Shown here: positions 1-64,000 of the stretch, in pieces
Numbering within the stretch: the stretch's first letter is position 1
Layout: each line of letters opens with the position of its first letter
NCBI GenBank assembly: GCA_947167745.1
Contig: CAMVJE010000004.1
Span: 1-64,000, forward strand
Direction of reading: 5' to 3'
DNA: 64,000 nt
Source: an uncultured Treponema sp.
GTDB taxonomy: Bacteria; Spirochaetota; Spirochaetia; Treponematales; Treponemataceae
The notes under the pieces: model-generated
Told to the model about the DNA's origin: nothing
Databases searched by the model: none
The model's input: only the letters and a program-made list of their open reading frames with translations
Position numbers and translations under genes: made by a program

Positions 1-55
1 GAATGATAAGTTTAAGAAGCTGGTTTACTTCTGTTTGAAACTGGTATTCCGCCAT
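1..55 (-). CDS. htpG: HtpG (Hsp90 chaperone), N-terminal 18 codons only
   Basis: Only the first 18 codons lie in the window; the gene runs off the left edge. The reverse strand starts at an ATG (53-55) and encodes MAEYQFQTEVNQLLKLII, which is the characteristic N-terminus of bacterial HtpG, an ATP-dependent Hsp90-family chaperone of the cytoplasm. A Shine-Dalgarno sequence AAGGAG lies about 10 bases upstream of the ATG. No CIRCE element (TTAGCACTC and its inverted partner) is visible upstream; a long imperfect hairpin is present instead at 105-195. Confidence 0.85.
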   Translation of the reverse strand, partial: MAEYQFQTEVNQLLKLII

Positions 56-104
56 GATTTTTTATACTCCTTGTACTGATGAATGAAAATATTTGGCTTA
101 ATTC

Positions 105-195
105 AAAAATGCTCTCCCGTTGCGAACCTGTCATCAAAGTCGCGGTGAACAAGTTCAAGCGACTTTGTGCCAGAACCGCAACTCCGAGCATTTTT
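105..195. repeat. Long imperfect inverted repeat upstream of htpG
   Basis: The outer arms AAAAATGCTC (105-114) and GAGCATTTTT (186-195) are perfect complements. The inner arms contain GTTGCG against CGCAAC and end in AAGTCGC against GCGACTT, around a loop of about 15 bases. The arms are roughly 38 bases each with a few mismatches. It lies in the upstream region of htpG, so it could be part of a regulatory leader, a terminator facing either way, or a solitary mobile palindrome. The rest of 56-310 is A+T-rich with no recognisable gene. Confidence 0.7.
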
Positions 196-310
196 GCATT
201 TATCGGCTTGTTTTTTCAATTATCAGTCCTATAAAAAATTTACATATTTTTATAAAGATAATGAAAATTTGGTGAATCGGAAAGGAATTTTTTGAGGGAT
301 TTATGGAAAA

Positions 311-480
311 ATGGGCGTTCAAATAACGCCGAAAACGAATGGCGTTACCCTACGCTCTGTCATTGCCGTGCGAGACACGGCAATCCCATCGCTTCGGGTC
401 AGGCTTTTCGCCCTTCCGCCTCACGGCTCCATTGCTCCACTATGTTCCGCAACGGCTTCGCCGCCCCTACAATCCTTAAC
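311..480. repeat. G+C-rich dispersed repeat with REP-type palindrome
   Basis: This block is much richer in G+C than its flanks. On the reverse strand it carries a palindrome (359-387) that starts GATT, has arms GCCGTG and CACGGC, and ends AATGAC, the same format as palindromes near 7900, 10840, 12240, 12290 and 23540. The segment 425-455 matches 22733-22763 almost base for base in opposite orientation. A run like GGGCGAAAAGCCTGACCC (reverse strand) recurs in related form near 8030 and 31970. It is a composite of repeat modules rather than a gene. Confidence 0.7.
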
Positions 481-512
481 GCACAGGCTATACAAAAAAA
501 TCTCGTAAATGA

Positions 513-1184
513 AGGTTCATCGCCTTTGCTGATTTTGAAAAGGGAAATAGTTTCGATATAGCAGCTGATGAATATAGAATATTGACAACTCAAATAGACA
601 AAGTTTTGCTGAGTTATACATTACATGTGTTTGACTGGACAATTAAAAATGACAATGGAAATATTTCATTAAAATTGAACAATGCGTTGACATCTGTTGT
701 AGATAAAAATGGTAATTGGACATCTTCCTCAAAATTCCAAAAATCAAAGATTTTAAACGGAAAACAGATTGAAAAAATGGCGACTGATGATGTAATGAAA
801 TACATTGCAGTTTCTGATGAAGAATATTTAAAAAACAAAAAAGAAGTTGCATCAAATATCAATTTTTTGGTTTCGGTTGTTCCAAACATGACAGAATTAA
901 TGCTGGATGATTTTGTACGAGAAAATGATTTGTATAATATCGATACAAAAATTGAATTAAAAGTATTCGATGCAAGTAAAAATAATATGGAAGTTGAAGG
1001 ATATACACCAGATGTGTATGCAACAAAAATTTACGGCAAAAACGGAAACGCTTATCTTTGGGGATTTACAAATACTTCAGCATTTAGCAAAGCCAAAAAA
1101 GACTCTGAATTTTCATGCAATGCAAAAATCAAAAATATTAAATATCGAATGCTGAAAACAGAAATTTATTTTGTTGTTGAATAA
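513..1184 (+). pseudogene. 5'-truncated gene of unknown function
   Basis: An open frame runs from about 513 to the stop at 1182-1184. Translation reads as natural protein already from 520-580 (FADFEKGNSFDIAADEYRIL), well before the first possible start, a TTG at 582 that has no Shine-Dalgarno sequence. No ATG or GTG precedes it in frame, and the frame is entered directly from the G+C-rich repeat that ends near 480. The simplest reading is that the repeat or a deletion removed the 5' end. The product is lysine- and asparagine-rich, has no signal peptide or membrane segment, and is not recognised. The base composition is distinctly A+T-rich. If TTG 582 is used, a 200-residue protein would still be made. 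Confidence 0.5.
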
Positions 1185-1195
1185 AACAATTATGA

Positions 1196-1225
1196 GCGGA
1201 GATGATTTTTTCTCCGCAGTTTTTT
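1196..1225 (+). terminator. Rho-independent terminator
   Basis: GCGGAGA (1196-1202) pairs with TCTCCGC (1211-1217) around a T-rich loop, followed by AGTTTTTT. It sits 11 bases after the stop of the truncated gene at 513-1184 and terminates that strand. Confidence 0.85.
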
Positions 1226-1241
1226 AAGCACAAAAAATTTT

Positions 1242-1508
1242 TTACTTTACTTCCTCATACAACGCTTCGAATTCTTTCTGCTTCATTATGAAAAAATCGC
1301 CCTTTTTGCCACGGACAATGTAATCTCCGGCGTGTGCGGCTTCAATTTTTTCGGAATTCTTGACTTTGAGGACTGCATCGAGAGTGCCGTCTTTGTCCAT
1401 GTCAGCATAATCGAACATGGCGAACTGACTTGCAAATGCTTTTACTTCCGCCTGATTTTTCCCGGTCCACTGAAGGGCCTCAATGATTTCTTTTCTTCGA
1501 TATTTCAT
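1242..1508 (-). CDS. Small phage-type protein with PGDYI-like motif
   Basis: This 88-residue protein resembles small proteins common in prophages that begin MKYRKKP.. and carry a motif of the form (A/P)GDYIV-G-KG-F followed by an aromatic residue and FE-LYE near the C-terminus. Here AGDYIVRGKKGDFF lies at residues 60-73 and the protein ends FEALYEEVK. It has no signal peptide or membrane segment. It is a single gene between a terminator and a tRNA-Ala gene on the opposite strand, a position typical of leftover phage or cargo genes. The function of this family is unknown to me. Confidence 0.6.
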   Translation of the reverse strand: MKYRRKEIIEALQWTGKNQAEVKAFASQFAMFDYADMDKDGTLDAVLKVKNSEKIEAAHAGDYIVRGKKGDFFIMKQKEFEALYEEVK

Positions 1509-1610
1509 GATTTTAGTCTAATTAGATTTGCACGAAAATTCAATAAATCTTATTTTTTCATCTTCGTCGTCTAGAATTTTTTTCAAAAAACCGGCATAAT
1601 AATTCCATTC

Positions 1611-1684
1611 GGGGGCGTAGCTCACCTGGCTAGAGCGCTACAATGGCATTGTAGAGGTAGTCGGTTCAAGTCCGATCGTCTCCA
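1611..1684 (+). tRNA. tRNA-Ala(GGC)
   Basis: A 74-base cloverleaf. Acceptor GGGGGCG pairs with CGTCTCC and includes the G3:U70 pair that defines tRNA-Ala identity. The D-arm is GCTC..GAGC. The anticodon stem CTACA/TGTAG encloses loop ATGGCAT with anticodon GGC. The T-arm is TCGG-TTCAAGT-CCGA, and the discriminator is A. CCA is not encoded. A terminator follows directly. Confidence 0.95.
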
Positions 1685-1685
1685 T

Positions 1686-1715
1686 AAAACCTTCTGCATC
1701 GGCGGAAGGTTTTTT
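1686..1715 (+). terminator. Terminator of tRNA-Ala
   Basis: AAAACCTTC (1686-1694) pairs with GAAGGTTTT (1704-1712), followed by more T. It starts two bases after the tRNA 3' end. Confidence 0.85.
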
Positions 1716-1732
1716 ATTTGTAGACAAGTTTT

Positions 1733-1901
1733 TGATAAGTATGCTTGAACCGACTTCCGAAACGAACGCCGACCAACGGGAGGAAAAGGCGGCAAGGATG
1801 CCGCCGTCAGTGAGCGTAGGTGGGGCTGGCGGGAGCGACAGGAAGGCGCGACTAGAAGCCTCGGTTCAGAGCCTTCGGCAGCTTTGCACCGATCGTCTCC
1901 A
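1733..1901. repeat. G+C-rich repeat ending in a partial copy of the tRNA-Ala 3' end
   Basis: A G+C-rich block between the tRNA terminator and a gene fragment. It contains the inverted pair GGCGGCA/TGCCGCC (about 1790-1806). At 1861-1868 TCGGTTCA repeats the tRNA T-arm (1661-1668). At 1889-1901 CCGATCGTCTCCA repeats the last 13 bases of the tRNA exactly (1672-1684), with about 20 extra bases between the two pieces. This is either a decayed second tRNA-Ala copy or a duplication made when DNA entered at the tRNA end. Confidence 0.6.
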
Positions 1902-1903
1902 AA

Positions 1904-2077
1904 AAAGTCCTGCTGTTAAAAGTCGTGGAGGCTGGCAGCGAAAAAATAGGTCAGGTGCCTTCTCCAGAGACGGAAGGCTATCCTGACCTTTCAGTTTACA
2001 TCACATTTGTATTTTCCAGTGACGAGCTTCACGATTTATGGGCTCAGTTCGGCCTGGAAGAAAGTCTGCAAGACTAA
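1904..2077 (+). pseudogene. 3' fragment of an unidentified gene
   Basis: The frame ending at TAA 2075-2077 reads as plausible native protein, with GYPDLSVYITFVFSSDEL followed by HDLWAQFGLEESLQD. The frame is open only back to 1856, where it enters the repeat, and there is no ATG. The only candidate start is GTG 1925, without a clear Shine-Dalgarno sequence. It looks like the tail of a gene whose 5' part was replaced by the repeat and partial tRNA copy. A stem-loop with arms AGGTCAGG (1948-1955) and CCTGACCT (1982-1989) lies inside it. The product family is not recognised. Confidence 0.45.
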
Positions 2078-2101
2078 AAAAGCCCCACATGGATGTATTT
2101 T

Positions 2102-2410
2102 TTATTCGCGGAACATTGCCTCTAGTGTTTCTTTCGGAACGAAACCGGTTGAAGTTTTGCTCACTTCGCCGTTCTTGAAAAGAATAACGGTGGGGATGCT
2201 TACGATTCCGTATTTCTGAGCCAAATCCGGCTCATCATCCACATTTACTTTTCCAACTTTGATAGAGTCATTTTCATTTGCAATCTGCTCAATAGTGGGG
2301 GCGAGCATTTTGCATGGACCGCACCATGATGCCCAGAAATCAACGAGCACCGGTTTATCTGATTTGAGAACTTCCGCCTCAAAGTTTGATTCTGTAAGTG
2401 TAATTTCCAT
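2102..2410 (-). CDS. trxA: Thioredoxin
   Basis: 102 residues, the normal length for a bacterial thioredoxin, with active-site WCGPC at residues 29-33 preceded by VDFWAS, and the cis-proline segment IPT near residue 73. It is a cytoplasmic dithiol-disulfide reductant for ribonucleotide reductase, methionine sulfoxide reductase and similar partners, itself reduced by thioredoxin reductase. A strong GGAGG lies a few bases before the ATG. It lies 97 bases downstream of nadE on the same strand; that gap is large enough for its own promoter. Confidence 0.97.
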   Translation of the reverse strand: MEITLTESNFEAEVLKSDKPVLVDFWASWCGPCKMLAPTIEQIANENDSIKVGKVNVDDEPDLAQKYGIVSIPTVILFKNGEVSKTSTGFVPKETLEAMFRE

Positions 2411-2507
2411 AAAAACCTCCTGTCGATTACCTGATTAAAGATACTAAACAATAGCATGAAAGGAAAGAAAAATCTATAGGATACAATATTATTTTTTACA
2501 ATTTTTT

Positions 2508-3329
2508 CTAAATTTCCAGGAACAAAGGTAAATCTGGCCTGTAACAAGGCAGGGCGATAATTTTTACTTTAAAGAGATTTGACTTGTATTTTGCAAGAAT
2601 TTTTTCGTAATTCGGGCCTTTCTCATTTTTTCTGGCTATTTCATTGACTTCATGATAAGTGAAGCCCAGGTTGTCTTCATCTGTTTTGCCGCACATGCCG
2701 TCACTGGGAGCTTTGTGTGTGAGGGAAGAAGGGAGACCGAGATAGTCCCCGATTGCAACGACTTCCTCTGTGGTAAGCTTGTTGATTGGTGCAAAGTCTC
2801 CGGCAGCATCACCATAGAATGTAGAATATCCGACTAAATCCTCACTTAAATTGCAGGTGTTGACAATGCGACAGTTTCCGATTTGCGCAGCTATTCCATA
2901 AAGTGTAACCATGCGTAATCTTGCAGGAGTATTAGTTTTAAAGACAGAAGTGAAACTATCGTTAGTAAGTTGAGTTGCACTATTTGCAAAATTTTCCATG
3001 TTTTCTGCAATTCCTGACTCTATAAAAGCACTTTGAATTCCTTCATAGGCTTTGGCGATGTTTACAGTGTAATTTTTGATACCAAGATGACTAACGAGCG
3101 TTTGTGAATCTGAAATATCTTTCTGCTGGCCATTTGGCATCATAACGCCAATAACACGGTCTTTTCCAAGGGCTTTTACCATAAGGGCAGAAACTACAGA
3201 TGAATCTTTACCACCTGAGACGCCAATAATAACTTTCGTTCGTTCGTTTCCATTCTCTGAAATCCATTTTTGAATCCAGGCGATTACTTCTTCCGTGATT
3301 TTTTTGACATCAAAATTATATTCACTCAT
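2508..3329 (-). CDS. nadE: NAD+ synthase, ammonia-dependent type
   Basis: 273 residues, the length of ammonia-dependent NadE without a glutaminase domain. The PP-loop ATP-pyrophosphatase motif SGGKDSS lies at residues 38-44. The segments TCNLSED, the FAPI region and the HKAPSDGMCGKTDED region are typical of deamido-NAD binding. It converts deamido-NAD, ATP and ammonia to NAD+ in the cytoplasm. The start ATG is preceded by an A+T-rich region shared with the divergent GGDEF-EAL gene. Two short CTAACGAGCG/TTCGTTCG-type motifs lie inside the gene (3091 and about 3236). Confidence 0.95.
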   Translation of the reverse strand: MSEYNFDVKKITEEVIAWIQKWISENGNERTKVIIGVSGGKDSSVVSALMVKALGKDRVIGVMMPNGQQKDISDSQTLVSHLGIKNYTVNIAKAYEGIQSAFIESGIAENMENFANSATQLTNDSFTSVFKTNTPARLRMVTLYGIAAQIGNCRIVNTCNLSEDLVGYSTFYGDAAGDFAPINKLTTEEVVAIGDYLGLPSSLTHKAPSDGMCGKTDEDNLGFTYHEVNEIARKNEKGPNYEKILAKYKSNLFKVKIIALPCYRPDLPLFLEI

Positions 3330-3426
3330 TTTGAGCTCCCTGTTTTAGTTTCATAAATATTACTAAGATTTTTATTTACTGTCGAGTTTTTGTTTTTCTA
3401 TAAATGCATAATAATATGAAAAATTC

Positions 3427-3456
3427 TTGTGACTTTCAGATTTCCTAGTGTATAAT
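3427..3456 (+). promoter_or_regulatory. Sigma-70-type promoter of the GGDEF-EAL gene
   Basis: TTGTGA (3427-3432) and TATAAT (3451-3456) with an 18-base spacer, 34 bases upstream of the start codon. Confidence 0.65.
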
Positions 3457-3490
3457 ATTTATAAATAATTTCTTATTTTGTAGGTTTTTT

Positions 3491-5986
3491 ATGAAAAAGA
3501 GAGAGTTGCTTATATATTTACGAAATGCCTCTGTCGCGTTAAGTGTTTTATGCATCTTAGTTCTCTTTCTGTTCTTAATGCGATTTTTTGCAACCGGAAT
3601 TGACAAAAAGCAGGAAGTCAAGCCGCCTATCGAAGTTTTTCACAGAGTTCTTTTTATCAGTTCTTACGATCCTTTGTATTTCACATATGAAGCACAGATA
3701 AAAGGATTGGAAAAGGTCTTGTACCCAAGTGGAATCGAATATGATGTTGCTTATATGTACTCTGATGCCCGTGGCGAAGCTTCAATCGAGATGTTTTATT
3801 CATTCCTGAAAAAAAAGCTAGAGGGGTCAAAAAAATACGAAGCGATTTTTCTAGGCGATGATACTGCTTTGGAATTTGCTTTAAAATATCAGGCAGAACT
3901 TTTTCCGCGTCTTCCGATGATTTTTTTCGGTGTAAACAATCACGAATTAGCTCTTAAGGCTTCCGAAAACCCCTACATCACCGGCTTATACGAAAACAAT
4001 TTTATCGAAGATACAATTCGCCTGGCTATGAATTTATTTCCTGAAAGAAAAACACTTGTTGCCCTTCATGATCAGACAGTTACCGGTAAAATCGATATCG
4101 AAAATTTTTGGTCCCTTCGCAGTAAATATCCGGAATATTCCTTTGTTGATCTTGATTCCTCTCTTTTGAGTAAAAATGATTTGATTTTCCTACTTGAAGG
4201 TCTCCCAAAGGATTCGATTCTTTTTTACATGACTTGCTATTCAGACAAACAGAGCAATATTTATTCACTTCTAGCTCAAACCGCTACCGTTGTTCGTTCA
4301 ACTTCTGTTCCGATTTTTAGAAATTATGTTGGTGGCGAGGGAATGGGAATTCTTGGTGGAATTTATCTGGATGTGGAAAAGCAGTGTGAAGAAGCTGCGG
4401 GAATGTTCATTGATATTCTAAAAGGAAAAAAGATTTCAGACATCTACATGGATGAATACACTGCGAGTAAAATCTCAATTGATTACACAATTCTCAAAAA
4501 ATTTGGTCTCGAGAAAACTGCCTTTCCGAAGGACACTGTCTTTTACAATAAGCCGGATACATTCATTGGTCACTACGGGAAAATTCTTCCGTCTCTGATA
4601 ATGCTTTTTATCACTTTCCTTTTATTTCTCAGTTATTCAAAATTTGGTCGCATGATTGCTGCAGCGCTTATTTCAGACCTTCAGGAATCAAAAAATCTGC
4701 TGATGGGGCGTGAAGCAGAGTTAAGATATCAGGCTGAATATGATGAGGTCTTGGATATTCTTAATCGTCGTACGATTACAGCATGGCTTCGTGATACAAT
4801 GACTGAAAAAGATACATATTCTGTCATAATTCTTGATATTGATAACTTTAAAATGCTTAATGATAATTACGGTCATTCCATGGCGGATAGTGTTCTTCAA
4901 TATCTCGTTGCAATGTTAAAAGGCATTTCTCCTGTCGAAAATCCATGGAAAATTGCCCGATTCGGTGGCGATGAATTCCTTATAGTTATTTCTGGTGAAA
5001 CAGTAACCATGGAAAGCAAGGCCGTAAAAGATATTTTTGGTGTAATTCGTGCCCCAATCCCTTTAGGTGATGAAACGCTCTCAGTAACGGCAAGTATCGG
5101 TGTATCATGCTCGGATGGTATTACCTCATCTGACCAGCATATAATAAATGCTGAGAGTGCTGTTTATGAAGCAAAAGCGCATGGAAAGAATGGAATTTTT
5201 GTCTATGATGATGAAATGAAGCGAAAAGCAATTGAAGAGCTCAAAATAAAAGATAAACTACAGCAGGCATTTGACAATAATGGCTTCTTTATGGTGTATC
5301 AGCCACAGATAGATTCTAAGACTAAAAAAATCAGCGGTTATGAGGCTTTGGTTCGAATGAAAGAACCGGGAATTTACCCGGGTCAGTTTATTCCTGTTGC
5401 GGAACGAAGTGGCTGGATTTGGCGAATTGGTCGTATTACTACAGAACTTGTCATTAAGCAGATTGCGGAATGGCGTGACGCAGGCAAAGAATTACATCCT
5501 GTTTCAGTTAATTTTTCTTCAAATCAACTTAATGATCATGGTTATGTGGATTTTGTTGAGGATTTGCTCAGAAAATATGATATTTCGCCTCAATACCTTG
5601 AGATTGAGATTACCGAAGGCCTCTTCCTTGAAAAGAGTGCCCTTGCCGATGATATTTTCAAGCGCTTCAAGGACATGGGAATCCGTCTTCTTATGGACGA
5701 TTTTGGTACAGGATATTCTTCACTTGCTTATCTAACATACATTCCAGTTGATGTAATCAAACTCGATAAATCTTTGGTTGACACTTACCTTGTTGACGGC
5801 AGAGACTCCTTCATCAAAAATATAATTCACCTCATGCACGACTTAGACAAAGAAATGATAATCGAAGGTGTTGAGGAAGAATGGCAGTTCGAGCGGCTTC
5901 GGGATTTCGGGGCTGACACGATTCAGGGATATTACTTCTCAAAACCGATTCCTGCAAACGACGCCATTGAATTTAAAGTCAAATAA
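3491..5986 (+). CDS. Membrane receptor with ABC-type binding domain, GGDEF and EAL
   Basis: 831 residues. A membrane segment at about 14-33 is followed by a large extracytoplasmic region (about 45-360) that resembles periplasmic binding proteins (VLFISSYDP near the start, FLGDD, PMIFFGVNN). A second membrane segment lies near 367-386, then a diguanylate cyclase domain with GGDEF at 492-496 and an EAL phosphodiesterase domain with EAL at 618-620. The EAL domain keeps the NFSSNQL, EITEG, DDFGTGYSS, KLDKS and QGYYFSKP residues needed for catalysis, so both c-di-GMP synthesis and breakdown look possible. Ligand binding outside the cell presumably sets the balance. It is a single gene with its own promoter and a stem-loop after it; the Shine-Dalgarno sequence is weak (GTAGG). 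The ligand is unknown. Confidence 0.9.
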   Translation: MKKRELLIYLRNASVALSVLCILVLFLFLMRFFATGIDKKQEVKPPIEVFHRVLFISSYDPLYFTYEAQIKGLEKVLYPSGIEYDVAYMYSDARGEASIEMFYSFLKKKLEGSKKYEAIFLGDDTALEFALKYQAELFPRLPMIFFGVNNHELALKASENPYITGLYENNFIEDTIRLAMNLFPERKTLVALHDQTVTGKIDIENFWSLRSKYPEYSFVDLDSSLLSKNDLIFLLEGLPKDSILFYMTCYSDKQSNIYSLLAQTATVVRSTSVPIFRNYVGGEGMGILGGIYLDVEKQCEEAAGMFIDILKGKKISDIYMDEYTASKISIDYTILKKFGLEKTAFPKDTVFYNKPDTFIGHYGKILPSLIMLFITFLLFLSYSKFGRMIAAALISDLQESKNLLMGREAELRYQAEYDEVLDILNRRTITAWLRDTMTEKDTYSVIILDIDNFKMLNDNYGHSMADSVLQYLVAMLKGISPVENPWKIARFGGDEFLIVISGETVTMESKAVKDIFGVIRAPIPLGDETLSVTASIGVSCSDGITSSDQHIINAESAVYEAKAHGKNGIFVYDDEMKRKAIEELKIKDKLQQAFDNNGFFMVYQPQIDSKTKKISGYEALVRMKEPGIYPGQFIPVAERSGWIWRIGRITTELVIKQIAEWRDAGKELHPVSVNFSSNQLNDHGYVDFVEDLLRKYDISPQYLEIEITEGLFLEKSALADDIFKRFKDMGIRLLMDDFGTGYSSLAYLTYIPVDVIKLDKSLVDTYLVDGRDSFIKNIIHLMHDLDKEMIIEGVEEEWQFERLRDFGADTIQGYYFSKPIPANDAIEFKVK

Positions 5987-6000
5987 AAGACCATTGCAAA

Positions 6001-6041
6001 GGGGGAAAGACGCAAACTTACAAGTTTTCTTCTTTCCCCCT
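6001..6041 (+). terminator. Stem-loop after the GGDEF-EAL gene
   Basis: GGGGGAAAGA (6001-6010) pairs perfectly with TCTTTCCCCC (6031-6040). The T-tract is poor (TT, then AACCCCC), so termination efficiency is uncertain. Confidence 0.65.
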
Positions 6042-6088
6042 TAACCCCCTTGCTTTTTTCATGTAAAGACAAACTCTCATTTCTTCTA

Positions 6089-6094
6089 TATAAT
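6089..6094 (+). promoter_or_regulatory. -10 box of ettA, 6 bases before the ATG
   Basis: TATAAT is followed by only TAAATC and then the ATG at 6101, and no Shine-Dalgarno sequence is present. Transcription initiating about 7 bases after the -10 box would begin at the start codon. Confidence 0.65.
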
Positions 6095-6100
6095 TAAATC

Positions 6101-7864
6101 ATGGCAAAGACATTCGACGATAAAAAAATCATTTACACGATGGATCGCGTTAGTCGCGCGTATGGAACAAAAGTTGTTTTAAAAGACATTTCCATTTCTT
6201 ATTATTACGGAGCAAAAATCGGTGTTATCGGTGAAAACGGTGCCGGTAAATCTTCACTTTTTAAAATTTTTGCAGGAATCGATAAAGACTACACTGGCGA
6301 AACCAAACTTCTTCCCGGTTATTCAATGGGATATCTGGAGCAGGAGCCTTACTTGGAGCCTGGCAAAACCGTTCTCGAAGTTGTAAAAGAAGGCGTTAAG
6401 CCGATCACAGACCTTTTGGCAGAATTCGACAAGGTAAACGAAGCTTTCGGTGACCCGGACGCTGATTTCGACAAACTTTGTGCCCGTCAGGCTGAGATTC
6501 AGGAACAGCTTGACGCTGCCGACGCATGGAATCTGGATGCAAACTTGGAGCTTGCAATGGATGCCCTCCGCTGTCCTCCTGGAGACCAGGTTGTAGATGT
6601 TCTTTCCGGTGGTGAACGCCGCCGTGTGGCATTGTGCCGCTTGCTTTTGCAGAAGCCGGACATTCTTCTTTTGGACGAGCCGACCAACCACTTGGATGCA
6701 GAAACTGTTGCATGGCTTGAGCGGCACCTCAAAGATTATCCTGGCACAATCATCGCAATCACCCACGATCGCTACTTCCTCGACAATGTCGCAGGCTGGA
6801 TTCTGGAAATGGATCGTGGTGAAGGCTATCCTTTCAAGGGAAACTATTCTGAATGGCTTGAAGCAAAAGAAAAACGCCTTGCCCTTGAAGAAAAACAGGC
6901 TTCAACACGCCGCCGCGAAATGCAGGAAGAGTTGGAATGGATTCATGCGGGCGCAAAAGGCCGTCAGGCAAAGCACAAGGAGCATATTACAAAGTACGAG
7001 GCCTTGCTTGCAGAAGAATCAAAACGTGTTCAGCTTAAAGACACACAGATTTCAATTCCAGCCGGCCCTCGCTTGGGAAGCCTCGTAATTGATGCAGAAA
7101 AGCTCACAAAATCATTCGATGACAAGCTCTTGTTTGAGAATCTTGACTTTCATATTCCTGCTGGCTCGGTTGTTGGAATCGTCGGCCCCAATGGTGCCGG
7201 TAAAACTACTCTTTTCAAGATGATTGCCTCTGCTGCAGGTCAGGAAATCGAGCTCCCCGACGGAAAAATGGGCAAGGAAGTTCCTGATTCAGGAAGCATT
7301 AAAGTTGGTGACACAGTTAAGCTTGTTTATGTCGACCAGATGAGAAGCAAACTTGACCCTAACAAAACGATTTACGAAATGCTTTCAGGCGGAAGCGATT
7401 TGGTTAAGCTTGGTGCGGTTGACGAAAAAGGCCGCCCGGTGAACGGTGCTGTCCGCGAAATCAACGCGCACGCATACTGCTCTTGGTTCAACTTTAACTC
7501 AGTCGAGCAGAACAAAAAAATCTCAGTCCTTTCTGGTGGAGAAAAGAACCGCCTCAATATGGGCATGATGTTCAAAGAGGCAGGAAATGTTCTTCTTCTT
7601 GACGAACCGACCAACGATCTCGACATTACGACCACACGAAGCCTTGAAGAAGCAATCAACAGCTTTGCGGGCGTTGTAATGGTAATCAGCCACGACCGCT
7701 ACTTCCTCGACCGAATCTGTACCCACATCCTCGCATTTGAGAACAACTCAGATGTTCACTTCGTTGAGGGCAGCTGGTCTGATTATGTTGAATGGAGAAA
7801 AAATGTTCTTGGAATCGATGACGACGTGCCGCATAAGACAGTGTACAGAAAATTAACACGCTAG
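6101..7864 (+). CDS. ettA: EttA, ABC-F translational throttle protein
   Basis: 587 residues, slightly longer than the roughly 555 of the E. coli protein. It has two ATP-binding cassettes and no membrane segment. The first has Walker [10 protein letters not shown] (44-52), signature [13 protein letters not shown] and Walker [12 protein letters not shown]. The second has [20 protein letters not shown] and [11 protein letters not shown]. The linker between them is the charged helical P-site tRNA interaction arm ([18 protein letters not shown] and following). EttA binds the ribosomal E site and gates the first translocation according to ATP/ADP level. It is monocistronic, with a promoter suggesting a leaderless mRNA. 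Confidence 0.95.
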
Positions 7865-8062
7865 GGGGTGTAGCCCCGCCGAAGGCGTTCCGAAGCGAAG
7901 GAATTCCGACTTTTGTCGGAATGACTGAGTGCAGGAATGAGCGTGAGCGTAGGGAGCGACCCACATAGGGGCAAAACCTGTGAGACAGGTTTTGAGCGAT
8001 TCTCCGAACAGCTTTGCTGTGAAGGCGTAAGGGCGAAAGACCCGACCCCGCTTGCGGGGTAG
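7864..8062. repeat. G+C-rich composite dispersed repeat
   Basis: A non-coding, G+C-rich block after ettA. Modules include GCCGAAGGCGTTCCGAAGCG; a palindrome at about 7900-7927 with arms TTCCGAC/GTCGGAA ending AATGAC; and GGGCGAAAGACCCGACCCC (about 8031-8049) followed by the hairpin CCCCGCTTGCGGGG. Related modules occur at 311-480, 22733-22812, 31917-32007 and 61935-62008. Confidence 0.7.
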
Positions 8063-8084
8063 CGGCCAGTTTCAATTTAAAAAC

Positions 8085-8119
8085 AAAAAACCGTCTGCCT
8101 TTACGACAGACGGTTTTTT
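8085..8119. terminator. Bidirectional terminator
   Basis: AAAAAACCGTCTG (8085-8097) pairs with CAGACGGTTTTTT (8107-8119). The A-tract and T-tract serve both the rightward ettA and the leftward gene at 8136-8645. Confidence 0.9.
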
Positions 8120-8135
8120 ATGCTGTAAAAGAAAC

Positions 8136-8645
8136 TTATGCAGCTGCTTTTACCTGATCCGGATGCTGGATGTGAGCAGCACCGAGAACTGAGCCTACAA
8201 TTGCAACGATAAGGCCTACAACAACGAGGTAACCACCGACAGATGTATATCCGAAGAATGGTGTTACAGGAGTCTGACCATAGAATTCCATATAAGCGCC
8301 CATAAAATCTGTGAGTGAAGGAGCGATGCTTATAACGGATGCAACCTGGAAAGAAACAGCAAGCAGAACAGTAATGATATCACCAATAATTGTTTTTGTG
8401 ATAAAGAAAAGCGCAATACCTGCGATAGAACAGAGCCATATAGCTACAAGGAAAGTTGCATTGTAAGCAGATGGAGCTTTATTGAAATAAGAGGCTGCTC
8501 CAAAAATATTCTTAAGAACAGTGCCAGAAGCATCCTTAACGAATACTGTAGGAATCATAAAGCCGATAAATACGAGAACCATTCCAATAAGGAAGATTAC
8601 GCGGTCGAGGGATCTCTCTTTTTTTAATGTGTCTAAATATTGCAT
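8136..8645 (-). CDS. Four-helix membrane protein, function unknown
   Basis: 169 residues with four predicted membrane segments at about 16-36, 63-83, 86-108 and 136-157. A charged N-terminus (MQYLDTLKKERSLDR) suggests it faces the cytoplasm, and the C-terminus ends HIQHPDQVKAAA. There is no signal peptide cleavage motif and no recognisable catalytic motif. It is monocistronic, with a good Shine-Dalgarno sequence (AAGGAGAC) on the reverse strand. Family not recognised. Confidence 0.75.
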   Translation of the reverse strand: MQYLDTLKKERSLDRVIFLIGMVLVFIGFMIPTVFVKDASGTVLKNIFGAASYFNKAPSAYNATFLVAIWLCSIAGIALFFITKTIIGDIITVLLAVSFQVASVISIAPSLTDFMGAYMEFYGQTPVTPFFGYTSVGGYLVVVGLIVAIVGSVLGAAHIQHPDQVKAAA

Positions 8646-8723
8646 CTTTTAGTCTCCTTTTTTAAAGCAATAACACTTCTATTATACAATATTTCAGCCA
8701 TTTATCAAGAAAAGATTTTGTAT

Positions 8724-8729
8724 TATAAT
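8724..8729 (+). promoter_or_regulatory. -10 box of the malic enzyme gene
   Basis: TATAAT ends 7 bases before the ATG at 8737 and overlaps the more upstream ATG at 8728, which therefore cannot lie in the transcript. There is no Shine-Dalgarno sequence. A leaderless mRNA starting at 8737 is the simplest reading. Confidence 0.6.
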
Positions 8730-8736
8730 GTCTTTT

Positions 8737-9915
8737 ATGAGTACAATTTACGAAAAAGCATTAGAAAAACATAGTGAATGGCAGGGCAAAATTTCTACCG
8801 AATTGAAAATGCCCCTGGAAAATAGAGATGATTTGTCTGTGGCATACACACCAGGTGTTGCTGAGCCATGCCGACAGATTCATAAAAATCCTGACGACGT
8901 TTACAAATACACCTGGAAAGGAAACACAATCGCCGTAGTATCTGACGGAACAGCTGTTTTGGGGCTTGGCGACATCGGGCCTGCCGCAGGACTTCCCGTT
9001 ATGGAAGGAAAATGTGTCCTCTTCAAAAAATTCGCTGGTGTTGACGCAGTTCCGCTCTGCATTGACACAAAAGACCCTCAGAAAATTATTGAATTCTGCA
9101 AGCAGATTGCACCAACTTTCGGCGGCATCAACCTTGAGGACATTTCGGCTCCCCGCTGTGTTGAGATTGAACGCACGCTGATTAAAGAACTGGACATTCC
9201 GGTTTTTCACGATGACCAGCACGGAACTGCAATCGTCGTAACAGCCGCAATCATGAACGCCCTCAAAGTTGCCGGCAAAAAAGCAGAGGATTGTACTCTG
9301 GTTGTAAGTGGTGCTGGAGCTGCCGGCTCTTCAATCATCCGAATGCTTCACAAATTCGGCATCGGTAAGATTTACGCCTTCAACATCAATGGAATCATCA
9401 TCAAAGAAGATTACGACAAATACGATTTCTTGACTCAGGAACTCACTGAGATTACAAATCCTGACAATCGCCGTATCACAATGAAAGAAGCGATGGTCGG
9501 CGCTGATATTTTCGTGGGCGTTTCTGCTCCAAATCTGGTGAGCGAAGAAATGGTCAAGTCAATGGCACCAAAATCAATTCTCTTTGCCATGGCAAACCCT
9601 GAACCGGAAATCACTTACGAAAAGGCAAAGGCGGCGGGAGCCTACATCATCGGGACTGGCCGAAGCGACTACCCCAACCAAATCAACAACATCCTCGCTT
9701 TCCCAGGCCTTTTCCGCGGAGCCTTGGATTGCCGTGCAAGCAAAATCACCGAAGAAATGAAAATCGCCGCCGCCCGTGGACTTGCAAGCCTTGTCTCTGA
9801 AAGCGAACTCGGCCCTGATATGATTATCCCCAACCCCTTTGACCCACGCGTGGCAAAAACAGTGGCAAAAGCTGTTGCAGAAGAAGCGCGAAAGGCAGGA
9901 TTGGCAAAAGCCTAA
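8737..9915 (+). CDS. NAD(P)-dependent malic enzyme (decarboxylating)
   Basis: 392 residues from ATG 8737, chosen over ATG 8728 because the -10 box overlaps the latter. It is the short bacterial malic enzyme without the phosphotransacetylase-like C-terminal domain. Features are [10 protein letters not shown] near residue 34, the active-site region [11 protein letters not shown], and the dinucleotide-binding loop [10 protein letters not shown]. It converts malate to pyruvate and CO2 in the cytoplasm with reduction of NAD or NADP; cofactor preference cannot be told from sequence alone. The next gene starts 7 bases after its stop, so the two are probably cotranscribed. Confidence 0.95.
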
Positions 9916-9921
9916 AAAGAA

Positions 9922-10692
9922 TTGAAATATCTTCTTCCCTTGTTTTGCTTGATTTTTCATTTGATTTCTCCAGTTTCAGGACTTGAGTTAAAGTCAATAG
10001 AACTTTCGGATCAGTTGTATTGGACTTTAGAAACTACATCTGGCTGGCAGAATATAACGAATACCATGACAAAGGAAGAAGGTGACAGCACTCAGCTTAG
10101 GGAAGGATTGAATTTTAACGGGATTCTATTTCATTCTTATTGGGAAGGAATTCAAACTTTAAAAGCACAGTTGAATCTGGGTTTTAAGCAACTTACAAAA
10201 TTTCTCTGGACAGACAGTCCTAATATCAATAACGGAGAAAATACCATAAATGAGAACTTGCGTTGCAGTGAGCTTGATGTTCAGGCAACACTTCCTTACC
10301 GCTTGTATTATGCTTTTATTATTTCACCATTCATCGGGTATTCATTTATAAATTATTCATATAATGCAACTTTTTCGAGTGATGAAAGAGAAACTGTAAT
10401 GTACAATAGCCTTGTTTTAGGAATGACGGCAACGCATAAAGTAAACAAAGTTTTTACACAAACAGCCTATGTATCTTATTCACCGCTTGTTTTTGAGAAT
10501 TATAGCAAAAGCAAAACACAGTTTATAAATTTTGGACTTGAGGTAAAAACAGATACACATCCGATTTCGATAACACTATTTATGAATTCAAAATATGCCT
10601 TCCTTCAAAAAGGTCGGTTGATTTTTGAAGGAACGGATTTTAATTTTACTACGGCTGAAGCAGGTTTTTCTTTCCACATGAATTTACGCTGA
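9922..10692 (+). CDS. Exported protein of unknown function, possible outer-membrane barrel
   Basis: 256 residues from TTG 9922. The in-frame stop at 9913-9915 (the end of the malic enzyme gene) rules out any earlier start. The N-terminus MKYLLPLFCLIFHLISPVSG is a clear signal peptide. The mature part is rich in aromatic residues and in alternating polar/hydrophobic strands, with tyrosine-rich turns (the IISPFIGYSFINYSY region), and ends in aromatic residues (FSFHMNLR). This fits a small outer-membrane barrel but is not proof. A terminator follows at 10718. Coupling to a malic enzyme gene has no obvious functional meaning. Confidence 0.7.
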   Translation: MKYLLPLFCLIFHLISPVSGLELKSIELSDQLYWTLETTSGWQNITNTMTKEEGDSTQLREGLNFNGILFHSYWEGIQTLKAQLNLGFKQLTKFLWTDSPNINNGENTINENLRCSELDVQATLPYRLYYAFIISPFIGYSFINYSYNATFSSDERETVMYNSLVLGMTATHKVNKVFTQTAYVSYSPLVFENYSKSKTQFINFGLEVKTDTHPISITLFMNSKYAFLQKGRLIFEGTDFNFTTAEAGFSFHMNLR

Positions 10693-10693
10693 T

Positions 10694-12964
10694 TTATGGC
10701 AATACACACAAACCCTTGCCTCGGAAAGCTGATTCCGGGGCATTTTTTTTTGCCGTGTGGAATTCGCCCATGTAAAACCAGCCGATTTTGCCGTCAGGCA
10801 GGGGGATTTTTTCGCCGCCCAGCCAGTAAGATTTGTCATTCCCGTGCTTTGACACGGGAATCTCTTTGAATTCTTGATCCCGCTTGGCTTCGTATCTTGC
10901 AATCAGGTTTTTGATGAAATTCTTGGGTACGGTCGGATGGGGAAGAGGAAAATCAAACCATTTTTGAACAGGCTTTTCTAAATCTTCGCCGTGCATCCAC
11001 TGATTGAGGGAAAAATCCAGGGCGGCTCCGTATTTCTCGCTTTTTTTTTCGCCGTCGAAGTGAAGGCCGTTTTTGGCAAAAAGAGGGGCGTTCTGTTTTT
11101 CCTGCGGGTCGATTGGCTTTAAGTCGGGAATTTTTCCTTCAGTCCATTCCTTGTAGACCCGTGAGTGCCTGGTGAGGACGAATTTGTGCCAGAAGCAGGA
11201 GTCAAGAAGGCCGTTTGCGTAGAACTGCCGCAGGGTTTCCATGGAGTTGATTAAATCTTCAGGCTTTTCCCACCAGTAGCCGTAAATCATGTAGGCGTGA
11301 ACGAGAATGCCCGCTTCCTTGAAGGCACAGCAGGCTCCCACGATGGATTCCAAATCCGTTCCTTTATGGATGGCATTGAGGCCGTTTCCTGTTGCAGATT
11401 CAAGCCCGGCTGAGACTCCGATTAAGCCGCCGTAAGCGAGGAAGTCCGCTACATCGCGGGTAAAAGATTTTTCAAAGCGGACATTTCCCCACCAAGTTAT
11501 GGGCGAGCCGTGGGCGATATTTTCCCTGGCAAAGGCAATCATCATGGCAGGAGGCATTGCCTCGTCAACAAAATGAATGCCGTAGACACCTTTTTCCCTG
11601 CACTGATCCAGCAAACCTTTATATAACTTACTAACGTTCGTTGGGCAGTAGCCTTTTACATAATCCAGAGTGACATCGCAGAAGGCACACTTGTGCCAGT
11701 AACAGCCGTGAGCCATGTAAGCCTTAATCCAGCTGCCATCTGACCAGAGCCGGTGCATGGGATTCGTGTCGTCAATCAATCGGGGGTATTGGGAAAAATC
11801 GATGTCAGAAAAGTCCGGGATTAAGGACATGGTGACTTCTTTTTCGTAAGCTAATGCTCGTTTGTATTCTTCGGAATTTTGGTCAGAAAGCGGTTCAATC
11901 ACAGAAATGCTATCGCTCGTTAGTCTGATGAACTGCCTCAACTTGTAGATAGGTTTATCTTTAATTATGCATTCACCATTCTGCATTAACAATTGTCTGT
12001 AGGAAGCGTATCCTCTGTCATAGCAAATTGCATCACAATAATCAGCTAGCTTTCGTTCGTTTGTATCTCGTAATTCTGTGTTCACGAAGCCGCCGCCGAA
12101 ACTGACATAGACAGAATCCTTGAAGTGCTTTTTGAAAAATCGTCCGGTGGCAAGGGCGGCCGCAAATGTTCCCGCAAAAGGAATTGAAATGAGGACGAGG
12201 GTTTTATCATTACGTGTCATTATCGGGCAGTTGCTGAGCTTGTCGAAGTCTGACCCGATAATCTCTTTTTCACGAGATTCTCGTGTCAGGCACGGGAATG
12301 ACAGAGAAAGACCTTCCCCTTCCATAAAAAGACGCTGCAACAAGGGAAGGTAAAATTCTTTTAGAATCGGGCTGTCCGCACCTTTTTCGACCTGTGCAAA
12401 ACTCGACTCGCTTACGGTGAGGCTTTCGGCATAGCGCACCAGGGAAAAATTCTTGTCAAAGGCTACGGCGATAAAATCCGCAAGGTCGGCAAGGGCAAAA
12501 CTGGCGAGGGCGCGGGCATCGTCGGTGGTTAAATCGTGGGTAAGATTGGCGAGGTAATTTTCCATCCGTGAGCCGCGGGGAACATGGGCGCCAAAGACAA
12601 AGCGGTGGGCATTCTCGTAGCCCGAAGAAAAGGAATCATGCTTGCCCGGCCGCAAAATCGCAGTGATAAAATCAATCCAGTTAATCCACAAATCTTTTTG
12701 GGCGACATAGCGGCGCAGATTGAAGGCCGTCGCCTCGTCTCCAGATTTCTCCGCCTTGTCCGCCAGGCTCAGGGCTTTCTCTGAACAAAGGGAAAAAAGC
12801 CTAGTCAGCCCCGCGCGGGAAAAAATCTCGTAGTAAAGCTCCAGGCTCAAATCGAGCCAGCGGGTCTTGTGACCGAGAGACTTGAAAAAGGCAGAGAGAT
12901 AGGCACCGCTGGGGTAAGCCGTGTTCAGCTGAACTATTGGCGGCTGGAGAATCAGAATGTTCAT
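10694..12964 (-). CDS. B12-binding-type radical SAM protein
   Basis: About 756 residues from ATG 12964, where MNILILQPP opens a typical cobalamin-binding-like Rossmann domain; the extra upstream codons to 13018 are unlikely to be translated. The SAM cluster motif CYWHKCAFC (a CX4CX2C form seen in related families) follows a region with GGGFVNTELR, and later WWGNVRFE and SAGLESATGNG are typical of the radical SAM barrel. The substrate is unknown. The gene contains palindromic repeats in frame: two units at 12216-12302, giving SFPCLTRESREKEIIG and further residues, and one at 10835-10862, giving KEIPVSKHGND. These probably form surface insertions. Its last codons overlap the terminator of the facing gene. 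Confidence 0.85.
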   Translation of the reverse strand: MNILILQPPIVQLNTAYPSGAYLSAFFKSLGHKTRWLDLSLELYYEIFSRAGLTRLFSLCSEKALSLADKAEKSGDEATAFNLRRYVAQKDLWINWIDFITAILRPGKHDSFSSGYENAHRFVFGAHVPRGSRMENYLANLTHDLTTDDARALASFALADLADFIAVAFDKNFSLVRYAESLTVSESSFAQVEKGADSPILKEFYLPLLQRLFMEGEGLSLSFPCLTRESREKEIIGSDFDKLSNCPIMTRNDKTLVLISIPFAGTFAAALATGRFFKKHFKDSVYVSFGGGFVNTELRDTNERKLADYCDAICYDRGYASYRQLLMQNGECIIKDKPIYKLRQFIRLTSDSISVIEPLSDQNSEEYKRALAYEKEVTMSLIPDFSDIDFSQYPRLIDDTNPMHRLWSDGSWIKAYMAHGCYWHKCAFCDVTLDYVKGYCPTNVSKLYKGLLDQCREKGVYGIHFVDEAMPPAMMIAFARENIAHGSPITWWGNVRFEKSFTRDVADFLAYGGLIGVSAGLESATGNGLNAIHKGTDLESIVGACCAFKEAGILVHAYMIYGYWWEKPEDLINSMETLRQFYANGLLDSCFWHKFVLTRHSRVYKEWTEGKIPDLKPIDPQEKQNAPLFAKNGLHFDGEKKSEKYGAALDFSLNQWMHGEDLEKPVQKWFDFPLPHPTVPKNFIKNLIARYEAKRDQEFKEIPVSKHGNDKSYWLGGEKIPLPDGKIGWFYMGEFHTAKKNAPESAFRGKGLCVLP
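10718..10751 (+). terminator. Terminator of the exported-protein gene
   Basis: GCCTCGGAA (10718-10726) pairs, with one G-T, with TTCCGGGGC (10733-10741), followed by A and a run of nine T. It lies inside the 3' end of the convergent radical SAM gene. Confidence 0.8.
10835..10862 (-). repeat. REP-type palindrome inside the radical SAM gene
   Basis: On the reverse strand: GATT, arm CCCGTG, loop TCAAAG, arm CACGGG, then AATGAC. It reads through in frame in the host gene. Confidence 0.75.
12216..12302 (-). repeat. Two REP-type palindromes inside the radical SAM gene
   Basis: Unit one (12216-12263) has arms TTATCGGG/CCCGATAA and ends AATGAC on the reverse strand. Unit two (12274-12302) has arms TCTCGTG/CACGGGA and ends AATGAC on the forward strand. 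Both are read through in frame. Confidence 0.7.
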
Positions 12965-13031
12965 AGAAGACAGTATAGCAGAAAATGAGTGAGATAGAAA
13001 TGTGATGAAATGCAACAAGAAAAAGAAAAGC

Positions 13032-13355
13032 CTAGCTCATCTTTCCGATGTCTTCGGCGATGGCAATTAAAAGCTTTTTTTGTGTGGCGGGCAATTTCTT
13101 GAAAATATGGAGCAATTCCCTTGATTCTTTGTCGTCTTCGATGGGTAATGAATTTTTATCGCCCATAATCAGATATTCAACGCTCGTGTTCAGGACTTTC
13201 GCAAGTTTAACAGCGGCATCGGCGGAGGGCATACAGGCCTGCCCGCTTACATAACTGATTATAGTCCGATGTGAAATGCCTGTTTGTGAGGAAAGTTCTT
13301 TGTAAGACAAGCCCGAAAATGCGATTTCTTCTCTTAATCGTTCCCTAAAGTCCAT
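13032..13355 (-). CDS. Xre-family transcriptional regulator
   Basis: 107 residues from ATG 13355 (MDFRERLREE); a TTG at 13376 is possible but less likely. The N-terminal helix-turn-helix (about 8-60) reads LSYKELSSQTGISHRTIISY followed by a helix and an AVKLAKVLNTSVEYLIMG segment, the standard Xre/Cro-C1 layout. The C-terminal 45 residues are charged and helical, probably for dimerisation. It is divergent from the lipoprotein gene at 13558, and the 200 bases between them contain repeated ACTGTTAT/ACAGTTAT and ACTGTATGA/ACAGTATGA elements (13380-13475) that could be its operators. Confidence 0.88.
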   Translation of the reverse strand: MDFRERLREEIAFSGLSYKELSSQTGISHRTIISYVSGQACMPSADAAVKLAKVLNTSVEYLIMGDKNSLPIEDDKESRELLHIFKKLPATQKKLLIAIAEDIGKMS

Positions 13356-13411
13356 ATTTATAGGAAAAATTAGCAAAATACTGTTATTTTGTAATTGATT
13401 TTTACAGTTAT

Positions 13412-13446
13412 TTGGAATACCATTTTAAAATAGAACATTATACTGT
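13412..13446 (+). promoter_or_regulatory. Shared promoter block, type 2, copy 1
   Basis: TTGGAATA, TTTTAAA and ACATTATACTGT occur in the same order and nearly the same spacing as at 15876-15911. TATACT is the probable -10 box. An ACAGTTAT element lies just upstream, as ACTGTTAT does at the other copy. Confidence 0.6.
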
Positions 13447-13479
13447 ATGAAGATACGCAAAATCTGACAGTATGATGTT

Positions 13480-13530
13480 AAAACCCGACAACTGTCACTT
13501 TTCCGGGTGAATTGCTTGTGCGATAATTTT
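13480..13530 (+). promoter_or_regulatory. Shared promoter/operator block, type 1, copy 1
   Basis: AAAACCCGACAACTGTCACTT, then 16 bases, then TGTGCGATAATTTT. The same two blocks with the same 16-base gap occur at 16683-16734 and 17914-17964. GACAACTGTC is a nearly perfect dyad, and TGCGATAAT resembles an extended -10 box. It is the closest promoter to the lipoprotein gene at 13558. Confidence 0.7.
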
Positions 13531-13557
13531 CCAGTTAAACAAGCAGGGAGGCTTTTT

Positions 13558-15807
13558 ATGAAAGCGAAATTTTTGAGACTGTTTTCGATTTTAACCCTCT
13601 GCGGACTTTTCTTTGGTTTTTCGGCTTGTCAGACGGAAGGTGGAGATGAAGACTCATCGTCTAAGAAAACCGAAGAAACAAAGACCGAAGAAACAAAAAA
13701 CGATGGAACTAAAACTGATGATACACAAACTGGCGGTCAAAATACACAAACTGGCAAATACAAAATCACTTATAAGCTTAGCTATGAAATAGACAAAAAT
13801 ACTGTTCCTTCAAGCTCAACATACAAGACAATTTACTTTGACGAGCCATACACCATCACAGAAGATGATCTTGCTATTCCTGAGCCAAAATCCTACATGA
13901 CAGGTGAAGAATGGGTTTTTGATGGCTGGTGGAATCAAGGTTCTTCTATATCGACAAAACTTACGCCCGGTGAAATTATTGACACAAGTATAACGGTGAG
14001 TGGATTTTGGCGAACGAGGCTTTTTGGTGAGTTGCATTATGATTCAAAATATGATTCTGAACATTGTCCAGAAAATATCAATATAAAGGAAAACGAAGTT
14101 CTTACAGAAGAAAATCTCCCGGAGCTTTCATGTGAGGGGCATAATTTTAAAGGCTGGTGGACAACTATTTATTCAGATGGCAAGAGTAAGGAAATTCCTG
14201 TTACTCCAGGCTTTAGAACTCCTATTTCGGGAAATTTTAACATCTATCTCACTGCAAAATGGGATCAAACTGTATCTTTCTCCACAGAGTATGGAACTGC
14301 CCCCGAAGCGATTTCTGTTCCAACAGGAACTTCCTTTAAAAAACTTGCTGAAATGCTCACAGAGGACACTTATATTCTTACAGATGAAGCGGATGCTTGG
14401 GGGTTCGCTGGATGGGAATGTAAAACCTCGTCGTCGTGTGGAAGCCAACTCCTCACCCCCGATAATGAAAATCTAAGCAGTTATTGGATATATTATATAG
14501 ATGAAGATATTACATTGACGGCAAGATGGGTTAGAGAAAAATATATAATCACTTTCGTAACGGAACTCGGTACAGCCCCCGAAGCGATTAAAGTCGCAAC
14601 AGAAAGTAAATACTCGGATTTAAATGCTATTCTTCAATCTGATGCAGTATATTCATTACATGATGAAAATTTTTCCTTTTCTGGCTGGTATACTAGCTGG
14701 TTTGATGGTGATAGAAAAATAGAAAATTGTGGTGATGCGATAATTACAACTGATATACAACTTACAGCGAAATGGGAAGCGAAAGTATTTTCATATACGG
14801 TAAAACATTTTAGACAGAATCTTGATGACGATGAATATACTGAATTTGAATCGGAAGAGCTGACTGGTACATACGGTGAAAAAACAAAAGCAATTCCAAA
14901 GGAATACGAACATTTTACGGTATTACCTTTTGAGCAGAAAACAATCAGTTCATCTGAATCACGCGATATCAGAATTTATTATGACAGAAAGAAATATACA
15001 ATAACATTTGATACTCAGGGCGGAGGAGAAATTTCACAGCAGTTGATAAAATATCAGGGAAAAATAGTAAAACCAGACGCTCCTGAGAAAACTGGTTTTG
15101 AATTTAAAGATTGGTGTACTATTTATTATGACAGGATTGGTGAGCATGATATTAAATGTTTTTCAATCGATGGGTTTGATTTTGACAGCGAAGTTTCTTC
15201 GGATATGACTTTATGCGCAAAATGGATATTGCGTTGTAGTACAGATAATGATGAAATTTTTACAAAGGTAAGGGCGATATCTGGCCCTTGCGTCATAAAA
15301 TTGATTGCTAATGATGCTACAGATGTAGATATTTATAATGCAATAGGATGGATAGATGGTAATGTAGGTGCTGTATATCGTTCGGGAGGGGGATATTCTG
15401 CCTTCGGATACGAATTAGATCTATCTGAAACAAATTGGGGATATGTTCACAATGCTTTCCAAATTAATGCGTATGTTACAAATATCATATTTCCCGATAC
15501 ATTATATGGAATGTATGAGTATACATTTGATTATATATCACTTCTTAAGCGCCTTATAATTCCAGATAGTGTTTATTCTATACCTGTCGGCTGTTTTGAT
15601 TACTGTAGAAAACTTGAACTGGTTTCTCTGCCGGCAGACCTGAACTATTTGCATGGGTTTAGTAACTGTATAAGTTTACAAACCATAATTTTTAGGGGTA
15701 CTGTTGAGCAGTGGAATAAATTATTAGAGAAATCCGAATCTATGTTTAAAGAAGCGCTCGCAGAAACTGTTATTTGTTCAGACGGTGAAGTCCCCATAAA
15801 AAAGTAA
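13558..15807 (+). CDS. Surface lipoprotein with InlB-type B repeats and BspA-like leucine-rich repeats
   Basis: 749 residues from ATG 13558, preceded by GGGAGG. The lipobox FSAC follows a hydrophobic signal peptide (cysteine near residue 25), then a Lys/Glu/Thr-rich linker. About six Listeria-Bacteroides (InlB B) repeats follow, recognised by F-GWW/F-GWY and LTAKW/LTARW endings and two copies of a GTAPEAI segment. A MucBP-like segment begins YTVKHF. The C-terminal part resembles BspA leucine-rich repeats (RLIIPDSVYSIPVGCFDYC, LEL-VSLP). Such proteins are anchored in the outer membrane and bind host or matrix partners; the ligand is unknown. It follows both shared promoter blocks of the island. 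Confidence 0.85.
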   Translation: MKAKFLRLFSILTLCGLFFGFSACQTEGGDEDSSSKKTEETKTEETKNDGTKTDDTQTGGQNTQTGKYKITYKLSYEIDKNTVPSSSTYKTIYFDEPYTITEDDLAIPEPKSYMTGEEWVFDGWWNQGSSISTKLTPGEIIDTSITVSGFWRTRLFGELHYDSKYDSEHCPENINIKENEVLTEENLPELSCEGHNFKGWWTTIYSDGKSKEIPVTPGFRTPISGNFNIYLTAKWDQTVSFSTEYGTAPEAISVPTGTSFKKLAEMLTEDTYILTDEADAWGFAGWECKTSSSCGSQLLTPDNENLSSYWIYYIDEDITLTARWVREKYIITFVTELGTAPEAIKVATESKYSDLNAILQSDAVYSLHDENFSFSGWYTSWFDGDRKIENCGDAIITTDIQLTAKWEAKVFSYTVKHFRQNLDDDEYTEFESEELTGTYGEKTKAIPKEYEHFTVLPFEQKTISSSESRDIRIYYDRKKYTITFDTQGGGEISQQLIKYQGKIVKPDAPEKTGFEFKDWCTIYYDRIGEHDIKCFSIDGFDFDSEVSSDMTLCAKWILRCSTDNDEIFTKVRAISGPCVIKLIANDATDVDIYNAIGWIDGNVGAVYRSGGGYSAFGYELDLSETNWGYVHNAFQINAYVTNIIFPDTLYGMYEYTFDYISLLKRLIIPDSVYSIPVGCFDYCRKLELVSLPADLNYLHGFSNCISLQTIIFRGTVEQWNKLLEKSESMFKEALAETVICSDGEVPIKK

Positions 15808-15875
15808 CTGACGAGTAAGACATAAAAGATAAAAAAGATTTTCAGTAAAATTTTTTGTTTGACTGTTATAAGATG

Positions 15876-15911
15876 TTGGAATATAGTTTTAAATGTAAAA
15901 CATTATACTGT
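15876..15911 (+). promoter_or_regulatory. Shared promoter block, type 2, copy 2
   Basis: TTGGAATA, GTTTTAAA and AACATTATACTGT, matching 13412-13446 with one indel. The -10 box TATACT is at 15904-15909, and a Shine-Dalgarno AAGGAG and ATG follow at 15918-15929. Confidence 0.65.
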
Positions 15912-15926
15912 TGTAAAAAGGAGAAA

Positions 15927-16679
15927 ATGATGGAATTAGAAGATTTGCAGAAATCACAAACTGAAATTGAAGAAAAAATAAAGAAATTTGCAGAAGATAA
16001 TAATCTATCTAAAAAAAGACCAAAACTGCAACCAATTACAGATGGTATTGTAAACATTCAACAATACTTTAATTCAAAATATAGAATTATGTGGGTGTTA
16101 AAAGAAGCTTATGATGATACGATGCGTCAAAACAAAAATAATAAAACTGGTGGCGGATGGTCTTTGGCAGATGATATTAATAAAAAAACTTATGATTATG
16201 GTGTTTATGTCAAAACGCTTAAACGAATTGCTTATGTAACTTATGGAATACTTAATGGAATCGAAAAATATAATAAAATTCCAGATATTGAGGAGTCTTA
16301 TGTCTCTTTAAAGTCTATAGCAATCGCTAATACAGGAAAGATGCCTGCTCTTACAAATACATCTGAAAAGCAATTAAAAGACATATATAACACATGGCAT
16401 GAAATTTTAATCGAGCAGATAAAAGCGTATGAACCAAATATTATTATCTTCGGTAATACATTTAATCTCTTTCAAGATGAATTAACTAAAATTTCTCCTT
16501 TAAAATCTTTAGGTAAAGATATTCAGAAAAATAAAGATATTTTTTGGTCAGAAACATTTAAATGGAAAGATGCAGTAATTATTTCAGCTTTTCATCCAGC
16601 CTGTCACTACAAAGAATCAGATTATGTTAATTCTATTTTACGGGCATTTAAAAATATAAAAAATGAAATGACTGTTTGA
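15927..16679 (+). CDS. Uracil-DNA-glycosylase-superfamily-like protein
   Basis: 250 residues from ATG 15927, which is preceded by AAAAAGGAG. The upstream TTG at 15855 lies before the promoter and is rejected. The features that suggest the uracil-DNA glycosylase fold are the early IMWVLKEAYDD strand, AIANTGKMP in the middle, EPNIIIFGNTF, and the late strand plus AFHPACHY, which matches the usual HP(S/A) loop. The N-terminal 40 residues are a charged helix. The gene is A+T-rich compared with housekeeping neighbours, which suggests transfer. The activity is inferred from motif order only. It is followed without a gap by type 1 block copy 2. Confidence 0.55.
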   Translation: MMELEDLQKSQTEIEEKIKKFAEDNNLSKKRPKLQPITDGIVNIQQYFNSKYRIMWVLKEAYDDTMRQNKNNKTGGGWSLADDINKKTYDYGVYVKTLKRIAYVTYGILNGIEKYNKIPDIEESYVSLKSIAIANTGKMPALTNTSEKQLKDIYNTWHEILIEQIKAYEPNIIIFGNTFNLFQDELTKISPLKSLGKDIQKNKDIFWSETFKWKDAVIISAFHPACHYKESDYVNSILRAFKNIKNEMTV

Positions 16680-16682
16680 TTT

Positions 16683-16734
16683 AAAACCCCGCCACTTGTC
16701 ACTTCTCCGAGCGAATTTCTTGTGCAATAATTTT
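16683..16734 (+). promoter_or_regulatory. Shared promoter/operator block, type 1, copy 2
   Basis: AAAACCCC then CACTTGTCACTT, a 16-base gap, and TGTGCAATAATTTT. It begins three bases after the stop of the preceding gene and lies 33 bases before the next ATG, which has AAAGGAG upstream. Confidence 0.7.
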
Positions 16735-16767
16735 ACTTGTTAAATAAATTAAAGGAGCTGGAAACCA

Positions 16768-17778
16768 ATGAACTACGCACTTTTTACGAATCTTTTCAAA
16801 TACAAGGAAAAGGCTGGGCAGTCGCCGCTTGAAAACTATCTTACGGAATTGTTTGCCTATATCCTCGATGAGTTTATTCAAAATAAAAATCTCGTGGCTA
16901 TTACTCTGCTGAACGATTATTTTCATATTCCTTTCTCTGAAAAAGATTTTTGCGACACAAAAGTTGAAACACAGTGCTCCTATTATGTTTGTGATTATGA
17001 CTGCACTGCCCGCCCGGACATAAAAATTACGCTTCGTGGAAAAGATGTGTATTTTATTGAAAACAAAGTTGAGGCAGAAATCGCTTGGCACGGAAGTTTT
17101 GACCAAATTGAGCTTTATGAAAAAATCCAATGTGAAAATGGCGAGATAAACAAAGGAATCCGCATTCTTTCAAAATATGCGATTTCGACCCACTCGAAAA
17201 ATTTTTCTTCTGAAAACACAGTGTTTTGGCGGCAGATTTACGGTCTTTTCAAGAAAACGAAATTTAATTCGGAAGAAAATCTTATCATACAAAACTTTTT
17301 GAACTTTTTGGAGGAAAACAATATGGCAGTAAGAAAATCTTTGGAATTATCGGAAGGTGGGTTGAAAAATTTTTATGTGCTTTACAATTTCTTGTCAGAA
17401 AATTTGACGGATTTTGCGGGTGAGCATGGGTATAAAGCTGTTGTTTTTGACGGAAACTCTGATTATTTTGGATTTAACATCATGTACGATAAAAAGCCGT
17501 ATATTTGGGTTGGCTGCTATGATGAAAGTCCTGATGAAATTGTCGTTGAGAGTTATGCTGAGAATACAGAGAAACTAACAAAGAAATTAGGAAAAGTCCT
17601 GAAACCTGGCATATTTTTGACATCAAAATATGGGAATCGTATTTTTGCAAAAATCCTTATCTCAGAAATTCAAAAAGAAAAGACAGCAGAAGGACAGGCA
17701 AAAATTTTTTCTGATTGGCTGAAAGAGAATCATGTTGGTGAAATCCTCGCAGAATCCTACAACTTGATTAACGGATAG
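16768..17778 (+). CDS. PD-(D/E)XK nuclease-family protein
   Basis: 336 residues. The N-terminal third has a helix with E (LENYLTELFAYIL), then the strand-turn core RPDIKI (about residue 88), a hairpin, and FIENKVEAEI, i.e. the PD...ExK signature with N between E and K. A glutamine-containing helix (DQIELYEKI) follows, as in the PD-(D/E)XK family with N-terminal nuclease and C-terminal partner domain. The C-terminal half (ENTEKLTKKLGKV and around) is not recognised and may bind DNA or protein. It could be a defence or repair nuclease. It is expressed from its own copy of the type 1 promoter block. Confidence 0.75.
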   Translation: MNYALFTNLFKYKEKAGQSPLENYLTELFAYILDEFIQNKNLVAITLLNDYFHIPFSEKDFCDTKVETQCSYYVCDYDCTARPDIKITLRGKDVYFIENKVEAEIAWHGSFDQIELYEKIQCENGEINKGIRILSKYAISTHSKNFSSENTVFWRQIYGLFKKTKFNSEENLIIQNFLNFLEENNMAVRKSLELSEGGLKNFYVLYNFLSENLTDFAGEHGYKAVVFDGNSDYFGFNIMYDKKPYIWVGCYDESPDEIVVESYAENTEKLTKKLGKVLKPGIFLTSKYGNRIFAKILISEIQKEKTAEGQAKIFSDWLKENHVGEILAESYNLING

Positions 17779-17792
17779 AAGGAGGAACGGGG

Positions 17793-17911
17793 TATATTCA
17801 ATTTCTTGAAAAAGCAAAAACTTGCAGGAAGAAATCCTTTACATTTTCGATGAAATCCATAGGAATGTGGGGCAGCTTGTTTTTACCAGCGACAGAAAGG
17901 AATTGTCAGTT
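17793..17911 (+). pseudogene. DnaA-like AAA+ fragment with frameshift
   Basis: Frame one at 17793-17822 encodes YIQFLEKAKT. After a two-base shift, frame two from 17825 encodes QEEILYIFDEIHRNVGQLVF followed by TSDRKEL. Joined, these match the DnaA segment from Walker B to sensor 1 (consensus IQFL-GK-T-EE-FH-FN-LH--G-QIV-TSDR). The remainder of DnaA is absent. The left edge follows AAGGAGG just after the nuclease gene, and the right edge is cut by the third type 1 block. It is best read as a relic carried into the island, not a working initiator. Confidence 0.55.
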
Positions 17912-17913
17912 CA

Positions 17914-17964
17914 AAAACCCGACAAGTGTCACTTTTTTCTGCTGCCGAATTGTGCGATAATTTT
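17914..17964 (+). promoter_or_regulatory. Shared promoter/operator block, type 1, copy 3
   Basis: AAAACCCGACAAGTGTCACTT, a 16-base gap, and TGTGCGATAATTTT. The dyad GACAAGTGTC is close to perfect. The -10-like GATAAT ends 21 bases before the ATG of the regulator at 17982, with GGAG at 17972-17975. Confidence 0.7.
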
Positions 17965-17981
17965 TGTACATGGAGCAGATT

Positions 17982-18776
17982 ATGGAATCATTAAGTATAC
18001 ATAAAAAAATTGCGGTTTTACGGAAAATGCGCGGGCTGAAACGCTCGCAGTTTGCCGAGATTCTTGGCGTGAGCGATGATGCGATTCGCACATGGGAAAA
18101 AGGCTCGCGCACCCCAGATTCATTTCACCTTCTTGCCCTTGCAGATGCCCTGAATGTTTCCCTTGATGTATTCAGAGACGACGCTACGACTTTGGACTTG
18201 CCCCGTCCTGATTTTGGCAGTGCGGCGGCTGAATCCCACAAAAGCGAAAATCCTGCTTTTGATGGCGTTCCCCTTCGTTTTGGCAGCAGTGAGCCTGACA
18301 CAAAACAAAAAGAAATCCTTGATTTTTGCTCTGCTTACCTTGAGACTCTCGACGATTCTTTTTTTATCAAAGGGGCAGGGCAGAATTCTGAATATGGAAC
18401 CGGTCGGTACTTTTGGGAAAGACAGATTGATATGCTCCTGTTTATCGGTTTTATGCCGAGTTTTGAAAAAAATCATCCCGAATATGCTTTTTCAATCAGC
18501 GTGAACACAGAAAATCCCCTCGATGCCGAAGACCTTTCTGGATTTAATGCATTGCAAATCAGAGAAAGCGAATATGAAAACTGGATTTATCTTCCTGTAA
18601 AGTGCCCGCTGAAAAAAGACGGTGCCTTTTATCCCAAGGAACTTCGTGAAGCCTGCGACAAGGCTCTGGTAGATGCAATGAAAATCACCCGCAAGTCTCT
18701 GGAAAGGACAATGGAGCGTTTTATTTCGCAAAAGGCTGCTGAGAATCAGACGAAATACGGAAAATTCGCCCACTAG
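17982..18776 (+). CDS. Helix-turn-helix (Xre-type) protein with long C-terminal domain
   Basis: 264 residues from ATG 17982, chosen because GGAG lies 6 bases upstream. Residues about 5-60 form an Xre helix-turn-helix (IAVLRKMRGLKRSQFAEIL, GVSDDAIRTWEKGSRTPDS). Residues 95-264 form an unrecognised domain with an FFIKG...YFWERQIDMLLFIGF stretch and a charged C-terminal helix. Its own promoter contains the type 1 dyad, so it may regulate itself and the two other genes with that block. The C-terminal domain could sense a ligand or bind a partner. Confidence 0.8.
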   Translation: MESLSIHKKIAVLRKMRGLKRSQFAEILGVSDDAIRTWEKGSRTPDSFHLLALADALNVSLDVFRDDATTLDLPRPDFGSAAAESHKSENPAFDGVPLRFGSSEPDTKQKEILDFCSAYLETLDDSFFIKGAGQNSEYGTGRYFWERQIDMLLFIGFMPSFEKNHPEYAFSISVNTENPLDAEDLSGFNALQIRESEYENWIYLPVKCPLKKDGAFYPKELREACDKALVDAMKITRKSLERTMERFISQKAAENQTKYGKFAH

Positions 18777-18788
18777 CCACCAGTAATT

Positions 18789-19937
18789 TTACTTTAGCCC
18801 AGCCTTAATCTCCTCCAGAACGCGCAAATCGCTGATCGCATCTTCAAGCGGCGAGACAAGCTCGCTTTGGCCGTCCAGAAAATCCACTGCGTTCTGAATC
18901 ATGCCTGAAAAGTAGCCGGTCTTTTTGGGCAGCTTGAGCTTTTGTCTGGTGAGGGAGTAAAAGCCTGTGTAAAGTCTTGATTCCTTGCGAAGGAAGAGTT
19001 CTGCAAAGCCGTTTCCGATGCAGATTTTACCCAGCGTACCCAGGATTTCGATTCTGAATTCAAAGAATTTGCTGCGGCCGCTCATTTTGATTGTGACTTC
19101 GGGGATTGTTCCGAAAGAAGTGACTACCGATTGGTAATGAGCGGAAAAATTTCGCACGATTCCTTTTTCGTCCTTAAAAACGCCTGTGACGAGAGGATTT
19201 TTCAGGATTTGGCAAGGAATTTCTTTGCTTGAAGCTGAATTCTTTTTGTCGGAAAACCCCTTGTTTTCTTCCGAACGGTCGTTAGTTTTATCCTCTTTGG
19301 CGAGATTCCCGCCCAGCAAAAACTGAATTATATCCACCAAATGCGTTCCGTCATGCAAAAGCGAATAAGTCCCGTCTTTTTCAAACTCTTCGCCGTAAAT
19401 GCGCAGGCCAGAGTCCAATTCTCCGACTACCGATTGTATGTCTCCGATTTGCCCTATCATTTTGACTACCGAAAGATAGTCTTTTGCAAATCTCCGTTCG
19501 TGGTTCACCATGACAGGCACTCCACATTCTTTGGCCTTGGCACGGATTTTTTCGGCTTCTTCTGAGTTGAGGGCGACCGGCTTTTCCAGAATTACAAGGC
19601 GGGGTTTATATTCAATGGCCTTGATACATTCTTCGAGATGATTGTCTTCGTTTACAGCCACCGTGATTATATCCAGGCAGGTGACATTTTCGTAGAGTTC
19701 CTTACTTGTCGGAAAAACGAGCGTGAAATCTTTTTTGCCGTTATGCTTTCGGACATATTTACGCCAGTTTTCAAGATTCTCTTTGTTCGAGTCGGCGGCG
19801 GCAATCAGATTGATTCGCTTGTTGCCTAAAAGTGCCATTGTGTGGCTTGCGGGCTGCTCCCTTTTTTTGTCAAATCCCAGCGTGAATCCGATTCTGCCTG
19901 TGCCGACGATGGCGGCGATGTAACGATTTTGTCTCAT
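18789..19937 (-). CDS. Gfo/Idh/MocA-family oxidoreductase
   Basis: 382 residues. The N-terminal Rossmann fold has IVGTGRIGFTLG and an AAADSN loop; EKPVALN (about residue 129) is the diagnostic EKP motif of this family, and HDGTHLVDIIQFLLGG carries the usual histidine/aspartate pair in the substrate domain. Members are cytoplasmic NAD(P)-dependent dehydrogenases of sugars or inositols, and the substrate here is not identifiable. Start ATG 19937. A short CGAACGGTCGTTAG motif lies inside the gene near 19272. The segment KEDKTNDRSEENKGFSDKKN is a low-complexity insertion in the C-terminal domain. Confidence 0.88.
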   Translation of the reverse strand: MRQNRYIAAIVGTGRIGFTLGFDKKREQPASHTMALLGNKRINLIAAADSNKENLENWRKYVRKHNGKKDFTLVFPTSKELYENVTCLDIITVAVNEDNHLEECIKAIEYKPRLVILEKPVALNSEEAEKIRAKAKECGVPVMVNHERRFAKDYLSVVKMIGQIGDIQSVVGELDSGLRIYGEEFEKDGTYSLLHDGTHLVDIIQFLLGGNLAKEDKTNDRSEENKGFSDKKNSASSKEIPCQILKNPLVTGVFKDEKGIVRNFSAHYQSVVTSFGTIPEVTIKMSGRSKFFEFRIEILGTLGKICIGNGFAELFLRKESRLYTGFYSLTRQKLKLPKKTGYFSGMIQNAVDFLDGQSELVSPLEDAISDLRVLEEIKAGLK

Positions 19938-19983
19938 GCTTAAATTATAAGCGATGAAGAGCCGATGTGCTACTCTTTATGAC

Positions 19984-20412
19984 TTATGCAAACCAATTTA
20001 AAAGTGAGAGGGTGCTGCAGTCTTGCAGAGGCTCAAAATCTTTTGTATTGCGGGTGACTAAAATCATTCCGTTTGAAATTGCTGTTGCGGCGATTCTTAA
20101 ATCAGCGTCGGGCATGGGGTGTCCTCGTTTTTCAAGGCGGACTTTTAAATCCGTGTAAATCCAGGCGCAATTTTGGTCGAAAGGTAAAATCTCAAAGTAG
20201 CTTTGAATCGTATTTAATAAAAAATCTTCGAGACGCTCTTTTTTGGCTCCATCCGGCATCCTTTTGACACCATACAATGATTCTGACCATGAGACAACTG
20301 AGATTGCGGACAGCTTTTGATTCTGGATGAGTTTTTCGCGGACTGAAGGATTGGGTTGAGGACGAGCTATTTCTGAGTAGATGTTTGTGTCGAGAAGGTA
20401 AATTTTGCTCAT
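19984..20412 (-). CDS. PIN-domain ribonuclease toxin (VapC/FitB type)
   Basis: 142 residues from ATG 20412, which overlaps the antitoxin stop in ATGA; an earlier in-frame ATG at 20424 lies inside the antitoxin gene and is less likely. The PIN residues are visible: D in YLLDTNIYSE, E in SWSESLYG, D in MPDADLRIAATA, and N/D in VTRNTKDF. These acidic residues bind Mg2+ for RNA cleavage, often of tRNA in this family. It is translationally coupled to the antitoxin. The symbol is withheld because the exact subfamily cannot be fixed by eye. Confidence 0.9.
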   Translation of the reverse strand: MSKIYLLDTNIYSEIARPQPNPSVREKLIQNQKLSAISVVSWSESLYGVKRMPDGAKKERLEDFLLNTIQSYFEILPFDQNCAWIYTDLKVRLEKRGHPMPDADLRIAATAISNGMILVTRNTKDFEPLQDCSTLSLLNWFA

Positions 20413-20717
20413 TTTGCATCCCATAAATCGGCGATTTTTGAGAATTCATTTGCGCGACTTGAGGATTCGATTTTTCGCTCGCTATTGAAAACTGAGTCGA
20501 TGTCTTCGTTTGAGAGAATGGCTGCGGATTTTTTTTGCCATGAATCGAGGCTTTCTGCGAAGGGAGAGGATTTACTGGCATTTTCAAAATATTCGACAGA
20601 GCTGAGAACGGCGACAGTCTTTCCGTGCCTTGATATTTGAACTGGCTCGTTTTTTTCGACCAAATGGAGTAACTGAGTGAAATTATTTTTTGCCTCTTTG
20701 ACCGCAACGCTGTTCAT
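20409..20717 (-). CDS. Phd/YefM-type antitoxin
   Basis: 102 residues. The N-terminus MNSVAVKEAKNNFTQLLHLV followed by EKNEPVQISRHGKTVAVL is the Phd/YefM DNA-binding fold (ribbon-helix-like dimer). The C-terminal half is a charged helical tail expected to wrap the toxin. It is first in the operon, with GAGGTG before the ATG and a consensus sigma-70 promoter at 20735-20763. Such antitoxins repress their own promoter, usually in complex with the toxin. Confidence 0.9.
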   Translation of the reverse strand: MNSVAVKEAKNNFTQLLHLVEKNEPVQISRHGKTVAVLSSVEYFENASKSSPFAESLDSWQKKSAAILSNEDIDSVFNSERKIESSSRANEFSKIADLWDAK

Positions 20718-20734
20718 ATTCGCACCTCAACTTT

Positions 20735-20763
20735 ATTATAAGTCTAGGTGGCTACTCTGTCAA
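20735..20763 (-). promoter_or_regulatory. Consensus sigma-70 promoter of the toxin-antitoxin operon
   Basis: On the reverse strand TTGACA (20758-20763) and TATAAT (20735-20740) with exactly 17 bases between, the perfect bacterial consensus. Confidence 0.85.
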
Positions 20764-20858
20764 ATTTATAGCTACTTTTTTTGTTCTACTTTTCTTTGAC
20801 TTATGGCGGTATTTTAATTATCTTTATAGAAAAAAGAATCTGAAACAGAGGTACTAAA

Positions 20859-21680
20859 ATGGCTGAAGGATGCACGCACGATTGTTCAAGCTGCGGCTCA
20901 AATTGTAAATCCAAGGACTTGCGGGCGACTCTCCGCGAGGGAAGTTGTGTTAAAAAGGTAATCGGAATTGTTTCTGGAAAGGGCGGCGTTGGAAAATCCC
21001 TCGTGACGGCTTTGCTGGCTTCAAAAATGAAGAAAAACGGTTTCAAGACAGCTGTTTTGGACGCTGATATTACCGGTCCTTCAATTCCGACAAGTTTTGG
21101 CGTTGCTGATCAGAAAGCTATGGGCGACAAGACAGGGGTTATTTACCCGGTCAAAACGGAAAGCGGCATCCAGCTTATGAGCATGAATTTCCTTCTCGAA
21201 AAGGAAACTGACCCTGTTTTGTGGAGGGGGCCTGTTATCGCTGGTGCTGTTAAACAGTTCTGGACGGATGTTGTCTGGAACGATGTTGATTTTATGTTCG
21301 TTGATATGCCTCCTGGAACGGGCGATGTTCCCCTCACGGTTTTTCAGTCTCTTCCTATTGACGGAATTATCGTCGTTTCTTCTCCCCAGCAGCTTGTCCG
21401 CGTGATTGTGGAAAAGGCTGTCAAAATGGCAAATATGATGAAAGTGCCTATTGTAGGCCTCGTGGAAAACATGAGCTATGTAAAATGCCCTCACTGTAAC
21501 GAAGAAATCAAAGTCTTCGGCGAGAGCAACATCAACGGAATCGCAAAAGACTACGGAATCCCTGTTCTGGCGAGAATCCCAATGAGCGAGGACATTTCCA
21601 ATGCTGTCGATGAAGGCGATGTTGAGCGGCTGGACGCAGAATTTTTGGATGCGGCGGTCGATTTGATAAAAGCGGTGTAA
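20859..21680 (+). CDS. Mrp/NBP35-type iron-sulfur carrier ATPase
   Basis: 273 residues. The N-terminus carries four cysteines (CTHDCSSCGSNC, residues 5-16), then the deviant Walker A GKGGVGKS (40-47), DADITGPSIP, VDMPPGTGD, and a C-terminal CPHC pair that binds a bridging 4Fe-4S cluster at the dimer interface. These proteins carry and insert Fe-S clusters in the cytoplasm. The N-terminal cluster motif is the NBP35-like form, an extra Fe-S binding site. The mRNA has a Shine-Dalgarno AGAGGT. The gene is divergent from the toxin-antitoxin operon. Confidence 0.93.
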   Translation: MAEGCTHDCSSCGSNCKSKDLRATLREGSCVKKVIGIVSGKGGVGKSLVTALLASKMKKNGFKTAVLDADITGPSIPTSFGVADQKAMGDKTGVIYPVKTESGIQLMSMNFLLEKETDPVLWRGPVIAGAVKQFWTDVVWNDVDFMFVDMPPGTGDVPLTVFQSLPIDGIIVVSSPQQLVRVIVEKAVKMANMMKVPIVGLVENMSYVKCPHCNEEIKVFGESNINGIAKDYGIPVLARIPMSEDISNAVDEGDVERLDAEFLDAAVDLIKAV

Positions 21681-21684
21681 GGAG

Positions 21685-21714
21685 ACACGAATTACACTAA
21701 TTGACACGAATTAG
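21685..21714 (+). repeat. AATTCGTGT-type repeat, left copy
   Basis: ACACGAATT-A-CACTAATT-G-ACACGAATTAG. It has the same layout as 23572-23601, and its reverse complement is related to 22125-22163, so it forms the left half of an inverted pair around the GxxExxY gene. Confidence 0.85.
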
Positions 21715-21740
21715 GGTTAGTTTTAAGGAGAGAGCTGTTT

Positions 21741-22112
21741 GTGGAATTGATTCAAAAGGACGAGGTTTATAGGATTGTTGGTGCCGCGATGAAGGTTCAT
21801 TCTGAATTGGGGAGTGGATTTTTAGAATCCGTGTACCAAGAGGCTTTGGCTTTAGAGTTTAATTCTGCAAAGATTCCTTTTGAAAAGGAAAAAGAACTGG
21901 AGATATTTTATAGCGGCCGGAAACTGACCAAAAAGTTTTATGCGGATTTCATTTGCTTTGGTTCTATTATTGTTGAATTAAAAGCAATTTCTGAATTGAG
22001 GCAAGAGCATATTGCACAGGTTATGAATTATCTTAAAGCGACAAAAACTCGTGTTGGTGTACTTATAAATTTTGGTGAGAGAAGTCTAAAATATAAAAGA
22101 GTTATTTGTTAG
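21741..22112 (+). CDS. GxxExxY protein (PD-(D/E)XK superfamily)
   Basis: 123 residues from GTG 21741, preceded by AAGGAGAG. The name-giving motif is GSGFLESVYQEAL (G, E and Y spaced as expected), and the nuclease core is YADFICFGSIIVELKA, with the D...ExK arrangement of the family PDDEXK_3. The C-terminus LINFGERSLKYKRVI is also typical of the family. The biological role is not established to my knowledge. The gene is bracketed by inverted repeats at 21685-21714 and 22125-22163, which suggests a mobile cassette. Confidence 0.9.
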   Translation: MELIQKDEVYRIVGAAMKVHSELGSGFLESVYQEALALEFNSAKIPFEKEKELEIFYSGRKLTKKFYADFICFGSIIVELKAISELRQEHIAQVMNYLKATKTRVGVLINFGERSLKYKRVIC

Positions 22113-22124
22113 ATAATAAAAAAT

Positions 22125-22163
22125 AATTCGTGTTAATTCATAAAATTAGTGTTAATTCGTGTT
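22125..22163 (-). repeat. AATTCGTGT-type repeat, right copy (inverted)
   Basis: AATTCGTGT-TAATTCATAAAATTAGTG-TTAATTCGTGT. On the reverse strand this reads ACACGAATTA, ACACTAATT, and, after a few extra bases, ACACGAATT, i.e. the left copy inverted with small insertions. Confidence 0.8.
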
Positions 22164-22176
22164 TAAAAGGAGTGCT

Positions 22177-22815
22177 ATGACCCCACAAGAGGCTCGCGAA
22201 AAGGCGACGGCTAATTTCAAATCCGGAATGAATTGTACTCAGTCGGTGGCGGCGGTTTTTGCTGAGGGCTTTGGCTTTTCGCCTGAGCAGATTGGCGCGC
22301 TTGTTCAGCCTTTTGGTGGCGGCATGAGCCGTATGCGTGAAGTTTGCGGAACTGTCAGCGGAATGCTCTTCTGTCTTGGAATGCTGAATTCCAAAAAAGC
22401 TAAGGCTGGCCTGAAAATCAATGGCCTGGGTGGCGACAAGTCGCAGAAAGATGAGACTTATGCGACTGCCCAGAGTCTTGCGGCTGAATTCAGAAAAATC
22501 AATGGTTCGATTATCTGCCGTGAGCTTTTGGGGCTTGTTCCTTTGGGAAGCAGCGAAAAGTTGATGAATGAAAAAAAAGCTGATGCCCACGAATTCTCCA
22601 TTCCTGTGAGTGAAGCCCGCACTGAAGAATATTACAAAAAAAGACCCTGTGCAGAATTATGCGGAATTGCCGCTGAAATTTTCCAGAAATTCCTGGATGA
22701 AGAAAGTGCCAGGGATTGTAGCTGCGGCGTCAGCCGTTGCGGAACGAAGTGGAGCAATGAAGCGGATAGCGGAACAGCGGAAAGCCCGACCGCCGAAGGC
22801 GGTGGCACCCAATGA
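22177..22815 (+). CDS. C_GCAxxG_C_C-family putative redox protein
   Basis: 212 residues from ATG 22177, preceded by AAAAGGAG. The pattern of the family is visible: MNCTQSV, EVCGTVSGM, the CRELLG segment and the CAELC segment. These cysteine-rich proteins are thought to bind metals or act in redox chemistry; the mechanism is unknown. Residues after about 185 (GVSRCGTKWSNEADSGTAES and on) are encoded by the dispersed repeat at 22733-22812, so the natural C-terminus has been replaced or extended by repeat sequence. The stop overlaps the start of dus (ATGA), implying coupling. Confidence 0.85.
   Translation: MTPQEAREKATANFKSGMNCTQSVAAVFAEGFGFSPEQIGALVQPFGGGMSRMREVCGTVSGMLFCLGMLNSKKAKAGLKINGLGGDKSQKDETYATAQSLAAEFRKINGSIICRELLGLVPLGSSEKLMNEKKADAHEFSIPVSEARTEEYYKKRPCAELCGIAAEIFQKFLDEESARDCSCGVSRCGTKWSNEADSGTAESPTAEGGGTQ
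22733..22812 (+). repeat. Dispersed repeat forming a protein C-terminus
   Basis: 22733-22763 matches the reverse strand of 425-455 with only a few differences (GCCGTTGCGGAAC, AGTGGAGCAATG). It is followed by GGAAAGCCCGACCGCC and GGCGGT, the module also seen at 8030 and 31970. Confidence 0.75.
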
Positions 22816-23855
22816 AACTTTTTCTTGCTCCTATGGATGCCATTACCCATCAGGCTTTCCGAAATCTGGTGGCTCGTTTTGGCGGATGTGACGAATATTT
22901 TAACGAGATGATTAACGCTTCCTCCCTGCTTGCGGGCGGGGCTTGGGAAAAATTTTATCTTCTTGACGGGCCGGAGCCTGAAAAACTTGTCTGGCAGCTG
23001 ACAGACAAAAACGGCGAGAAAATGGCTCAGGCGGCTTCTTTTCTGGCTGAACGAGGCGGAATTGGAATTGATTTGAACATGGGTTGCTCAGCTTCTCAGA
23101 TTGCAAAAACTGGAGCAGGAATCGCATGGATGCTAAAGCCTGTTGAAGAAACTCAGGCTATGGTTCGTGCAGTAAAATCGGCCATTGAAAACGGGGCTAA
23201 GGACGGAAGGGCGGCAAAAAGGCTTTCGGTCAAGCTCCGCTTGGGAGACGAAAAATATACTGAGGAAAAATTACATTCATTTTGCGCCATGTTAATAGAA
23301 GAAGGAGTTCAGTTGATTACCCTTCATGCCCGTACTCAAAAGCAAAAACATTCAAGGCACTCGGACTGGCAGGCGGTGGAGCGTCTGGCACTCAGGTTTC
23401 CTCAAATTCCTGTGATTCTTAACGGCGATGTAAAAGACCGGGATTCTTATGAGCTGGCGAAAAAAGCGGCTCCCCATGCGCAGGGAATCATGATTGCCAC
23501 GGCGGCGGCTCAAAAGCCCTGGGTTTTCAGGGAGATTGTCGGGTCAAGCCCGACAATGACAGATGAGGCAGACACGAATTGCACTAATTCACACGAATTA
23601 GAAAGAGGAAGTTTGTCCTTTGATGCCCAGGAGCTGGCACTTCGCTTTATCGATGATGTTGAGAAATTTCAGCCTCCTGAATTCTGGAAAACCCGGCTTC
23701 AGCGATTCTTTGCTTTCTATTGCCTTAACTTCAGTTTTGGTCATTATTTCCAGACTTCCATGATAAATGCAAAAGACAACGATGACGCGCGGAAAAAAGT
23801 GCTTGAATATTTTGAAAAATGCCCGAATGACAGAATTATTCAATTGAAATTTTAA
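22812..23855 (+). CDS. dus: tRNA-dihydrouridine synthase
   Basis: 347 residues. The FMN-barrel features are LAPMDAITHQAFR at the N-terminus, IDLNMGCSASQIAKTGAG with the catalytic cysteine, SVKLRLG, and LHARTQKQKHSRHSDW. It reduces specific uridines in tRNA D-loops. Between VFREIV and LALRF lies an insertion of about 27 residues (GSSPTMTDEAD, then TNCTNSHELER) encoded by a REP-type palindrome and the AATTCGTGT repeat at 23534-23601, in frame. The start ATG overlaps the stop of the preceding gene. Which Dus subfamily it belongs to cannot be settled here. Confidence 0.93.
   Translation: MKLFLAPMDAITHQAFRNLVARFGGCDEYFNEMINASSLLAGGAWEKFYLLDGPEPEKLVWQLTDKNGEKMAQAASFLAERGGIGIDLNMGCSASQIAKTGAGIAWMLKPVEETQAMVRAVKSAIENGAKDGRAAKRLSVKLRLGDEKYTEEKLHSFCAMLIEEGVQLITLHARTQKQKHSRHSDWQAVERLALRFPQIPVILNGDVKDRDSYELAKKAAPHAQGIMIATAAAQKPWVFREIVGSSPTMTDEADTNCTNSHELERGSLSFDAQELALRFIDDVEKFQPPEFWKTRLQRFFAFYCLNFSFGHYFQTSMINAKDNDDARKKVLEYFEKCPNDRIIQLKF
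23534..23601 (+). repeat. In-frame repeat insertion within dus
   Basis: 23534-23560 is a palindrome: GATT, arm GTCGGG, TCAA, arm CCCGAC, AATGAC. 23572-23601 is ACACGAATT-G-CACTAATT-C-ACACGAATTAG, matching the left repeat of the GxxExxY gene. Both are translated. Confidence 0.85.
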
Positions 23856-23905
23856 ATATATATATTAGAATATTCTTATATTTTACTGAAAATGGAGATC
23901 ATGAG

Positions 23906-24721
23906 ATGAAAAAATTATTTATTATTCTTTCGCTCTTGTGTACTTCTTTTGTTCTTTCAGCTGAGTCTGCACAGGATGTTATTAAGGTTTTTTGTGATTT
24001 GGACCGTGTTCCAGATTATAATTATTCAACATTGATTCTTGAAAATATTGACCGAAACGGCAAATCCGAAATGATGGAAATTAAACAGTATGGTGGTGGC
24101 GATAACGGTCTTAAAAATGTAGCATTTGATTTCATTTCACCGGCAAGTGTAAAAGGTATGCGTGTCATTCAAATGGAAAAAGTTAAAAAAGCTGATGACC
24201 GTTGGGTTTATATGCCAAAATTGAGACAGTCTCGTCGTATTCCAATGGCTGACAGAACAGGTTCATTTGGTGGAACAGAATTTACATATAATGACATGAC
24301 AATTCGTAATGAAGATGAAGATAACAATGAAATGCTGGATGCAAATGCAAAAATCACTGTTAATAATACGAATTATAATTGCTGGAAAATAAAATCAACT
24401 CCATATAAAAAGAGTGAAGTTGAATACTCATATCGAATTTCCTGGTTTGACAAAAAATCTTATATTCCAGTCTTGATTGAATTTTATGACAAAAAAAACA
24501 AAATGATAAAAACTTATGAGTGTCTTAAAATTGAGATGGTAAAAGGAAAAACCGGAATCGAGTATCCCCTGCGACGCTCAAATCGTATCGTAAATCTTTT
24601 GACAGGGCGAAAGACCATTACAACTGTAAAAGATTTTGTTTTTGACGAAGAAATTTCTTCTGCATATTTCACCCAGCACTGGCTTACAACAGGTAAAGCG
24701 CCAAAGTTGAAGTCAAAATAG
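23906..24721 (+). CDS. LolA-like outer-membrane lipoprotein-sorting protein
   Basis: 271 residues with a cleavable signal peptide (MKKLFIILSLLCTSFVLSA). The mature protein is the beta-rich fold of the outer membrane lipoprotein-sorting family (PF17131-like): EIKQYGGGDNGLKNVAFDF, then RWVYMPKLRQSRRIP, then SFGGTEFTYNDM and later YTVKDFVFDEEISSAYFT-like segments. Proteins of this family often act with RND exporters to move lipids or lipoproteins through the periplasm. Here there is no exporter next to it. Shine-Dalgarno GGAG precedes ATG 23906. Confidence 0.88.
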   Translation: MKKLFIILSLLCTSFVLSAESAQDVIKVFCDLDRVPDYNYSTLILENIDRNGKSEMMEIKQYGGGDNGLKNVAFDFISPASVKGMRVIQMEKVKKADDRWVYMPKLRQSRRIPMADRTGSFGGTEFTYNDMTIRNEDEDNNEMLDANAKITVNNTNYNCWKIKSTPYKKSEVEYSYRISWFDKKSYIPVLIEFYDKKNKMIKTYECLKIEMVKGKTGIEYPLRRSNRIVNLLTGRKTITTVKDFVFDEEISSAYFTQHWLTTGKAPKLKSK

Positions 24722-24772
24722 AGCTTGGTTTTCTTAAATCTAGATTCGAACTTGCACAGAAACACTTTTTGA

Positions 24773-24778
24773 TATAAT
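24773..24778 (+). promoter_or_regulatory. -10 box of the CBM48 gene
   Basis: TATAAT 35 bases before ATG 24813; a TTGCAC at 24752-24757 is a candidate -35 box but the spacer is only 15 bases. Confidence 0.5.
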
Positions 24779-24812
24779 ATAAATTTATTAAACTGTAAAA
24801 GGAGCTTATGAA

Positions 24813-25121
24813 ATGGCTTTAAAAAAATCGTATTCGAAAGACAAAAAAACTTGTAACGTAACATTCACGGTTTCTCCAGAAGCTGCTCAGGGGGCAAAGA
24901 CAATTACAATTGCTGGAGATTTTAACAGCTGGAGCTCAACAGAAACTCCTCTAAAAAAAGGTAAAGACGGCTCTTTCTCAGTCAAACTTGCTCTTGAACC
25001 AGGCAAAGAATATCAGTTCCGATATCTTCTTGACGGCTCGCGCTGGGAGAACGATTGGGCTGCTGACAAATATATTCCTGCCCCATTTAGCTCAACAGAT
25101 AACTCAGTCGTTATTTGCTAA
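24813..25121 (+). CDS. Stand-alone CBM48/glycogen-binding domain protein
   Basis: 102 residues with no signal peptide, consisting of one early-set immunoglobulin-like domain: ITIAGDFNSWSSTETPLKK, SVKLALEPGKEYQFRYLLDG, then RWENDWAADKYIPAPFSSTDNS. These match the isoamylase N-terminal/AMPK glycogen-binding family, with the tryptophan of FNSW and the WENDW region as sugar-binding residues. It probably binds glycogen or starch-like polymers in the cytoplasm. A bidirectional terminator follows. The Shine-Dalgarno is AAAGGAG. Confidence 0.9.
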   Translation: MALKKSYSKDKKTCNVTFTVSPEAAQGAKTITIAGDFNSWSSTETPLKKGKDGSFSVKLALEPGKEYQFRYLLDGSRWENDWAADKYIPAPFSSTDNSVVIC

Positions 25122-25140
25122 ATTGAATGCTTAAAACACG

Positions 25141-25171
25141 AAGAGCACCCAAAATCGGGTGCTCTTTTTTT
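25141..25171. terminator. Bidirectional terminator
   Basis: AAGAGCACCC (25141-25150) pairs with GGGTGCTCTT (25157-25166), followed by TTTTT. It separates convergent CBM48 and ftsK genes. Confidence 0.9.
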
Positions 25172-25172
25172 A

Positions 25173-28100
25173 TCACGGTACATGAATCACTTCGCGGGGC
25201 TTGGAGCCGTTTGCGGGCCCTACTATTCCCCGGGCTTCCATGTCTTCAACAAGGCGGGCTGCACGGTTGTAGCCGATTTTAAGGCGACGCTGAATGTAAC
25301 TTGCGCTGGCCTTTCCTGCCTGAACGACAATCTGCAAAGCCTGGTCATAGAGGGGGTCTTCGCCATCACTGAAAAGTCCTGGTTCGTCATCGCCTTCTTC
25401 ATCATCATCGACGAAAATTTCATCGTCAATGTAATCTGGGCCTCCGAATGTTTTGACATATTCGACAACACGTTCAACTTCATTATCTCCAACCAATGTT
25501 CCCTGAATTCGAGTTGGAATCGGGTTGACGGCTGAAGTGTAGAGCATATCGCCCTTACCAAGCAATTTTTCGGCTCCAACGGCATCAATGATGATGTTTG
25601 AGTCCGTGCGGCTGGCGACCATGAATGCGATTCGGCTCGGAATGTTTGCCTTGATAAGACCGGTGATGACATTAACGGAAGGCCGCTGGGTTGCAAGGAC
25701 AAGGTGGATTCCGACGGCTCGGCTCATTGCGGTGAGTCGGGCGACGCTTGTTTCAAGCTCTTTGCCACTAGTTGCCATTAAGTCAGCAAACTCATCGATG
25801 ATTACAACGATATATGGCAATTTTTCTGTGGCGATTTTGCGCTCACGAATTCGTGTGTTGTAGCTTACGATATCACGCACACCCATTCCGTCGAGGAGGG
25901 CATAACGGCGTTCCATTTCGCAGATACAATACTGTAAAACCTGCAATGCTTTTTTTGGTTCTGTGACGACTGGTGTAAGCAGGTGAGGAATATCATTATA
26001 GAGTTTCAATTCAACGACTTTCGGATCAACCATAATCAGTTTGACTTCATTAGGCGAGCGGTTGTACAAAATCGAAAGGATGATTGAGTTTACGCAGACA
26101 GATTTACCTGCGCCTGTAGCTCCCGCAATCAGCAAATGAGGCGTTTTTGCGATGTCGATAATCTGTGACTGACCTGAAATATCTTTTCCCAAAATGACGG
26201 GAATTGCCATCTTCTTGAATTCGGGCAAGTTCTGTTCGATAATTTCTCGGAATGAGACGATTGCCCTTTCTTTGTTCGGAATTTCGATACCGACAGCGTG
26301 TTTTCCTGGAATCGGTGCAACAATTCGTACTGATTTTGCAGCAAGAGCAAGGGCGATATTGTCTTGCAGGTTGACGATTTTGCTCAATTTTACGCCCGGA
26401 GCGGGGAGTAATTCAAACATGGTGACGACAGGGCCTTTTCGGATTCCGGTAACTTCTGCCTCGATGCCGAATTCATTCAGGGTCTGCTTGAGGTTTTCGC
26501 CGGCCTGCTTTGTTTCGTCATCGATTCGCCAGTATTCGTCGTTTTCGAATTTTTCAAGCAAATCAGTTGGAATTTTGTATTCGCTCAATTTGCGCGTAGG
26601 AATTTCTGTTTTTTCTTCAATTTGTGAGATACGGGCTTCTTCCTGAGCTTTTTCTGCCGATTGAACTTCTTCCTCAGAAACAGTATCCGGTGCGTCAATT
26701 TCCTGCTGATAATTTTGTTCTTGAATTACGGGCTGCTCCTGATCTTTTATTACCGGGTTAGCAGCGGCATCGGCTTCCATTTGAGAGAAAATATCTTCGA
26801 CTCCAAATGGCTCTTCTTCTTCAAAATTATCCGCTGAAACAGGAATTGCATCTTCCATATCATCGAAGTCGTTTTGAAATTCTTCCTCTTCATCAATATT
26901 AATTTCTTCTTCTGCAGAAATTTCAGGCTCATCAAAAGAGATTGTTTCTTCGTCAGAAATGTCATCATCTTCGAAAGAATCTTCATCGGTTTCAGGAGTT
27001 ATTTCGGGTTCATTAAAGGCAATTTCTTCCTCGTTTGAGAGTTCGGGTTCTTCAAAGGAAATTTCTTCTTCAGTTGCTTCTTCTTCCTCAAAATTATCCG
27101 TTGAAACAGGAATTGCATCTTCCATATCATCGAAGTCGTTTTGAAATTCTTCCTCTTCATCAATATTAATTTCTTCTTCTGCAGAAATTTCAGGTTCATC
27201 AAAAGAGATTGTTTCTTCGGCAGAAATGTCATCATCTTCGAAAGAATCTTCATCGGTTTCAGAAGTTACTTCCGGTTCATTAAAGTCAATTTCTTCCTTG
27301 TTTGAAAGTTCGGGTTCTTCAAAGGAAATTTCTTCTTCAGTTGCTTCTTCTTCCTCGGAGACAGTTTTATCGTCTTCGTTGAGGATTTTTGGTTCAGTAA
27401 AATTTTCTTCTTTTGCAGGATTTTCTTCTTCCTGTGGCAATTCTGGTTCCGTAAAGACTTTATTTTCTACATTATCTTCCACGATTGTCGGGTTTTCGAT
27501 GATGGTCGGTTCTTCTGTTTTTTCATCATCAGTTTTTCCGTCATTTATAAGGTCTTTGAGGAATTCTTTCTGGGCCAGAAAGAGCTTATCATTTGACAAA
27601 TCTATCTTAGTTTCATTTTTTGCCGGAGATTCTTTCTGTTCAGCTTGTTCTTCGATTGTATTTTCTTCATTTTCAAAGAGAATTGTTTCGTCGTCGTCAT
27701 CGTAAACCGTTTCCGAATATTCCCTGCTTTCTGTAAAAGAATTTTCAAGAACTTCACCCAAAATAGAAAGGAGAAGATATTCGCCAGCGAGAACGAGAAC
27801 ACCAATCAAAAGCGTGGATGATAATTTGACAAAAAGAACAGTATCTGTGTTAGAAGTGAGAATCATTCGACATATGTGTTCTATTGCATCTATTGTGAAG
27901 AATGGGATGATTGATCCTAATAAAAGAACTCCGTTACGAATTCGCCATTTAGAAATAAAGCATTGAATTCCAGCTGCAATGAGAAAAATTGGAATAAAAG
28001 CCGAGGTGAGGCCATATACTCCGGTGAACATTTTTCCCAAAGAATAAAAGAATGAATTTTTGGCAGGGTTGATTCCGCCAAAATCGATGGCTACCAGCAA

Positions 28101-28175
28101 TAAAGAAATTGAGAATAATGCCGCAAGAACAAAAAGAATAATTCCTGCCACAACCGAATACTTTTGCTTTTTCAT
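25173..28175 (-). CDS. ftsK: DNA translocase FtsK/SpoIIIE
   Basis: 1000 residues. Four membrane segments lie in the first 160 residues (from about 8, 42, 80 and 120). A long acidic linker (about 165-520) is dominated by Glu/Asp and contains a duplicated 89-residue unit. The motor follows, with Walker A GATGAGKSVCVN near residue 684, DPKVVELKLYNDIPHLLTPV, and VVIIDEFADLM as Walker B. The C-terminal gamma winged helix has SYIQRRLKIGYNRAARLVED. It pumps DNA during division and orients it by reading KOPS-type sequences. It is monocistronic. Confidence 0.96.
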   Translation of the reverse strand: MKKQKYSVVAGIILFVLAALFSISLLLVAIDFGGINPAKNSFFYSLGKMFTGVYGLTSAFIPIFLIAAGIQCFISKWRIRNGVLLLGSIIPFFTIDAIEHICRMILTSNTDTVLFVKLSSTLLIGVLVLAGEYLLLSILGEVLENSFTESREYSETVYDDDDETILFENEENTIEEQAEQKESPAKNETKIDLSNDKLFLAQKEFLKDLINDGKTDDEKTEEPTIIENPTIVEDNVENKVFTEPELPQEEENPAKEENFTEPKILNEDDKTVSEEEEATEEEISFEEPELSNKEEIDFNEPEVTSETDEDSFEDDDISAEETISFDEPEISAEEEINIDEEEEFQNDFDDMEDAIPVSTDNFEEEEATEEEISFEEPELSNEEEIAFNEPEITPETDEDSFEDDDISDEETISFDEPEISAEEEINIDEEEEFQNDFDDMEDAIPVSADNFEEEEPFGVEDIFSQMEADAAANPVIKDQEQPVIQEQNYQQEIDAPDTVSEEEVQSAEKAQEEARISQIEEKTEIPTRKLSEYKIPTDLLEKFENDEYWRIDDETKQAGENLKQTLNEFGIEAEVTGIRKGPVVTMFELLPAPGVKLSKIVNLQDNIALALAAKSVRIVAPIPGKHAVGIEIPNKERAIVSFREIIEQNLPEFKKMAIPVILGKDISGQSQIIDIAKTPHLLIAGATGAGKSVCVNSIILSILYNRSPNEVKLIMVDPKVVELKLYNDIPHLLTPVVTEPKKALQVLQYCICEMERRYALLDGMGVRDIVSYNTRIRERKIATEKLPYIVVIIDEFADLMATSGKELETSVARLTAMSRAVGIHLVLATQRPSVNVITGLIKANIPSRIAFMVASRTDSNIIIDAVGAEKLLGKGDMLYTSAVNPIPTRIQGTLVGDNEVERVVEYVKTFGGPDYIDDEIFVDDDEEGDDEPGLFSDGEDPLYDQALQIVVQAGKASASYIQRRLKIGYNRAARLVEDMEARGIVGPANGSKPREVIHVP
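26814..27347 (-). repeat. Tandem 267-bp duplication in the FtsK linker
   Basis: Two copies with period 267 bases, i.e. 89 residues in frame, about 95 percent identical by eye (for example ISFDEPEISAEEEINIDEEE occurs in both). The unit encodes acidic EEP/DEP-rich sequence. The high identity indicates a recent duplication. Confidence 0.85.
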
Positions 28176-28280
28176 ACTTTATGATTATCGGAATATGAAA
28201 AAAATTGTTAAGAGAGGAATTTTAACTTTGCGTTAAATGTGATTTTCAATATAAGAATGATTTGGTATACTTTAAGAATC

Positions 28281-29213
28281 ATGTGCGTGATGGGCGGGAA
28301 CGCTTTTAAGTGCAATTTCTGTAAAGTCTGTAACGGAAAGGGCTGTATAGGTCAGCTTCCGGGTATGGGCGGTGTGCGTCAAAATGAGAATTTCATTCTG
28401 AACTGTGCGGCTTGGGAAATTGTCCGGAACAAAAATATCGAAAAAATTCAGAATTTTCTCAAACTGGAGCCGGAATTCCGCAATCCTTCGATCAGCATAG
28501 CTCCCATGACTGGTGCGGTAGAGAATATTGGTTTTTCCCGCGAGGCTGATTTTTATGAAGAAATTATTCAGGCAGTGCATAAAGTCGGCGTCGGTTTGTG
28601 CATAGGAGACGGATATCCTGACGAAAAGCTAAAATTCGGCATCGATGCTTTGAAAAAAATCAAAGTTGACTCTCCTCAGGCGCGTACTTCTGTTTTTATA
28701 AAACCCTATTCAAACGAAAAGATTTTGGAACGATTTGAATGGGCGAAAGATTGCGTGAAAGTTACGGGCATCGACATCGATTCATACAATATCCTGACCA
28801 TGCGCAACAAAGTCCAGCTAGAGAAAAAATCTGCGGAACAGCTTATTCAAATCAAGAATCATGTGAAAATGCCTTTCGCAATCAAGGGAATTTTTACAAA
28901 AGAAGATATAAAGCTCGTTAAGGAAGTGATGCCTGATATCGCTTACATTTCAAATCACGGCGGAAGAATCGACACCCGCAAGGGAAGCACAGCCGAATTC
29001 CTTGCCAAGTACGGCGACGAGCTGAAAAAATATTGCGGTGAATTGTGGATTGACGGCGGAATTCGCTCGCCTAAAGATGTTGCCACGGCAATGGCTTTGG
29101 GCGCGGACTGTGTTTTGGTCGGTCGACCTTTTGCCAGCGCCCTTTGCCACGGTGGTGCGGAAGAGCTTTGCGGAAAAGTGCTAGAGCTCTCGCTTTTGAA
29201 ATACGGTTTTTAG
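28281..29213 (+). CDS. FMN-dependent alpha-hydroxy-acid oxidoreductase family protein
   Basis: 310 residues from ATG 28281, chosen because the TATACT box ends 9 bases before it. The N-terminal cysteine cluster C-x2-C-x2-C-x4-C (FKCNFCKVCNGKGC) and PGMGG mark the anaerobe-type branch of the lactate oxidase/IPP-isomerase-2 fold. The FMN site is suggested by SIAPMTGA, AIKGIF, SNHGGRIDTRKG and WIDGGIRSPKDVATAMALGA near the end. It probably oxidises a 2-hydroxy acid in the cytoplasm. Convergent with sppA, one base apart. Confidence 0.82.
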   Translation: MCVMGGNAFKCNFCKVCNGKGCIGQLPGMGGVRQNENFILNCAAWEIVRNKNIEKIQNFLKLEPEFRNPSISIAPMTGAVENIGFSREADFYEEIIQAVHKVGVGLCIGDGYPDEKLKFGIDALKKIKVDSPQARTSVFIKPYSNEKILERFEWAKDCVKVTGIDIDSYNILTMRNKVQLEKKSAEQLIQIKNHVKMPFAIKGIFTKEDIKLVKEVMPDIAYISNHGGRIDTRKGSTAEFLAKYGDELKKYCGELWIDGGIRSPKDVATAMALGADCVLVGRPFASALCHGGAEELCGKVLELSLLKYGF

Positions 29214-29214
29214 T

Positions 29215-30270
29215 TTACTGATAAAGGTAAAGGCATTTTGCGCCACCTTTTCCAAGGAGTTCGTAAACGCTGGCTTCTGGATTTTTTACAAAACTTGAGG
29301 CTCCAGAAAGAAGCGACATCCAGTTTTCTTCGTAGCGGTATTTGTATTCAATAAAGTTGATTTCTTCATCAAAATCTTCTCGGATATCATCTTTTGCGTT
29401 TTCAAATGAGCATACTGCATCGACCAAGCCATTTTCTTTTGCCTGTTTTGCGGTGTAAATTCGTCCGTCAGCAAGTTTTTTTACATTAGAAAGGCTCATG
29501 TCGCGGGCTTCCGCAACAATTCCTGTGAACTGCTCGTAAGCCTCGTCTGCGATTGACTGAAAGATTGCCCGCTGTTCTTGTGTGAGTGGGGCGTTATAAT
29601 TTCCCATGTTTTTATTTTTGCCAGCTGTTATGGTTGTCATCTTGATTCCCATTTTATCGAGCAAGCCAGTTGCGTCCACGCTTTGACCAGCAATGACACC
29701 GATTGAGCCGGTGAGGGTGTTTCGGTTTGCGTAGATATAATTTGCGCTGCATCCGATATAATAGCCGCCACTCGCCGCAAGAGAGCAGAAATAAGCGTAA
29801 ACCGGGCGTTCAGTTTCGCGTTTGTAGTCCTGGAGGGCAAGGTAGGCTTCGTCAGACTCGTAGACCGTTCCTCCGGGTGAGTCAATTTTGAGAAGGATTC
29901 CGCGATTGTTTGAATCTTCCTTTGCATTTTTAATTTGTTTTAAAAGCCATTTCTGGTTGTAAGTTTTATTTTCTTCTGAAATTACGCCAGTAATGTAAAT
30001 CACTGAGATGTATGGAGACTTTGTGTTTTTTACGGAAGAATTTTTGCCTTTGTTCAGGCTTTTTGCAAAGATTTTAGAGAAAGAGTCGTTTGAGCTGAAA
30101 TCTTCGTCATCTTCTGAATCATAACTTCCTGAAAAGTCATTGAGAAGGGAAAGACTTTCTTCAAGTGAGGGAGAATTAGAATCTTTTTTTGAAAGGATTT
30201 CTTTGCCACCCAAGAATACGGCGACAATCGCCACGATGATAAATACTTTAAGTCCTTTGTTGTTTTTCAT
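29215..30270 (-). CDS. sppA: Signal peptide peptidase SppA, short form
   Basis: 351 residues with an N-terminal membrane anchor (VFIIVAIVAVFLGG), a Ser/Asp-rich linker (about 30-85), then the S49 peptidase domain: ILLKIDSPGGTVYESDEAY, SLAASGGYYIGC with the catalytic serine, LTGSIGVIAG, and the catalytic lysine in AGKNKNMG. It degrades leftover signal peptides in the membrane. It is cotranscribed downstream of the DUF975 gene (12 bases between). Confidence 0.92.
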   Translation of the reverse strand: MKNNKGLKVFIIVAIVAVFLGGKEILSKKDSNSPSLEESLSLLNDFSGSYDSEDDEDFSSNDSFSKIFAKSLNKGKNSSVKNTKSPYISVIYITGVISEENKTYNQKWLLKQIKNAKEDSNNRGILLKIDSPGGTVYESDEAYLALQDYKRETERPVYAYFCSLAASGGYYIGCSANYIYANRNTLTGSIGVIAGQSVDATGLLDKMGIKMTTITAGKNKNMGNYNAPLTQEQRAIFQSIADEAYEQFTGIVAEARDMSLSNVKKLADGRIYTAKQAKENGLVDAVCSFENAKDDIREDFDEEINFIEYKYRYEENWMSLLSGASSFVKNPEASVYELLGKGGAKCLYLYQ

Positions 30271-30282
30271 AATGTTTCCTTT

Positions 30283-30912
30283 TTATGCGAAATCAGCGGG
30301 AGAAAGTTTTCTCTCGTTGAAAGCCATTTTTTTCAAATCGTAGTATGCGTTTAGGTTGGTCATCTTGAAGTAGGGAAGAAGCGCGATGAATCCGACACCG
30401 CTTGTAAATAAGCAGAGTAGCCACCAGCCAAAAAAAGACATGTGAAGTGAGAACAAATCAGCTTTGTGACCTCTCGTGAGGACTTTACTGATATTCATTG
30501 ATTTTTCAACACCGATTTTTGGATTTTCTGCAAGCACGAAGAACATCATCGAGTAGCTGTAGCCTTTGACGATTCCCGGAATAATGAAGAGAAGTGACCA
30601 TAAAAAAGTCCACAGCAAAAACCAGAGCGCACCAAGAAGGGAAGTAAGCCAGTGTGTACCCAGTGAATCAAGGAAGGAAGGGAAGGAAATTTTTTGTGAT
30701 TCTGGATTTGAACAGTATTTCATAAAAACACTGTTGAGGGCCACTGAAAGAATTCCCCAGATAGCCGTGGAGATGATTATGCCGCCGAATATGCTGATAC
30801 AGCCGGCAAGTCCTGAAATTGCAAGAAAAATCGTTGAAAGCAGGCAGGTATCGAGCCACTGACCTTTGAGGGATGCGAGTGCCTGTTTTTTATATGCTTT
30901 TCGATCGAACAT
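30283..30912 (-). CDS. DUF975-family membrane protein
   Basis: 209 residues with about five membrane segments. The opening RKAYKKQALASLKGQW and the late ENPKIGVEKSMNISKVLTRG followed by KADLF are the hallmarks of DUF975 (integral membrane proteins of Firmicutes and spirochaetes). The function is unknown. It is first in an operon with sppA, so a role in envelope quality control is possible but only inferred. The Shine-Dalgarno is weak. Confidence 0.85.
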   Translation of the reverse strand: MFDRKAYKKQALASLKGQWLDTCLLSTIFLAISGLAGCISIFGGIIISTAIWGILSVALNSVFMKYCSNPESQKISFPSFLDSLGTHWLTSLLGALWFLLWTFLWSLLFIIPGIVKGYSYSMMFFVLAENPKIGVEKSMNISKVLTRGHKADLFSLHMSFFGWWLLCLFTSGVGFIALLPYFKMTNLNAYYDLKKMAFNERKLSPADFA

Positions 30913-30989
30913 GAAAAACTCCGTGATGGGCGAATTCCCGATTAGTGCGATTATAGCACTTTAACATCTTTTGTGATACAGTAATTTTT

Positions 30990-31916
30990 ATGACAATCAC
31001 ACTTAAAAACAGCAACTACGAAGTAGTTATCAGCACGCACGGAGCAGAAATCAATTCTTTCCGCAGCGTTAAAGACGGCACAAAATATGTATTTGAAGGC
31101 CCGGAGGAAGTCTGGAAATTCCACGCACCGGTTTTGTTCCCCCATGTAGGCCGTATTAAGGACGGATTCTACACTTACGGCGACAAGGAATATCATCTTG
31201 TGAACAACGGAATGAGCCGTGACATGGAGCACAAAATCATCGAGCAGAGCGAAACTTCGGCAACTTTTGAGCTTACCGAAAATGCCGAGACTGCCGACAA
31301 GTTCCCATGGAAATTCAGCCTCAAGACTCATTATGAGCTCAAAGAAAACGGCCTTATTTTTACAACGACCGTAACTAACACAGATTCAACACCGATGCTT
31401 TTCTCTGTCGGAAGCCACACTGCTTTCTGCTGCCCTCGCAACACAGACCCAAAAGGCACGACAAATGCTGACTATCAGTACGAATTCGAGCAGAGAGAGC
31501 CTCTGACCACGGTTTGCCTCAACGATGCGGCTCAGCTTGCCGTTGATGAAGAAGGAACAGCCCCATGCACAAAGCCTTACGGCGAAAAAGAAGCCGGAAT
31601 CATCCCGATTAACGCTGACGGATTCGGTAACGGCCACTTCTTCACTGCTTTCAAGTCAAACTGGGTAGGCTTGCGAAACAAAAAAGATGGTTCTCTGATT
31701 AAAGTAAACTGTGCCGGCTATCCTTACCTTATGGTATGGCAGGGTGGAAACGGAGCGGCCGGAGCTGACGGAAACGGCTTTAACTGCATTGAGCCGTGGT
31801 ACGGAACAGCTGATGCCGAGAACACTGAGCATGAGTGGGAAGAAAAAGCGGCTCTCATTACTCTGGAGCCGGGAAAATCTTTCACTGCTGACCAGAGCAT
31901 TACTATTGAACGCTAA
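30990..31916 (+). CDS. Aldose 1-epimerase-family protein
   Basis: 308 residues, cytoplasmic (no signal peptide). The opening EVVISTHGAEINSFRSVKDG and the WKFHAPVLFPHVGRIKDG segment match the galactose mutarotase-like family of LacX type; SVGSHTAFCCP holds a probable active-site histidine, and the C-terminal IEPWYGTAD the acidic catalytic residue. It interconverts sugar anomers. The promoter lies close to the start (GATACA nine bases before the ATG), with no Shine-Dalgarno sequence. Confidence 0.9.
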   Translation: MTITLKNSNYEVVISTHGAEINSFRSVKDGTKYVFEGPEEVWKFHAPVLFPHVGRIKDGFYTYGDKEYHLVNNGMSRDMEHKIIEQSETSATFELTENAETADKFPWKFSLKTHYELKENGLIFTTTVTNTDSTPMLFSVGSHTAFCCPRNTDPKGTTNADYQYEFEQREPLTTVCLNDAAQLAVDEEGTAPCTKPYGEKEAGIIPINADGFGNGHFFTAFKSNWVGLRNKKDGSLIKVNCAGYPYLMVWQGGNGAAGADGNGFNCIEPWYGTADAENTEHEWEEKAALITLEPGKSFTADQSITIER

Positions 31917-32007
31917 GCGTTAGGGGCTGTAGCACCGAAGTATCGAAGATATGGAGCGATGAGCGGAAGTGCGAAAGACCCGACCCCGCGAAAGCGGGGA
32001 AACGCCC
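31917..32007. repeat. G+C-rich dispersed repeat before metK
   Basis: Contains GGGGCTGTAGCACCGAAG, GCGAAAGACCCGACCCCGC and hairpin CCCCGCGAAAGCGGGG, the same module as 8031-8062. It ends directly before the metK promoter. Confidence 0.7.
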
Positions 32008-32036
32008 TTGTTTTTTCAATTTATTTGTATTATATT
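32008..32036 (+). promoter_or_regulatory. Promoter of metK
   Basis: TTGTTT (32008-32013) and TATATT (32031-32036) with a 17-base spacer; a second candidate -10 TATTAT overlaps at 32028. It places the start of the transcript about 20 bases before the riboswitch. Confidence 0.5.
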
Positions 32037-32060
32037 TTCACTAACAAACAGTCTAAATCT

Positions 32061-32130
32061 CCCGTCGATTTATCCAAATTGCAGGCGGGGTCGCTTCGTA
32101 TGAGGCGGCAAAATCTTGCTAAATAGGAGG
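32061..32130 (+). ncRNA. SAM-II-like riboswitch before metK
   Basis: P1 is CCCGTC (32061-32066) with GGCGGG (32084-32089), six pairs with one G-T. Loop L1 is the 17-base GATTTATCCAAATTGCA (32067-32083), which agrees with the known SAM-II loop (GATTTAACCGTATTGCA) at 14 of 17 positions and in length. An extra 8-bp hairpin, GTCGCTTC/GAGGCGGC with GTAT loop (32090-32109), is inserted in L3. Then come AAAATCTT, the SAM-II core GCTAAA (32118-32123) and AGGAGG, the metK ribosome binding site. In SAM-II the CC of L1 pairs with G residues just after GCUAAA, which here lie in the Shine-Dalgarno sequence, so SAM binding should block translation. The comparison sequence is recalled from the alphaproteobacterial metX/metA type. 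Confidence 0.85.
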
Positions 32131-32136
32131 CTCAAA

Positions 32137-33321
32137 ATGAGCGCTATCTTATCTAACAATCACTATCTTTTTACATCTGAGTCAGTAAGCGAAGGTCATC
32201 CTGACAAACTCTGTGATCAGGTTTCTGACGCAATTCTCGATGCTTGTCTTGCGGCTGATCCTCAGTCACATGTCGCATGCGAAACTTATGCAACTACAGG
32301 CATGGTTCTTGTTGGCGGCGAAATCACTACCCACGCTGATGTTGATTTCCAGAAAGTCGTCCGCGATGTAGTCCGCGACATCGGCTACACGAACGAAGAT
32401 TACGGAATTTCTGCTGACACAATGGCTGTTTTGAACACAATCCACAATCAGTCGCCTGACATCAATCAGGGTGTCGTTGGAACAGGTCTCAAAGAGTACG
32501 AAGGTCAGCAGGGAGCAGGGGACCAGGGAATCATGTTCGGTTTTGCCACAAATGAAACTCCTGAGTACATGCCGGCAACTCTTGTTTATGCCCACAAAAT
32601 CCTCAAAAGAGCGGCAGAGCTTCGCAAGAACGGCACAATCAAATGGCTTCGTCCGGATTCAAAGTCTCAGGTCACAATCGAATACGACGAGAATCACAAG
32701 CCGGTGCGAATCGATGCAGTTGTCGTAAGCCATCAGCACAATCCTGATGTTGAATACGACACAATCAAAAAGACAATCATCGACGAGATTATCAAGCCTG
32801 TCCTTGAACCAACAGGTTTGCTCGACAGCGAGACAAAATACTACATCAATCCGACTGGCCGCTTCGTTGTTGGCGGTCCGCACGGTGATGCCGGTTTGAC
32901 TGGCCGAAAAATCATCGTTGACACTTACGGTGGAGCAGGTCGTCACGGTGGCGGAGCTTTCTCTGGCAAAGATCCTTCAAAAGTTGACCGCTCGGCTGCC
33001 TACATGGCACGTTACATTGCAAAGAACATCGTTGCGGCAGGGCTGGCTGACAGGGCAGAAATTCAGCTTTCTTACGCAATCGGCGTTCCCCACCCGGTTT
33101 CAATCATGGTTGAGACATTCGGCACGGGAAAAGTCGAGAACGCAAAAATCGTCGAGGCTGTAAAAAAAGTCTTCGATTGCTCTCCGGCCGGAATCGAAAA
33201 GACCCTGGATTTGCGAAAGCCAATCTACCGTGCCACCAGCAATTACGGTCACTTTGGTCGCGAGGGCTTTAGCTGGGAAAGAACCGACAAGGTTGAAGAA
33301 TTGAAAAAGGCAGTGAAATAA
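32137..33321 (+). CDS. metK: S-adenosylmethionine synthetase
   Basis: 394 residues from ATG 32137, the usual length. Preceded by AGGAGG, which lies in the riboswitch. Motifs: [20 protein letters not shown] at the N-terminus, the [13 protein letters not shown]-binding loop, [20 protein letters not shown], and [16 protein letters not shown]. It makes SAM from methionine and ATP in the cytoplasm. A terminator follows 9 bases after the stop. Confidence 0.98.
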
Positions 33322-33330
33322 GCTACCATA

Positions 33331-33359
33331 AGGGCGTCTTTTGCGGACGCTCTTTTTTT
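33331..33359 (+). terminator. Terminator after metK
   Basis: AGGGCGTC (33331-33338) pairs with GGACGCTCT (33345-33353) with one G-T, followed by TTTTTTT. The T-tract ends directly at the first base of tRNA-Gly. Confidence 0.85.
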
Positions 33360-33431
33360 GCGGTTGTCATATAACGGCTATTATCCGGGCTTCCCAAGCC
33401 CGAGACGCGGGTCCGACTCCCGTCAACCGCT
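33360..33431 (+). tRNA. tRNA-Gly(CCC)
   Basis: A 72-base cloverleaf. Acceptor GCGGTTG/CAACCGC, a short D-stem ATA/TAT, anticodon stem CGGGC/GCCCG with loop TTCCCAA and anticodon CCC, T-stem GCGGG/CCCGT with loop TCCGACT, discriminator T. The T-loop has C where T55 is normal. CCA is not encoded. It starts immediately after the metK terminator and ends 4 bases before the ATG of the next gene. Confidence 0.85.
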
Positions 33432-33435
33432 TTTT

Positions 33436-34089
33436 ATGGATTCGGATTTATCGGCGCAGAATCATGAGGCGCATATTCATTACATTGTTGCTTTTATCGG
33501 CGGATTTTTGGGAATCTTTCCGGTCGTGAACGCCGTGCATTTCCTTGGCTCGGCTCAGACTTCAAATCTTATCGACATCGTTCTGGCTTCCCTTCGCGCT
33601 GACTGGTCTTCGCTTTTACTCCATGTCTTCGGGGCTTTTTTGTATGTGCTGGCGGTCTTTCTGGTCACTTTTCTTCCTAAGCACACCCGCTTAAATGTGA
33701 AGTGGCTGGCTCTTTTTGTGGACGCAGCTGCTTCTTTTGTCATGTGGCTTTTTCCCATTGAGCGAGACTTTCCGCTAACGATGTATTTGTACCCGACTTT
33801 TTTTGCCATGGCTTTTCAGTGGTGCTCTTTTAAGGGTGCTTACGGTTTTACAAGTTCCACGATTTTTTCAACGAATAATCTGAGGCAGTTTATAGCTTCT
33901 CTGACTGAAGTTTTTTGCAACGGCGATAAGTCTTTTTTACTCAAGGCAAAATTTTTCGGTCTTACACTGCTGGGCTTTCATCTTGGTGTGGCAGCAAGCG
34001 GCATACTCTGGTTTTTTCTTGGCAATGCGGGTTTTTTATTTGCTCTCCTTCCAATTTCTGTTGCTGGGCTTTTGTACAGGGCAGGTTGA
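33436..34089 (+). CDS. DUF1275 (YoaK-type) membrane protein
   Basis: 217 residues from ATG 33436; upstream in-frame codons lie within the tRNA gene. About six membrane segments. The opening HYIVAFIGGFLGIFPVVNAV followed by HFLGSAQTSNLIDI and the later TSSTIFSTNNLRQF are the two half-motifs of the DUF1275 family (small integral membrane proteins of unknown transport role). There is no Shine-Dalgarno sequence because the tRNA 3' end occupies that position. Confidence 0.83.
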   Translation: MDSDLSAQNHEAHIHYIVAFIGGFLGIFPVVNAVHFLGSAQTSNLIDIVLASLRADWSSLLLHVFGAFLYVLAVFLVTFLPKHTRLNVKWLALFVDAAASFVMWLFPIERDFPLTMYLYPTFFAMAFQWCSFKGAYGFTSSTIFSTNNLRQFIASLTEVFCNGDKSFLLKAKFFGLTLLGFHLGVAASGILWFFLGNAGFLFALLPISVAGLLYRAG

Positions 34090-34104
34090 TATTGTCACGC
34101 AATG

Positions 34105-34938
34105 TCATGGAAGGCTGAGTAAATCCAGTTGGCACAAGTGGCGAATTTTTTCTGATTGGCTTAAGTCAAAGAATTCTTCTTTTGTTGACAGTTCTTCCAG
34201 ATACCGGGCGGCATGGGTTGCAGTTTCTTTTAAGGCAGACAAAAGATTTTCGGAACAGTCAGGAATGTAGCATGAAAGACGGCTTCCTTCGTTTCCTTTT
34301 ATTCCCATAAAATACTCAAAATACTCTGCTTTGTAAAAGCCGAAGGCTGAGTAAATTCCGAAAAAATCTGCTATCAGTTCATCGTGAAGATGGTTTTGAG
34401 CCGTACCAAAATATTTTTTTGTAAAAAAATGAGTGCATTCATGTTCCAGTCGAATTTGCATGGATTTTTTTTGCCAGTCATCCTCTGAAAGCTGCATTAT
34501 TTTTGTCGACACATTGCTGTAGGGTTTTTGGGAAAGAATGATGAAGCGTGTAGTTGCTCCGAATACGAATGATGCTCCGGTTGCGCCAAGATTTGGGGGG
34601 GATTTGCCTTTGTGGATGAGATTTGTAACAAGATTTTCAAAGTCGGCAGTATCTTTGATTTTTATGACCGGAATTTTTCCTGCCACCGAATCGTATATTT
34701 CTGCCGAAATTGCATCTGCATTATTGAAGGAAAGAGGCATTTTTGTGACTAGCATTGTGTTGATGGCCTGTTCGGCTCCATTTTTGGTTAGGGTAGAAAT
34801 AAAATTTAGCCAAAAATCCAAAAAGGAATCGTCTTCTGCGGGATTATTATTGTATGAGATAAAGTGATTTTTACAGTAATTGTCAAAAATGCGCTGGTCG
34901 TTGGTGTTGAGTGAAGGAAAATCCTGAGACATAGACAC
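34105..34938 (-). CDS. Putative zinc metallopeptidase (HExxH, DUF7005-like)
   Basis: 277 residues, no signal peptide. Residues around 167 read LEHECTHFFTKKYFG, i.e. HExxH, followed about 15 residues later by HDELIADFFG, which offers a third ligand (E or D) in zincin style. The N-terminal half (LSFNNADAISAE, PVIKIKDTADFENL) is not recognised. The motif layout suggests a cytoplasmic metallopeptidase-like protein of unknown substrate. Convergent with the DUF1275 gene. Confidence 0.6.
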   Translation of the reverse strand: MSMSQDFPSLNTNDQRIFDNYCKNHFISYNNNPAEDDSFLDFWLNFISTLTKNGAEQAINTMLVTKMPLSFNNADAISAEIYDSVAGKIPVIKIKDTADFENLVTNLIHKGKSPPNLGATGASFVFGATTRFIILSQKPYSNVSTKIMQLSEDDWQKKSMQIRLEHECTHFFTKKYFGTAQNHLHDELIADFFGIYSAFGFYKAEYFEYFMGIKGNEGSRLSCYIPDCSENLLSALKETATHAARYLEELSTKEEFFDLSQSEKIRHLCQLDLLSLP

Positions 34939-35012
34939 ATTTTAACAGATTTTTTCATTTTTTCACCCATTTCCTCAGATTCTGCATAAAAATCTTTATT
35001 GAAAACAGGTCG

Positions 35013-35042
35013 TTGATAATGTTGCGGAACTTTTAGTAAAAT
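35013..35042 (+). promoter_or_regulatory. Promoter of nth
   Basis: TTGATA (35013-35018) and TAAAAT (35037-35042) with an 18-base spacer. The -10 box overlaps the ATG at 35041 and ends 7 bases before the ATG at 35050, which suggests that the latter is used in a leaderless mRNA. Confidence 0.55.
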
Positions 35043-35049
35043 GACTCTT

Positions 35050-35697
35050 ATGAATCTCCTTTCTTCCCGACAAATTAACGAAGTATTTACTCGTTTTAAA
35101 GCTCAGAACGAAAATCCCAAGTCGGAATTGAACTGGACTTCACCATTTACTCTTCTGGTTGCGGTTGTATTGAGCGCGCAGGCGACAGATAAATCCGTGA
35201 ATCTTGCCACGGAAGAATTATACAAAGTTGCCGATACTCCCGAAAAAATTCTTGCTCTCGGTGAAGAAGGGCTGATTCCCTACATAAAATCAATCGGGCT
35301 GTACAAGTCAAAGGCAAAGCATGTTATCGGTTTGTGCGAAAAATTGCTTGCTGATTTTGAAGGTCAGGTTCCCAGAAGCCGTGAGGATTTAATGAGTCTT
35401 CCTGGTGTTGGCCGAAAAACCGCCAATGTGGTACTTAATGTGGTTTGGGGCGAACATACTATGCCGGTGGATACACATCTTCTGAGGATTTGCCCTAAAA
35501 TCGGTCTGGCAGAAGGCAGCACTCCCGAAACTGTAGAAAAATCTTTGATGGAGCGGATTCCAGATGAATTTATGGAGCACGCCCATCACTGGCTGATTCT
35601 GCATGGCCGCTATGTATGCACGGCCCGCTCTCCCAAATGCGAGAATTGCCTTATAAACGATTTGTGCAAGCATAATGACGAAAAAGTCTTAAACTGA
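35050..35697 (+). CDS. nth: Endonuclease III
   Basis: 215 residues from ATG 35050. The helix-hairpin-helix LPGVGRKTANVVL contains the catalytic lysine, VDTHLLRI the catalytic aspartate, and the C-terminal CX6CX2CX5C (CTARSPKCENCLINDLC) binds 4Fe-4S. A DNA glycosylase/AP lyase for oxidised pyrimidines. Stop is followed by mscS 33 bases on, possibly one transcript. Confidence 0.96.
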   Translation: MNLLSSRQINEVFTRFKAQNENPKSELNWTSPFTLLVAVVLSAQATDKSVNLATEELYKVADTPEKILALGEEGLIPYIKSIGLYKSKAKHVIGLCEKLLADFEGQVPRSREDLMSLPGVGRKTANVVLNVVWGEHTMPVDTHLLRICPKIGLAEGSTPETVEKSLMERIPDEFMEHAHHWLILHGRYVCTARSPKCENCLINDLCKHNDEKVLN

Positions 35698-35730
35698 TAA
35701 AATCAATTACAAATCAAAAAGGAGTACTTT

Positions 35731-36639
35731 ATGAATGAAATGGCTGGTGGCGCAATGAATGTTGCCAACGAAACTGTTAATCAAATGCAGAACTTTTTCC
35801 ATGTGAATGAAATCGTCAACTATGTGAAAGAGCCGGAGCATATCATTAAATTTGCTACGGGTGTAATTGCGATTCTTATTTTCTGGATTGTTTATCGTCT
35901 TATCCGCATGATTATCAAAAAGGGTGCGGCAAAAAAACTTGAGCCACAGGCGGTAAAATCCCTTACAAAAATCGTCGGCTATGTCTTTTATGTGCTGATT
36001 GTAATGTATGTTTTGGGCTTGTTCGGAATCAATCTTGGCGCAATCTGGGGTGCCATGGGTATCGCCGGAGTTGCAATCGGCTTCGCTGCTCAAACAACCG
36101 TGAGCAACTTGATTTCAGGCATCTTCATCGTTACAGAAAAGACCATGAAAATCGGCGACTTCATCGAGGTTGACGGTGTTTCTGGTACAGTCGATAAAGT
36201 CGGACTTCTTTCTATTAAAATCCACACTGTTGATAACCAGCTTATCCGTATTCCTAGCTCGGCAATCATCAACACCAAACTCAAGAATTACTCAACCTAC
36301 GATTATCGCCGCTATGTTTTTGCTGTGAGTGTCGATTATGCCACTGATTTGGACAAAGCTGTCGAGGTTCTTAACGGAGTTCCAGCCCGCTGTTCTCTGG
36401 TCGTAAAGGACAATGCAAATTATGCTCCTAAAGTTCTCGTTACCGACTGTTTGGATTCTGGAATCGGAATGAACCTTATCGTATGGTGCAAACGCCCTGA
36501 TTTCTTCGATATGAAGACAGAAGTTTGTATCCAGACAGTAAAAGCCTTCAACGAAAACGGCATCAACATTCCGTATAATCGCGTGGATGTTTCTATGCTC
36601 ACCGATAAAACGATTCCGTCTCTGTCTTTTAAAGCATAA
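35731..36639 (+). CDS. mscS: Small-conductance mechanosensitive channel
   Basis: 302 residues. After an N-terminal extracytoplasmic segment come three membrane helices (about 40-60, 85-105, 110-130). The pore helix has the glycine/alanine pattern GAIWGAMGIAGVAIGFAAQT, followed by VSNLISGIFI, and the beta domain has the VEVDGVSGTVDKVGL-like FIEVDGVSGTVDKVGLLSIK and IPSSAIINTKLKNYS. It releases solutes on hypo-osmotic shock. Shine-Dalgarno AAAGGAG before ATG 35731. Confidence 0.95.
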   Translation: MNEMAGGAMNVANETVNQMQNFFHVNEIVNYVKEPEHIIKFATGVIAILIFWIVYRLIRMIIKKGAAKKLEPQAVKSLTKIVGYVFYVLIVMYVLGLFGINLGAIWGAMGIAGVAIGFAAQTTVSNLISGIFIVTEKTMKIGDFIEVDGVSGTVDKVGLLSIKIHTVDNQLIRIPSSAIINTKLKNYSTYDYRRYVFAVSVDYATDLDKAVEVLNGVPARCSLVVKDNANYAPKVLVTDCLDSGIGMNLIVWCKRPDFFDMKTEVCIQTVKAFNENGINIPYNRVDVSMLTDKTIPSLSFKA

Positions 36640-36715
36640 AATGCACAAAAGTCGGCGAAAAGGTCAAATTTTGTACAGATTTTTATTTTTGATTTGGATA
36701 TACTGATTCCGAAAT

Positions 36716-38089
36716 ATGACAGAAAATCTTTTTAGCAAACAAGACCTTCGTCGGCTTATCTTTCCGCTTGTCGCGGAGCAGTTTCTTGCGATGACTATTG
36801 GCGCTTGTGACACCGTGATGGTCTCGTCTGTAGGCGAGGCCGGTGTTTCAGGCGTTTCTCTTATTGATCAGCTTACACAGCTTTTTATCCAATTATTCGC
36901 AGCATTCGCAACTGGCGGTGCTGTCGTTTCCAGTCAGTATCTTGGTCACAAATCAGACGAAAAAGCTCGTACGGCAGCCCGGCAGCTTCTCAATATTTCA
37001 ACTTTTGTTGCCCTTGTGATTATCGCTATTTGCCTTCCGCTGCGGCATTTTATCCTGAACATGATTTACGGCAAAATCGATGAAAGCGTAATGCAGAACG
37101 CCCTCATTTATTTTGTGTGGATTTTGCTTTCATTTCCCTTCCTTGCAATTTACAATTCCTGTGCAGCTCTCTTCCGCTCCATGGGGAACAGCAAAATTTC
37201 CCTCAAGGTGAGTCTCATGATGAATCTCACAAATATTGCTGGAAACGCGATTTTGATTTACGGGGCAAAAATCGGCGTGGCAGGAGCCGGAATCGCCACC
37301 CTTGCCAGCCGAATCGTCGCCGCTATCGTTATGGTTTATCTGCTTGCCCGGCCCAGTGCAAAAATCAACAGCCGTATTTATCTTGAAAAACTCTGGAAAA
37401 TAGAAATCCGCTTTGACATGATTCGAAAAATCCTCAAAGTTGCAATCCCCAGTGGAATCGAAAATTCAGTATTCCATATCGGAAAAATTCTGGTTTATTC
37501 ATTTATGTCTGGTTTTGGTCTTGCTGCAATCGCTGCCAACGCAATCACTAATACAATAGCCAGTTTTTCAAACATTCCGGCTCAGGCAATTGGTCTTTCA
37601 AGTGTTACAGTTATCGGTCAGTGCATCGGAGCGGATGAAAAAGAGCAGGCTAAATACTACGGCCGCAAAATGATGAAAGAAGCTTACATCGGAATGTTCT
37701 GCGTTGCGACTTTCATTTTTATTCTTGCACCACTTTTGGTTCGAGCATTCAATCTTTCCGACGAGGCCCGATCTCTTGCAACCGGTGTTATCCGTACCTG
37801 TATGGTAGCCAATATTTTCTTCTGGCCCATGTCTTTTACAATGCCCAACATTCTCCGTGCTTCCGGAGATGCAAAATTCACCATGGTTGTTTCTAACATC
37901 AGTATGTGGCTGTTCCGAGTTCTTTTTAGCTTTCTTATTTCAAAATATCTCCTCTTCAAATTCCCGGAGAATACGGCTTTAGCTCTCTATGGAATCTGGT
38001 TCGGAATGTACATCGACTGGATTTTCCGTGGTCTTTGCTTTGGAATCAGATTTCATAGAAACCGCTGGCTTGATAAGAAAGTTATTTAG
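36716..38089 (+). CDS. MATE-family efflux transporter
   Basis: 457 residues with twelve predicted membrane helices in two similar halves. Typical segments are FPLVAEQFLAMTIGACDTVM near the start, QLFAAFATGGAVVSSQYLG, and in the second half AIAANAITNTIASFSNIPAQ and GQCIGADEKEQAKYYGRKM. It exports drugs or metabolites with Na+ or H+; substrate not identifiable. TATACT ends 11 bases before the ATG and there is no Shine-Dalgarno sequence. Confidence 0.92.
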   Translation: MTENLFSKQDLRRLIFPLVAEQFLAMTIGACDTVMVSSVGEAGVSGVSLIDQLTQLFIQLFAAFATGGAVVSSQYLGHKSDEKARTAARQLLNISTFVALVIIAICLPLRHFILNMIYGKIDESVMQNALIYFVWILLSFPFLAIYNSCAALFRSMGNSKISLKVSLMMNLTNIAGNAILIYGAKIGVAGAGIATLASRIVAAIVMVYLLARPSAKINSRIYLEKLWKIEIRFDMIRKILKVAIPSGIENSVFHIGKILVYSFMSGFGLAAIAANAITNTIASFSNIPAQAIGLSSVTVIGQCIGADEKEQAKYYGRKMMKEAYIGMFCVATFIFILAPLLVRAFNLSDEARSLATGVIRTCMVANIFFWPMSFTMPNILRASGDAKFTMVVSNISMWLFRVLFSFLISKYLLFKFPENTALALYGIWFGMYIDWIFRGLCFGIRFHRNRWLDKKVI

Positions 38090-38167
38090 TTTCAAAATTC
38101 ATTTAAATTTCCTGTAATCTGCGTTACAATTTTTGAATAGAATTGTTTTCTTAACAAGGAGTTTTAA

Positions 38168-38860
38168 ATGAAAAAAATCGTTTTAGGAATGTCCGCAATT
38201 ATCGCGGCGGCTTTGTTTTTGAGTTGTGGTTCTACAAAGAACGCTGTAAATATCACTTCTCAGAATGTTAAAATTGAGAGGGTTGACTGGCAGGGTGCAA
38301 GCACTGGATCAATGCCTCCGGCTTGGCTTGAGGCTGTCACTTCTGGCGATGTCGAAGAAGTTGCAAAAGCCCTCAATGTAGATTCAAAACAGTACAAGGT
38401 TTTCGTTATCAGCAATTCTGGCCCAAATCTTGACTTCCTCAAAACATGGACAGACAATGTTGACGCCGTTTCAGAAGTTTCTGGTTCAATGAGCCGTGTC
38501 GTAGGACAGTCAGTTCAGGCAAATATGACTGGTACAACCGAAGAAGTCCAGAAAAATGTCGATCAGGCAGTAAAAGTTGCTTCAAGTGTTGAACTTATCG
38601 GCCTCGAAAAAAAGGCTTCTTATTGGGTAAAAACCCGCCGCGTAAAAACAGGAGTTACCGAGCCAAAATATGATTCTGACTATGAGCCTTCTGTTTACAC
38701 ATACTATGTCGTTTACATTATGTCAAACGAAGTATTTGACCGCTCATTGCGATCTTCTATGGACCGCGGAATTTCTGAAAATACAGAAAATGCAAGTCTT
38801 CTCAAACAGTTGATTACTGCAAGCCTCGCAAAAACAATCATCCCTGGATATTCGGAGTAA
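38168..38860 (+). CDS. Lipoprotein of unknown function (first of four)
   Basis: 230 residues. Signal peptide MKKIVLGMSAIIAAALFLSC with lipobox LSC at about residue 20. The mature domain contains MPPAWLEAVTSGDVEEVAKA, which resembles the opening of LPP20-type domains, and a later ELIGLEKKASYWVKT strand. AAGGAG precedes the ATG. It opens a four-gene lipoprotein operon, with only 3 bases to the next gene. The neighbours suggest it works in the same envelope complex. Confidence 0.8.
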   Translation: MKKIVLGMSAIIAAALFLSCGSTKNAVNITSQNVKIERVDWQGASTGSMPPAWLEAVTSGDVEEVAKALNVDSKQYKVFVISNSGPNLDFLKTWTDNVDAVSEVSGSMSRVVGQSVQANMTGTTEEVQKNVDQAVKVASSVELIGLEKKASYWVKTRRVKTGVTEPKYDSDYEPSVYTYYVVYIMSNEVFDRSLRSSMDRGISENTENASLLKQLITASLAKTIIPGYSE

Positions 38861-38863
38861 TAC

Positions 38864-39469
38864 ATGAAAAAGTACGCACTCCTTTTTGCTTCCCTCGTAT
38901 CTCTTTCACTTATTTCTTGTGGCACAACATCTAATACTGTTGAGAGATATGCGGCTGGAGCCGATGTAAAAGACATCACTGGATATTGGAATGAAAACGA
39001 TATCAAGCAGGTTTGCGAAGAATTAATTTCCGGCTGTATTGCTTCACCGAGGGTTGCCAATTTCAAAACAGAGAAAGGTAAAGCTCCGGTAGCAATTGTG
39101 GGAAAAATTTCAAACAAGAGCAGCGAGCATATTGATACAGCAATGGTGGCAAAACGATTCCAGACAGCGATTATCAATAGCGGTGTAATGGAATTTGTTG
39201 CCGACAGTGAGCAGCGTCTTGAACTTCGTGCCGAAAAAGTCGATCAGGCCGAAAATGCCTATGATACAGCAAAATCAATCGGAAACGAACTCGCCGCAGA
39301 CTTTATGCTTCAGGGAACTGTATACTCGCATGTAGATGAATCTTCAACTGAAGCAGTGCGTACATATCAGGTTGATGCTCAGCTTATTGATATTGAATCA
39401 AACAAGATTCTCTGGCAGGGCGAAAAATCTATCAGCAAGTACATAAAAAAAGCAACAAAAAAACTGTAG
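38864..39469 (+). CDS. LpoB-like penicillin-binding-protein activator
   Basis: 201 residues. Signal peptide with lipobox ISC, then a fold matching the LpoB family: VAIVGKISNKSSEHIDTAMV, FQTAIINSGVMEFV, AADFMLQGTVYSHVDE and VDAQLIDIESNKILWQGE. In Gammaproteobacteria LpoB reaches through the cell wall to stimulate PBP1b; in a spirochaete the partner is unknown. GGAG of its Shine-Dalgarno sequence lies in the end of the upstream gene. Confidence 0.85.
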   Translation: MKKYALLFASLVSLSLISCGTTSNTVERYAAGADVKDITGYWNENDIKQVCEELISGCIASPRVANFKTEKGKAPVAIVGKISNKSSEHIDTAMVAKRFQTAIINSGVMEFVADSEQRLELRAEKVDQAENAYDTAKSIGNELAADFMLQGTVYSHVDESSTEAVRTYQVDAQLIDIESNKILWQGEKSISKYIKKATKKL

Positions 39470-39475
39470 GATTAA

Positions 39476-41011
39476 ATGAAGGATTTGTATTTTTCTATTA
39501 AAAACGCAATATCTTTTATTTTATGCACAAGTGCTTTCTTTTTTGTTTCTTGTGGTTCTACACGACTTTCATCTCCCGAGTATCTTGCCAGGCTTGATTC
39601 GGGAGATTATAAGTCTTGCCTTGACGATATAGAAAAAGCCGGCAAAAAAAAATCTAATCCAGATAAAATCCGTGATAATTTTGATGAAGCTATGATAAGG
39701 CATTATCAAAAAGATTACGACTCATCCCTTAAAATCCTTAATGCCACAGACCGCCTTATGGACGATGCTGTAACTAAAAGTATCAGCCGGGGCTTTGCAT
39801 CAGTCTTTGGAAACGACAATGCTACTGAATATGCCGGTACACCCTACGAATATGTTTATCTGAATATTTTTAATGCACTTAATTACTACAACAAGGGTGA
39901 TATTGAGGAAGCTGCAGTTGAAGTGCGGCGATTAAATGAAAAACAGCGAAAGTGCCTTAATGAATATGGTGAATGGGTTAAAACAAATGACTCAAAAATC
40001 GAAGTTTCAAATACATATAAATTACTCAATTTGGATTCGGCTAAGGTGATTTCTAGTTCACCAAAAAAGCCTTCTGAAGCAGATATTTTCCGTGATTCTG
40101 CTACAGCGCGATATCTCAGCATTATTTTTGCAATGATGGACGATAGTGTAAACAACAGCTGGAACATTTCTGCGGATAAAGCAACTTTTAAAGCTTTGAA
40201 CCCCGCATTTGATATAGATTCTGTGAGTAAAATTTCTGATGGAAAGGGGCGGCTTGATGTACTTGCCTTTACAGGCTTGATTGGACGGAGGGGCGAAAAG
40301 CGGGTCATCATAGGGCCTTTCCCAGGAATACAGTTTCCTGTAGGAAAATCTTTCGTCTTTATTCCACCATTTGATTTGGAATTTGTGTATCCGCAGTTTC
40401 CGGCTCCTCAGGAAAAATTATCTCCCTATGTTGCGCCAACTATAGGCAGAGGGCCGTCTTTTACAATTTATCCTGGCAAAAACGAAATCATTCCAATGCC
40501 AAAAAACCAAATTGCCGGCATAAAATTGATTTTCGAAAAAGGAAGCAATCTTTCCGTAACTGAGAAAAAGTTTTCACTTCTTGAAGATTTTAATTACGCA
40601 GTTCAGCAGGATGTAAATACCAAGGCAAAAAGTGCATATTCCCGAAGTATAGGGCGCAGTTTGATGAAAAAATTTACGGCTGTTACCGGCGCAACTGCAA
40701 GTCTTCTTTTTGCGGAAGAAGGGGTAAAACGGGATGAAAATTTGCTCACTGTAGGAATTTATGTCGCATCATATTTAGCCGCTGCAAAAGCGATTGATCA
40801 GGTTGATAGAACTGAAACTGCTGATATCAGGCAGGTTTATGCCCTTCCAGCTCAATCCTATGCGACTGGGATTGAACTTTTGCCAGGAATTTATTCTTTT
40901 AAAGTTCAATATCTTGGGAAAGATGGTAAAATACTCAAAGAAGAGCATTTTAAAAATATCGAAATAAAAAGCGGAAAAACCGTTTTAGTGGAGTCATCAT
41001 GTCAAAAGTAA
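39476..41011 (+). CDS. COG3014-type lipoprotein with TPR-like N-terminus
   Basis: 511 residues. Signal peptide with lipobox VSC. An N-terminal helical region (YLARLDSGDYKSCLDDIEKA, KDYDSSLKILNATDRL, YVYLNIFNALNYYNKGDIEE) has the alternating small/aromatic pattern of TPR pairs, as in the COG3014 family commonly found next to LpoB and LPP20 genes. The C-terminal half is beta-rich and includes TIYPGKNEIIPMPKNQIAG. The 3' end overlaps the next gene by 13 bases. Confidence 0.75.
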   Translation: MKDLYFSIKNAISFILCTSAFFFVSCGSTRLSSPEYLARLDSGDYKSCLDDIEKAGKKKSNPDKIRDNFDEAMIRHYQKDYDSSLKILNATDRLMDDAVTKSISRGFASVFGNDNATEYAGTPYEYVYLNIFNALNYYNKGDIEEAAVEVRRLNEKQRKCLNEYGEWVKTNDSKIEVSNTYKLLNLDSAKVISSSPKKPSEADIFRDSATARYLSIIFAMMDDSVNNSWNISADKATFKALNPAFDIDSVSKISDGKGRLDVLAFTGLIGRRGEKRVIIGPFPGIQFPVGKSFVFIPPFDLEFVYPQFPAPQEKLSPYVAPTIGRGPSFTIYPGKNEIIPMPKNQIAGIKLIFEKGSNLSVTEKKFSLLEDFNYAVQQDVNTKAKSAYSRSIGRSLMKKFTAVTGATASLLFAEEGVKRDENLLTVGIYVASYLAAAKAIDQVDRTETADIRQVYALPAQSYATGIELLPGIYSFKVQYLGKDGKILKEEHFKNIEIKSGKTVLVESSCQK

Positions 41012-42069
41012 GAAGTCTATTTTTATGTTTGTTGCCGGCAATTTTTTTCGGATGTGCTTCTAGCTCAAATGTCTCAAAAACTTCCCAATCAGCAAAAGCT
41101 ATGCCTGACTGGATTCTCGGAACATCTTCAATGTATCCAAAATCTTTTTACCTGACGGGAACAGGCTCGGCTACCGACAAAAAATCTGCTGAACTTGATG
41201 CAATTAACGAGCTGGTTTCGATTTTCGGGCAGAGCGTATCTTCTGCCGCATCAACTTCACGAAGAATGGAAATGGCTCAAAGCAAGGGAATCGTGGCTTA
41301 TGGAGAGGAGTCGTCTATTGATCAGGGGGTTCTTCGTGAAATCAATCAGAATGATGTAATTGCAGTTGAAATTCCTGAATTTTACGAAGAAAAGAGTGAA
41401 AACAAGTGGTATGCCCTCGCCGTAATGAGTAAATCAAAAGGAAGCCAGATTTATTCGAATATGATTGATAAAAATCAGGCAGAAATCAATTCAATTATTA
41501 ATCAGATAAAAGCCGAAAAAGAACCAAATACAATGATTAATTATTCCAGACTTGATTTTGCAGAAGAGATTTCAAAAATAAACGAGGGATATTTAAAACG
41601 TCTTACAATTTTAAATCCCGAAGCAGCCAGAAAGTATGATTCAATATACACGGCGGTTCAAATTCATAAAATGAAGTCTGACATGGCGGCAAAAATCCCT
41701 GTTTGTGTTAAAGTTGATAATGATTCGGACGGCCGGGTAGCCAAAGCTTTTCAGGAAGTGATGGCTTCTTACGGCTTTAATACTACACTTGGTTCAAACG
41801 AGCGTTATGCAATCAAATGCAATATTCTTTTCTTTCAGCGCGAAAGCTCAGATAACAAGACAAAATTCTGCGAATATGTTGCTGACTGTACATTAAACGA
41901 TACTTTTACAGGCGAAACCCTTGTTCCTCTGGGAATCAACGGGCGGGAAGGTTCTCCGACTTATCAAAATGCAGAAGTCCGTGCCAAGCAAAAGATTTCA
42001 TCAAGAATAAAAAATGATTTTTCTAAGAGTTTCAAAAGCTATTTAGGTGATTTTTCTAAAGCCTTTTAA
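40999..42069 (+). CDS. LPP20-family lipoprotein
   Basis: 356 residues from ATG 40999, inside the end of the preceding gene; GTGGAG is its Shine-Dalgarno sequence. Signal peptide with lipobox FGC. The LPP20 domain (named for the Helicobacter lipoprotein) is suggested by PDWILGTSSMYPKSFYLTGT followed by GSATDKKSAELDAINEL and KWYALAVMSKSKG. The C-terminal half (VDNDSDGRVAKAFQEVM, NILFFQRESSDN) resembles a second stand-alone LpoB/CsgG-like domain. It completes the four-gene lipoprotein operon. Confidence 0.8.
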   Translation: MSKVRSLFLCLLPAIFFGCASSSNVSKTSQSAKAMPDWILGTSSMYPKSFYLTGTGSATDKKSAELDAINELVSIFGQSVSSAASTSRRMEMAQSKGIVAYGEESSIDQGVLREINQNDVIAVEIPEFYEEKSENKWYALAVMSKSKGSQIYSNMIDKNQAEINSIINQIKAEKEPNTMINYSRLDFAEEISKINEGYLKRLTILNPEAARKYDSIYTAVQIHKMKSDMAAKIPVCVKVDNDSDGRVAKAFQEVMASYGFNTTLGSNERYAIKCNILFFQRESSDNKTKFCEYVADCTLNDTFTGETLVPLGINGREGSPTYQNAEVRAKQKISSRIKNDFSKSFKSYLGDFSKAF

Positions 42070-42078
42070 AATTATTTT

Positions 42079-42107
42079 TTGCATGATTAGTACTTTTGGT
42101 TTACAAT
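42079..42107 (+). promoter_or_regulatory. Promoter of nnr
   Basis: TTGCAT (42079-42084) and TACAAT (42102-42107) with a 17-base spacer, 9 bases before the ATG at 42117. No Shine-Dalgarno sequence. Confidence 0.6.
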
Positions 42108-42116
42108 TTAAGTACC

Positions 42117-43598
42117 ATGCAAAAGTTATATACAGAGACTCAAAAAATTGATGCATCCTGTCGTGCTTCCTACGGTCTGACAGAAGAAATAATGATGGAA
42201 AATGCCGCAATTGCTCTGGAAAATGCAGTTCGGGATCCATACCCAATAAGCGGTGAGAGACGCAAACCTCAAAAAGTTTTAATTCTTTGCGGCTGTGGCA
42301 ACAATGGTGCTGACGGCTACACCCTCTCTCGTCGGCTTCGTTTTGATTATGATGTAAGTGTAATTCAATTTACAGAGCCAAAGTCTTCTTTATGCAGACT
42401 TCAAGCAGAAAGGGCAGAAAAATGTGGTGTGCGTTTTGTTTTACGGGAAGATTTATCTTTTTATGACCTCCGTTTTACAGATGTTATCGTTGATTGTGTC
42501 TTTGGAAGCGGATTCCACGGCGAATTAGACGGAAAGATTCAAGAATCAATGGCTGACATGAATGCATGTGAGTGCTTTAAGATTGCTTGTGATGTTCCTT
42601 CTGGGCTTCGAGAAGATGGTACTGTAACCGAGGGCGCTTTTGTTGCTGATTTAACTGTTACAATGGGTGCCCTAAAAACCTGCCTGTACAGTGACATGGC
42701 AAAAGATTACGTCGGAACAATATTTTGTGCTGATTTAGGTGTAAACCGCCGTTTATATGAAAATTCAAACAATTCAAATCTTGTGAAGGGCATGCTGCTC
42801 GAAGAAAGTGATTTAATGCTTCCTCACAGACCCCTCTGCAATGTGAATAAAGGTTCTTTTGGTCATGTTGTGATTGCTTCTGGCGAAAAGCAGGGAGCTG
42901 CTGCGATTGCTGGTTCTGCGGCCCTTCGTTTTGGAGCCGGTTTAGTTACATTGGTTCACAAACAAGTTTCAAAAAAAGGTCTGGATATTTTCCCGGAACT
43001 GATGGTTTCTTCTGAAATTCCCGAAAAAACAACGGCTCTTGCATTTGGAATGGGGCTGGGTGTAAAAGACGAAACAATCCAGCCATATTTTGATTATCTA
43101 TTAGAGCACACTAATATTAAGTGCGTGATTGATGCTGATGCATGCCATTCTTCAAATCTTAAGAGCTTCCTCGAAAAGCGGGAAGAGGGCATAGTTCTTA
43201 CACCCCATCCAAGAGAATTTAAATCGATTCTCAAGAATTGTGATTTAGGCGATTTTTCTATTGAGGAGATTGTTGTAAGGCGTATGGAACTGGTCGAAAA
43301 ATTCTGCCGTAAATTCCCCAAAAAGACAATCATACTGAAGGGGGCAAATTCACTTATTGCACATTTTGACGGCCATAATTATAAACTTTTCGTAAATCCT
43401 TTTGGCCGCCCTTGCCTTGCTAAAGGTGGAAGCGGAGATGTTTTGAGCGGTATGGTTGTGGCTTTGCTTGCCCAGCATCGAAAGACACTGGACGCTGCTA
43501 TAACTGCTTCTCTGGCACATTCTCTTGCATCACAAAAAATCAAATGTGATTTTGCAATGACTCCCTATGATTTAATGCAGGCTGTAAGTGAAATTTAG
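42117..43598 (+). CDS. nnr: Bifunctional NAD(P)HX epimerase/dehydratase
   Basis: 493 residues from ATG 42117; the in-frame start at 42096 is upstream of the -10 box and rejected. The N-terminal YjeF domain has MMENAAIALENAV, LCGCGNNGADGYTLSRRLR and DCVFGSGFHGE; the C-terminal ribokinase-fold domain has NKGSFGHVVIASGEKQGAAA, LTPHPREFKSIL and KGGSGDVLSGMVVALLA. It repairs hydrated NADH and NADPH in the cytoplasm. Stop overlaps that of the convergent rluA by four bases. Confidence 0.95.
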   Translation: MQKLYTETQKIDASCRASYGLTEEIMMENAAIALENAVRDPYPISGERRKPQKVLILCGCGNNGADGYTLSRRLRFDYDVSVIQFTEPKSSLCRLQAERAEKCGVRFVLREDLSFYDLRFTDVIVDCVFGSGFHGELDGKIQESMADMNACECFKIACDVPSGLREDGTVTEGAFVADLTVTMGALKTCLYSDMAKDYVGTIFCADLGVNRRLYENSNNSNLVKGMLLEESDLMLPHRPLCNVNKGSFGHVVIASGEKQGAAAIAGSAALRFGAGLVTLVHKQVSKKGLDIFPELMVSSEIPEKTTALAFGMGLGVKDETIQPYFDYLLEHTNIKCVIDADACHSSNLKSFLEKREEGIVLTPHPREFKSILKNCDLGDFSIEEIVVRRMELVEKFCRKFPKKTIILKGANSLIAHFDGHNYKLFVNPFGRPCLAKGGSGDVLSGMVVALLAQHRKTLDAAITASLAHSLASQKIKCDFAMTPYDLMQAVSEI

Positions 43599-44371
43599 CG
43601 ATGTTTTCCCTGCTCAATAAAATTCATGTGGGCTTTATCCTTTGCACTCAGCCGTTTTGGTCCCAGTGTAAAGGATTCTGTTTTTTTAAAGGAATCACCC
43701 TTTTCAACATAAGATTTCCATTCTGCAGGTTCAGCTTCTTCAAAATGTAATTTTTCGCCGGTTACAGGGTGGATGAATTCAAGAGTGCGCGCATGTAGAC
43801 AAAGCCGTCCAAAATGATCTGTTTTTGCCCGATAGTTTTTATCTCCAGCGAGAGGATAACCTTTTGATGCAAGATGCGCACGGATTTGGTTTTTCTTGCC
43901 TGTATCCAGGGAAAGTTCAAAAAGTGTATGCGTTTTTCCCCTAAGAATTGTTTTATAGTTTGTGCGGGCAGTTACGCTTTTTTCATTATTCTTTGCGACA
44001 TAGCCGATATTGTATGCATTAAAAGAAAGCTCTTCATCTATAAGACCACTGGCAGGAAGATAATGGTGTGGATTTTTTGGGTTTTCTGCAACAGCCCGAT
44101 ATAATCGTTCGGTGACCATATCATGCCAGTTATCCATTAATTTTTTTTGGGCATTTTCTGTCAGGGCGAACATCATCAGACCGCTTGTTTCTCTGTCGAG
44201 ACGATGAACTGGGAAGGGGCGGTGTTTTGCGGAGTAAGAGCCATTTTTACGCATAATGTCTTCAAGAAGTCCCAGAGCGGATTTATCTTTCTTTTGATTT
44301 GGTACGCTCAGAAGACCGGCCGGTTTATTGATTACGACGATATATTCATCTTCAAAGAGGATTTTTATCAT
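43595..44371 (-). CDS. RluA-family pseudouridine synthase
   Basis: 258 residues. IKILFEDEYIVVINKPAGLL opens the family; HRLDRETSGLMMFA contains the catalytic aspartate, and later GKKNQIRAHLASKGYPLAGD and LHARTLEFIHPVTGE. There is no S4 domain. It modifies specific uridines of rRNA or tRNA; which ones cannot be told. The last 30 residues (KKTESFTLGPKRLSAKDKAH) are a basic tail. Confidence 0.92.
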   Translation of the reverse strand: MIKILFEDEYIVVINKPAGLLSVPNQKKDKSALGLLEDIMRKNGSYSAKHRPFPVHRLDRETSGLMMFALTENAQKKLMDNWHDMVTERLYRAVAENPKNPHHYLPASGLIDEELSFNAYNIGYVAKNNEKSVTARTNYKTILRGKTHTLFELSLDTGKKNQIRAHLASKGYPLAGDKNYRAKTDHFGRLCLHARTLEFIHPVTGEKLHFEEAEPAEWKSYVEKGDSFKKTESFTLGPKRLSAKDKAHMNFIEQGKHR

Positions 44372-44418
44372 AATATGAGATGATAGCGAAAAAAACGAAA
44401 ATTTGATACTATTTATTT

Positions 44419-46692
44419 GTGGGATTGGGATATTTTAAGACTAAAGAATTCAAAAAAGATTTCGCTAAATACGCTCAGCGTTTTGTACCGGTTCTGGTGC
44501 TTTTTATACTTTTTCTGGCTCCTATAAGCATCGCTTCGCTTAATTTGTACGAAGACACTTCCGAAATTATAAAAATTTTCTGCTTTAAGCTTCCATTTGA
44601 TAAAAATCTGAATCTTGATTTAGGACCTGTAAGACTATTACTTTGGCTGATTTATTTTCTGCCTGTGAGCATAATTTTTTCCCTTGTAAATTTTATTCTT
44701 GAAAAAAAGGGATTCAGGTATTATCCGCGAATTGAATATTATGCAACACTTTTTTCTTTTTCAGTTTACATTTTCTGTGCATTTGTCTGCCTCATCGAAA
44801 ATGCAAATTCCTTACAGTGGTTTTTCAGGCTTCCACACTACATTTATGTTTTGTTTTTACTTTCCTTTGCCGAGCATGCATATCTTTCATGCCGGGGAAT
44901 TCTGTATCTCAGGGCATCAAATCCTGAATATGTGGAATACCGAAATGTCCGCGATGAAAACTCTGCCTACAAAAACCGTCTGTCAATAAAAACAAAATTC
45001 ACTTTTGTCATTACTGGAGTAATTGCCATCATCCTTATTGCCTTTATGCTCCTGATTCTTACCAGTTACAAAAAAATGTTTATTGAGGCTGTAAGTGATG
45101 TCGGACGCGCTCAAGCTGAACAGACAGCGGCTGTTTATGATTCAGCTGAAGGAAAATATGAAAAAATCGCAGCTTTTTTTGATGAACAAAGGACAGCAAA
45201 TAATTACGCTGAAACACCATTTGAACGAATTGATATTATAATCGCTGCACGAGCCGAGCCAGGTGTTTTTCTAGAAACCTGGGAACAGGCTGGAGAATTG
45301 CCGGATTTTAATACTTTTGCTTATACGACAGGCCGGCCAAAGCAGATTGATGAAAGTGAGAAAATCATCACTCAAGAGCAGGCAAAAGACTACCTTAGAA
45401 GATACAAAAACGGTTCTTACAAAAAAGAGTATGTTGCTGGAAAAATCGGCCGCACATGTAAATACATTTATCCAGTTACCTTTACCCGAAAAGCTGGGCA
45501 TAAATTAGTTGGATTTACTGTCGTCACTTATAAAGAGCAGGTTCTTATGCGCCAGTATTTCCGCACAAAGATTTTTGTCTTCACTGTAATCACGATATTC
45601 CTCTATTTGACAGTGATTTTTTCAATTCTTCTTTCTGACTTCATATTCAACCCTCTGCTTTTTCTGCGAAAAAATGTTCGAAAAACATCCCGCTCAATCG
45701 AAAAAATCCTCAAAGGAAGCTCAAGGAATTCAGCTTCGGCAGTTAAATTTTCTGACACAATTAAAACCAAAGATGAAATAAAAGATTTATCTCTTGAAAT
45801 CGGAGAGATGGTCGGGCTTATTAGGGGAATGATGCCCTATGTCTCATTTTCTACGCTGCAGCATGCAGACAAAAGCGGTGAAGAATCATCAAAAAAGAGT
45901 ACGAGCGCCAGAGATTTATGTTTCCTGTTTACAGATATCAGGGGATTTACAGCTCTCTGCGAGGGAATGCCACCAAAAAAGGTTGTGGAACTTTTAAATC
46001 ACTACCTGGATATTGAAACTCAAATTATTCTTGATAATGGTGGCGATATTGATAAATATGTCGGAGATGAAATGATGGCATTTTTTGCCGGCCCCCGAAA
46101 AGAAATTAATGCTTGCAAAGCTGCTATGCAGATTCGTGCATCTATGCGTGAGCAGCAAAAGCTCTCAATGGAAGAGGGGCTTACCTATGTCTCAATAGGA
46201 ATTGGAATCAATACGGGCGAAGTCATTTTTGGCTCAGTTGGTTCACGCACTCGAAAAGACTTCACTTCAATTGGTGATACTGTAAATCTTGCAGCCCGAC
46301 TTGAAAGCGCGAACAAAGCTTATGGCTCAAAATCAATCATAACTGAAGCCGTTTATCAGAAACTGCGAGGAATGTTCATTTGCCGGGAACTTGATTTTAT
46401 CACTGTAAAGGGCAAAACTGAACCAGTAAGAATTTATGAAATCCTTCAGCAGAAAAGCAATGCCGATAAAAACAATGCAACAGCAAAACTTACAGAAATC
46501 AAGGAACTTTTCGAAAAAGGTCTGGAATTTTATCGTCAGCAAGAATGGGCTTCAAGCGAGAAATGTTTCAATGAATGTGCCTTAAAGTATAACGATTTGC
46601 CGTCTGTGGTGTTTTTAGATAGAATAAGACATTTCAAAAATAATCCGCCACCTGTTGATTGGGACGGAGTTTTTAAAATGTCAGTAAAGTAG
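44419..46692 (+). CDS. Membrane class III adenylate/guanylate cyclase
   Basis: 757 residues from GTG 44419, with GATACT ending 8 bases upstream and no Shine-Dalgarno sequence. About five to six membrane helices lie in the first 170 residues and one each near 195-215 and 385-410, around a putative sensor segment (about 215-380). The cyclase domain (about 495-680) has metal-binding aspartates in FLFTDIRGFTALC and DKYVGDEMMAFF, and DTVNLAARLESA near the end. A C-terminal TPR-like tail (EKGLEFYRQQEWASSEKCFN) follows. It probably makes cAMP in response to an external signal. Confidence 0.92.
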   Translation: MGLGYFKTKEFKKDFAKYAQRFVPVLVLFILFLAPISIASLNLYEDTSEIIKIFCFKLPFDKNLNLDLGPVRLLLWLIYFLPVSIIFSLVNFILEKKGFRYYPRIEYYATLFSFSVYIFCAFVCLIENANSLQWFFRLPHYIYVLFLLSFAEHAYLSCRGILYLRASNPEYVEYRNVRDENSAYKNRLSIKTKFTFVITGVIAIILIAFMLLILTSYKKMFIEAVSDVGRAQAEQTAAVYDSAEGKYEKIAAFFDEQRTANNYAETPFERIDIIIAARAEPGVFLETWEQAGELPDFNTFAYTTGRPKQIDESEKIITQEQAKDYLRRYKNGSYKKEYVAGKIGRTCKYIYPVTFTRKAGHKLVGFTVVTYKEQVLMRQYFRTKIFVFTVITIFLYLTVIFSILLSDFIFNPLLFLRKNVRKTSRSIEKILKGSSRNSASAVKFSDTIKTKDEIKDLSLEIGEMVGLIRGMMPYVSFSTLQHADKSGEESSKKSTSARDLCFLFTDIRGFTALCEGMPPKKVVELLNHYLDIETQIILDNGGDIDKYVGDEMMAFFAGPRKEINACKAAMQIRASMREQQKLSMEEGLTYVSIGIGINTGEVIFGSVGSRTRKDFTSIGDTVNLAARLESANKAYGSKSIITEAVYQKLRGMFICRELDFITVKGKTEPVRIYEILQQKSNADKNNATAKLTEIKELFEKGLEFYRQQEWASSEKCFNECALKYNDLPSVVFLDRIRHFKNNPPPVDWDGVFKMSVK

Positions 46693-46699
46693 GTGACTT

Positions 46700-47128
46700 A
46701 TGAATCTTGAGACAGAGACTGAATTTAAAATCGATTTTAATGATTGTGATCCAATGCGTATTGTCTGGCACGGCAATTACATTAACTACTTTGAACGGGC
46801 CAGATGTGCGCTTCTTGATAAAATTGGCTACAACTACATCGAAATGGAAAAGTCTGGATATCTTTTTCCGGTAACTGAAGTAAAAGCAAAATACATGCAC
46901 TCGCTTCGATTTGGAGACACATGTCGGGCAAAAGCAATTCTCGTTGAGTATGAAAACATGATAAAAATTAATTTTGAGTTGTATAATGCGAAGACCGGAG
47001 AACTTACCACCAAAGGAACGGTCAGCCAGATGTGTGTTGAAGCTGCCACGGGAGAGACTCAGTTTGTCTGTCCAAAATGCTGGATCGAAAAAGTAGAAAA
47101 ATTCCTTGCCAAAGGAGGCCTAAATTGA
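46700..47128 (+). CDS. Hotdog-fold acyl-CoA/ACP thioesterase
   Basis: 142 residues of the 4-hydroxybenzoyl-CoA thioesterase type: FNDCDPMRIVWHGNYINYFE has the catalytic Asp and the H-x-N-Y of the family, and VTEVKAKYMHSLRFGDTCRA follows. The C-terminal CPKCWIEKVEKF is unusual and has a CxxC. It lies 7 bases after the cyclase gene and directly overlaps the LolA-like gene (TTGA), forming an operon with the LolA and MMPL genes. Confidence 0.88.
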   Translation: MNLETETEFKIDFNDCDPMRIVWHGNYINYFERARCALLDKIGYNYIEMEKSGYLFPVTEVKAKYMHSLRFGDTCRAKAILVEYENMIKINFELYNAKTGELTTKGTVSQMCVEAATGETQFVCPKCWIEKVEKFLAKGGLN

Positions 47129-47784
47129 TAAAAGAAATATTCAGCCTTAAAAAGACTTTTTTGATGTTTTTGGCACTTGCCTGCACCGCAAGTTCATTTT
47201 CTGACTCTCCAGCGCAGGAGTCAGCCGAAAAAGATGAGAAAGGCCTTGAAAAAGTATGCCAGGTGATTTCTTCAAAAAAGATTACAAAAGGTGACTTCAA
47301 ACAGAACAAACTCATCAAAAGGTTAAAAAGAGAGATGGCTTCCGAAGGAGTTTTTATTATTTCAGCGGAAGACGGAATTTTGTGGGAAACGGAAAGGCCT
47401 TATTATTCTGCTATGGCTATGACAAAAAGCGCAATCATACAGACAAATGCAAAAGGCAAAAAAACTGTTTTAAGTTCAAATTCCAATGCAACCTTCGAAC
47501 AATTCGCTACGGTTCTTTCATCTGTTTTTACTGGAAATTCAAATAGTCTATTAGAAAACTTTGAAGTAGAATTTGTTGGAACGACGGATAATTGGAACAT
47601 TAATCTTAAGCCCAAAAATTCAACTGTAAAAAATTTTGTTTCAGAAATCGAGATGGCTGGCAAAATTTCAATTGACAGAATGACAATTCATGAGCCGAAT
47701 GGAGATTTTGTCCGTTATGAATTCATGAATCACATTTATCCGGAAAATCTCACCGACGAAGAAAAATCTTACTTTAAGCCATGA
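47125..47784 (+). CDS. LolA-like periplasmic lipid/lipoprotein carrier
   Basis: 219 residues from TTG 47125, which overlaps the stop of the thioesterase (TTGA). The upstream AAAGGAGG supports this start. A hydrophobic segment KTFLMFLALACTASSFS acts as a signal peptide. Mature-part features of LolA: FKQNKLIKRLKREMASEGVF, DGILWETERPYYSAM and EFVGTTDNWNINLKPK. It likely shuttles a lipid or lipoprotein from the inner to the outer membrane for the adjacent MMPL exporter. Confidence 0.82.
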   Translation: MIKEIFSLKKTFLMFLALACTASSFSDSPAQESAEKDEKGLEKVCQVISSKKITKGDFKQNKLIKRLKREMASEGVFIISAEDGILWETERPYYSAMAMTKSAIIQTNAKGKKTVLSSNSNATFEQFATVLSSVFTGNSNSLLENFEVEFVGTTDNWNINLKPKNSTVKNFVSEIEMAGKISIDRMTIHEPNGDFVRYEFMNHIYPENLTDEEKSYFKP

Positions 47785-50174
47785 AAAAATTTTTTCCTTT
47801 GTGGATTGCTTTCCACGGACTGATAGTCTTCTCTTTTTTAATTTCTTTGTTTTTTAGCCCGAATATTAAATTCGCCACATCGCTGTTTGAAATATTGCCG
47901 CCTTCATCATCCCTTCATGAAGTGCAGGCAGCAGACGCAAAACTTGCCGGCAAAACGGGCAGAGCTGTTACAATACTCGTAAAGTCAAAAAGTTTTAGCA
48001 GCGCAAAAAAAGCGGCAGAAAGGCTTTGGTCAGCATATCAGACTCCATCAGAATTTTTTGATGAATTTTCACTCTATGTTGATTCTGGAATGGTCGCAAA
48101 AATTACGGCTTATCTCCATGAAAATCGATTTGTCCTGCTTGACGACGAAAGCCGCAATTTGATTGAAAGTGGAAATGCCTCTCAACTGGCTGATGATGCA
48201 CTTATGAGCGTCTATAGCGCTTTTACTCTTTCAGATTTGTCTAATTTGTATGAAGACCCATTTTTACTTTCAGAAAAAAGTTTACGGAGCCTTCTGGAAG
48301 GCGGAGCTGTTGCAAGCACGGCAATGTCTTTGCGGGATAATGTTCTTGCTGCTGAAAAAGATGGGGATTTTTATGTGCTCCTCAGGGGAAGAGTTTCTGA
48401 AAGGGGCGCCGCTCTGGCAAGTTCAAAAAGCACGGTAAAAAGTCTCTACAAAAAAATGCAGGAACTTAAGGCAGATTTTTCTAAGGAAACAGGCGAAGAG
48501 GAAATTGATTTTATCTGGTCTGGCGTTCCATTTCACAGCTATGAAAGTTCAAGTTCTGCACAGACTCAAATTTCAGTGATTTCTACAGTTTCATTGATTT
48601 TGATTGTGCTTGTATTTTTCTGGATTTTCAGAGCTTTTTTGCCTGCAATAGTTTCAGCACTGGCTGTTACTCTTTCCTGCGGAATCGGCTTTTTATCCAC
48701 GCTTTTGTTTTTCCGGGGAATTCACGTTCTTACTTTTGTTTTCGGTACAACCCTCATCGGAACTTGTCTGGATTATTCAATTCATTTTTTCGTTAACTGG
48801 AAGAATTCGAAATATAAGTCAGGTGAAGAAGTCCGGAAACATATTCTCAGAGGAATAACTCTTGGATTTGTTTCAACGGAAATTTGTTTCGCAGCACTTT
48901 TTCTTGCGCCATTCCCATTATTAAAGCAAGTCAGTGTATTTTTGTTTACAGGTCTTGCCGCAGCCTATCTTTCGGTAGTTGCATTATATCCGATTTTGCC
49001 GAAAAGTTCTCCATCAAAAAGGCATACAAATTTTGTTGCTGAGAAGAGCTCCTTGTTCGTCGGAATTCTGCACCGTTTTAGGCTACTTCCAATTATTTGC
49101 ATGGCGATTTCAATTCTAGTGATATTAATTAACTACCGTTCGTTCAAAATTTCAAATAACATTCAGGAATTGTACTCAATGTCTCCTAAAATGCTTGAGA
49201 ATGAGATTAACTCGGCTAAAATTTTAAACACAGGCTCAAGTGGCTGGTATTTTATTCTCAAAGGAAGCACAGAAGAAGAAGTCCTCCAAAAAAATGAAGA
49301 ACTGGATTCATATTTGAAGAACTGTGTTCTTGAGGGTAAACTCGGCTCATTCCTCTCGGTTAGTCAGTTTATTCCGTCAGAAAAAACTCAGCAGGCAAAT
49401 TATTCAGCCGCCGAAAAATTGCTAGCGCTCGTTAGCCAGCAGTATGAAGCACTCTCTCTGGCCGAAAGTAAGATCGAAAATCAAAAACTTGTCACTGATT
49501 ATATAAATAACTATCGTTCGTTAGCAAATCATTATGTCCATATCTCTGACAAAAATCTCCCTGAAACAATAACTGAAGCTACGGCAAATCTCTGGATTGG
49601 AGAAGTAGATGGATCATATTTTTCTTGTGTGCTACCTCTTCATGTAAAGGCCGAGGAAGAGGAATTTTTTAGGGAATATGCAGCCAGCAATGACGGAGTG
49701 TTCTTTGTAAATAAGGTAAAAGATATTTCTTCTCAGTTGGATCTGCTTTCAAAAGCCATGCTTCTGTTACTGGCTCTTGCATTCATAATTGTTATTGGGA
49801 TTCTCTTTTTCTTTTACAAGCCGAAAATTGTTTTAAAAATTGCTGCGATTCCGCTTACAGTAACTCTTGTAACAACGGCAGTCCTGCTCTTGTGTAAAAT
49901 CCATTTGAGCTTTTTCCCAATTACGGCACTGGTTCTTGTTTTTGGACTCGGACTTGATTATATCATTTACGCAATTGAAGGAAGCGATAACACTTTTGCA
50001 ATTCTGCTTTCTTTCGTTACGACAGCCCTGTCTTTTGGCGCTCTGGCAATTTCGACTTTTCCGCCAGTTCACATGCTGGGACTTACGGTTTTTGTAGGAT
50101 TGACTACAGCTCTTTTGACTGCATTTTGCATGACAGGCAGGGCAGATGATTTATCAGGCGAGTCTAATATTTAA
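47781..50174 (+). CDS. MMPL/RND-type membrane exporter
   Basis: 797 residues, start overlaps the previous stop (ATGA). Two halves, each with a large extracytoplasmic loop followed by a five-to-six-helix bundle: SVISTVSLILIVLVFFWIFR and later GTTLIGTCLDYSIHFFVNW in the first, DLLSKAMLLLLALAFIIVIG and VFGLGLDYIIYAIEG in the second. It belongs to the MMPL group of predicted exporters (COG4258-like). The thioesterase-LolA-MMPL order is the same as in aryl-polyene and related lipid export clusters, but no fatty acid synthesis genes are next to it here. Two CGTTCGTTAG-type motifs lie at about 49421 and 49509. Confidence 0.85.
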   Translation: MKKFFPLWIAFHGLIVFSFLISLFFSPNIKFATSLFEILPPSSSLHEVQAADAKLAGKTGRAVTILVKSKSFSSAKKAAERLWSAYQTPSEFFDEFSLYVDSGMVAKITAYLHENRFVLLDDESRNLIESGNASQLADDALMSVYSAFTLSDLSNLYEDPFLLSEKSLRSLLEGGAVASTAMSLRDNVLAAEKDGDFYVLLRGRVSERGAALASSKSTVKSLYKKMQELKADFSKETGEEEIDFIWSGVPFHSYESSSSAQTQISVISTVSLILIVLVFFWIFRAFLPAIVSALAVTLSCGIGFLSTLLFFRGIHVLTFVFGTTLIGTCLDYSIHFFVNWKNSKYKSGEEVRKHILRGITLGFVSTEICFAALFLAPFPLLKQVSVFLFTGLAAAYLSVVALYPILPKSSPSKRHTNFVAEKSSLFVGILHRFRLLPIICMAISILVILINYRSFKISNNIQELYSMSPKMLENEINSAKILNTGSSGWYFILKGSTEEEVLQKNEELDSYLKNCVLEGKLGSFLSVSQFIPSEKTQQANYSAAEKLLALVSQQYEALSLAESKIENQKLVTDYINNYRSLANHYVHISDKNLPETITEATANLWIGEVDGSYFSCVLPLHVKAEEEEFFREYAASNDGVFFVNKVKDISSQLDLLSKAMLLLLALAFIIVIGILFFFYKPKIVLKIAAIPLTVTLVTTAVLLLCKIHLSFFPITALVLVFGLGLDYIIYAIEGSDNTFAILLSFVTTALSFGALAISTFPPVHMLGLTVFVGLTTALLTAFCMTGRADDLSGESNI

Positions 50175-50802
50175 GACTCCATACTTTTTGTTTTTCGGCG
50201 GTAAGAAGTTCTCCCAAAGAAATTTCATCTTTCAGCTTTTTTTTGCCGTCTGGGGAAGAAAGGTTTATTGAGAGCTTTCCGTTTACAATTTCGTCTGCAA
50301 AAGTCGGGCCATACATTGATGACAGCAAATCCTGGTATTCCTGAAAGGACATCTTCTCACCAATTAAGGCTGGAATCATCATTAAGTCTAAGTAAGATTT
50401 TGCATCGTCATTCAAAAGAGTGTAAAAGTCAACAATTTGCCTGGGTCCGATTGTTAGTGTTATAGAATCTGCAGATTTTGTGATAAGTCCTGTTAAAGAG
50501 AGCTGATTTTTTGAGAGTTCATTTATTGTTCCACTTGCCGTGATGTCAGTCGGGGTGGGCAGTGTTGCGCTGGGATTTGTTGCTCCCGCACTTAAAAGCA
50601 AAGTGAGAATGTCTTCTTTGTTGAAGATAGCTGCCTTTTCATCTATACCGCTTAAATTTTTCAATGTTTTTGCTGTTGATTGCGAGAAACCTGTAGAGAA
50701 CAAAATTGTTGCTTCGTCAGAATTTCCAGCCTTTACAGATAAAGACGGTTTGCATGAGACGAATAAAAGTCCAAAAGCCAGAAGTAAAGTAAAAATCTTC
50801 AT
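50164..50802 (-). CDS. Lipoprotein of unknown function
   Basis: 212 residues. Signal peptide MKIFTLLLAFGLLFVSC with lipobox VSC at residues 15-17. The mature part has helical ATILFSTGFSQSTAKTLKNL and beta segments SGTINELSKNQLSLTGLITK. Family not recognised. It lies 3 bases downstream of the NlpC/P60 gene on the same strand, so the two form an operon; its 3' end overlaps the MMPL gene by 11 bases. Confidence 0.75.
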   Translation of the reverse strand: MKIFTLLLAFGLLFVSCKPSLSVKAGNSDEATILFSTGFSQSTAKTLKNLSGIDEKAAIFNKEDILTLLLSAGATNPSATLPTPTDITASGTINELSKNQLSLTGLITKSADSITLTIGPRQIVDFYTLLNDDAKSYLDLMMIPALIGEKMSFQEYQDLLSSMYGPTFADEIVNGKLSINLSSPDGKKKLKDEISLGELLTAEKQKVWSLKY

Positions 50803-50805
50803 ATC

Positions 50806-51930
50806 TTATAAAACATTTCTGAGAGGCAATGTTACACGAATCCCAGTAGCAAATACCAGTCCGGTGGGGAATGCCTTGTAGAAGGGAAGTGCTGATCCGT
50901 CAGTGTCGTTGTAAACAGTATAGTGAATGTCCTGAATCAAAGACGCGCTGGTTTTTCCAATTTTGACGGAAGGTGTACTTAAAGAAAGGCCTATAATTCC
51001 AGGAAAGACGGAATTCTCGATTTTGCTGTCGCTGTCTCCCGGTAAAGATGGATTTCCAAAAGAAATAACTGGTCCTGCAAAGATACGAAAAAAATCATTT
51101 AAAGTGAGTGTAACAACAATTGGAAACTGAAGGTTTCCTGTCCCTGCATCGTAGCGAATATAAGTTCCGAGGCCGGGCTGTAGAATTTTACCCTCATATT
51201 TAGCATGAATCATAGAATCAAATCCGCGGAAATTCAGGCGGAAATATTCCGGAGTACAAAAACTCCAGTCAAAGCATAAAGATGCGTCAACGACCAGAGA
51301 TTTTATGAATGAAGTTTTTCCATCTGAAGAATTCCCGGTGGAAGAATCTGAATTTGAGGAAGCGGCCTGTGAATCCTTTTTGCCCTGAGATGAATTAGTT
51401 TTTTTTACAGAATCAGCAAGCAAATCAGAGTTTGAAGCCGGCAGATATCGTCCGGTCGAGTAATAGTGAGATTTCCAATAAGCTTCTTTTAGAGAAGACA
51501 CAATAACACCCGTATTTGGTCCGTCGCTTACGGAATGTATAAACTGACTGTTGCCAATATAAAGTCCTACATGTGAAATATCTCCGCTCGTAGTTGTTTT
51601 AAAGAAAACTAAATCTCCTGCTTCCCGTTCATTGTCTTTGATGGAATCACAGAAATTGTAAATTGCTTTTGTAGTGCGGGGGAGCTGAACCCCAATTGAT
51701 TCTCGGGAAATGGTAAAAATCAAACCGGAACAGTCAAATGAATTCGGGCCGATTCCTCCTGAAACATAGGGCTTACCGACAAATTGCTTTGAGTAGTTCA
51801 CCATCTTTTGCCTTGCCACAGCAGCTTCACTGGGAGACATTGATACGGAATTTTGCGCGCACAAATGAGGAACAATTAAAACAAAAAGAAAAAAAGAGAA
51901 AGTTAAAAAAACGATTTTTCGAGTGTTCAT
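50806..51930 (-). CDS. NlpC/P60 cell-wall hydrolase with C-terminal beta domain
   Basis: 374 residues. Signal peptide up to about residue 25 (HLCA-QN). The NlpC/P60 domain (about 40-165) has the catalytic triad: C67 in FDCSGL, H120 in DISHVGLYIG and H132 in FIHSVS. A Ser/Asp/Gln-rich linker (about 170-200) leads to a beta-rich domain (about 205-374; LRLNFRGFDSMIHAKYEG, FRIFAGPVISFG, LVFATGIRVTLPLRNVL) with the pattern of an outer-membrane barrel. It cleaves peptidoglycan stem peptides in the periplasm. Confidence 0.88.
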   Translation of the reverse strand: MNTRKIVFLTFSFFLFVLIVPHLCAQNSVSMSPSEAAVARQKMVNYSKQFVGKPYVSGGIGPNSFDCSGLIFTISRESIGVQLPRTTKAIYNFCDSIKDNEREAGDLVFFKTTTSGDISHVGLYIGNSQFIHSVSDGPNTGVIVSSLKEAYWKSHYYSTGRYLPASNSDLLADSVKKTNSSQGKKDSQAASSNSDSSTGNSSDGKTSFIKSLVVDASLCFDWSFCTPEYFRLNFRGFDSMIHAKYEGKILQPGLGTYIRYDAGTGNLQFPIVVTLTLNDFFRIFAGPVISFGNPSLPGDSDSKIENSVFPGIIGLSLSTPSVKIGKTSASLIQDIHYTVYNDTDGSALPFYKAFPTGLVFATGIRVTLPLRNVL

Positions 51931-52323
51931 ACTTATATTATCGGTAAAAAGAAGATTATATTTTGTTGAATTTACGAGAAATATAAATTAAATCGATATA
52001 AATGCAAGATGATAAAAAAATATTTATAAATTATGCTTAATTATGCGGGTATTTTTATAATATATGCTTTTATATTTCTTAAAATAGCCATAAAGAGGTT
52101 TAAAAGGTGGGATATGAGTATATTTTATAAAAAAAATGCAAAAATATTGTACTTCTATATGGTGAAAGGACGCTAATGTTCAAAAATGCCTAAATTTTGT
52201 AAATAAATTATATATTATTTGTGATTTTTTTAATATGACTTTCTCTAAAATCTCCATAAACTCTACGCTTAGGAACGGCGTACATGAATTTGTAGTCGTT
52301 TTAGTTAAAAAATGGAGGAAAAT
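51931..52323. other. A+T-rich intergenic region, no gene seen
   Basis: About 390 bases between divergent NlpC/P60 and pectin methylesterase genes. It is very rich in A and T, with several TATAAT-like boxes (for example TATAATATATG near 52059). A short G+C-richer stretch near 52262-52295 (TCTACGCTTAGGAACGGCGT) has no clear fold. No riboswitch, tRNA or reading frame is recognised. The Shine-Dalgarno GGAGG lies at 52315. Confidence 0.6.
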
Positions 52324-54699
52324 ATGAAAAAAGAGAAAAAGTTTCTGCAGGCAATTTTTTCAAGCTTGTGTGCAATCTTTTTGAGCTTTGGTGTAGTCTC
52401 ATGTGCCGGTGGCGATGACAGCAACAATACTGTTGCAGGACCTTCGGTCAATGGTTCGTTGGCTGCAGGAGGTTCTTACAGTGTGCTTTCTGATGGAACA
52501 AGCGCCGGCCGAAAGGCTGTGACTGCTCCAAGTTCTGCTGGAACAATCCAGATGTCTGTAGCAGGTGGAAGTGCAACAACATACAGCACGATTCAAGCTG
52601 CATTGACAGCTGCCGCTTCTGCTTCTGGCGACTGTGTAATCACATTGGGAAAAGGTACCTATTCTGAAAATGGACTTTCTTATTCTGGAAACAACAACCT
52701 CAAGATTTCAGGTCTTGGTTCTGCCGAGTACGGTCTTGATGTAGTGATTCTCGGACAGGGAAGCGACACTTCAAGTGAAAAAGGCCGCTCAACTTTCGCA
52801 ATCGCAGGCAAGGGAAACATCGTTCTTGAAAATCTTACAATCAAGAGCACTCGTGCAGAAACTACGGGAACTGCACAGGCAGAGGTAATCGGTACGGATG
52901 GAACAGGAAATCTTGCCGCTTACAACTGTTCATTCATCTCTGGTCAGGACACTCTCCGCACTGTAGCAAAGGCCTGGTTCTACAAGTGTTACATTGAAGG
53001 CGATGTTGACTTTTTGTGGATGGAATACACAAATGGTGTTGCTGCCCTTTACGAAGAGTGTGTAATCCGTGCAATCGGAACTCGCACTACAAAGGCATAC
53101 TTCACGGCTCCTCGCCTCGGTCTTACTTCAAAAGTTGGAAAAGGTCTCGTAATTTACAATTCAACTTTGGAAGCAGAAAGCGGACTTGAAAAATTGTATC
53201 TTGGTCGTAATCCGTGGGCTTCTTCTAACATGTCTGACTACTATGAGCAGGTTGCATTTGTTGGCTCAAAACTTTATCTTCCAACAGGTGTAACTTTGCA
53301 CTCTGATGTCTGGGAAAGTGCTGCAAATGGAACAAGCGACCAGAAATATATCGGATTCAAAACAGACGACTACTTCCCGGCTGGAAAATACGGAACAAGA
53401 ATTGATTCTTCTTTCATCGCTCAGGAATATGCAGGCCGTGAGAATATCTTGAACCGTCTTGTTGTAGTAGCTACCAATAAATTCCAGAAAGATGTAGACA
53501 CTTACTGGGATATTGCTAAAGTTATTTCTGATAACAATTGGACTGTAACAGCTGATTCTTCAAAGTCTTTGCTTAGCGGTGAGACTGATCCTTCAACTCT
53601 TTCTAAGACTTATGATTTCTCAACTGCTAATGCGGGAGCTTATGTTGATTCAACAGTAACTATCGACGGATTCAGCAACCATTCTTCTGGTACTGCAAGT
53701 GGTGCTACAGGAAAAACAATTACAATTCCTATCTCTGGAAAATGTGTTGTTACAATCAAGGGATGCTATTCAGGCTGGGGAACAATCAAAGCCGGTTCTC
53801 AGGGAGAGGGTGTCTATAACATCAACTCTGGTTCAACATCTAAGTATCTTGAATGCAGCTATATAGTATATGATTCTTCTGCAACTTCAGTTGTTATTAC
53901 CGCTGGAACAACTTCTTATATCAGATCAATTACTGTTGAGAAAGATGATTCGCTTTCATACACAGCTGTAAGTGGAATTACTGTTTCTTCAAGTACGGAT
54001 GCTCCAACTGTAGGTGTCGCAGCAACAATGACTGCTACTGTAACACCTGATACAGCAACAAACCGTGCAGTAAAATGGACTTCTTCTGATGCAACAGTAG
54101 GTACAATTGATGAGTACTCTGGTGAAGTAAAATTCCTCAAGGCTGGTAATGTAACATTTACCGCAACAGCCCGCGATGGCAGTGGAAAGAGCAATTCTGT
54201 AACACTTTCTCCTGTAGCCGCTACTTGGACGAGCGCAGAATGGTACGACAAAAAAGATTCAAGTTCTTCAACAGCGAGTGGAAATGGAACTGGTCTTGGA
54301 GGAGCTGCTGGAACAAACAATTCTGTATTTGATACAGGCACTGCAGGTGGAGTAACTCTTGGTGGTGTAAAATCCGTTACATTGATTGATGGAACTACAG
54401 CTTCGATTTCGACAGGCCTTAAGATGAATTCAAGTGGAAAAATTACTTTCTCTGTTACAAAAGCAGCAAAAGTAACTGTAATGACTGGATATTGTTCTGA
54501 TAATAATGCTACAAGCGACACTTGTGCAATCACTACATCTGATGGAACTGCCACTGCTGATAGCTCTAATCCAACAACAACACCAACCGCAGATGCAACT
54601 TACATTTGGACTTTGACAGCTGGAACTTACACTGTTGGACGCGCTGGTTCTGGTTATGCTCCTTCAATCTACTATGTAAGGGTCGACATTACTGAATAA
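52324..54699 (+). CDS. Lipoprotein pectin methylesterase with Big_2 domain
   Basis: 791 residues from ATG 52324 (GGAGG 8 bases before). Signal peptide with lipobox VSC. The pectinesterase beta-helix (about 75-395) has the conserved STIQAALTAAA opening, LENLTIKSTRA, ISGQDTLRT with Gln and Asp, DVDFLW with the second Asp, and LGRNPW with Arg. Then comes a carbohydrate-binding-like stretch, a Big_2 domain (KWTSSDATVGTIDEYSGEVK followed by FTATARDGSG), and a final beta domain. It removes methyl groups from pectin at the cell surface and points to plant polysaccharide use. A terminator follows. Confidence 0.92.
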   Translation: MKKEKKFLQAIFSSLCAIFLSFGVVSCAGGDDSNNTVAGPSVNGSLAAGGSYSVLSDGTSAGRKAVTAPSSAGTIQMSVAGGSATTYSTIQAALTAAASASGDCVITLGKGTYSENGLSYSGNNNLKISGLGSAEYGLDVVILGQGSDTSSEKGRSTFAIAGKGNIVLENLTIKSTRAETTGTAQAEVIGTDGTGNLAAYNCSFISGQDTLRTVAKAWFYKCYIEGDVDFLWMEYTNGVAALYEECVIRAIGTRTTKAYFTAPRLGLTSKVGKGLVIYNSTLEAESGLEKLYLGRNPWASSNMSDYYEQVAFVGSKLYLPTGVTLHSDVWESAANGTSDQKYIGFKTDDYFPAGKYGTRIDSSFIAQEYAGRENILNRLVVVATNKFQKDVDTYWDIAKVISDNNWTVTADSSKSLLSGETDPSTLSKTYDFSTANAGAYVDSTVTIDGFSNHSSGTASGATGKTITIPISGKCVVTIKGCYSGWGTIKAGSQGEGVYNINSGSTSKYLECSYIVYDSSATSVVITAGTTSYIRSITVEKDDSLSYTAVSGITVSSSTDAPTVGVAATMTATVTPDTATNRAVKWTSSDATVGTIDEYSGEVKFLKAGNVTFTATARDGSGKSNSVTLSPVAATWTSAEWYDKKDSSSSTASGNGTGLGGAAGTNNSVFDTGTAGGVTLGGVKSVTLIDGTTASISTGLKMNSSGKITFSVTKAAKVTVMTGYCSDNNATSDTCAITTSDGTATADSSNPTTTPTADATYIWTLTAGTYTVGRAGSGYAPSIYYVRVDITE

Positions 54700-54738
54700 C
54701 CTAACCTCCTCGCCGTGTGGAGAAAATGCACGGCAATT

Positions 54739-54775
54739 TCCCCTGTGCCACGATTGCGGTGCAGGGGATTTTTTT
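54739..54775 (+). terminator. Terminator of the pectin methylesterase gene
   Basis: TCCCCTGTGCC pairs with GGTGCAGGGGA (two G-T pairs), followed by TTTTTTT. A smaller hairpin, GCCGTG/CACGGC, precedes it at about 54711-54733. Confidence 0.85.
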
Positions 54776-54840
54776 GTCCCAGTTCAATATTACATGAAGA
54801 GGTTCAGTGTCGTACAATAAATTCTGATTAAAATTTTTCA

Positions 54841-54869
54841 TTGTGAATTCTTCTAATCGCTTATATAAT
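54841..54869 (+). promoter_or_regulatory. Promoter of the beta-propeller cyclase gene
   Basis: TTGTGA (54841-54846) and TATAAT (54864-54869), spacer 17 bases, 6 bases before the ATG at 54876. Confidence 0.7.
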
Positions 54870-54875
54870 ATAAGA

Positions 54876-57800
54876 ATGAAAAAGTGTTCATTCCTTTTTA
54901 TTGCCATTTCTTTGTGCATAAGTTCTGCTCTTTTTGCTCAAAAATCATACATTGATAATTATGTATATCAAACCTGGAATTCTTTTGGAGGGCTCACAGG
55001 GACTACCGCTACTGATATCGTCCAGACAAAAGACGGGTATCTTAATATCGGTACTTATGAAGGCCTCGTTCGATTTGATGGTGTTGATTTTAAAACGGTA
55101 AAGCGCTCCCGCGGCAATAATTACAAATTTTCTTCCGTCCGTATAATTCTCGAAGATTCAAAAGAGAATATTTGGATTGGTTCAAATGACGAAGGTGTCC
55201 ACATAATTAAGCCGGATGGCAGCAGCAAGGCCTACACAACACAAAATGGTCTTCCTAACAATTCTGTGCGCGCCTTATGTGAGGACAAAGCCGGAAACAT
55301 CTGGATTGGTACTGCCGCCGGTGTTGTTTATCTTACGCCAAAAGGTCATTTGATTACACCACAATTTCAGGCAGGTACTGTCTCAAAGGGAATAATCGCA
55401 GTTTCTCTCTATTGTGACACGGCCGGGCGAGTCTGGCTTATTACTTCAAACGAAAACGGCCTCTTCTTATTCTCTGACGGGCTTTTTCATACAATACCTC
55501 AAATTGATAAGGAATTTGGAAGTTATTTTGCTACTTCAATTATTCAGGATTTAGGTGGCACTTTCTGGATTGGAATGGCAGAAAGCGGCATAGTCAGAAT
55601 CAATAATGGTGATTTAAAAAAAGTCCAGACAAATACCATTCTTGACGACACATCAACATGGGCAATGTATGTAATGCCGGACGGCACAATTCTTTTTGGA
55701 ACGGAGCGTGGTCTTGTAGCTTTTCACAATGGTGAATTCAGTGCCTCCGAAAATAAAGATTTAGTATCTGCCAAAATCAATAAAATCATCCGTGATCGTG
55801 AAGGAAATATCTGGCTTGCAAGTGACCGTAATGGAATCGGCAAATTGACTCACGGCAAGTTCAATGTAACAAAATTAGGAACTGCGGCAAATGCCATAGT
55901 AGAAGATTCTGTTGGCCGTATTTGGATTGGAACCGATAAAGGTGTTTTGTGTTATGTAGGCGAAAAGCAGATTACAAATATTCTCACAGAACGCACAAAA
56001 AATATAAGAATTCGTCACTTGGCTACTACCATGAATGACGAAATTCTTGTCAGCTGCTATACGAAGCCGGGGCAGATTCTTTACAATCCCCGCACCGGCG
56101 CAATTAAGAACTGGACGACAGATGATGGTCTTGCAGGCAACAAAGTTCGTGTAGCCCTTGAAACTTCACCTGGTGAGTATTATGTCGGAACCACAACAGG
56201 TTTGAGTATTATTCATGCAGACGGTTTAATCAGCACTTATAAGCAGATTGATGGTCTGGAAAATGAATATGTAATGTGTATTCACAAAGATAATAACGAT
56301 GTTGTCTGGATTGGAACGGATGGCGGCGGAATTTATTTAATGAAAAAAGAGGCGATTATTGCCCACATTACTTCTGATGATGGCCTTATCGGTAATGTAA
56401 TTTTTAAAATCTCTCAGGACAAAGAAGGCTCTTATTGGATTTGTACTGGCAGCGGAATCAGTCACTGTCCTGTTTTTGATTCGGCACATACAGTTCCAAC
56501 AGAATATAATAATCTTAATTCAGAGAATGGGCTTGGTACGGATTCCGTGTTCCAGATTATTCCGGATACAACAAATTCTCTCTGGATAACCAGCAATTAT
56601 GGAATCGCGTCAGTTGATGCAAAAGAGATGCTTGAATCAGCAAAATCCGGCGCCAAAATGACTCATATTCAATTTTATACGAGAAATGACGGTCTGGATT
56701 CAGATGGAACAACTTCAACGGCTTTGAGCATTTGTGATTCTCACGGGCGGCTCTGGTTTACTATGGTTGACGGTTTTGCCGTTTATGATCCAATAAAAGT
56801 GATGGAAAATCCTGTTATGCCTCTAGTTCATATCGAGAGCGTTACAATAGATGATGTTGTCTACAAATACTACAATAATTATTCAGAATTTATCTTAAAG
56901 CCAGGTACAAAACGAGTTGATATTAAATTTACAGGTCTAAGTTTTGACGCTCCTGAACGCATTCAATTTCAACATCAGCTTACAAACTTTGAAGAATTGT
57001 TCAGTGCACCAAGCAAGAATCGCACTGTTTCATACACAAATATTTCACCCGGAAAGCATACTTTCCTTGTCATGGCAATTAACGGAGAGGGAGTTCCTTC
57101 TGAAGAAGCCGAGGCAATGCTTTTCGTGCAGCGACCATTTTTCTACCAGATGCCATTATTCTGGGTTATTATGGCAGTTATCTTTATTTCGGCCGTGATC
57201 GCTGTCTTCTACTTAAAGCAAAGGGCTATAAGACTTGAAAATATCCGCCTTGAGGGAATGGTTCGTGAGCGTACGGTAGAGCTTGCTGCCGAAAAAGATA
57301 AGTCTGATCAGTTGCTGAGGGCAATTCTTCCGGATAAGATTGCAGATGAATTAAAAGACGGCACACACTCAGTCGCTGAAAGTTTTGATGATGTTACGCT
57401 TTTATTTTCTGATATTGTTAGTTTTACAAATGTTTCAAGTAATCATACTGCAGATGAAATTGTAAGTGCGCTTAATAATTTGTTTACGCTTTTTGATATT
57501 CGTGCAAAAGCAATGGGTGTTGAAAAAATTAAGACAATCGGCGATGCTTATATGGCTGCTTGCGGTTTGCCAAGTCCGGTTGAAAATCATACCCGCACTA
57601 TGGTTGAATTTGCAAAAGGAATGTATTCTGATTTGGAGTCATATAATCAGAGTGCAAAAATTAAATTTGTTATGAGAATCGGCTTAAATTGCGGTCCTGT
57701 TACGGCAGGTGTTATCGGAAAAACAAAATTCCAGTATGATGTTTGGGGTAACACTGTAAATGTAGCCAGCCGAATGGAATCAGCTTGTACTCCGGGAGAA

Positions 57801-57920
57801 ATTCGCGTAAGTCAGGCTGTTTTTGATAAGCTTAAGAATTCTGATGTAAAATTTACGGAGCCAATGGAATGTGATATCAAGGGAAAAGGTAAGATGGTCA
57901 CATACGAAATAATCAAATAG
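54876..57920 (+). CDS. Beta-propeller (Reg_prop/Y_Y_Y) receptor with class III cyclase
   Basis: 1014 residues from ATG 54876, chosen because the signal peptide MKKCSFLFIAISLCISSALF starts there and the -10 box ends 6 bases before it. The extracytoplasmic part consists of many two-component-regulator propeller repeats (WIGT-GV, NIW(I/L), GLP-NSVRAL) and a Y_Y_Y domain (FTGLSFDAPERIQFQHQL). A membrane helix lies at about 765-785, then a short coiled coil and a class III cyclase (DVTLLFSDIVSFTN, TIGDAYMAACGLP, DVWGNTVNVASRMES). Such propellers sense sugars in hybrid two-component receptors; here the output is a cyclase. The UrtA-like gene starts 9 bases after its stop. Confidence 0.93.
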   Translation: MKKCSFLFIAISLCISSALFAQKSYIDNYVYQTWNSFGGLTGTTATDIVQTKDGYLNIGTYEGLVRFDGVDFKTVKRSRGNNYKFSSVRIILEDSKENIWIGSNDEGVHIIKPDGSSKAYTTQNGLPNNSVRALCEDKAGNIWIGTAAGVVYLTPKGHLITPQFQAGTVSKGIIAVSLYCDTAGRVWLITSNENGLFLFSDGLFHTIPQIDKEFGSYFATSIIQDLGGTFWIGMAESGIVRINNGDLKKVQTNTILDDTSTWAMYVMPDGTILFGTERGLVAFHNGEFSASENKDLVSAKINKIIRDREGNIWLASDRNGIGKLTHGKFNVTKLGTAANAIVEDSVGRIWIGTDKGVLCYVGEKQITNILTERTKNIRIRHLATTMNDEILVSCYTKPGQILYNPRTGAIKNWTTDDGLAGNKVRVALETSPGEYYVGTTTGLSIIHADGLISTYKQIDGLENEYVMCIHKDNNDVVWIGTDGGGIYLMKKEAIIAHITSDDGLIGNVIFKISQDKEGSYWICTGSGISHCPVFDSAHTVPTEYNNLNSENGLGTDSVFQIIPDTTNSLWITSNYGIASVDAKEMLESAKSGAKMTHIQFYTRNDGLDSDGTTSTALSICDSHGRLWFTMVDGFAVYDPIKVMENPVMPLVHIESVTIDDVVYKYYNNYSEFILKPGTKRVDIKFTGLSFDAPERIQFQHQLTNFEELFSAPSKNRTVSYTNISPGKHTFLVMAINGEGVPSEEAEAMLFVQRPFFYQMPLFWVIMAVIFISAVIAVFYLKQRAIRLENIRLEGMVRERTVELAAEKDKSDQLLRAILPDKIADELKDGTHSVAESFDDVTLLFSDIVSFTNVSSNHTADEIVSALNNLFTLFDIRAKAMGVEKIKTIGDAYMAACGLPSPVENHTRTMVEFAKGMYSDLESYNQSAKIKFVMRIGLNCGPVTAGVIGKTKFQYDVWGNTVNVASRMESACTPGEIRVSQAVFDKLKNSDVKFTEPMECDIKGKGKMVTYEIIK

Positions 57921-57929
57921 GAGATAATA

Positions 57930-59117
57930 ATGAAACTTTTAAAATCTGCAATGACTGCACTTGTTCTTCCAACACTTTTTTTAGTTTCCTGTAATGAAAA
58001 AAAGGCAGAAACGGTGAAGGTTGGATTACTTCATTCTTTATCTGGAACGATGTCGATAAGCGAACTGGCTGTCAGAGATGCAGAATTACTTGCAATATCA
58101 GAAATTAATGAAAACGGTGGTGTTCTTGGAAAACAAATTGTCCCGGTTCAGGCAGATGGTGCCAGCGACCCGCAGATTTTTGCAGATGAAGCCAGAAAAC
58201 TTCTTGACAACGAAAAAGTCGTAACAGTTTTTGGATGCTGGACAAGTGCATCCCGCAAAGCTGTAAAACCTGTTTTTGAGGAATACTTTGGTCTTTTATG
58301 GTACCCGGTTCAGTATGAAGGAATGGAAGCCAGTCCTAATATCATGTACATGGGTGCTTCTCCAAATCAGCAGATTGTACCGGCTGTTGATTATTGTGCA
58401 GAAAATATCGGAAAGCGTATGTTCCTGGTGGGAAGCGATTATGTTTTCCCGCATACAGCAAATAAAATCATTAAAGCACAGCTTGCGCAACTTGATGGTG
58501 AGTGCCTAGGTGAAGAATATATTCCTCTCGGCGGAACAGATTTTTCTGGCGTAATTAAGATGATTCTTGATAAAAAGCCGGATGTTATCCTTAATTCTCT
58601 TAACGGTGACTCAAATGTTTCTTTTTTTGCGGCACTTTCCAAAGCTGGAATCACTTCTGAAAAAATTCCGGTTATGAGTTTTTCAATTGCCGAAGAAGAA
58701 GTTGCAAAAATGGATATAGAAAATCTTGCTGGTCACTTAGTTTCATGGAACTATTATGAAACTACACAAACTCCTCGTAACGAAAAATTTGTTAGTGATT
58801 ACAAATCTGCTTACGGTGATGACCGCATGACAGGAGATCCGATTGAAGCTGCATATATCGCAGTTTATATGTGGGCGGCGGCTTGCGAAAAAGCAGCCAG
58901 TTTTGAAGTTGAGGCTGTTCGTGTTGCAGCAAAGGGATTGAGTTTTGCAGCCCCAGAAGGAATTGTTACAATCGATGGTGGAAATCAGCATTTGTATAAG
59001 CAGGTCAGAATCGGTAGAATTAATAATAAGGGTTTAATTGATGAAGTGTGGTCAACTCCCTCAGCAGTAAAACCTGATCCATATTTGAGTACATATCCGT
59101 GGGCGAGAGGATTGTAA
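57930..59117 (+). CDS. UrtA-like periplasmic binding lipoprotein
   Basis: 395 residues with lipobox VSC after a signal peptide. The mature protein matches urea/short-chain amide binding proteins of the UrtA/AmiC group: [53 protein letters not shown] and [20 protein letters not shown]. No urea ABC permease or ATPase genes are adjacent. AGGAGA precedes ATG 57930. Its position right behind the propeller cyclase suggests that it feeds a signal to that receptor, an inference from context. Confidence 0.88.
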
Positions 59118-59137
59118 ACTGCGTTCATGCGGTGTGC

Positions 59138-59143
59138 TATAAT
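59138..59143 (+). promoter_or_regulatory. Extended -10 promoter of pyrF
   Basis: TGCTATAAT with a TGn extension; TSS would fall about 15 bases before ATG 59160. AGGAG is at 59149-59153. No good -35 box at standard distance. Confidence 0.55.
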
Positions 59144-59159
59144 TTGCTAGGAGATCTAC

Positions 59160-60101
59160 ATGAAACACTTAATGGAACAATTAAAAGAAGTTGCGGAGCA
59201 GAATGGACCGCTTTGCGTTGGCTTGGATACAGATCCGTCTTATATTCCGGATTCTGTGCTGAAGGTTTTTTCTTCTCCTGCAGAGGCTATTCTTGCATAT
59301 AACAAAGAAATCATTAAGCGTGTAGCAGCTGACAAATCTGCCTGCTGTTTTAAGATTCAGATTGCTTATTATGAGGCCATGGGAATCAAAGGCTTAAAGG
59401 CTTATATCGAGACAATTAAAGCCGTTCATGAAGCAGGATTTATCGCAATCAGCGACATAAAGCGTGGTGACATTGCAGACACGGCAAAGGCTTATGCCCG
59501 TGCTCATTTTGCTTCTGGCAGCGATTTTGAGACTGATATCATTACAATCAACCCTTATATGGGTTTTGACACTCTTAAACCTTTTACCGAATATTGCAAA
59601 CCGGTCGGAGAGCAGGGCGGAAAGGGCATTTTCGTTCTTTTACGCACATCAAATCCAGGTATGGTAGATATTGAGCAGCAGGAATTGAAGGCTGGTGGTC
59701 GCGTTCTTGATAAAACAGGAAGCGAGTTGGAGCGAATTTCAGCTGAATTCAAAGCACTTTACCCAGAGCAGACTTGCTCGCCAGTGGGAGCAGTCGTTGG
59801 CTGTACCGAAGAAAGCGATGCCCGTGCCCTCCGTGACGCATATCCCGATGTATTTTTCCTGATTCCAGGCTACGGTGCTCAGGGTGGTGCGGCAAGAATT
59901 GCGGCAACTCTGCTTGATAAGGCTGGCGGTACGGTTAATTCAAGTCGTGGAATTTTGTGTGCATGGAAAAAAGACGAATCTCTGGCAGAAGCCCGCGATA
60001 AGGGAATCCTCTGCCTCAAAGACATCGCCGATGCGGCAGGAAAGGCTTGTCGTGACTCAACGGCAGACTTACTGGGAGCAAAAAAAGCCCTTGGCTTGTA
60101 A
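59160..60101 (+). CDS. pyrF: Orotidine 5'-phosphate decarboxylase, type 2
   Basis: 313 residues, the longer (type 2) form. CVGLDTDPSYIP opens the barrel, AISDIKRGDIADTAKAYARA carries the DxKxxD catalytic motif, GVVGCTEESDA-like AVVGCTEESDARALRD and LIPGYGAQGG the phosphate site. It converts OMP to UMP. Its stop overlaps the next start (TAATG), so it is coupled with the pyrKD fusion. Confidence 0.95.
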   Translation: MKHLMEQLKEVAEQNGPLCVGLDTDPSYIPDSVLKVFSSPAEAILAYNKEIIKRVAADKSACCFKIQIAYYEAMGIKGLKAYIETIKAVHEAGFIAISDIKRGDIADTAKAYARAHFASGSDFETDIITINPYMGFDTLKPFTEYCKPVGEQGGKGIFVLLRTSNPGMVDIEQQELKAGGRVLDKTGSELERISAEFKALYPEQTCSPVGAVVGCTEESDARALRDAYPDVFFLIPGYGAQGGAARIAATLLDKAGGTVNSSRGILCAWKKDESLAEARDKGILCLKDIADAAGKACRDSTADLLGAKKALGL

Positions 60102-61933
60102 TGGAAAATAAAATGAAACAGTTGACTGATTGTAAAGGCGAGCCGCTTCCGATTTTTGGCAAGGGCCTTGTAACTGAATGTGATATTGTAGCAGGTGCTG
60201 TTCCTTTTGGAAGCGTCTGGAATCTAAAAGTCCTCATGGTGGCAGATTTATCCACTGGCTCAGATGATATTCCTGTTCCTGTTCCGGGGCAGTTTTATCT
60301 GATTCGAGTCGCAAAAACCGGCGTTCTTTTGGGCCGCCCAATCAGTGTTTATAAGGGACGAAAGGCTGGTGAAGCAGCACAAATTGAATTCCTCATTCTC
60401 AAAAAAGGAAAGGGGACTCAGGAAATTTGCGGTCTCAAAAAAAATGAAGAAGTCCAACTGATTGGCCCAACGGGAAATTCTTTCCCTACTCCCGAAAAAA
60501 CTGATAGACCCTGTATCGTCGGCGGCGGAATCGGCGTAGCTCCTGTGGCGGGTTTTGCCTCAACGCTTGAGCCAAAATCTTATGATTTTTATGCTTCTTT
60601 TAAAAGCGGATCTTACGGACTTGAATATATCGAAGCTAATGAGCTTACGGTTACCACAGATGACGGTTCAGTCGGTATTCACGGAATGCTGCCGGCTGCT
60701 CTTACGGCTCAAACCCTCAAAGAAAAGGGCTACACCGTGCTTTACGCTTGTGGTCCGACCCCAATGCTGGCATATTTGCAGAAAATCTGCCTTGAAGCGG
60801 GGGTTCAGTCTTACCTGAGCATGGAAAAAAATATGGCCTGTGGTGTGGGCGCTTGTCTTGGTTGTACAATCACCACCACCGAAGGAAACAAACGCTGCTG
60901 TAAAGACGGTCCTGTTTTCAAAGGTGAGATTTTGCAGTTTGAGCCGCCTAAAAACAAGCCTGTCTTCGGAAGTGCCAGAGGAAATGATGGTAAAATTGCA
61001 GAATTTGAGCCTGATTTGAGCGTCGAAGTGGCGGGCGTAAAATTTGCAAATCCCGTAATCGCTGCCAGCGGCACTTTCGGCTACGGCTCTGAATATTCCA
61101 CCATTTTTGATGTGAACAAGCTCGGCGGAATCTGTTCAAAAGGTCTTACCTTGCTCGCTCGTCCTGGCAATACTGGAGTTCGCCTTGTTGAAACTCCGTC
61201 TGGCTTAATAAACTCCATCGGCCTTGAAAACCCTGGAATCGAGCACTTTATCGAACATGAACTTCCTTCAATGCTGGCATTAAAGCCTGTCACGATTGCA
61301 AATCTCTCAGGTTCTTCAATCGAAACTTATGTAGAGGGAGCCAAACTGCTGGAAAAAACAGCAGTCCCCATGATTGAATTGAATATCAGCTGCCCGAATG
61401 TAAAGGCGGGCGGTATGGGATTCGGCATGGATTGCGAGCTTGCTTCCACTGTTACAAAAGCTGTTCGGGAAGTCACAAAAAAGCCTCTTATGGTCAAACT
61501 TACTCCGAATGCTCCTGACTTAATCGGAGTCGCCATGGCTGTCCGAGAGGCCGGTGCAGACGCACTCAGTCTTGTGAACACTTTCCAGGCAATGTCCATT
61601 GATTTGAACACAGGCCGCCCTGTATTTGATAATATACGGGCAGGATTTTCTGGCCCGGCTGTAAAACCAATTGCTCTTCGTATGGTCTATGATGTCCTTC
61701 AGGCAATGAACAAGCTCCCAGTAAGCGAGAGAATTCCAGTTGTTGGACTTGGCGGTATTTCATGCTGGCAGGATGCTGTGGAATTCCTTATGGCTGGAGC
61801 AAGTGCAATTCAGGTTGGAACGGCGACATTTGCTAATCCAAACACTATGATTGAGATTGTACGCGGTCTAAAGGATTACATGAAGCAAAAAGGATTTAAG
61901 ACAATTTCTGAATTTAAGGGAATTGCTCAATAA
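60101..61933 (+). CDS. pyrKD: Fused dihydroorotate dehydrogenase PyrK-PyrD
   Basis: 610 residues from ATG 60101 (an in-frame ATG at 60113 is also possible). The N-terminal PyrK part (about 1-285) has the FAD site GRPISVYKG, GPTGNSF and IVGGGIGVAPV, and the 2Fe-2S ligands in MACGVGACLGC...CC. The C-terminal type 1B PyrD part (about 305-610) has FANPVIAASGTFGYG, NISCPNVKAGG with the catalytic cysteine, and VVGLGGISCWQDAVEFLMAGA. It oxidises dihydroorotate with NAD+ via PyrK. In most bacteria these are separate proteins. Confidence 0.94.
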   Translation: MENKMKQLTDCKGEPLPIFGKGLVTECDIVAGAVPFGSVWNLKVLMVADLSTGSDDIPVPVPGQFYLIRVAKTGVLLGRPISVYKGRKAGEAAQIEFLILKKGKGTQEICGLKKNEEVQLIGPTGNSFPTPEKTDRPCIVGGGIGVAPVAGFASTLEPKSYDFYASFKSGSYGLEYIEANELTVTTDDGSVGIHGMLPAALTAQTLKEKGYTVLYACGPTPMLAYLQKICLEAGVQSYLSMEKNMACGVGACLGCTITTTEGNKRCCKDGPVFKGEILQFEPPKNKPVFGSARGNDGKIAEFEPDLSVEVAGVKFANPVIAASGTFGYGSEYSTIFDVNKLGGICSKGLTLLARPGNTGVRLVETPSGLINSIGLENPGIEHFIEHELPSMLALKPVTIANLSGSSIETYVEGAKLLEKTAVPMIELNISCPNVKAGGMGFGMDCELASTVTKAVREVTKKPLMVKLTPNAPDLIGVAMAVREAGADALSLVNTFQAMSIDLNTGRPVFDNIRAGFSGPAVKPIALRMVYDVLQAMNKLPVSERIPVVGLGGISCWQDAVEFLMAGASAIQVGTATFANPNTMIEIVRGLKDYMKQKGFKTISEFKGIAQ

Positions 61934-62009
61934 AAGATGGGGAGTTGCGGGGCATTAGTAAAGAAAATTGCCCCGCAGAGAGGGTAGGGCGCAACAAAGT
62001 GCGACCGTA

Positions 62010-62030
62010 GGGGGAGACTTCCCCCTTTTT
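62010..62030. terminator. Terminator between pyrKD and fabV
   Basis: GGGGGA (62010-62015) pairs with TCCCCC (62020-62025), followed by TTTTT. A second hairpin, TGCGGGGCA/TGCCCCGCA, lies at about 61948-61977 within a repeat-like stretch. Convergent genes flank both. Confidence 0.8.
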
Positions 62031-62032
62031 TA

Positions 62033-63250
<1,218 letters not shown>

Positions 63251-63318
63251 TTTATTCTCCTAAAAGTTTATTACCGTGTTTAGTATACGGCAGTTACAAT
63301 ATTGCTTTAAGTGTATTT

Positions 63319-63349
63319 ATTTTGACAAAATTAGTCAATGTGTCAAAAT
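63319..63349. promoter_or_regulatory. Inverted repeat upstream of fabV, candidate operator
   Basis: ATTTTGACA (63319-63327) and TGTCAAAAT (63341-63349) are perfect complements 13 bases apart. TTGAC/GTCAA half-sites occur three times within it (63322, 63334, 63342). It lies just upstream of the fabV -35 region and between fabV and the next gene's stop. Confidence 0.5.
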
Positions 63350-63359
63350 AAAATGAAAT

Positions 63360-64000
63360 TTATTCCTTTACCGTGATAATTAAATCGTTGCTTTCACAGC
63401 GAGCAGAATATTTGTAATCTTTTTCTTCACGAGAAATGATTTTGAAGTAGCGGAATGATTTGAAAGGAACTCCATTGCTTGCTTTAGAGTATGAATCTGT
63501 ATCTCCGGCACCTTTTAGAATTGCAATCGTTACAGCCTTTTTTTCTTCGTTTTCGTCATTGTAGGCGTAAATCTTAAAAGAAGCGGCAGATGAAAGTGAT
63601 TTTCCGCCTTCAATTTTGAGCGAATCACTAAATTTGCCGATTGTGCTTACATCAAAAACAGCAAAATGTGATTCATCACTATTTTTATTATCGTAGAACC
63701 AGATGTGAAGGTCGTTGTTTGCTTTACTTGCGCTGTATTTAAAAGAATTGTCAGATGCCGGAATGACGGCGATGTAGTTGTAGTTTTTGAGTTTTATTGA
63801 CTTGCTGCTTATTGAATCGATGGTGTCTGTGTCACCGAGCCCTTTTAGGTAACCTTCACCGAAAAAAATCCATTTTCCTGCAGCTTCATCGTAAACTTGA
63901 ATTTCGATATTAAAATTTGCAGCTGTCGAGACATTTCTGACTTTAACGGAATCTTTCATTTTTCCTGGAATTTTTGTGGCATCAATGACATAAGCCTTTG
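63360..64000 (-). CDS. Repeat protein of unknown function, 5' end outside the window
   Basis: The frame is open to the window edge: before the ATG at 63957-63959 it reads KAYVIDATKIPGK, so the visible 213 codons are the C-terminal part of a longer protein. Two similar beta-rich units of about 90 residues are seen, each with a (K/S)VSTAANFNIEIQVYD / LSSAASFKIYAYND start, a GLGDTD or GAGDTD centre, and a FKYSASKANNDLHIW / YKYSARCESNDLIIT end. No signal peptide is visible because the N-terminus is missing. Family not recognised. Confidence 0.7.
   Translation of the reverse strand, partial: KAYVIDATKIPGKMKDSVKVRNVSTAANFNIEIQVYDEAAGKWIFFGEGYLKGLGDTDTIDSISSKSIKLKNYNYIAVIPASDNSFKYSASKANNDLHIWFYDNKNSDESHFAVFDVSTIGKFSDSLKIEGGKSLSSAASFKIYAYNDENEEKKAVTIAILKGAGDTDSYSKASNGVPFKSFRYFKIISREEKDYKYSARCESNDLIITVKE

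Follow-up and report, generated by a model that had tools for sequence, protein, structure and literature searches.

A predicted SAM-II-type riboswitch with an added hairpin in the metK leader of Treponema

The metK leader and its elements

The window analysed here is a stretch of 64,000 nucleotides from an uncultured Treponema sp. (contig CAMVJE010000004.1). It carries the metK gene, which codes for S-adenosylmethionine (SAM) synthetase and is preceded by a leader with the following elements, read from the sequence:

31984..32016, forward strand: terminator-like hairpin CCCCGC GAAA GCGGGG with a T run further on (31990-32015 in the consensus scan)
32061..32066, forward strand: 5' strand of stem P1, CCCGTC (also supported by P1 covariation over 81 distinct aligned leaders)
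32067..32083, forward strand: L1 core GATTTATCCAAATTGCA, 17 nt, with the third strand GATTTA, the P2a partner UCC (32073-32075) and the P2b strand TTGC (32079-32082)
32084..32089, forward strand: 3' strand of P1, GGCGGG (also supported by P1 covariation)
32090-32097/32102-32109, forward strand: P3 hairpin within L3, strands GTCGCTTC/GAGGCGGC, loop GTAT at 32098-32101
32110..32117, forward strand: A-rich linker AAAATCTT, 3' of P3
32118..32123, forward strand: 3' core GCTAAA
32125..32130, forward strand: Shine-Dalgarno sequence AGGAGG, of which GG(A) at 32126-32128 is the predicted P2a partner of UCC at 32073-32075
32137..33321 (stop included), forward strand: metK, S-adenosylmethionine synthetase, 394 codons, start ATG at 32137

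The MetK protein of the window shares 96% identity with its counterpart in a Treponema assembly from goat abomasum (L001; query residues 3-394) and 97.7% with the MetK of locus L154, in keeping with a gut-type Treponema. The terminator-like hairpin sits 3' of the upstream gene and parts that gene from the metK leader. The only leader site flagged by the consensus scan was GCTCAAAATGAGC (32130-32142); it overlaps the start codon, and the bases after it are GCTATCTTAT and no T run. The scan found no promoter-like site on the forward strand of 31880-32200. Two tRNA genes were also seen in the window, at 1611-1684 and at 33360-33431 (both forward), the latter just 3' of metK.

The initial annotation had described P1, the GATTTATCCAAATTGCA loop and GCTAAA, and all of them were present where it had placed them. 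It had also put GCTAAA directly before the Shine-Dalgarno sequence of metK; the two are indeed neighbours, but a single T separates them, and AGGAGG ends 6 bases 5' of the ATG. Numbered by the last digits of the coordinates, the 3' core would pair through G118-C82, C119-G81, A121-T80 and A122-T79, with T120 bulged. P3 consists of 8 pairs, 2 of which are G-U. When the window RNA is folded to minimum energy with pseudoknots excluded, the Shine-Dalgarno sequence pairs in another way. The proposed agreement of the loop with the metX SAM-II aptamer that was crystallised presumably amounts to 14 of 17 positions.

Conservation of the leader RNA in treponemes

The core pattern of the leader was found in 15 of 80 metK loci; all 15 were among the 32 spirochaete-titled loci and none among the 48 others. 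It was absent from T. lecithinolyticum (L008), from a T. denticola-labelled locus (L020) and from two Treponema assemblies (L004 and L005). The metK leaders of the last two have in common an alternative G+C-rich stretch, GGCGGACGCGCTCGC..GCCCGCC. Locus L025 holds the metK leader of T. bryantii, a cultured rumen Treponema.

Three covariance models were then used. R1 was built from seven of the 15 metK leaders with the window left out, and it matched the window at 32059-32130 with 69.3 bits (E 2.5e-14 over 385 kb). At E<=0.0098 it recovered the 15 loci, seven of which are its training set, as well as the window, and the best match outside the element had an E-value of 0.18. Over 196 genomes of the genus of L007, 134 were matched by R1 at E<=1, a threshold loose enough to let in chance matches. 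R2 was built from three leaders with a downstream sigma-70-like gene (L121, L140 and L149) and matched the leader with 39.5 bits (E 7.2e-10); its sequences are disjoint from those of R1, yet they were found through R1, which makes the check not fully independent. The E-values of R2 are optimistic, because a second match in the window (38108-38178), AT-rich and chance-looking, reaches E 0.0013.

R3 was built from 88 leaders. At E<=0.01, it matched 138 of 274 genomes of one Treponema family, many of which carry training leaders, so that this is a presence count and no blind test, and 31 of 296 genomes drawn across the phylum. Among 47 non-spirochaete genomes, there were no matches at E<=0.01 and three at E<=0.1. 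The scans of the family and the phylum scored 17-18 first-look candidates per genome and may miss true members, and some of the tallied hits with E 0.001-0.01 are chance matches, such as L122, L234 and L244. Weak model hits that by eye had no core or were unconvincing (L122-L124, L126-L130, L132, L133, L198, L199, L201-L211, L234 and L244) were rejected.

The 88 matches correspond to 83 distinct leaders, which gave 81 distinct rows in the model-fitted alignment. The ORF that follows has a MetK-type start in 81 of the 83 leaders by pattern, and the gene at L018 is metK by tblastn, which brings the count to 82; the leader at L134 precedes a 126-aa ORF without a Pfam match. The distance from GCTAA to the start codon is 17-22 nt (81 leaders).

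P1 and P3 both covary. In P1, 465 of 498 pairs form, compared with 399.7 +/- 5.0 when the 3' strands were reshuffled among the sequences (maximum 417 in 1000 shuffles). Changes on both sides were seen at 13 of 19 pairs of the 81-row alignment, including all six pairs of P1, where the initial annotation had called for covariation in other treponemes, and all seven modelled pairs of P3. Double changes occurred in 290 cells against 89.6 after shuffling, in an alignment that was fitted to P1 and P3 and favours both. When the alignment was slid as a control, the paired share dropped from 95.9% to 39-52%.

The extra 8-bp hairpin at 32090-32109 is real, and "inserted" was a fair word for it, as 8 of the 83 treponeme-type leaders have an L3 of just 4-10 nt past P1, too short for P3, and the related elements L227 and L229-L233 have no room for it either. 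An uninterrupted P3 stem of at least 6 pairs was found in 52 of the 75 leaders with a long L3, compared with a mean of 19.1 for dinucleotide-shuffled sequences (maximum 27 in 100 shuffles). Among the 83 leaders, 30 carry GUAU and 3 carry GUAC as the loop of their best stem, and the stem itself varies freely. Outside the elements, GUAU closes 2 of 476 tetraloop hairpins with a stem of at least 7 pairs (335 kb of sampled spirochaete loci). The GUAU/GUAC loop thus appears selected, though relatedness inflates the counts, and the recurrent tetraloop (32098-32101 in the window) perhaps makes a tertiary contact.

GATTTA is present in 76 of the 83 parsed leaders and TTGC in all 83, but TTGC was a parsing requirement. 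The six pairs of P2 can form in 96-100% of the cells of the 81 rows and are nearly invariant, without any compensatory change; in P2b, 96.3% of the cells are paired, again with no compensatory change. The two C-G pairs of P2a are kept in all 81 rows, with U-G at one pair in one row. The pseudoknot part of the proposed covariation check thus met P2 pairs that hardly vary among the treponeme leaders. As P2 is near-invariant within the group, the pseudoknot rests on homology, and covariation gives it neither support nor contradiction. In a set of 31 diverse sequences, P2a complementarity exceeded chance only modestly, at 104 against 95.4 +/- 4.3 (70 of 2000 shuffles were as high); in L277 (CUUAC/GUAAG) and L275 (UCAC/GUGA), P2a appears to have changed in a compensatory way. 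Strong covariation of the pseudoknot was found neither in the 81-row alignment nor in the 31 diverse sequences.

The leader is a conserved RNA in which P1 and P3 are held by covariation, the L1 and GCUAAA cores are those of SAM-II, and the 3' core overlaps the Shine-Dalgarno sequence.

Relation to SAM-II and other SAM riboswitches

The initial annotation had proposed a search with the Rfam SAM-II and SAM-V models, and this was negative for the window. At the gathering score, Rfam 15 matched only two tRNAs in the full window and no SAM-II, SAM-V or long-loop SAM-II RNA, and no SAM family matched the region 31900-32300 even at E<=10. The 15 element-bearing metK loci likewise gave no SAM match at E<=10. 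Neither RF01726 (up to 150 first-look candidates scored per genome) nor RF00521 (up to 118) exceeded its cut-off in any of the 15 genomes G001-G015. Among the sub-cut-off matches of RF01726 in these genomes, six of eight loci were inspected (L081-L086), and none was the motif. Among 392 spirochaete genomes, four had an RF00521 match over the cut-off, as did one (G209) of 26 chosen genomes. Because the Rfam gathering score is not reached in the window and its 15 sister loci, we place the leader next to RF00521 as a variant and do not count it within RF00521 as delimited by Rfam; the gathering score is a detection limit and not a structural definition.

The connection to the family runs through intermediates. 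Locus L232 scored 31.9 bits with R3 and 45.2 bits with Rfam SAM_alpha, the cut-off of which is 36. At other places found by R3, SAM_alpha stayed below its cut-off (L233, 25.9; L227, 24.5; L229, 22.8; L230, 22.4), and five of the ten R3-related loci scanned by Rfam had no SAM match (L226, L228, L231, L239 and L240). Four rhizobial SAM-II plasmid loci were used as a positive control, one of them before metA and one before an O-succinylhomoserine sulfhydrylase gene; Rfam scored their aptamers at 73-86.7 bits. With its filters off, R3 placed the true aptamers of three of these loci in register as its three best hits in 12.2 kb, with weak scores of 11.7, 10.9 and 9.9 bits (E 0.06-0.18). The next hit had 4.1 bits, and the fourth aptamer was missed. 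Judged from sequence comparison, this chain of models shows the treponeme metK leaders to be homologous, through intermediates, to the SAM-II RNAs of Rfam, and the proposal of a SAM-II-like element before metK was largely right.

Twenty-one RF00521 places were inspected in spirochaetes, 16 with the core pattern and 5 without. Six of the places lie before MetK-type ORFs (L276, L278, L279, L281, L288 and L289), of which two coincide with the L233 and L227 elements. The element of L233 stands directly 5' of metK and that of L227 about 100 nt 5' of it, neither with P3, and the element of L226 lies some distance 5' of a MetK start. As the L227 and L226 elements are distant from metK, the tight overlap with the Shine-Dalgarno sequence is a treponeme feature and not a general one. 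The RF00521 place at L273 is followed by a protein start that we take, by eye, to be that of an S-adenosylhomocysteine (SAH) hydrolase.

The window leader resembles SAM-II (RF00521, SAM_alpha, the metA motif) in its predicted H-type pseudoknot, P1, L1 GAUUU...UUGCA, 3' GCUAAA and a target in the SAM/methionine pathway. It differs in having an L1 of 17 nt, compared with 21 in the RF00521 consensus line, a P2a of 2-3 bp, P3 within L3 and metK as the target, and in lying beneath Rfam detection. SAM-II is described as having no P3 in the part of the SAM-V structural study that we consulted (PMC6061858), whereas the window has P3 at 32090-32109. With SAM-V (RF01826), as presented in the same part of that study, it shares P3, the A-rich linker past P3, a 2-bp P2a involving the Shine-Dalgarno sequence and translational control (PMC6061858), while the lengths of P1 and P2 differ and the window has no SAM_V match. 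According to PMC2864571, RF01726, the SAM-II RNAs with long loops, occurs in Bacteroidetes and in marine samples. It is like the leader in its SAM-II core, longer loops and occurrence outside Alphaproteobacteria, and unlike it in that its consensus, aaGAUUUGACUGAUUGCA...AUGCUAAAgCAG, differs in L1 and P2a and in that the window and its 15 sister loci were not matched. The folds of SAM-I, SAM-III (SMK box), SAM/SAH and SAM-Chlorobi riboswitches differ from the SAM-II type, and their Rfam models did not match the window. What these classes have in common with the leader is SAM-type control of metK, as given in the consulted part of a survey (PMC4239095).

The traits shared with SAM-V, namely the P3 hairpin, the short P2a overlapping the Shine-Dalgarno sequence and translational control, are described for that class in the text available to us (PMC6061858) and raise the question whether the leader is a relative of SAM-V or of long-loop SAM-II (RF01726) and not of RF00521, which would alter the label alone and leave the superfamily and the mechanism the same. 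Scores below the cut-off point the same way at some loci: SAM_V gave 30.2 bits at L230 and 23.6 at L229, in both cases above SAM_alpha, and RF01726 gave 24.3 at L232. However, the 6-bp P1 and the L1 GATTT..TTGC together with GCTAAA are SAM-II-like, the sole SAM match over a cut-off among the scanned R3 loci is that of SAM_alpha at L232, and it is SAM_alpha that exceeds its cut-off in the four spirochaete genomes. We therefore regard the other label as rather unlikely and keep the leader as a divergent SAM-II variant.

Predicted control by SAM and elements before other genes

Taken together, the metK leader can be read, with a probability of about 0.88, as a spirochaetal variant of the SAM-II-type riboswitch that carries an extra P3 and turns metK off in cis at the level of translation. 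Transcriptional control looks unlikely, because the 3' end of the aptamer sits on the Shine-Dalgarno sequence, six bases before the ATG.

The proposed mechanism draws on related RNAs, each known to us from part of the respective paper. The founding metA motif was shown by Corbino and colleagues to bind SAM with a Kd near 1 uM, and mutations in P2 abolished and then rescued its response to SAM (PMC1273637). In the SAM-V crystal, SAM lies in the major-groove triplex of P2, with its sulfonium opposite a U:A.U triple, its adenine paired to a U and its amino-acid end held by an A; when SAM binds, a 2-bp P2a closes, of which the Shine-Dalgarno sequence is a part (PMC6061858). The same paper presents the metX SAM-II aptamer as a rare example of translational control, also with a 2-bp P2a including the Shine-Dalgarno sequence (PMC6061858). 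The corresponding SAM-holding positions T70, T80-A121, T120 and A123 are present in the window, according to our own mapping from the SAM-V numbering (PMC6061858, consulted in part).

At low SAM, P1 and P2b would be formed, while the GAUUUA third strand and P2a would stay loose; the Shine-Dalgarno sequence would be open and metK translated. At high SAM, the ligand would settle in the P2 triplex, with its adenine at U120, its sulfonium at the U70.A121-U80 triple and, by analogy, its amino-acid end at A123. The P2a pairs between UCC (32073-75) and GGA (32126-128) would then close and keep ribosomes off. The linker AAAATCTT may make A-minor contacts to P1, as the part of the SAM-V study at hand describes for that RNA (PMC6061858). 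SAM would thereby limit its own synthesis, and with ample product the cell would probably turn its synthetase off.

Alternatively, a leader of SAM-II fold could sense a different compound, for instance SAH or a precursor, or respond to SAM and SAH alike. U10 is G in 5 of the 83 leaders, the positions that we take to be G17 and U18 of the crystallised aptamer are A in the window, and some spirochaete members sit before non-methionine genes. Against this, the target is metK in 82 of the 83 leaders, and the presumed SAH hydrolase gene at L273 fits SAM control too. SAM/SAH riboswitches before metK bind both compounds, as stated in the part of PMC2864571 consulted, but by our mapping the residues that hold SAM (the U:A.U triple, the bulged U and the A; PMC6061858, also consulted in part) are kept, and we find a different ligand improbable. 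Least probable, with hardly any weight, is that the leader is no ligand sensor and acts as a protein-binding or temperature-sensitive leader or as an autoregulatory site for the MetK protein: the Shine-Dalgarno sequence can pair in simple hairpins too, and SAM sensing is here a prediction, but L1 and GCUAAA are conserved past the need of a simple hairpin and agree with the Rfam SAM-II consensus line, and some members precede genes unrelated to metK.

SAM-II-like elements were found before sigma-70-like genes in at least five treponeme genomes, with the L1 GATTTAACTCTACTTGC, GATTTGGCTCTTATTGC or GATTTGATCCTGCTTGC:

L240, 2509-2580, reverse strand: element directly before the sigma gene (genome of L001)
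L239, 2802-2872, reverse strand: element directly before the sigma gene
L242, 821-891, forward strand: element followed by a short ORF, with the sigma gene further on
L243, 2849-2919, reverse strand: element followed by a short ORF, with the sigma gene further on
L263, 4913-4982, forward strand: element followed by a short ORF, with the sigma gene further on

The proteins of L239, L240, L242 and L243 contain Sigma70_r2 over its cut-off, and that of L263 was judged by similarity. Rfam did not flag the sigma-factor leaders; the lone RF01726 match, in L140, had 18.9 bits and lay on the opposite strand. The element of L241 stands before an ORF without a Pfam match.

Further elements were noted at other genes. 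In genome G089, a 66-aa ORF and a WYL-domain protein are preceded by two elements in tandem, and an AAA ATPase by a further one:

L237, 1926-1976 and 2145-2210, reverse strand: elements of G089
L238, 1876-1926, reverse strand: element of G089

We considered but do not claim that the WYL and AAA copies act in defence, the IteA score being 74 against a cut-off of 510. Two serial SAM-II-like elements of L255 (1375-1432 and 1595-1648, forward strand) precede a 225-aa ORF without a Pfam match. SAM-II-like elements of L236 (391-440, forward strand) and L285 are found ahead of an N-formylglutamate amidohydrolase gene, assigned by Pfam in L236 and by eye in L285. At L269-L272, SAM-II matches over the Rfam cut-off stand before small ORFs of 129-145 aa, and the ORFs of L270-L272 look alike by eye.

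A separate leader of about 45 nt, GGCTGTTTTATAGCACCTACTTAGCAGCCATAAAAAATAAAGGGGGC, is identical in 4 of 196 genomes (L264, L265, L266 and L267, around 1490-1540). It lies directly before sigma-like genes (judged by eye in L267), the proteins of which differ, and is possibly another regulatory RNA. By eye it resembles preQ1-I, but Rfam gave no convincing match in L264-L266, and this assignment is not claimed.

In the literature searched, outside which lay most subscription papers and all supplements, we found no report of a SAM-II-type switch in spirochaetes and nothing on rumen Treponema together with riboswitches; SAM-II and Treponema were linked solely through a reference, and the co-occurrence of SAM-II-like and "spirochaet" was incidental. 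The portions examined of the literature on SAM-II and metK do not place SAM-II before metK, and the consulted part of the survey (PMC4239095) does not name metK as a target of SAM_alpha. Database listings may already record SAM-II for the phylum, given the few spirochaete genomes that Rfam flags.

The metK-leader RNA would thus be a divergent, hairpin-bearing SAM-II variant with a wider reach than the initial annotation could see. By uniting the SAM-II core with a SAM-V-like P3, it offers a natural set for asking what role P3 and its GUAU loop play. On a more tentative reading, suggested by the gene neighbourhoods, a seemingly unreported spirochaete lineage of SAM-II might extend beyond methionine metabolism, with sigma-70 factors and further regulators under its control besides metK; SAM would then be a global signal, and a small aptamer could switch whole regulons. 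If it is true that the sigma-factor copies bind SAM, SAM would be a transcription-wide signal in these gut bacteria.
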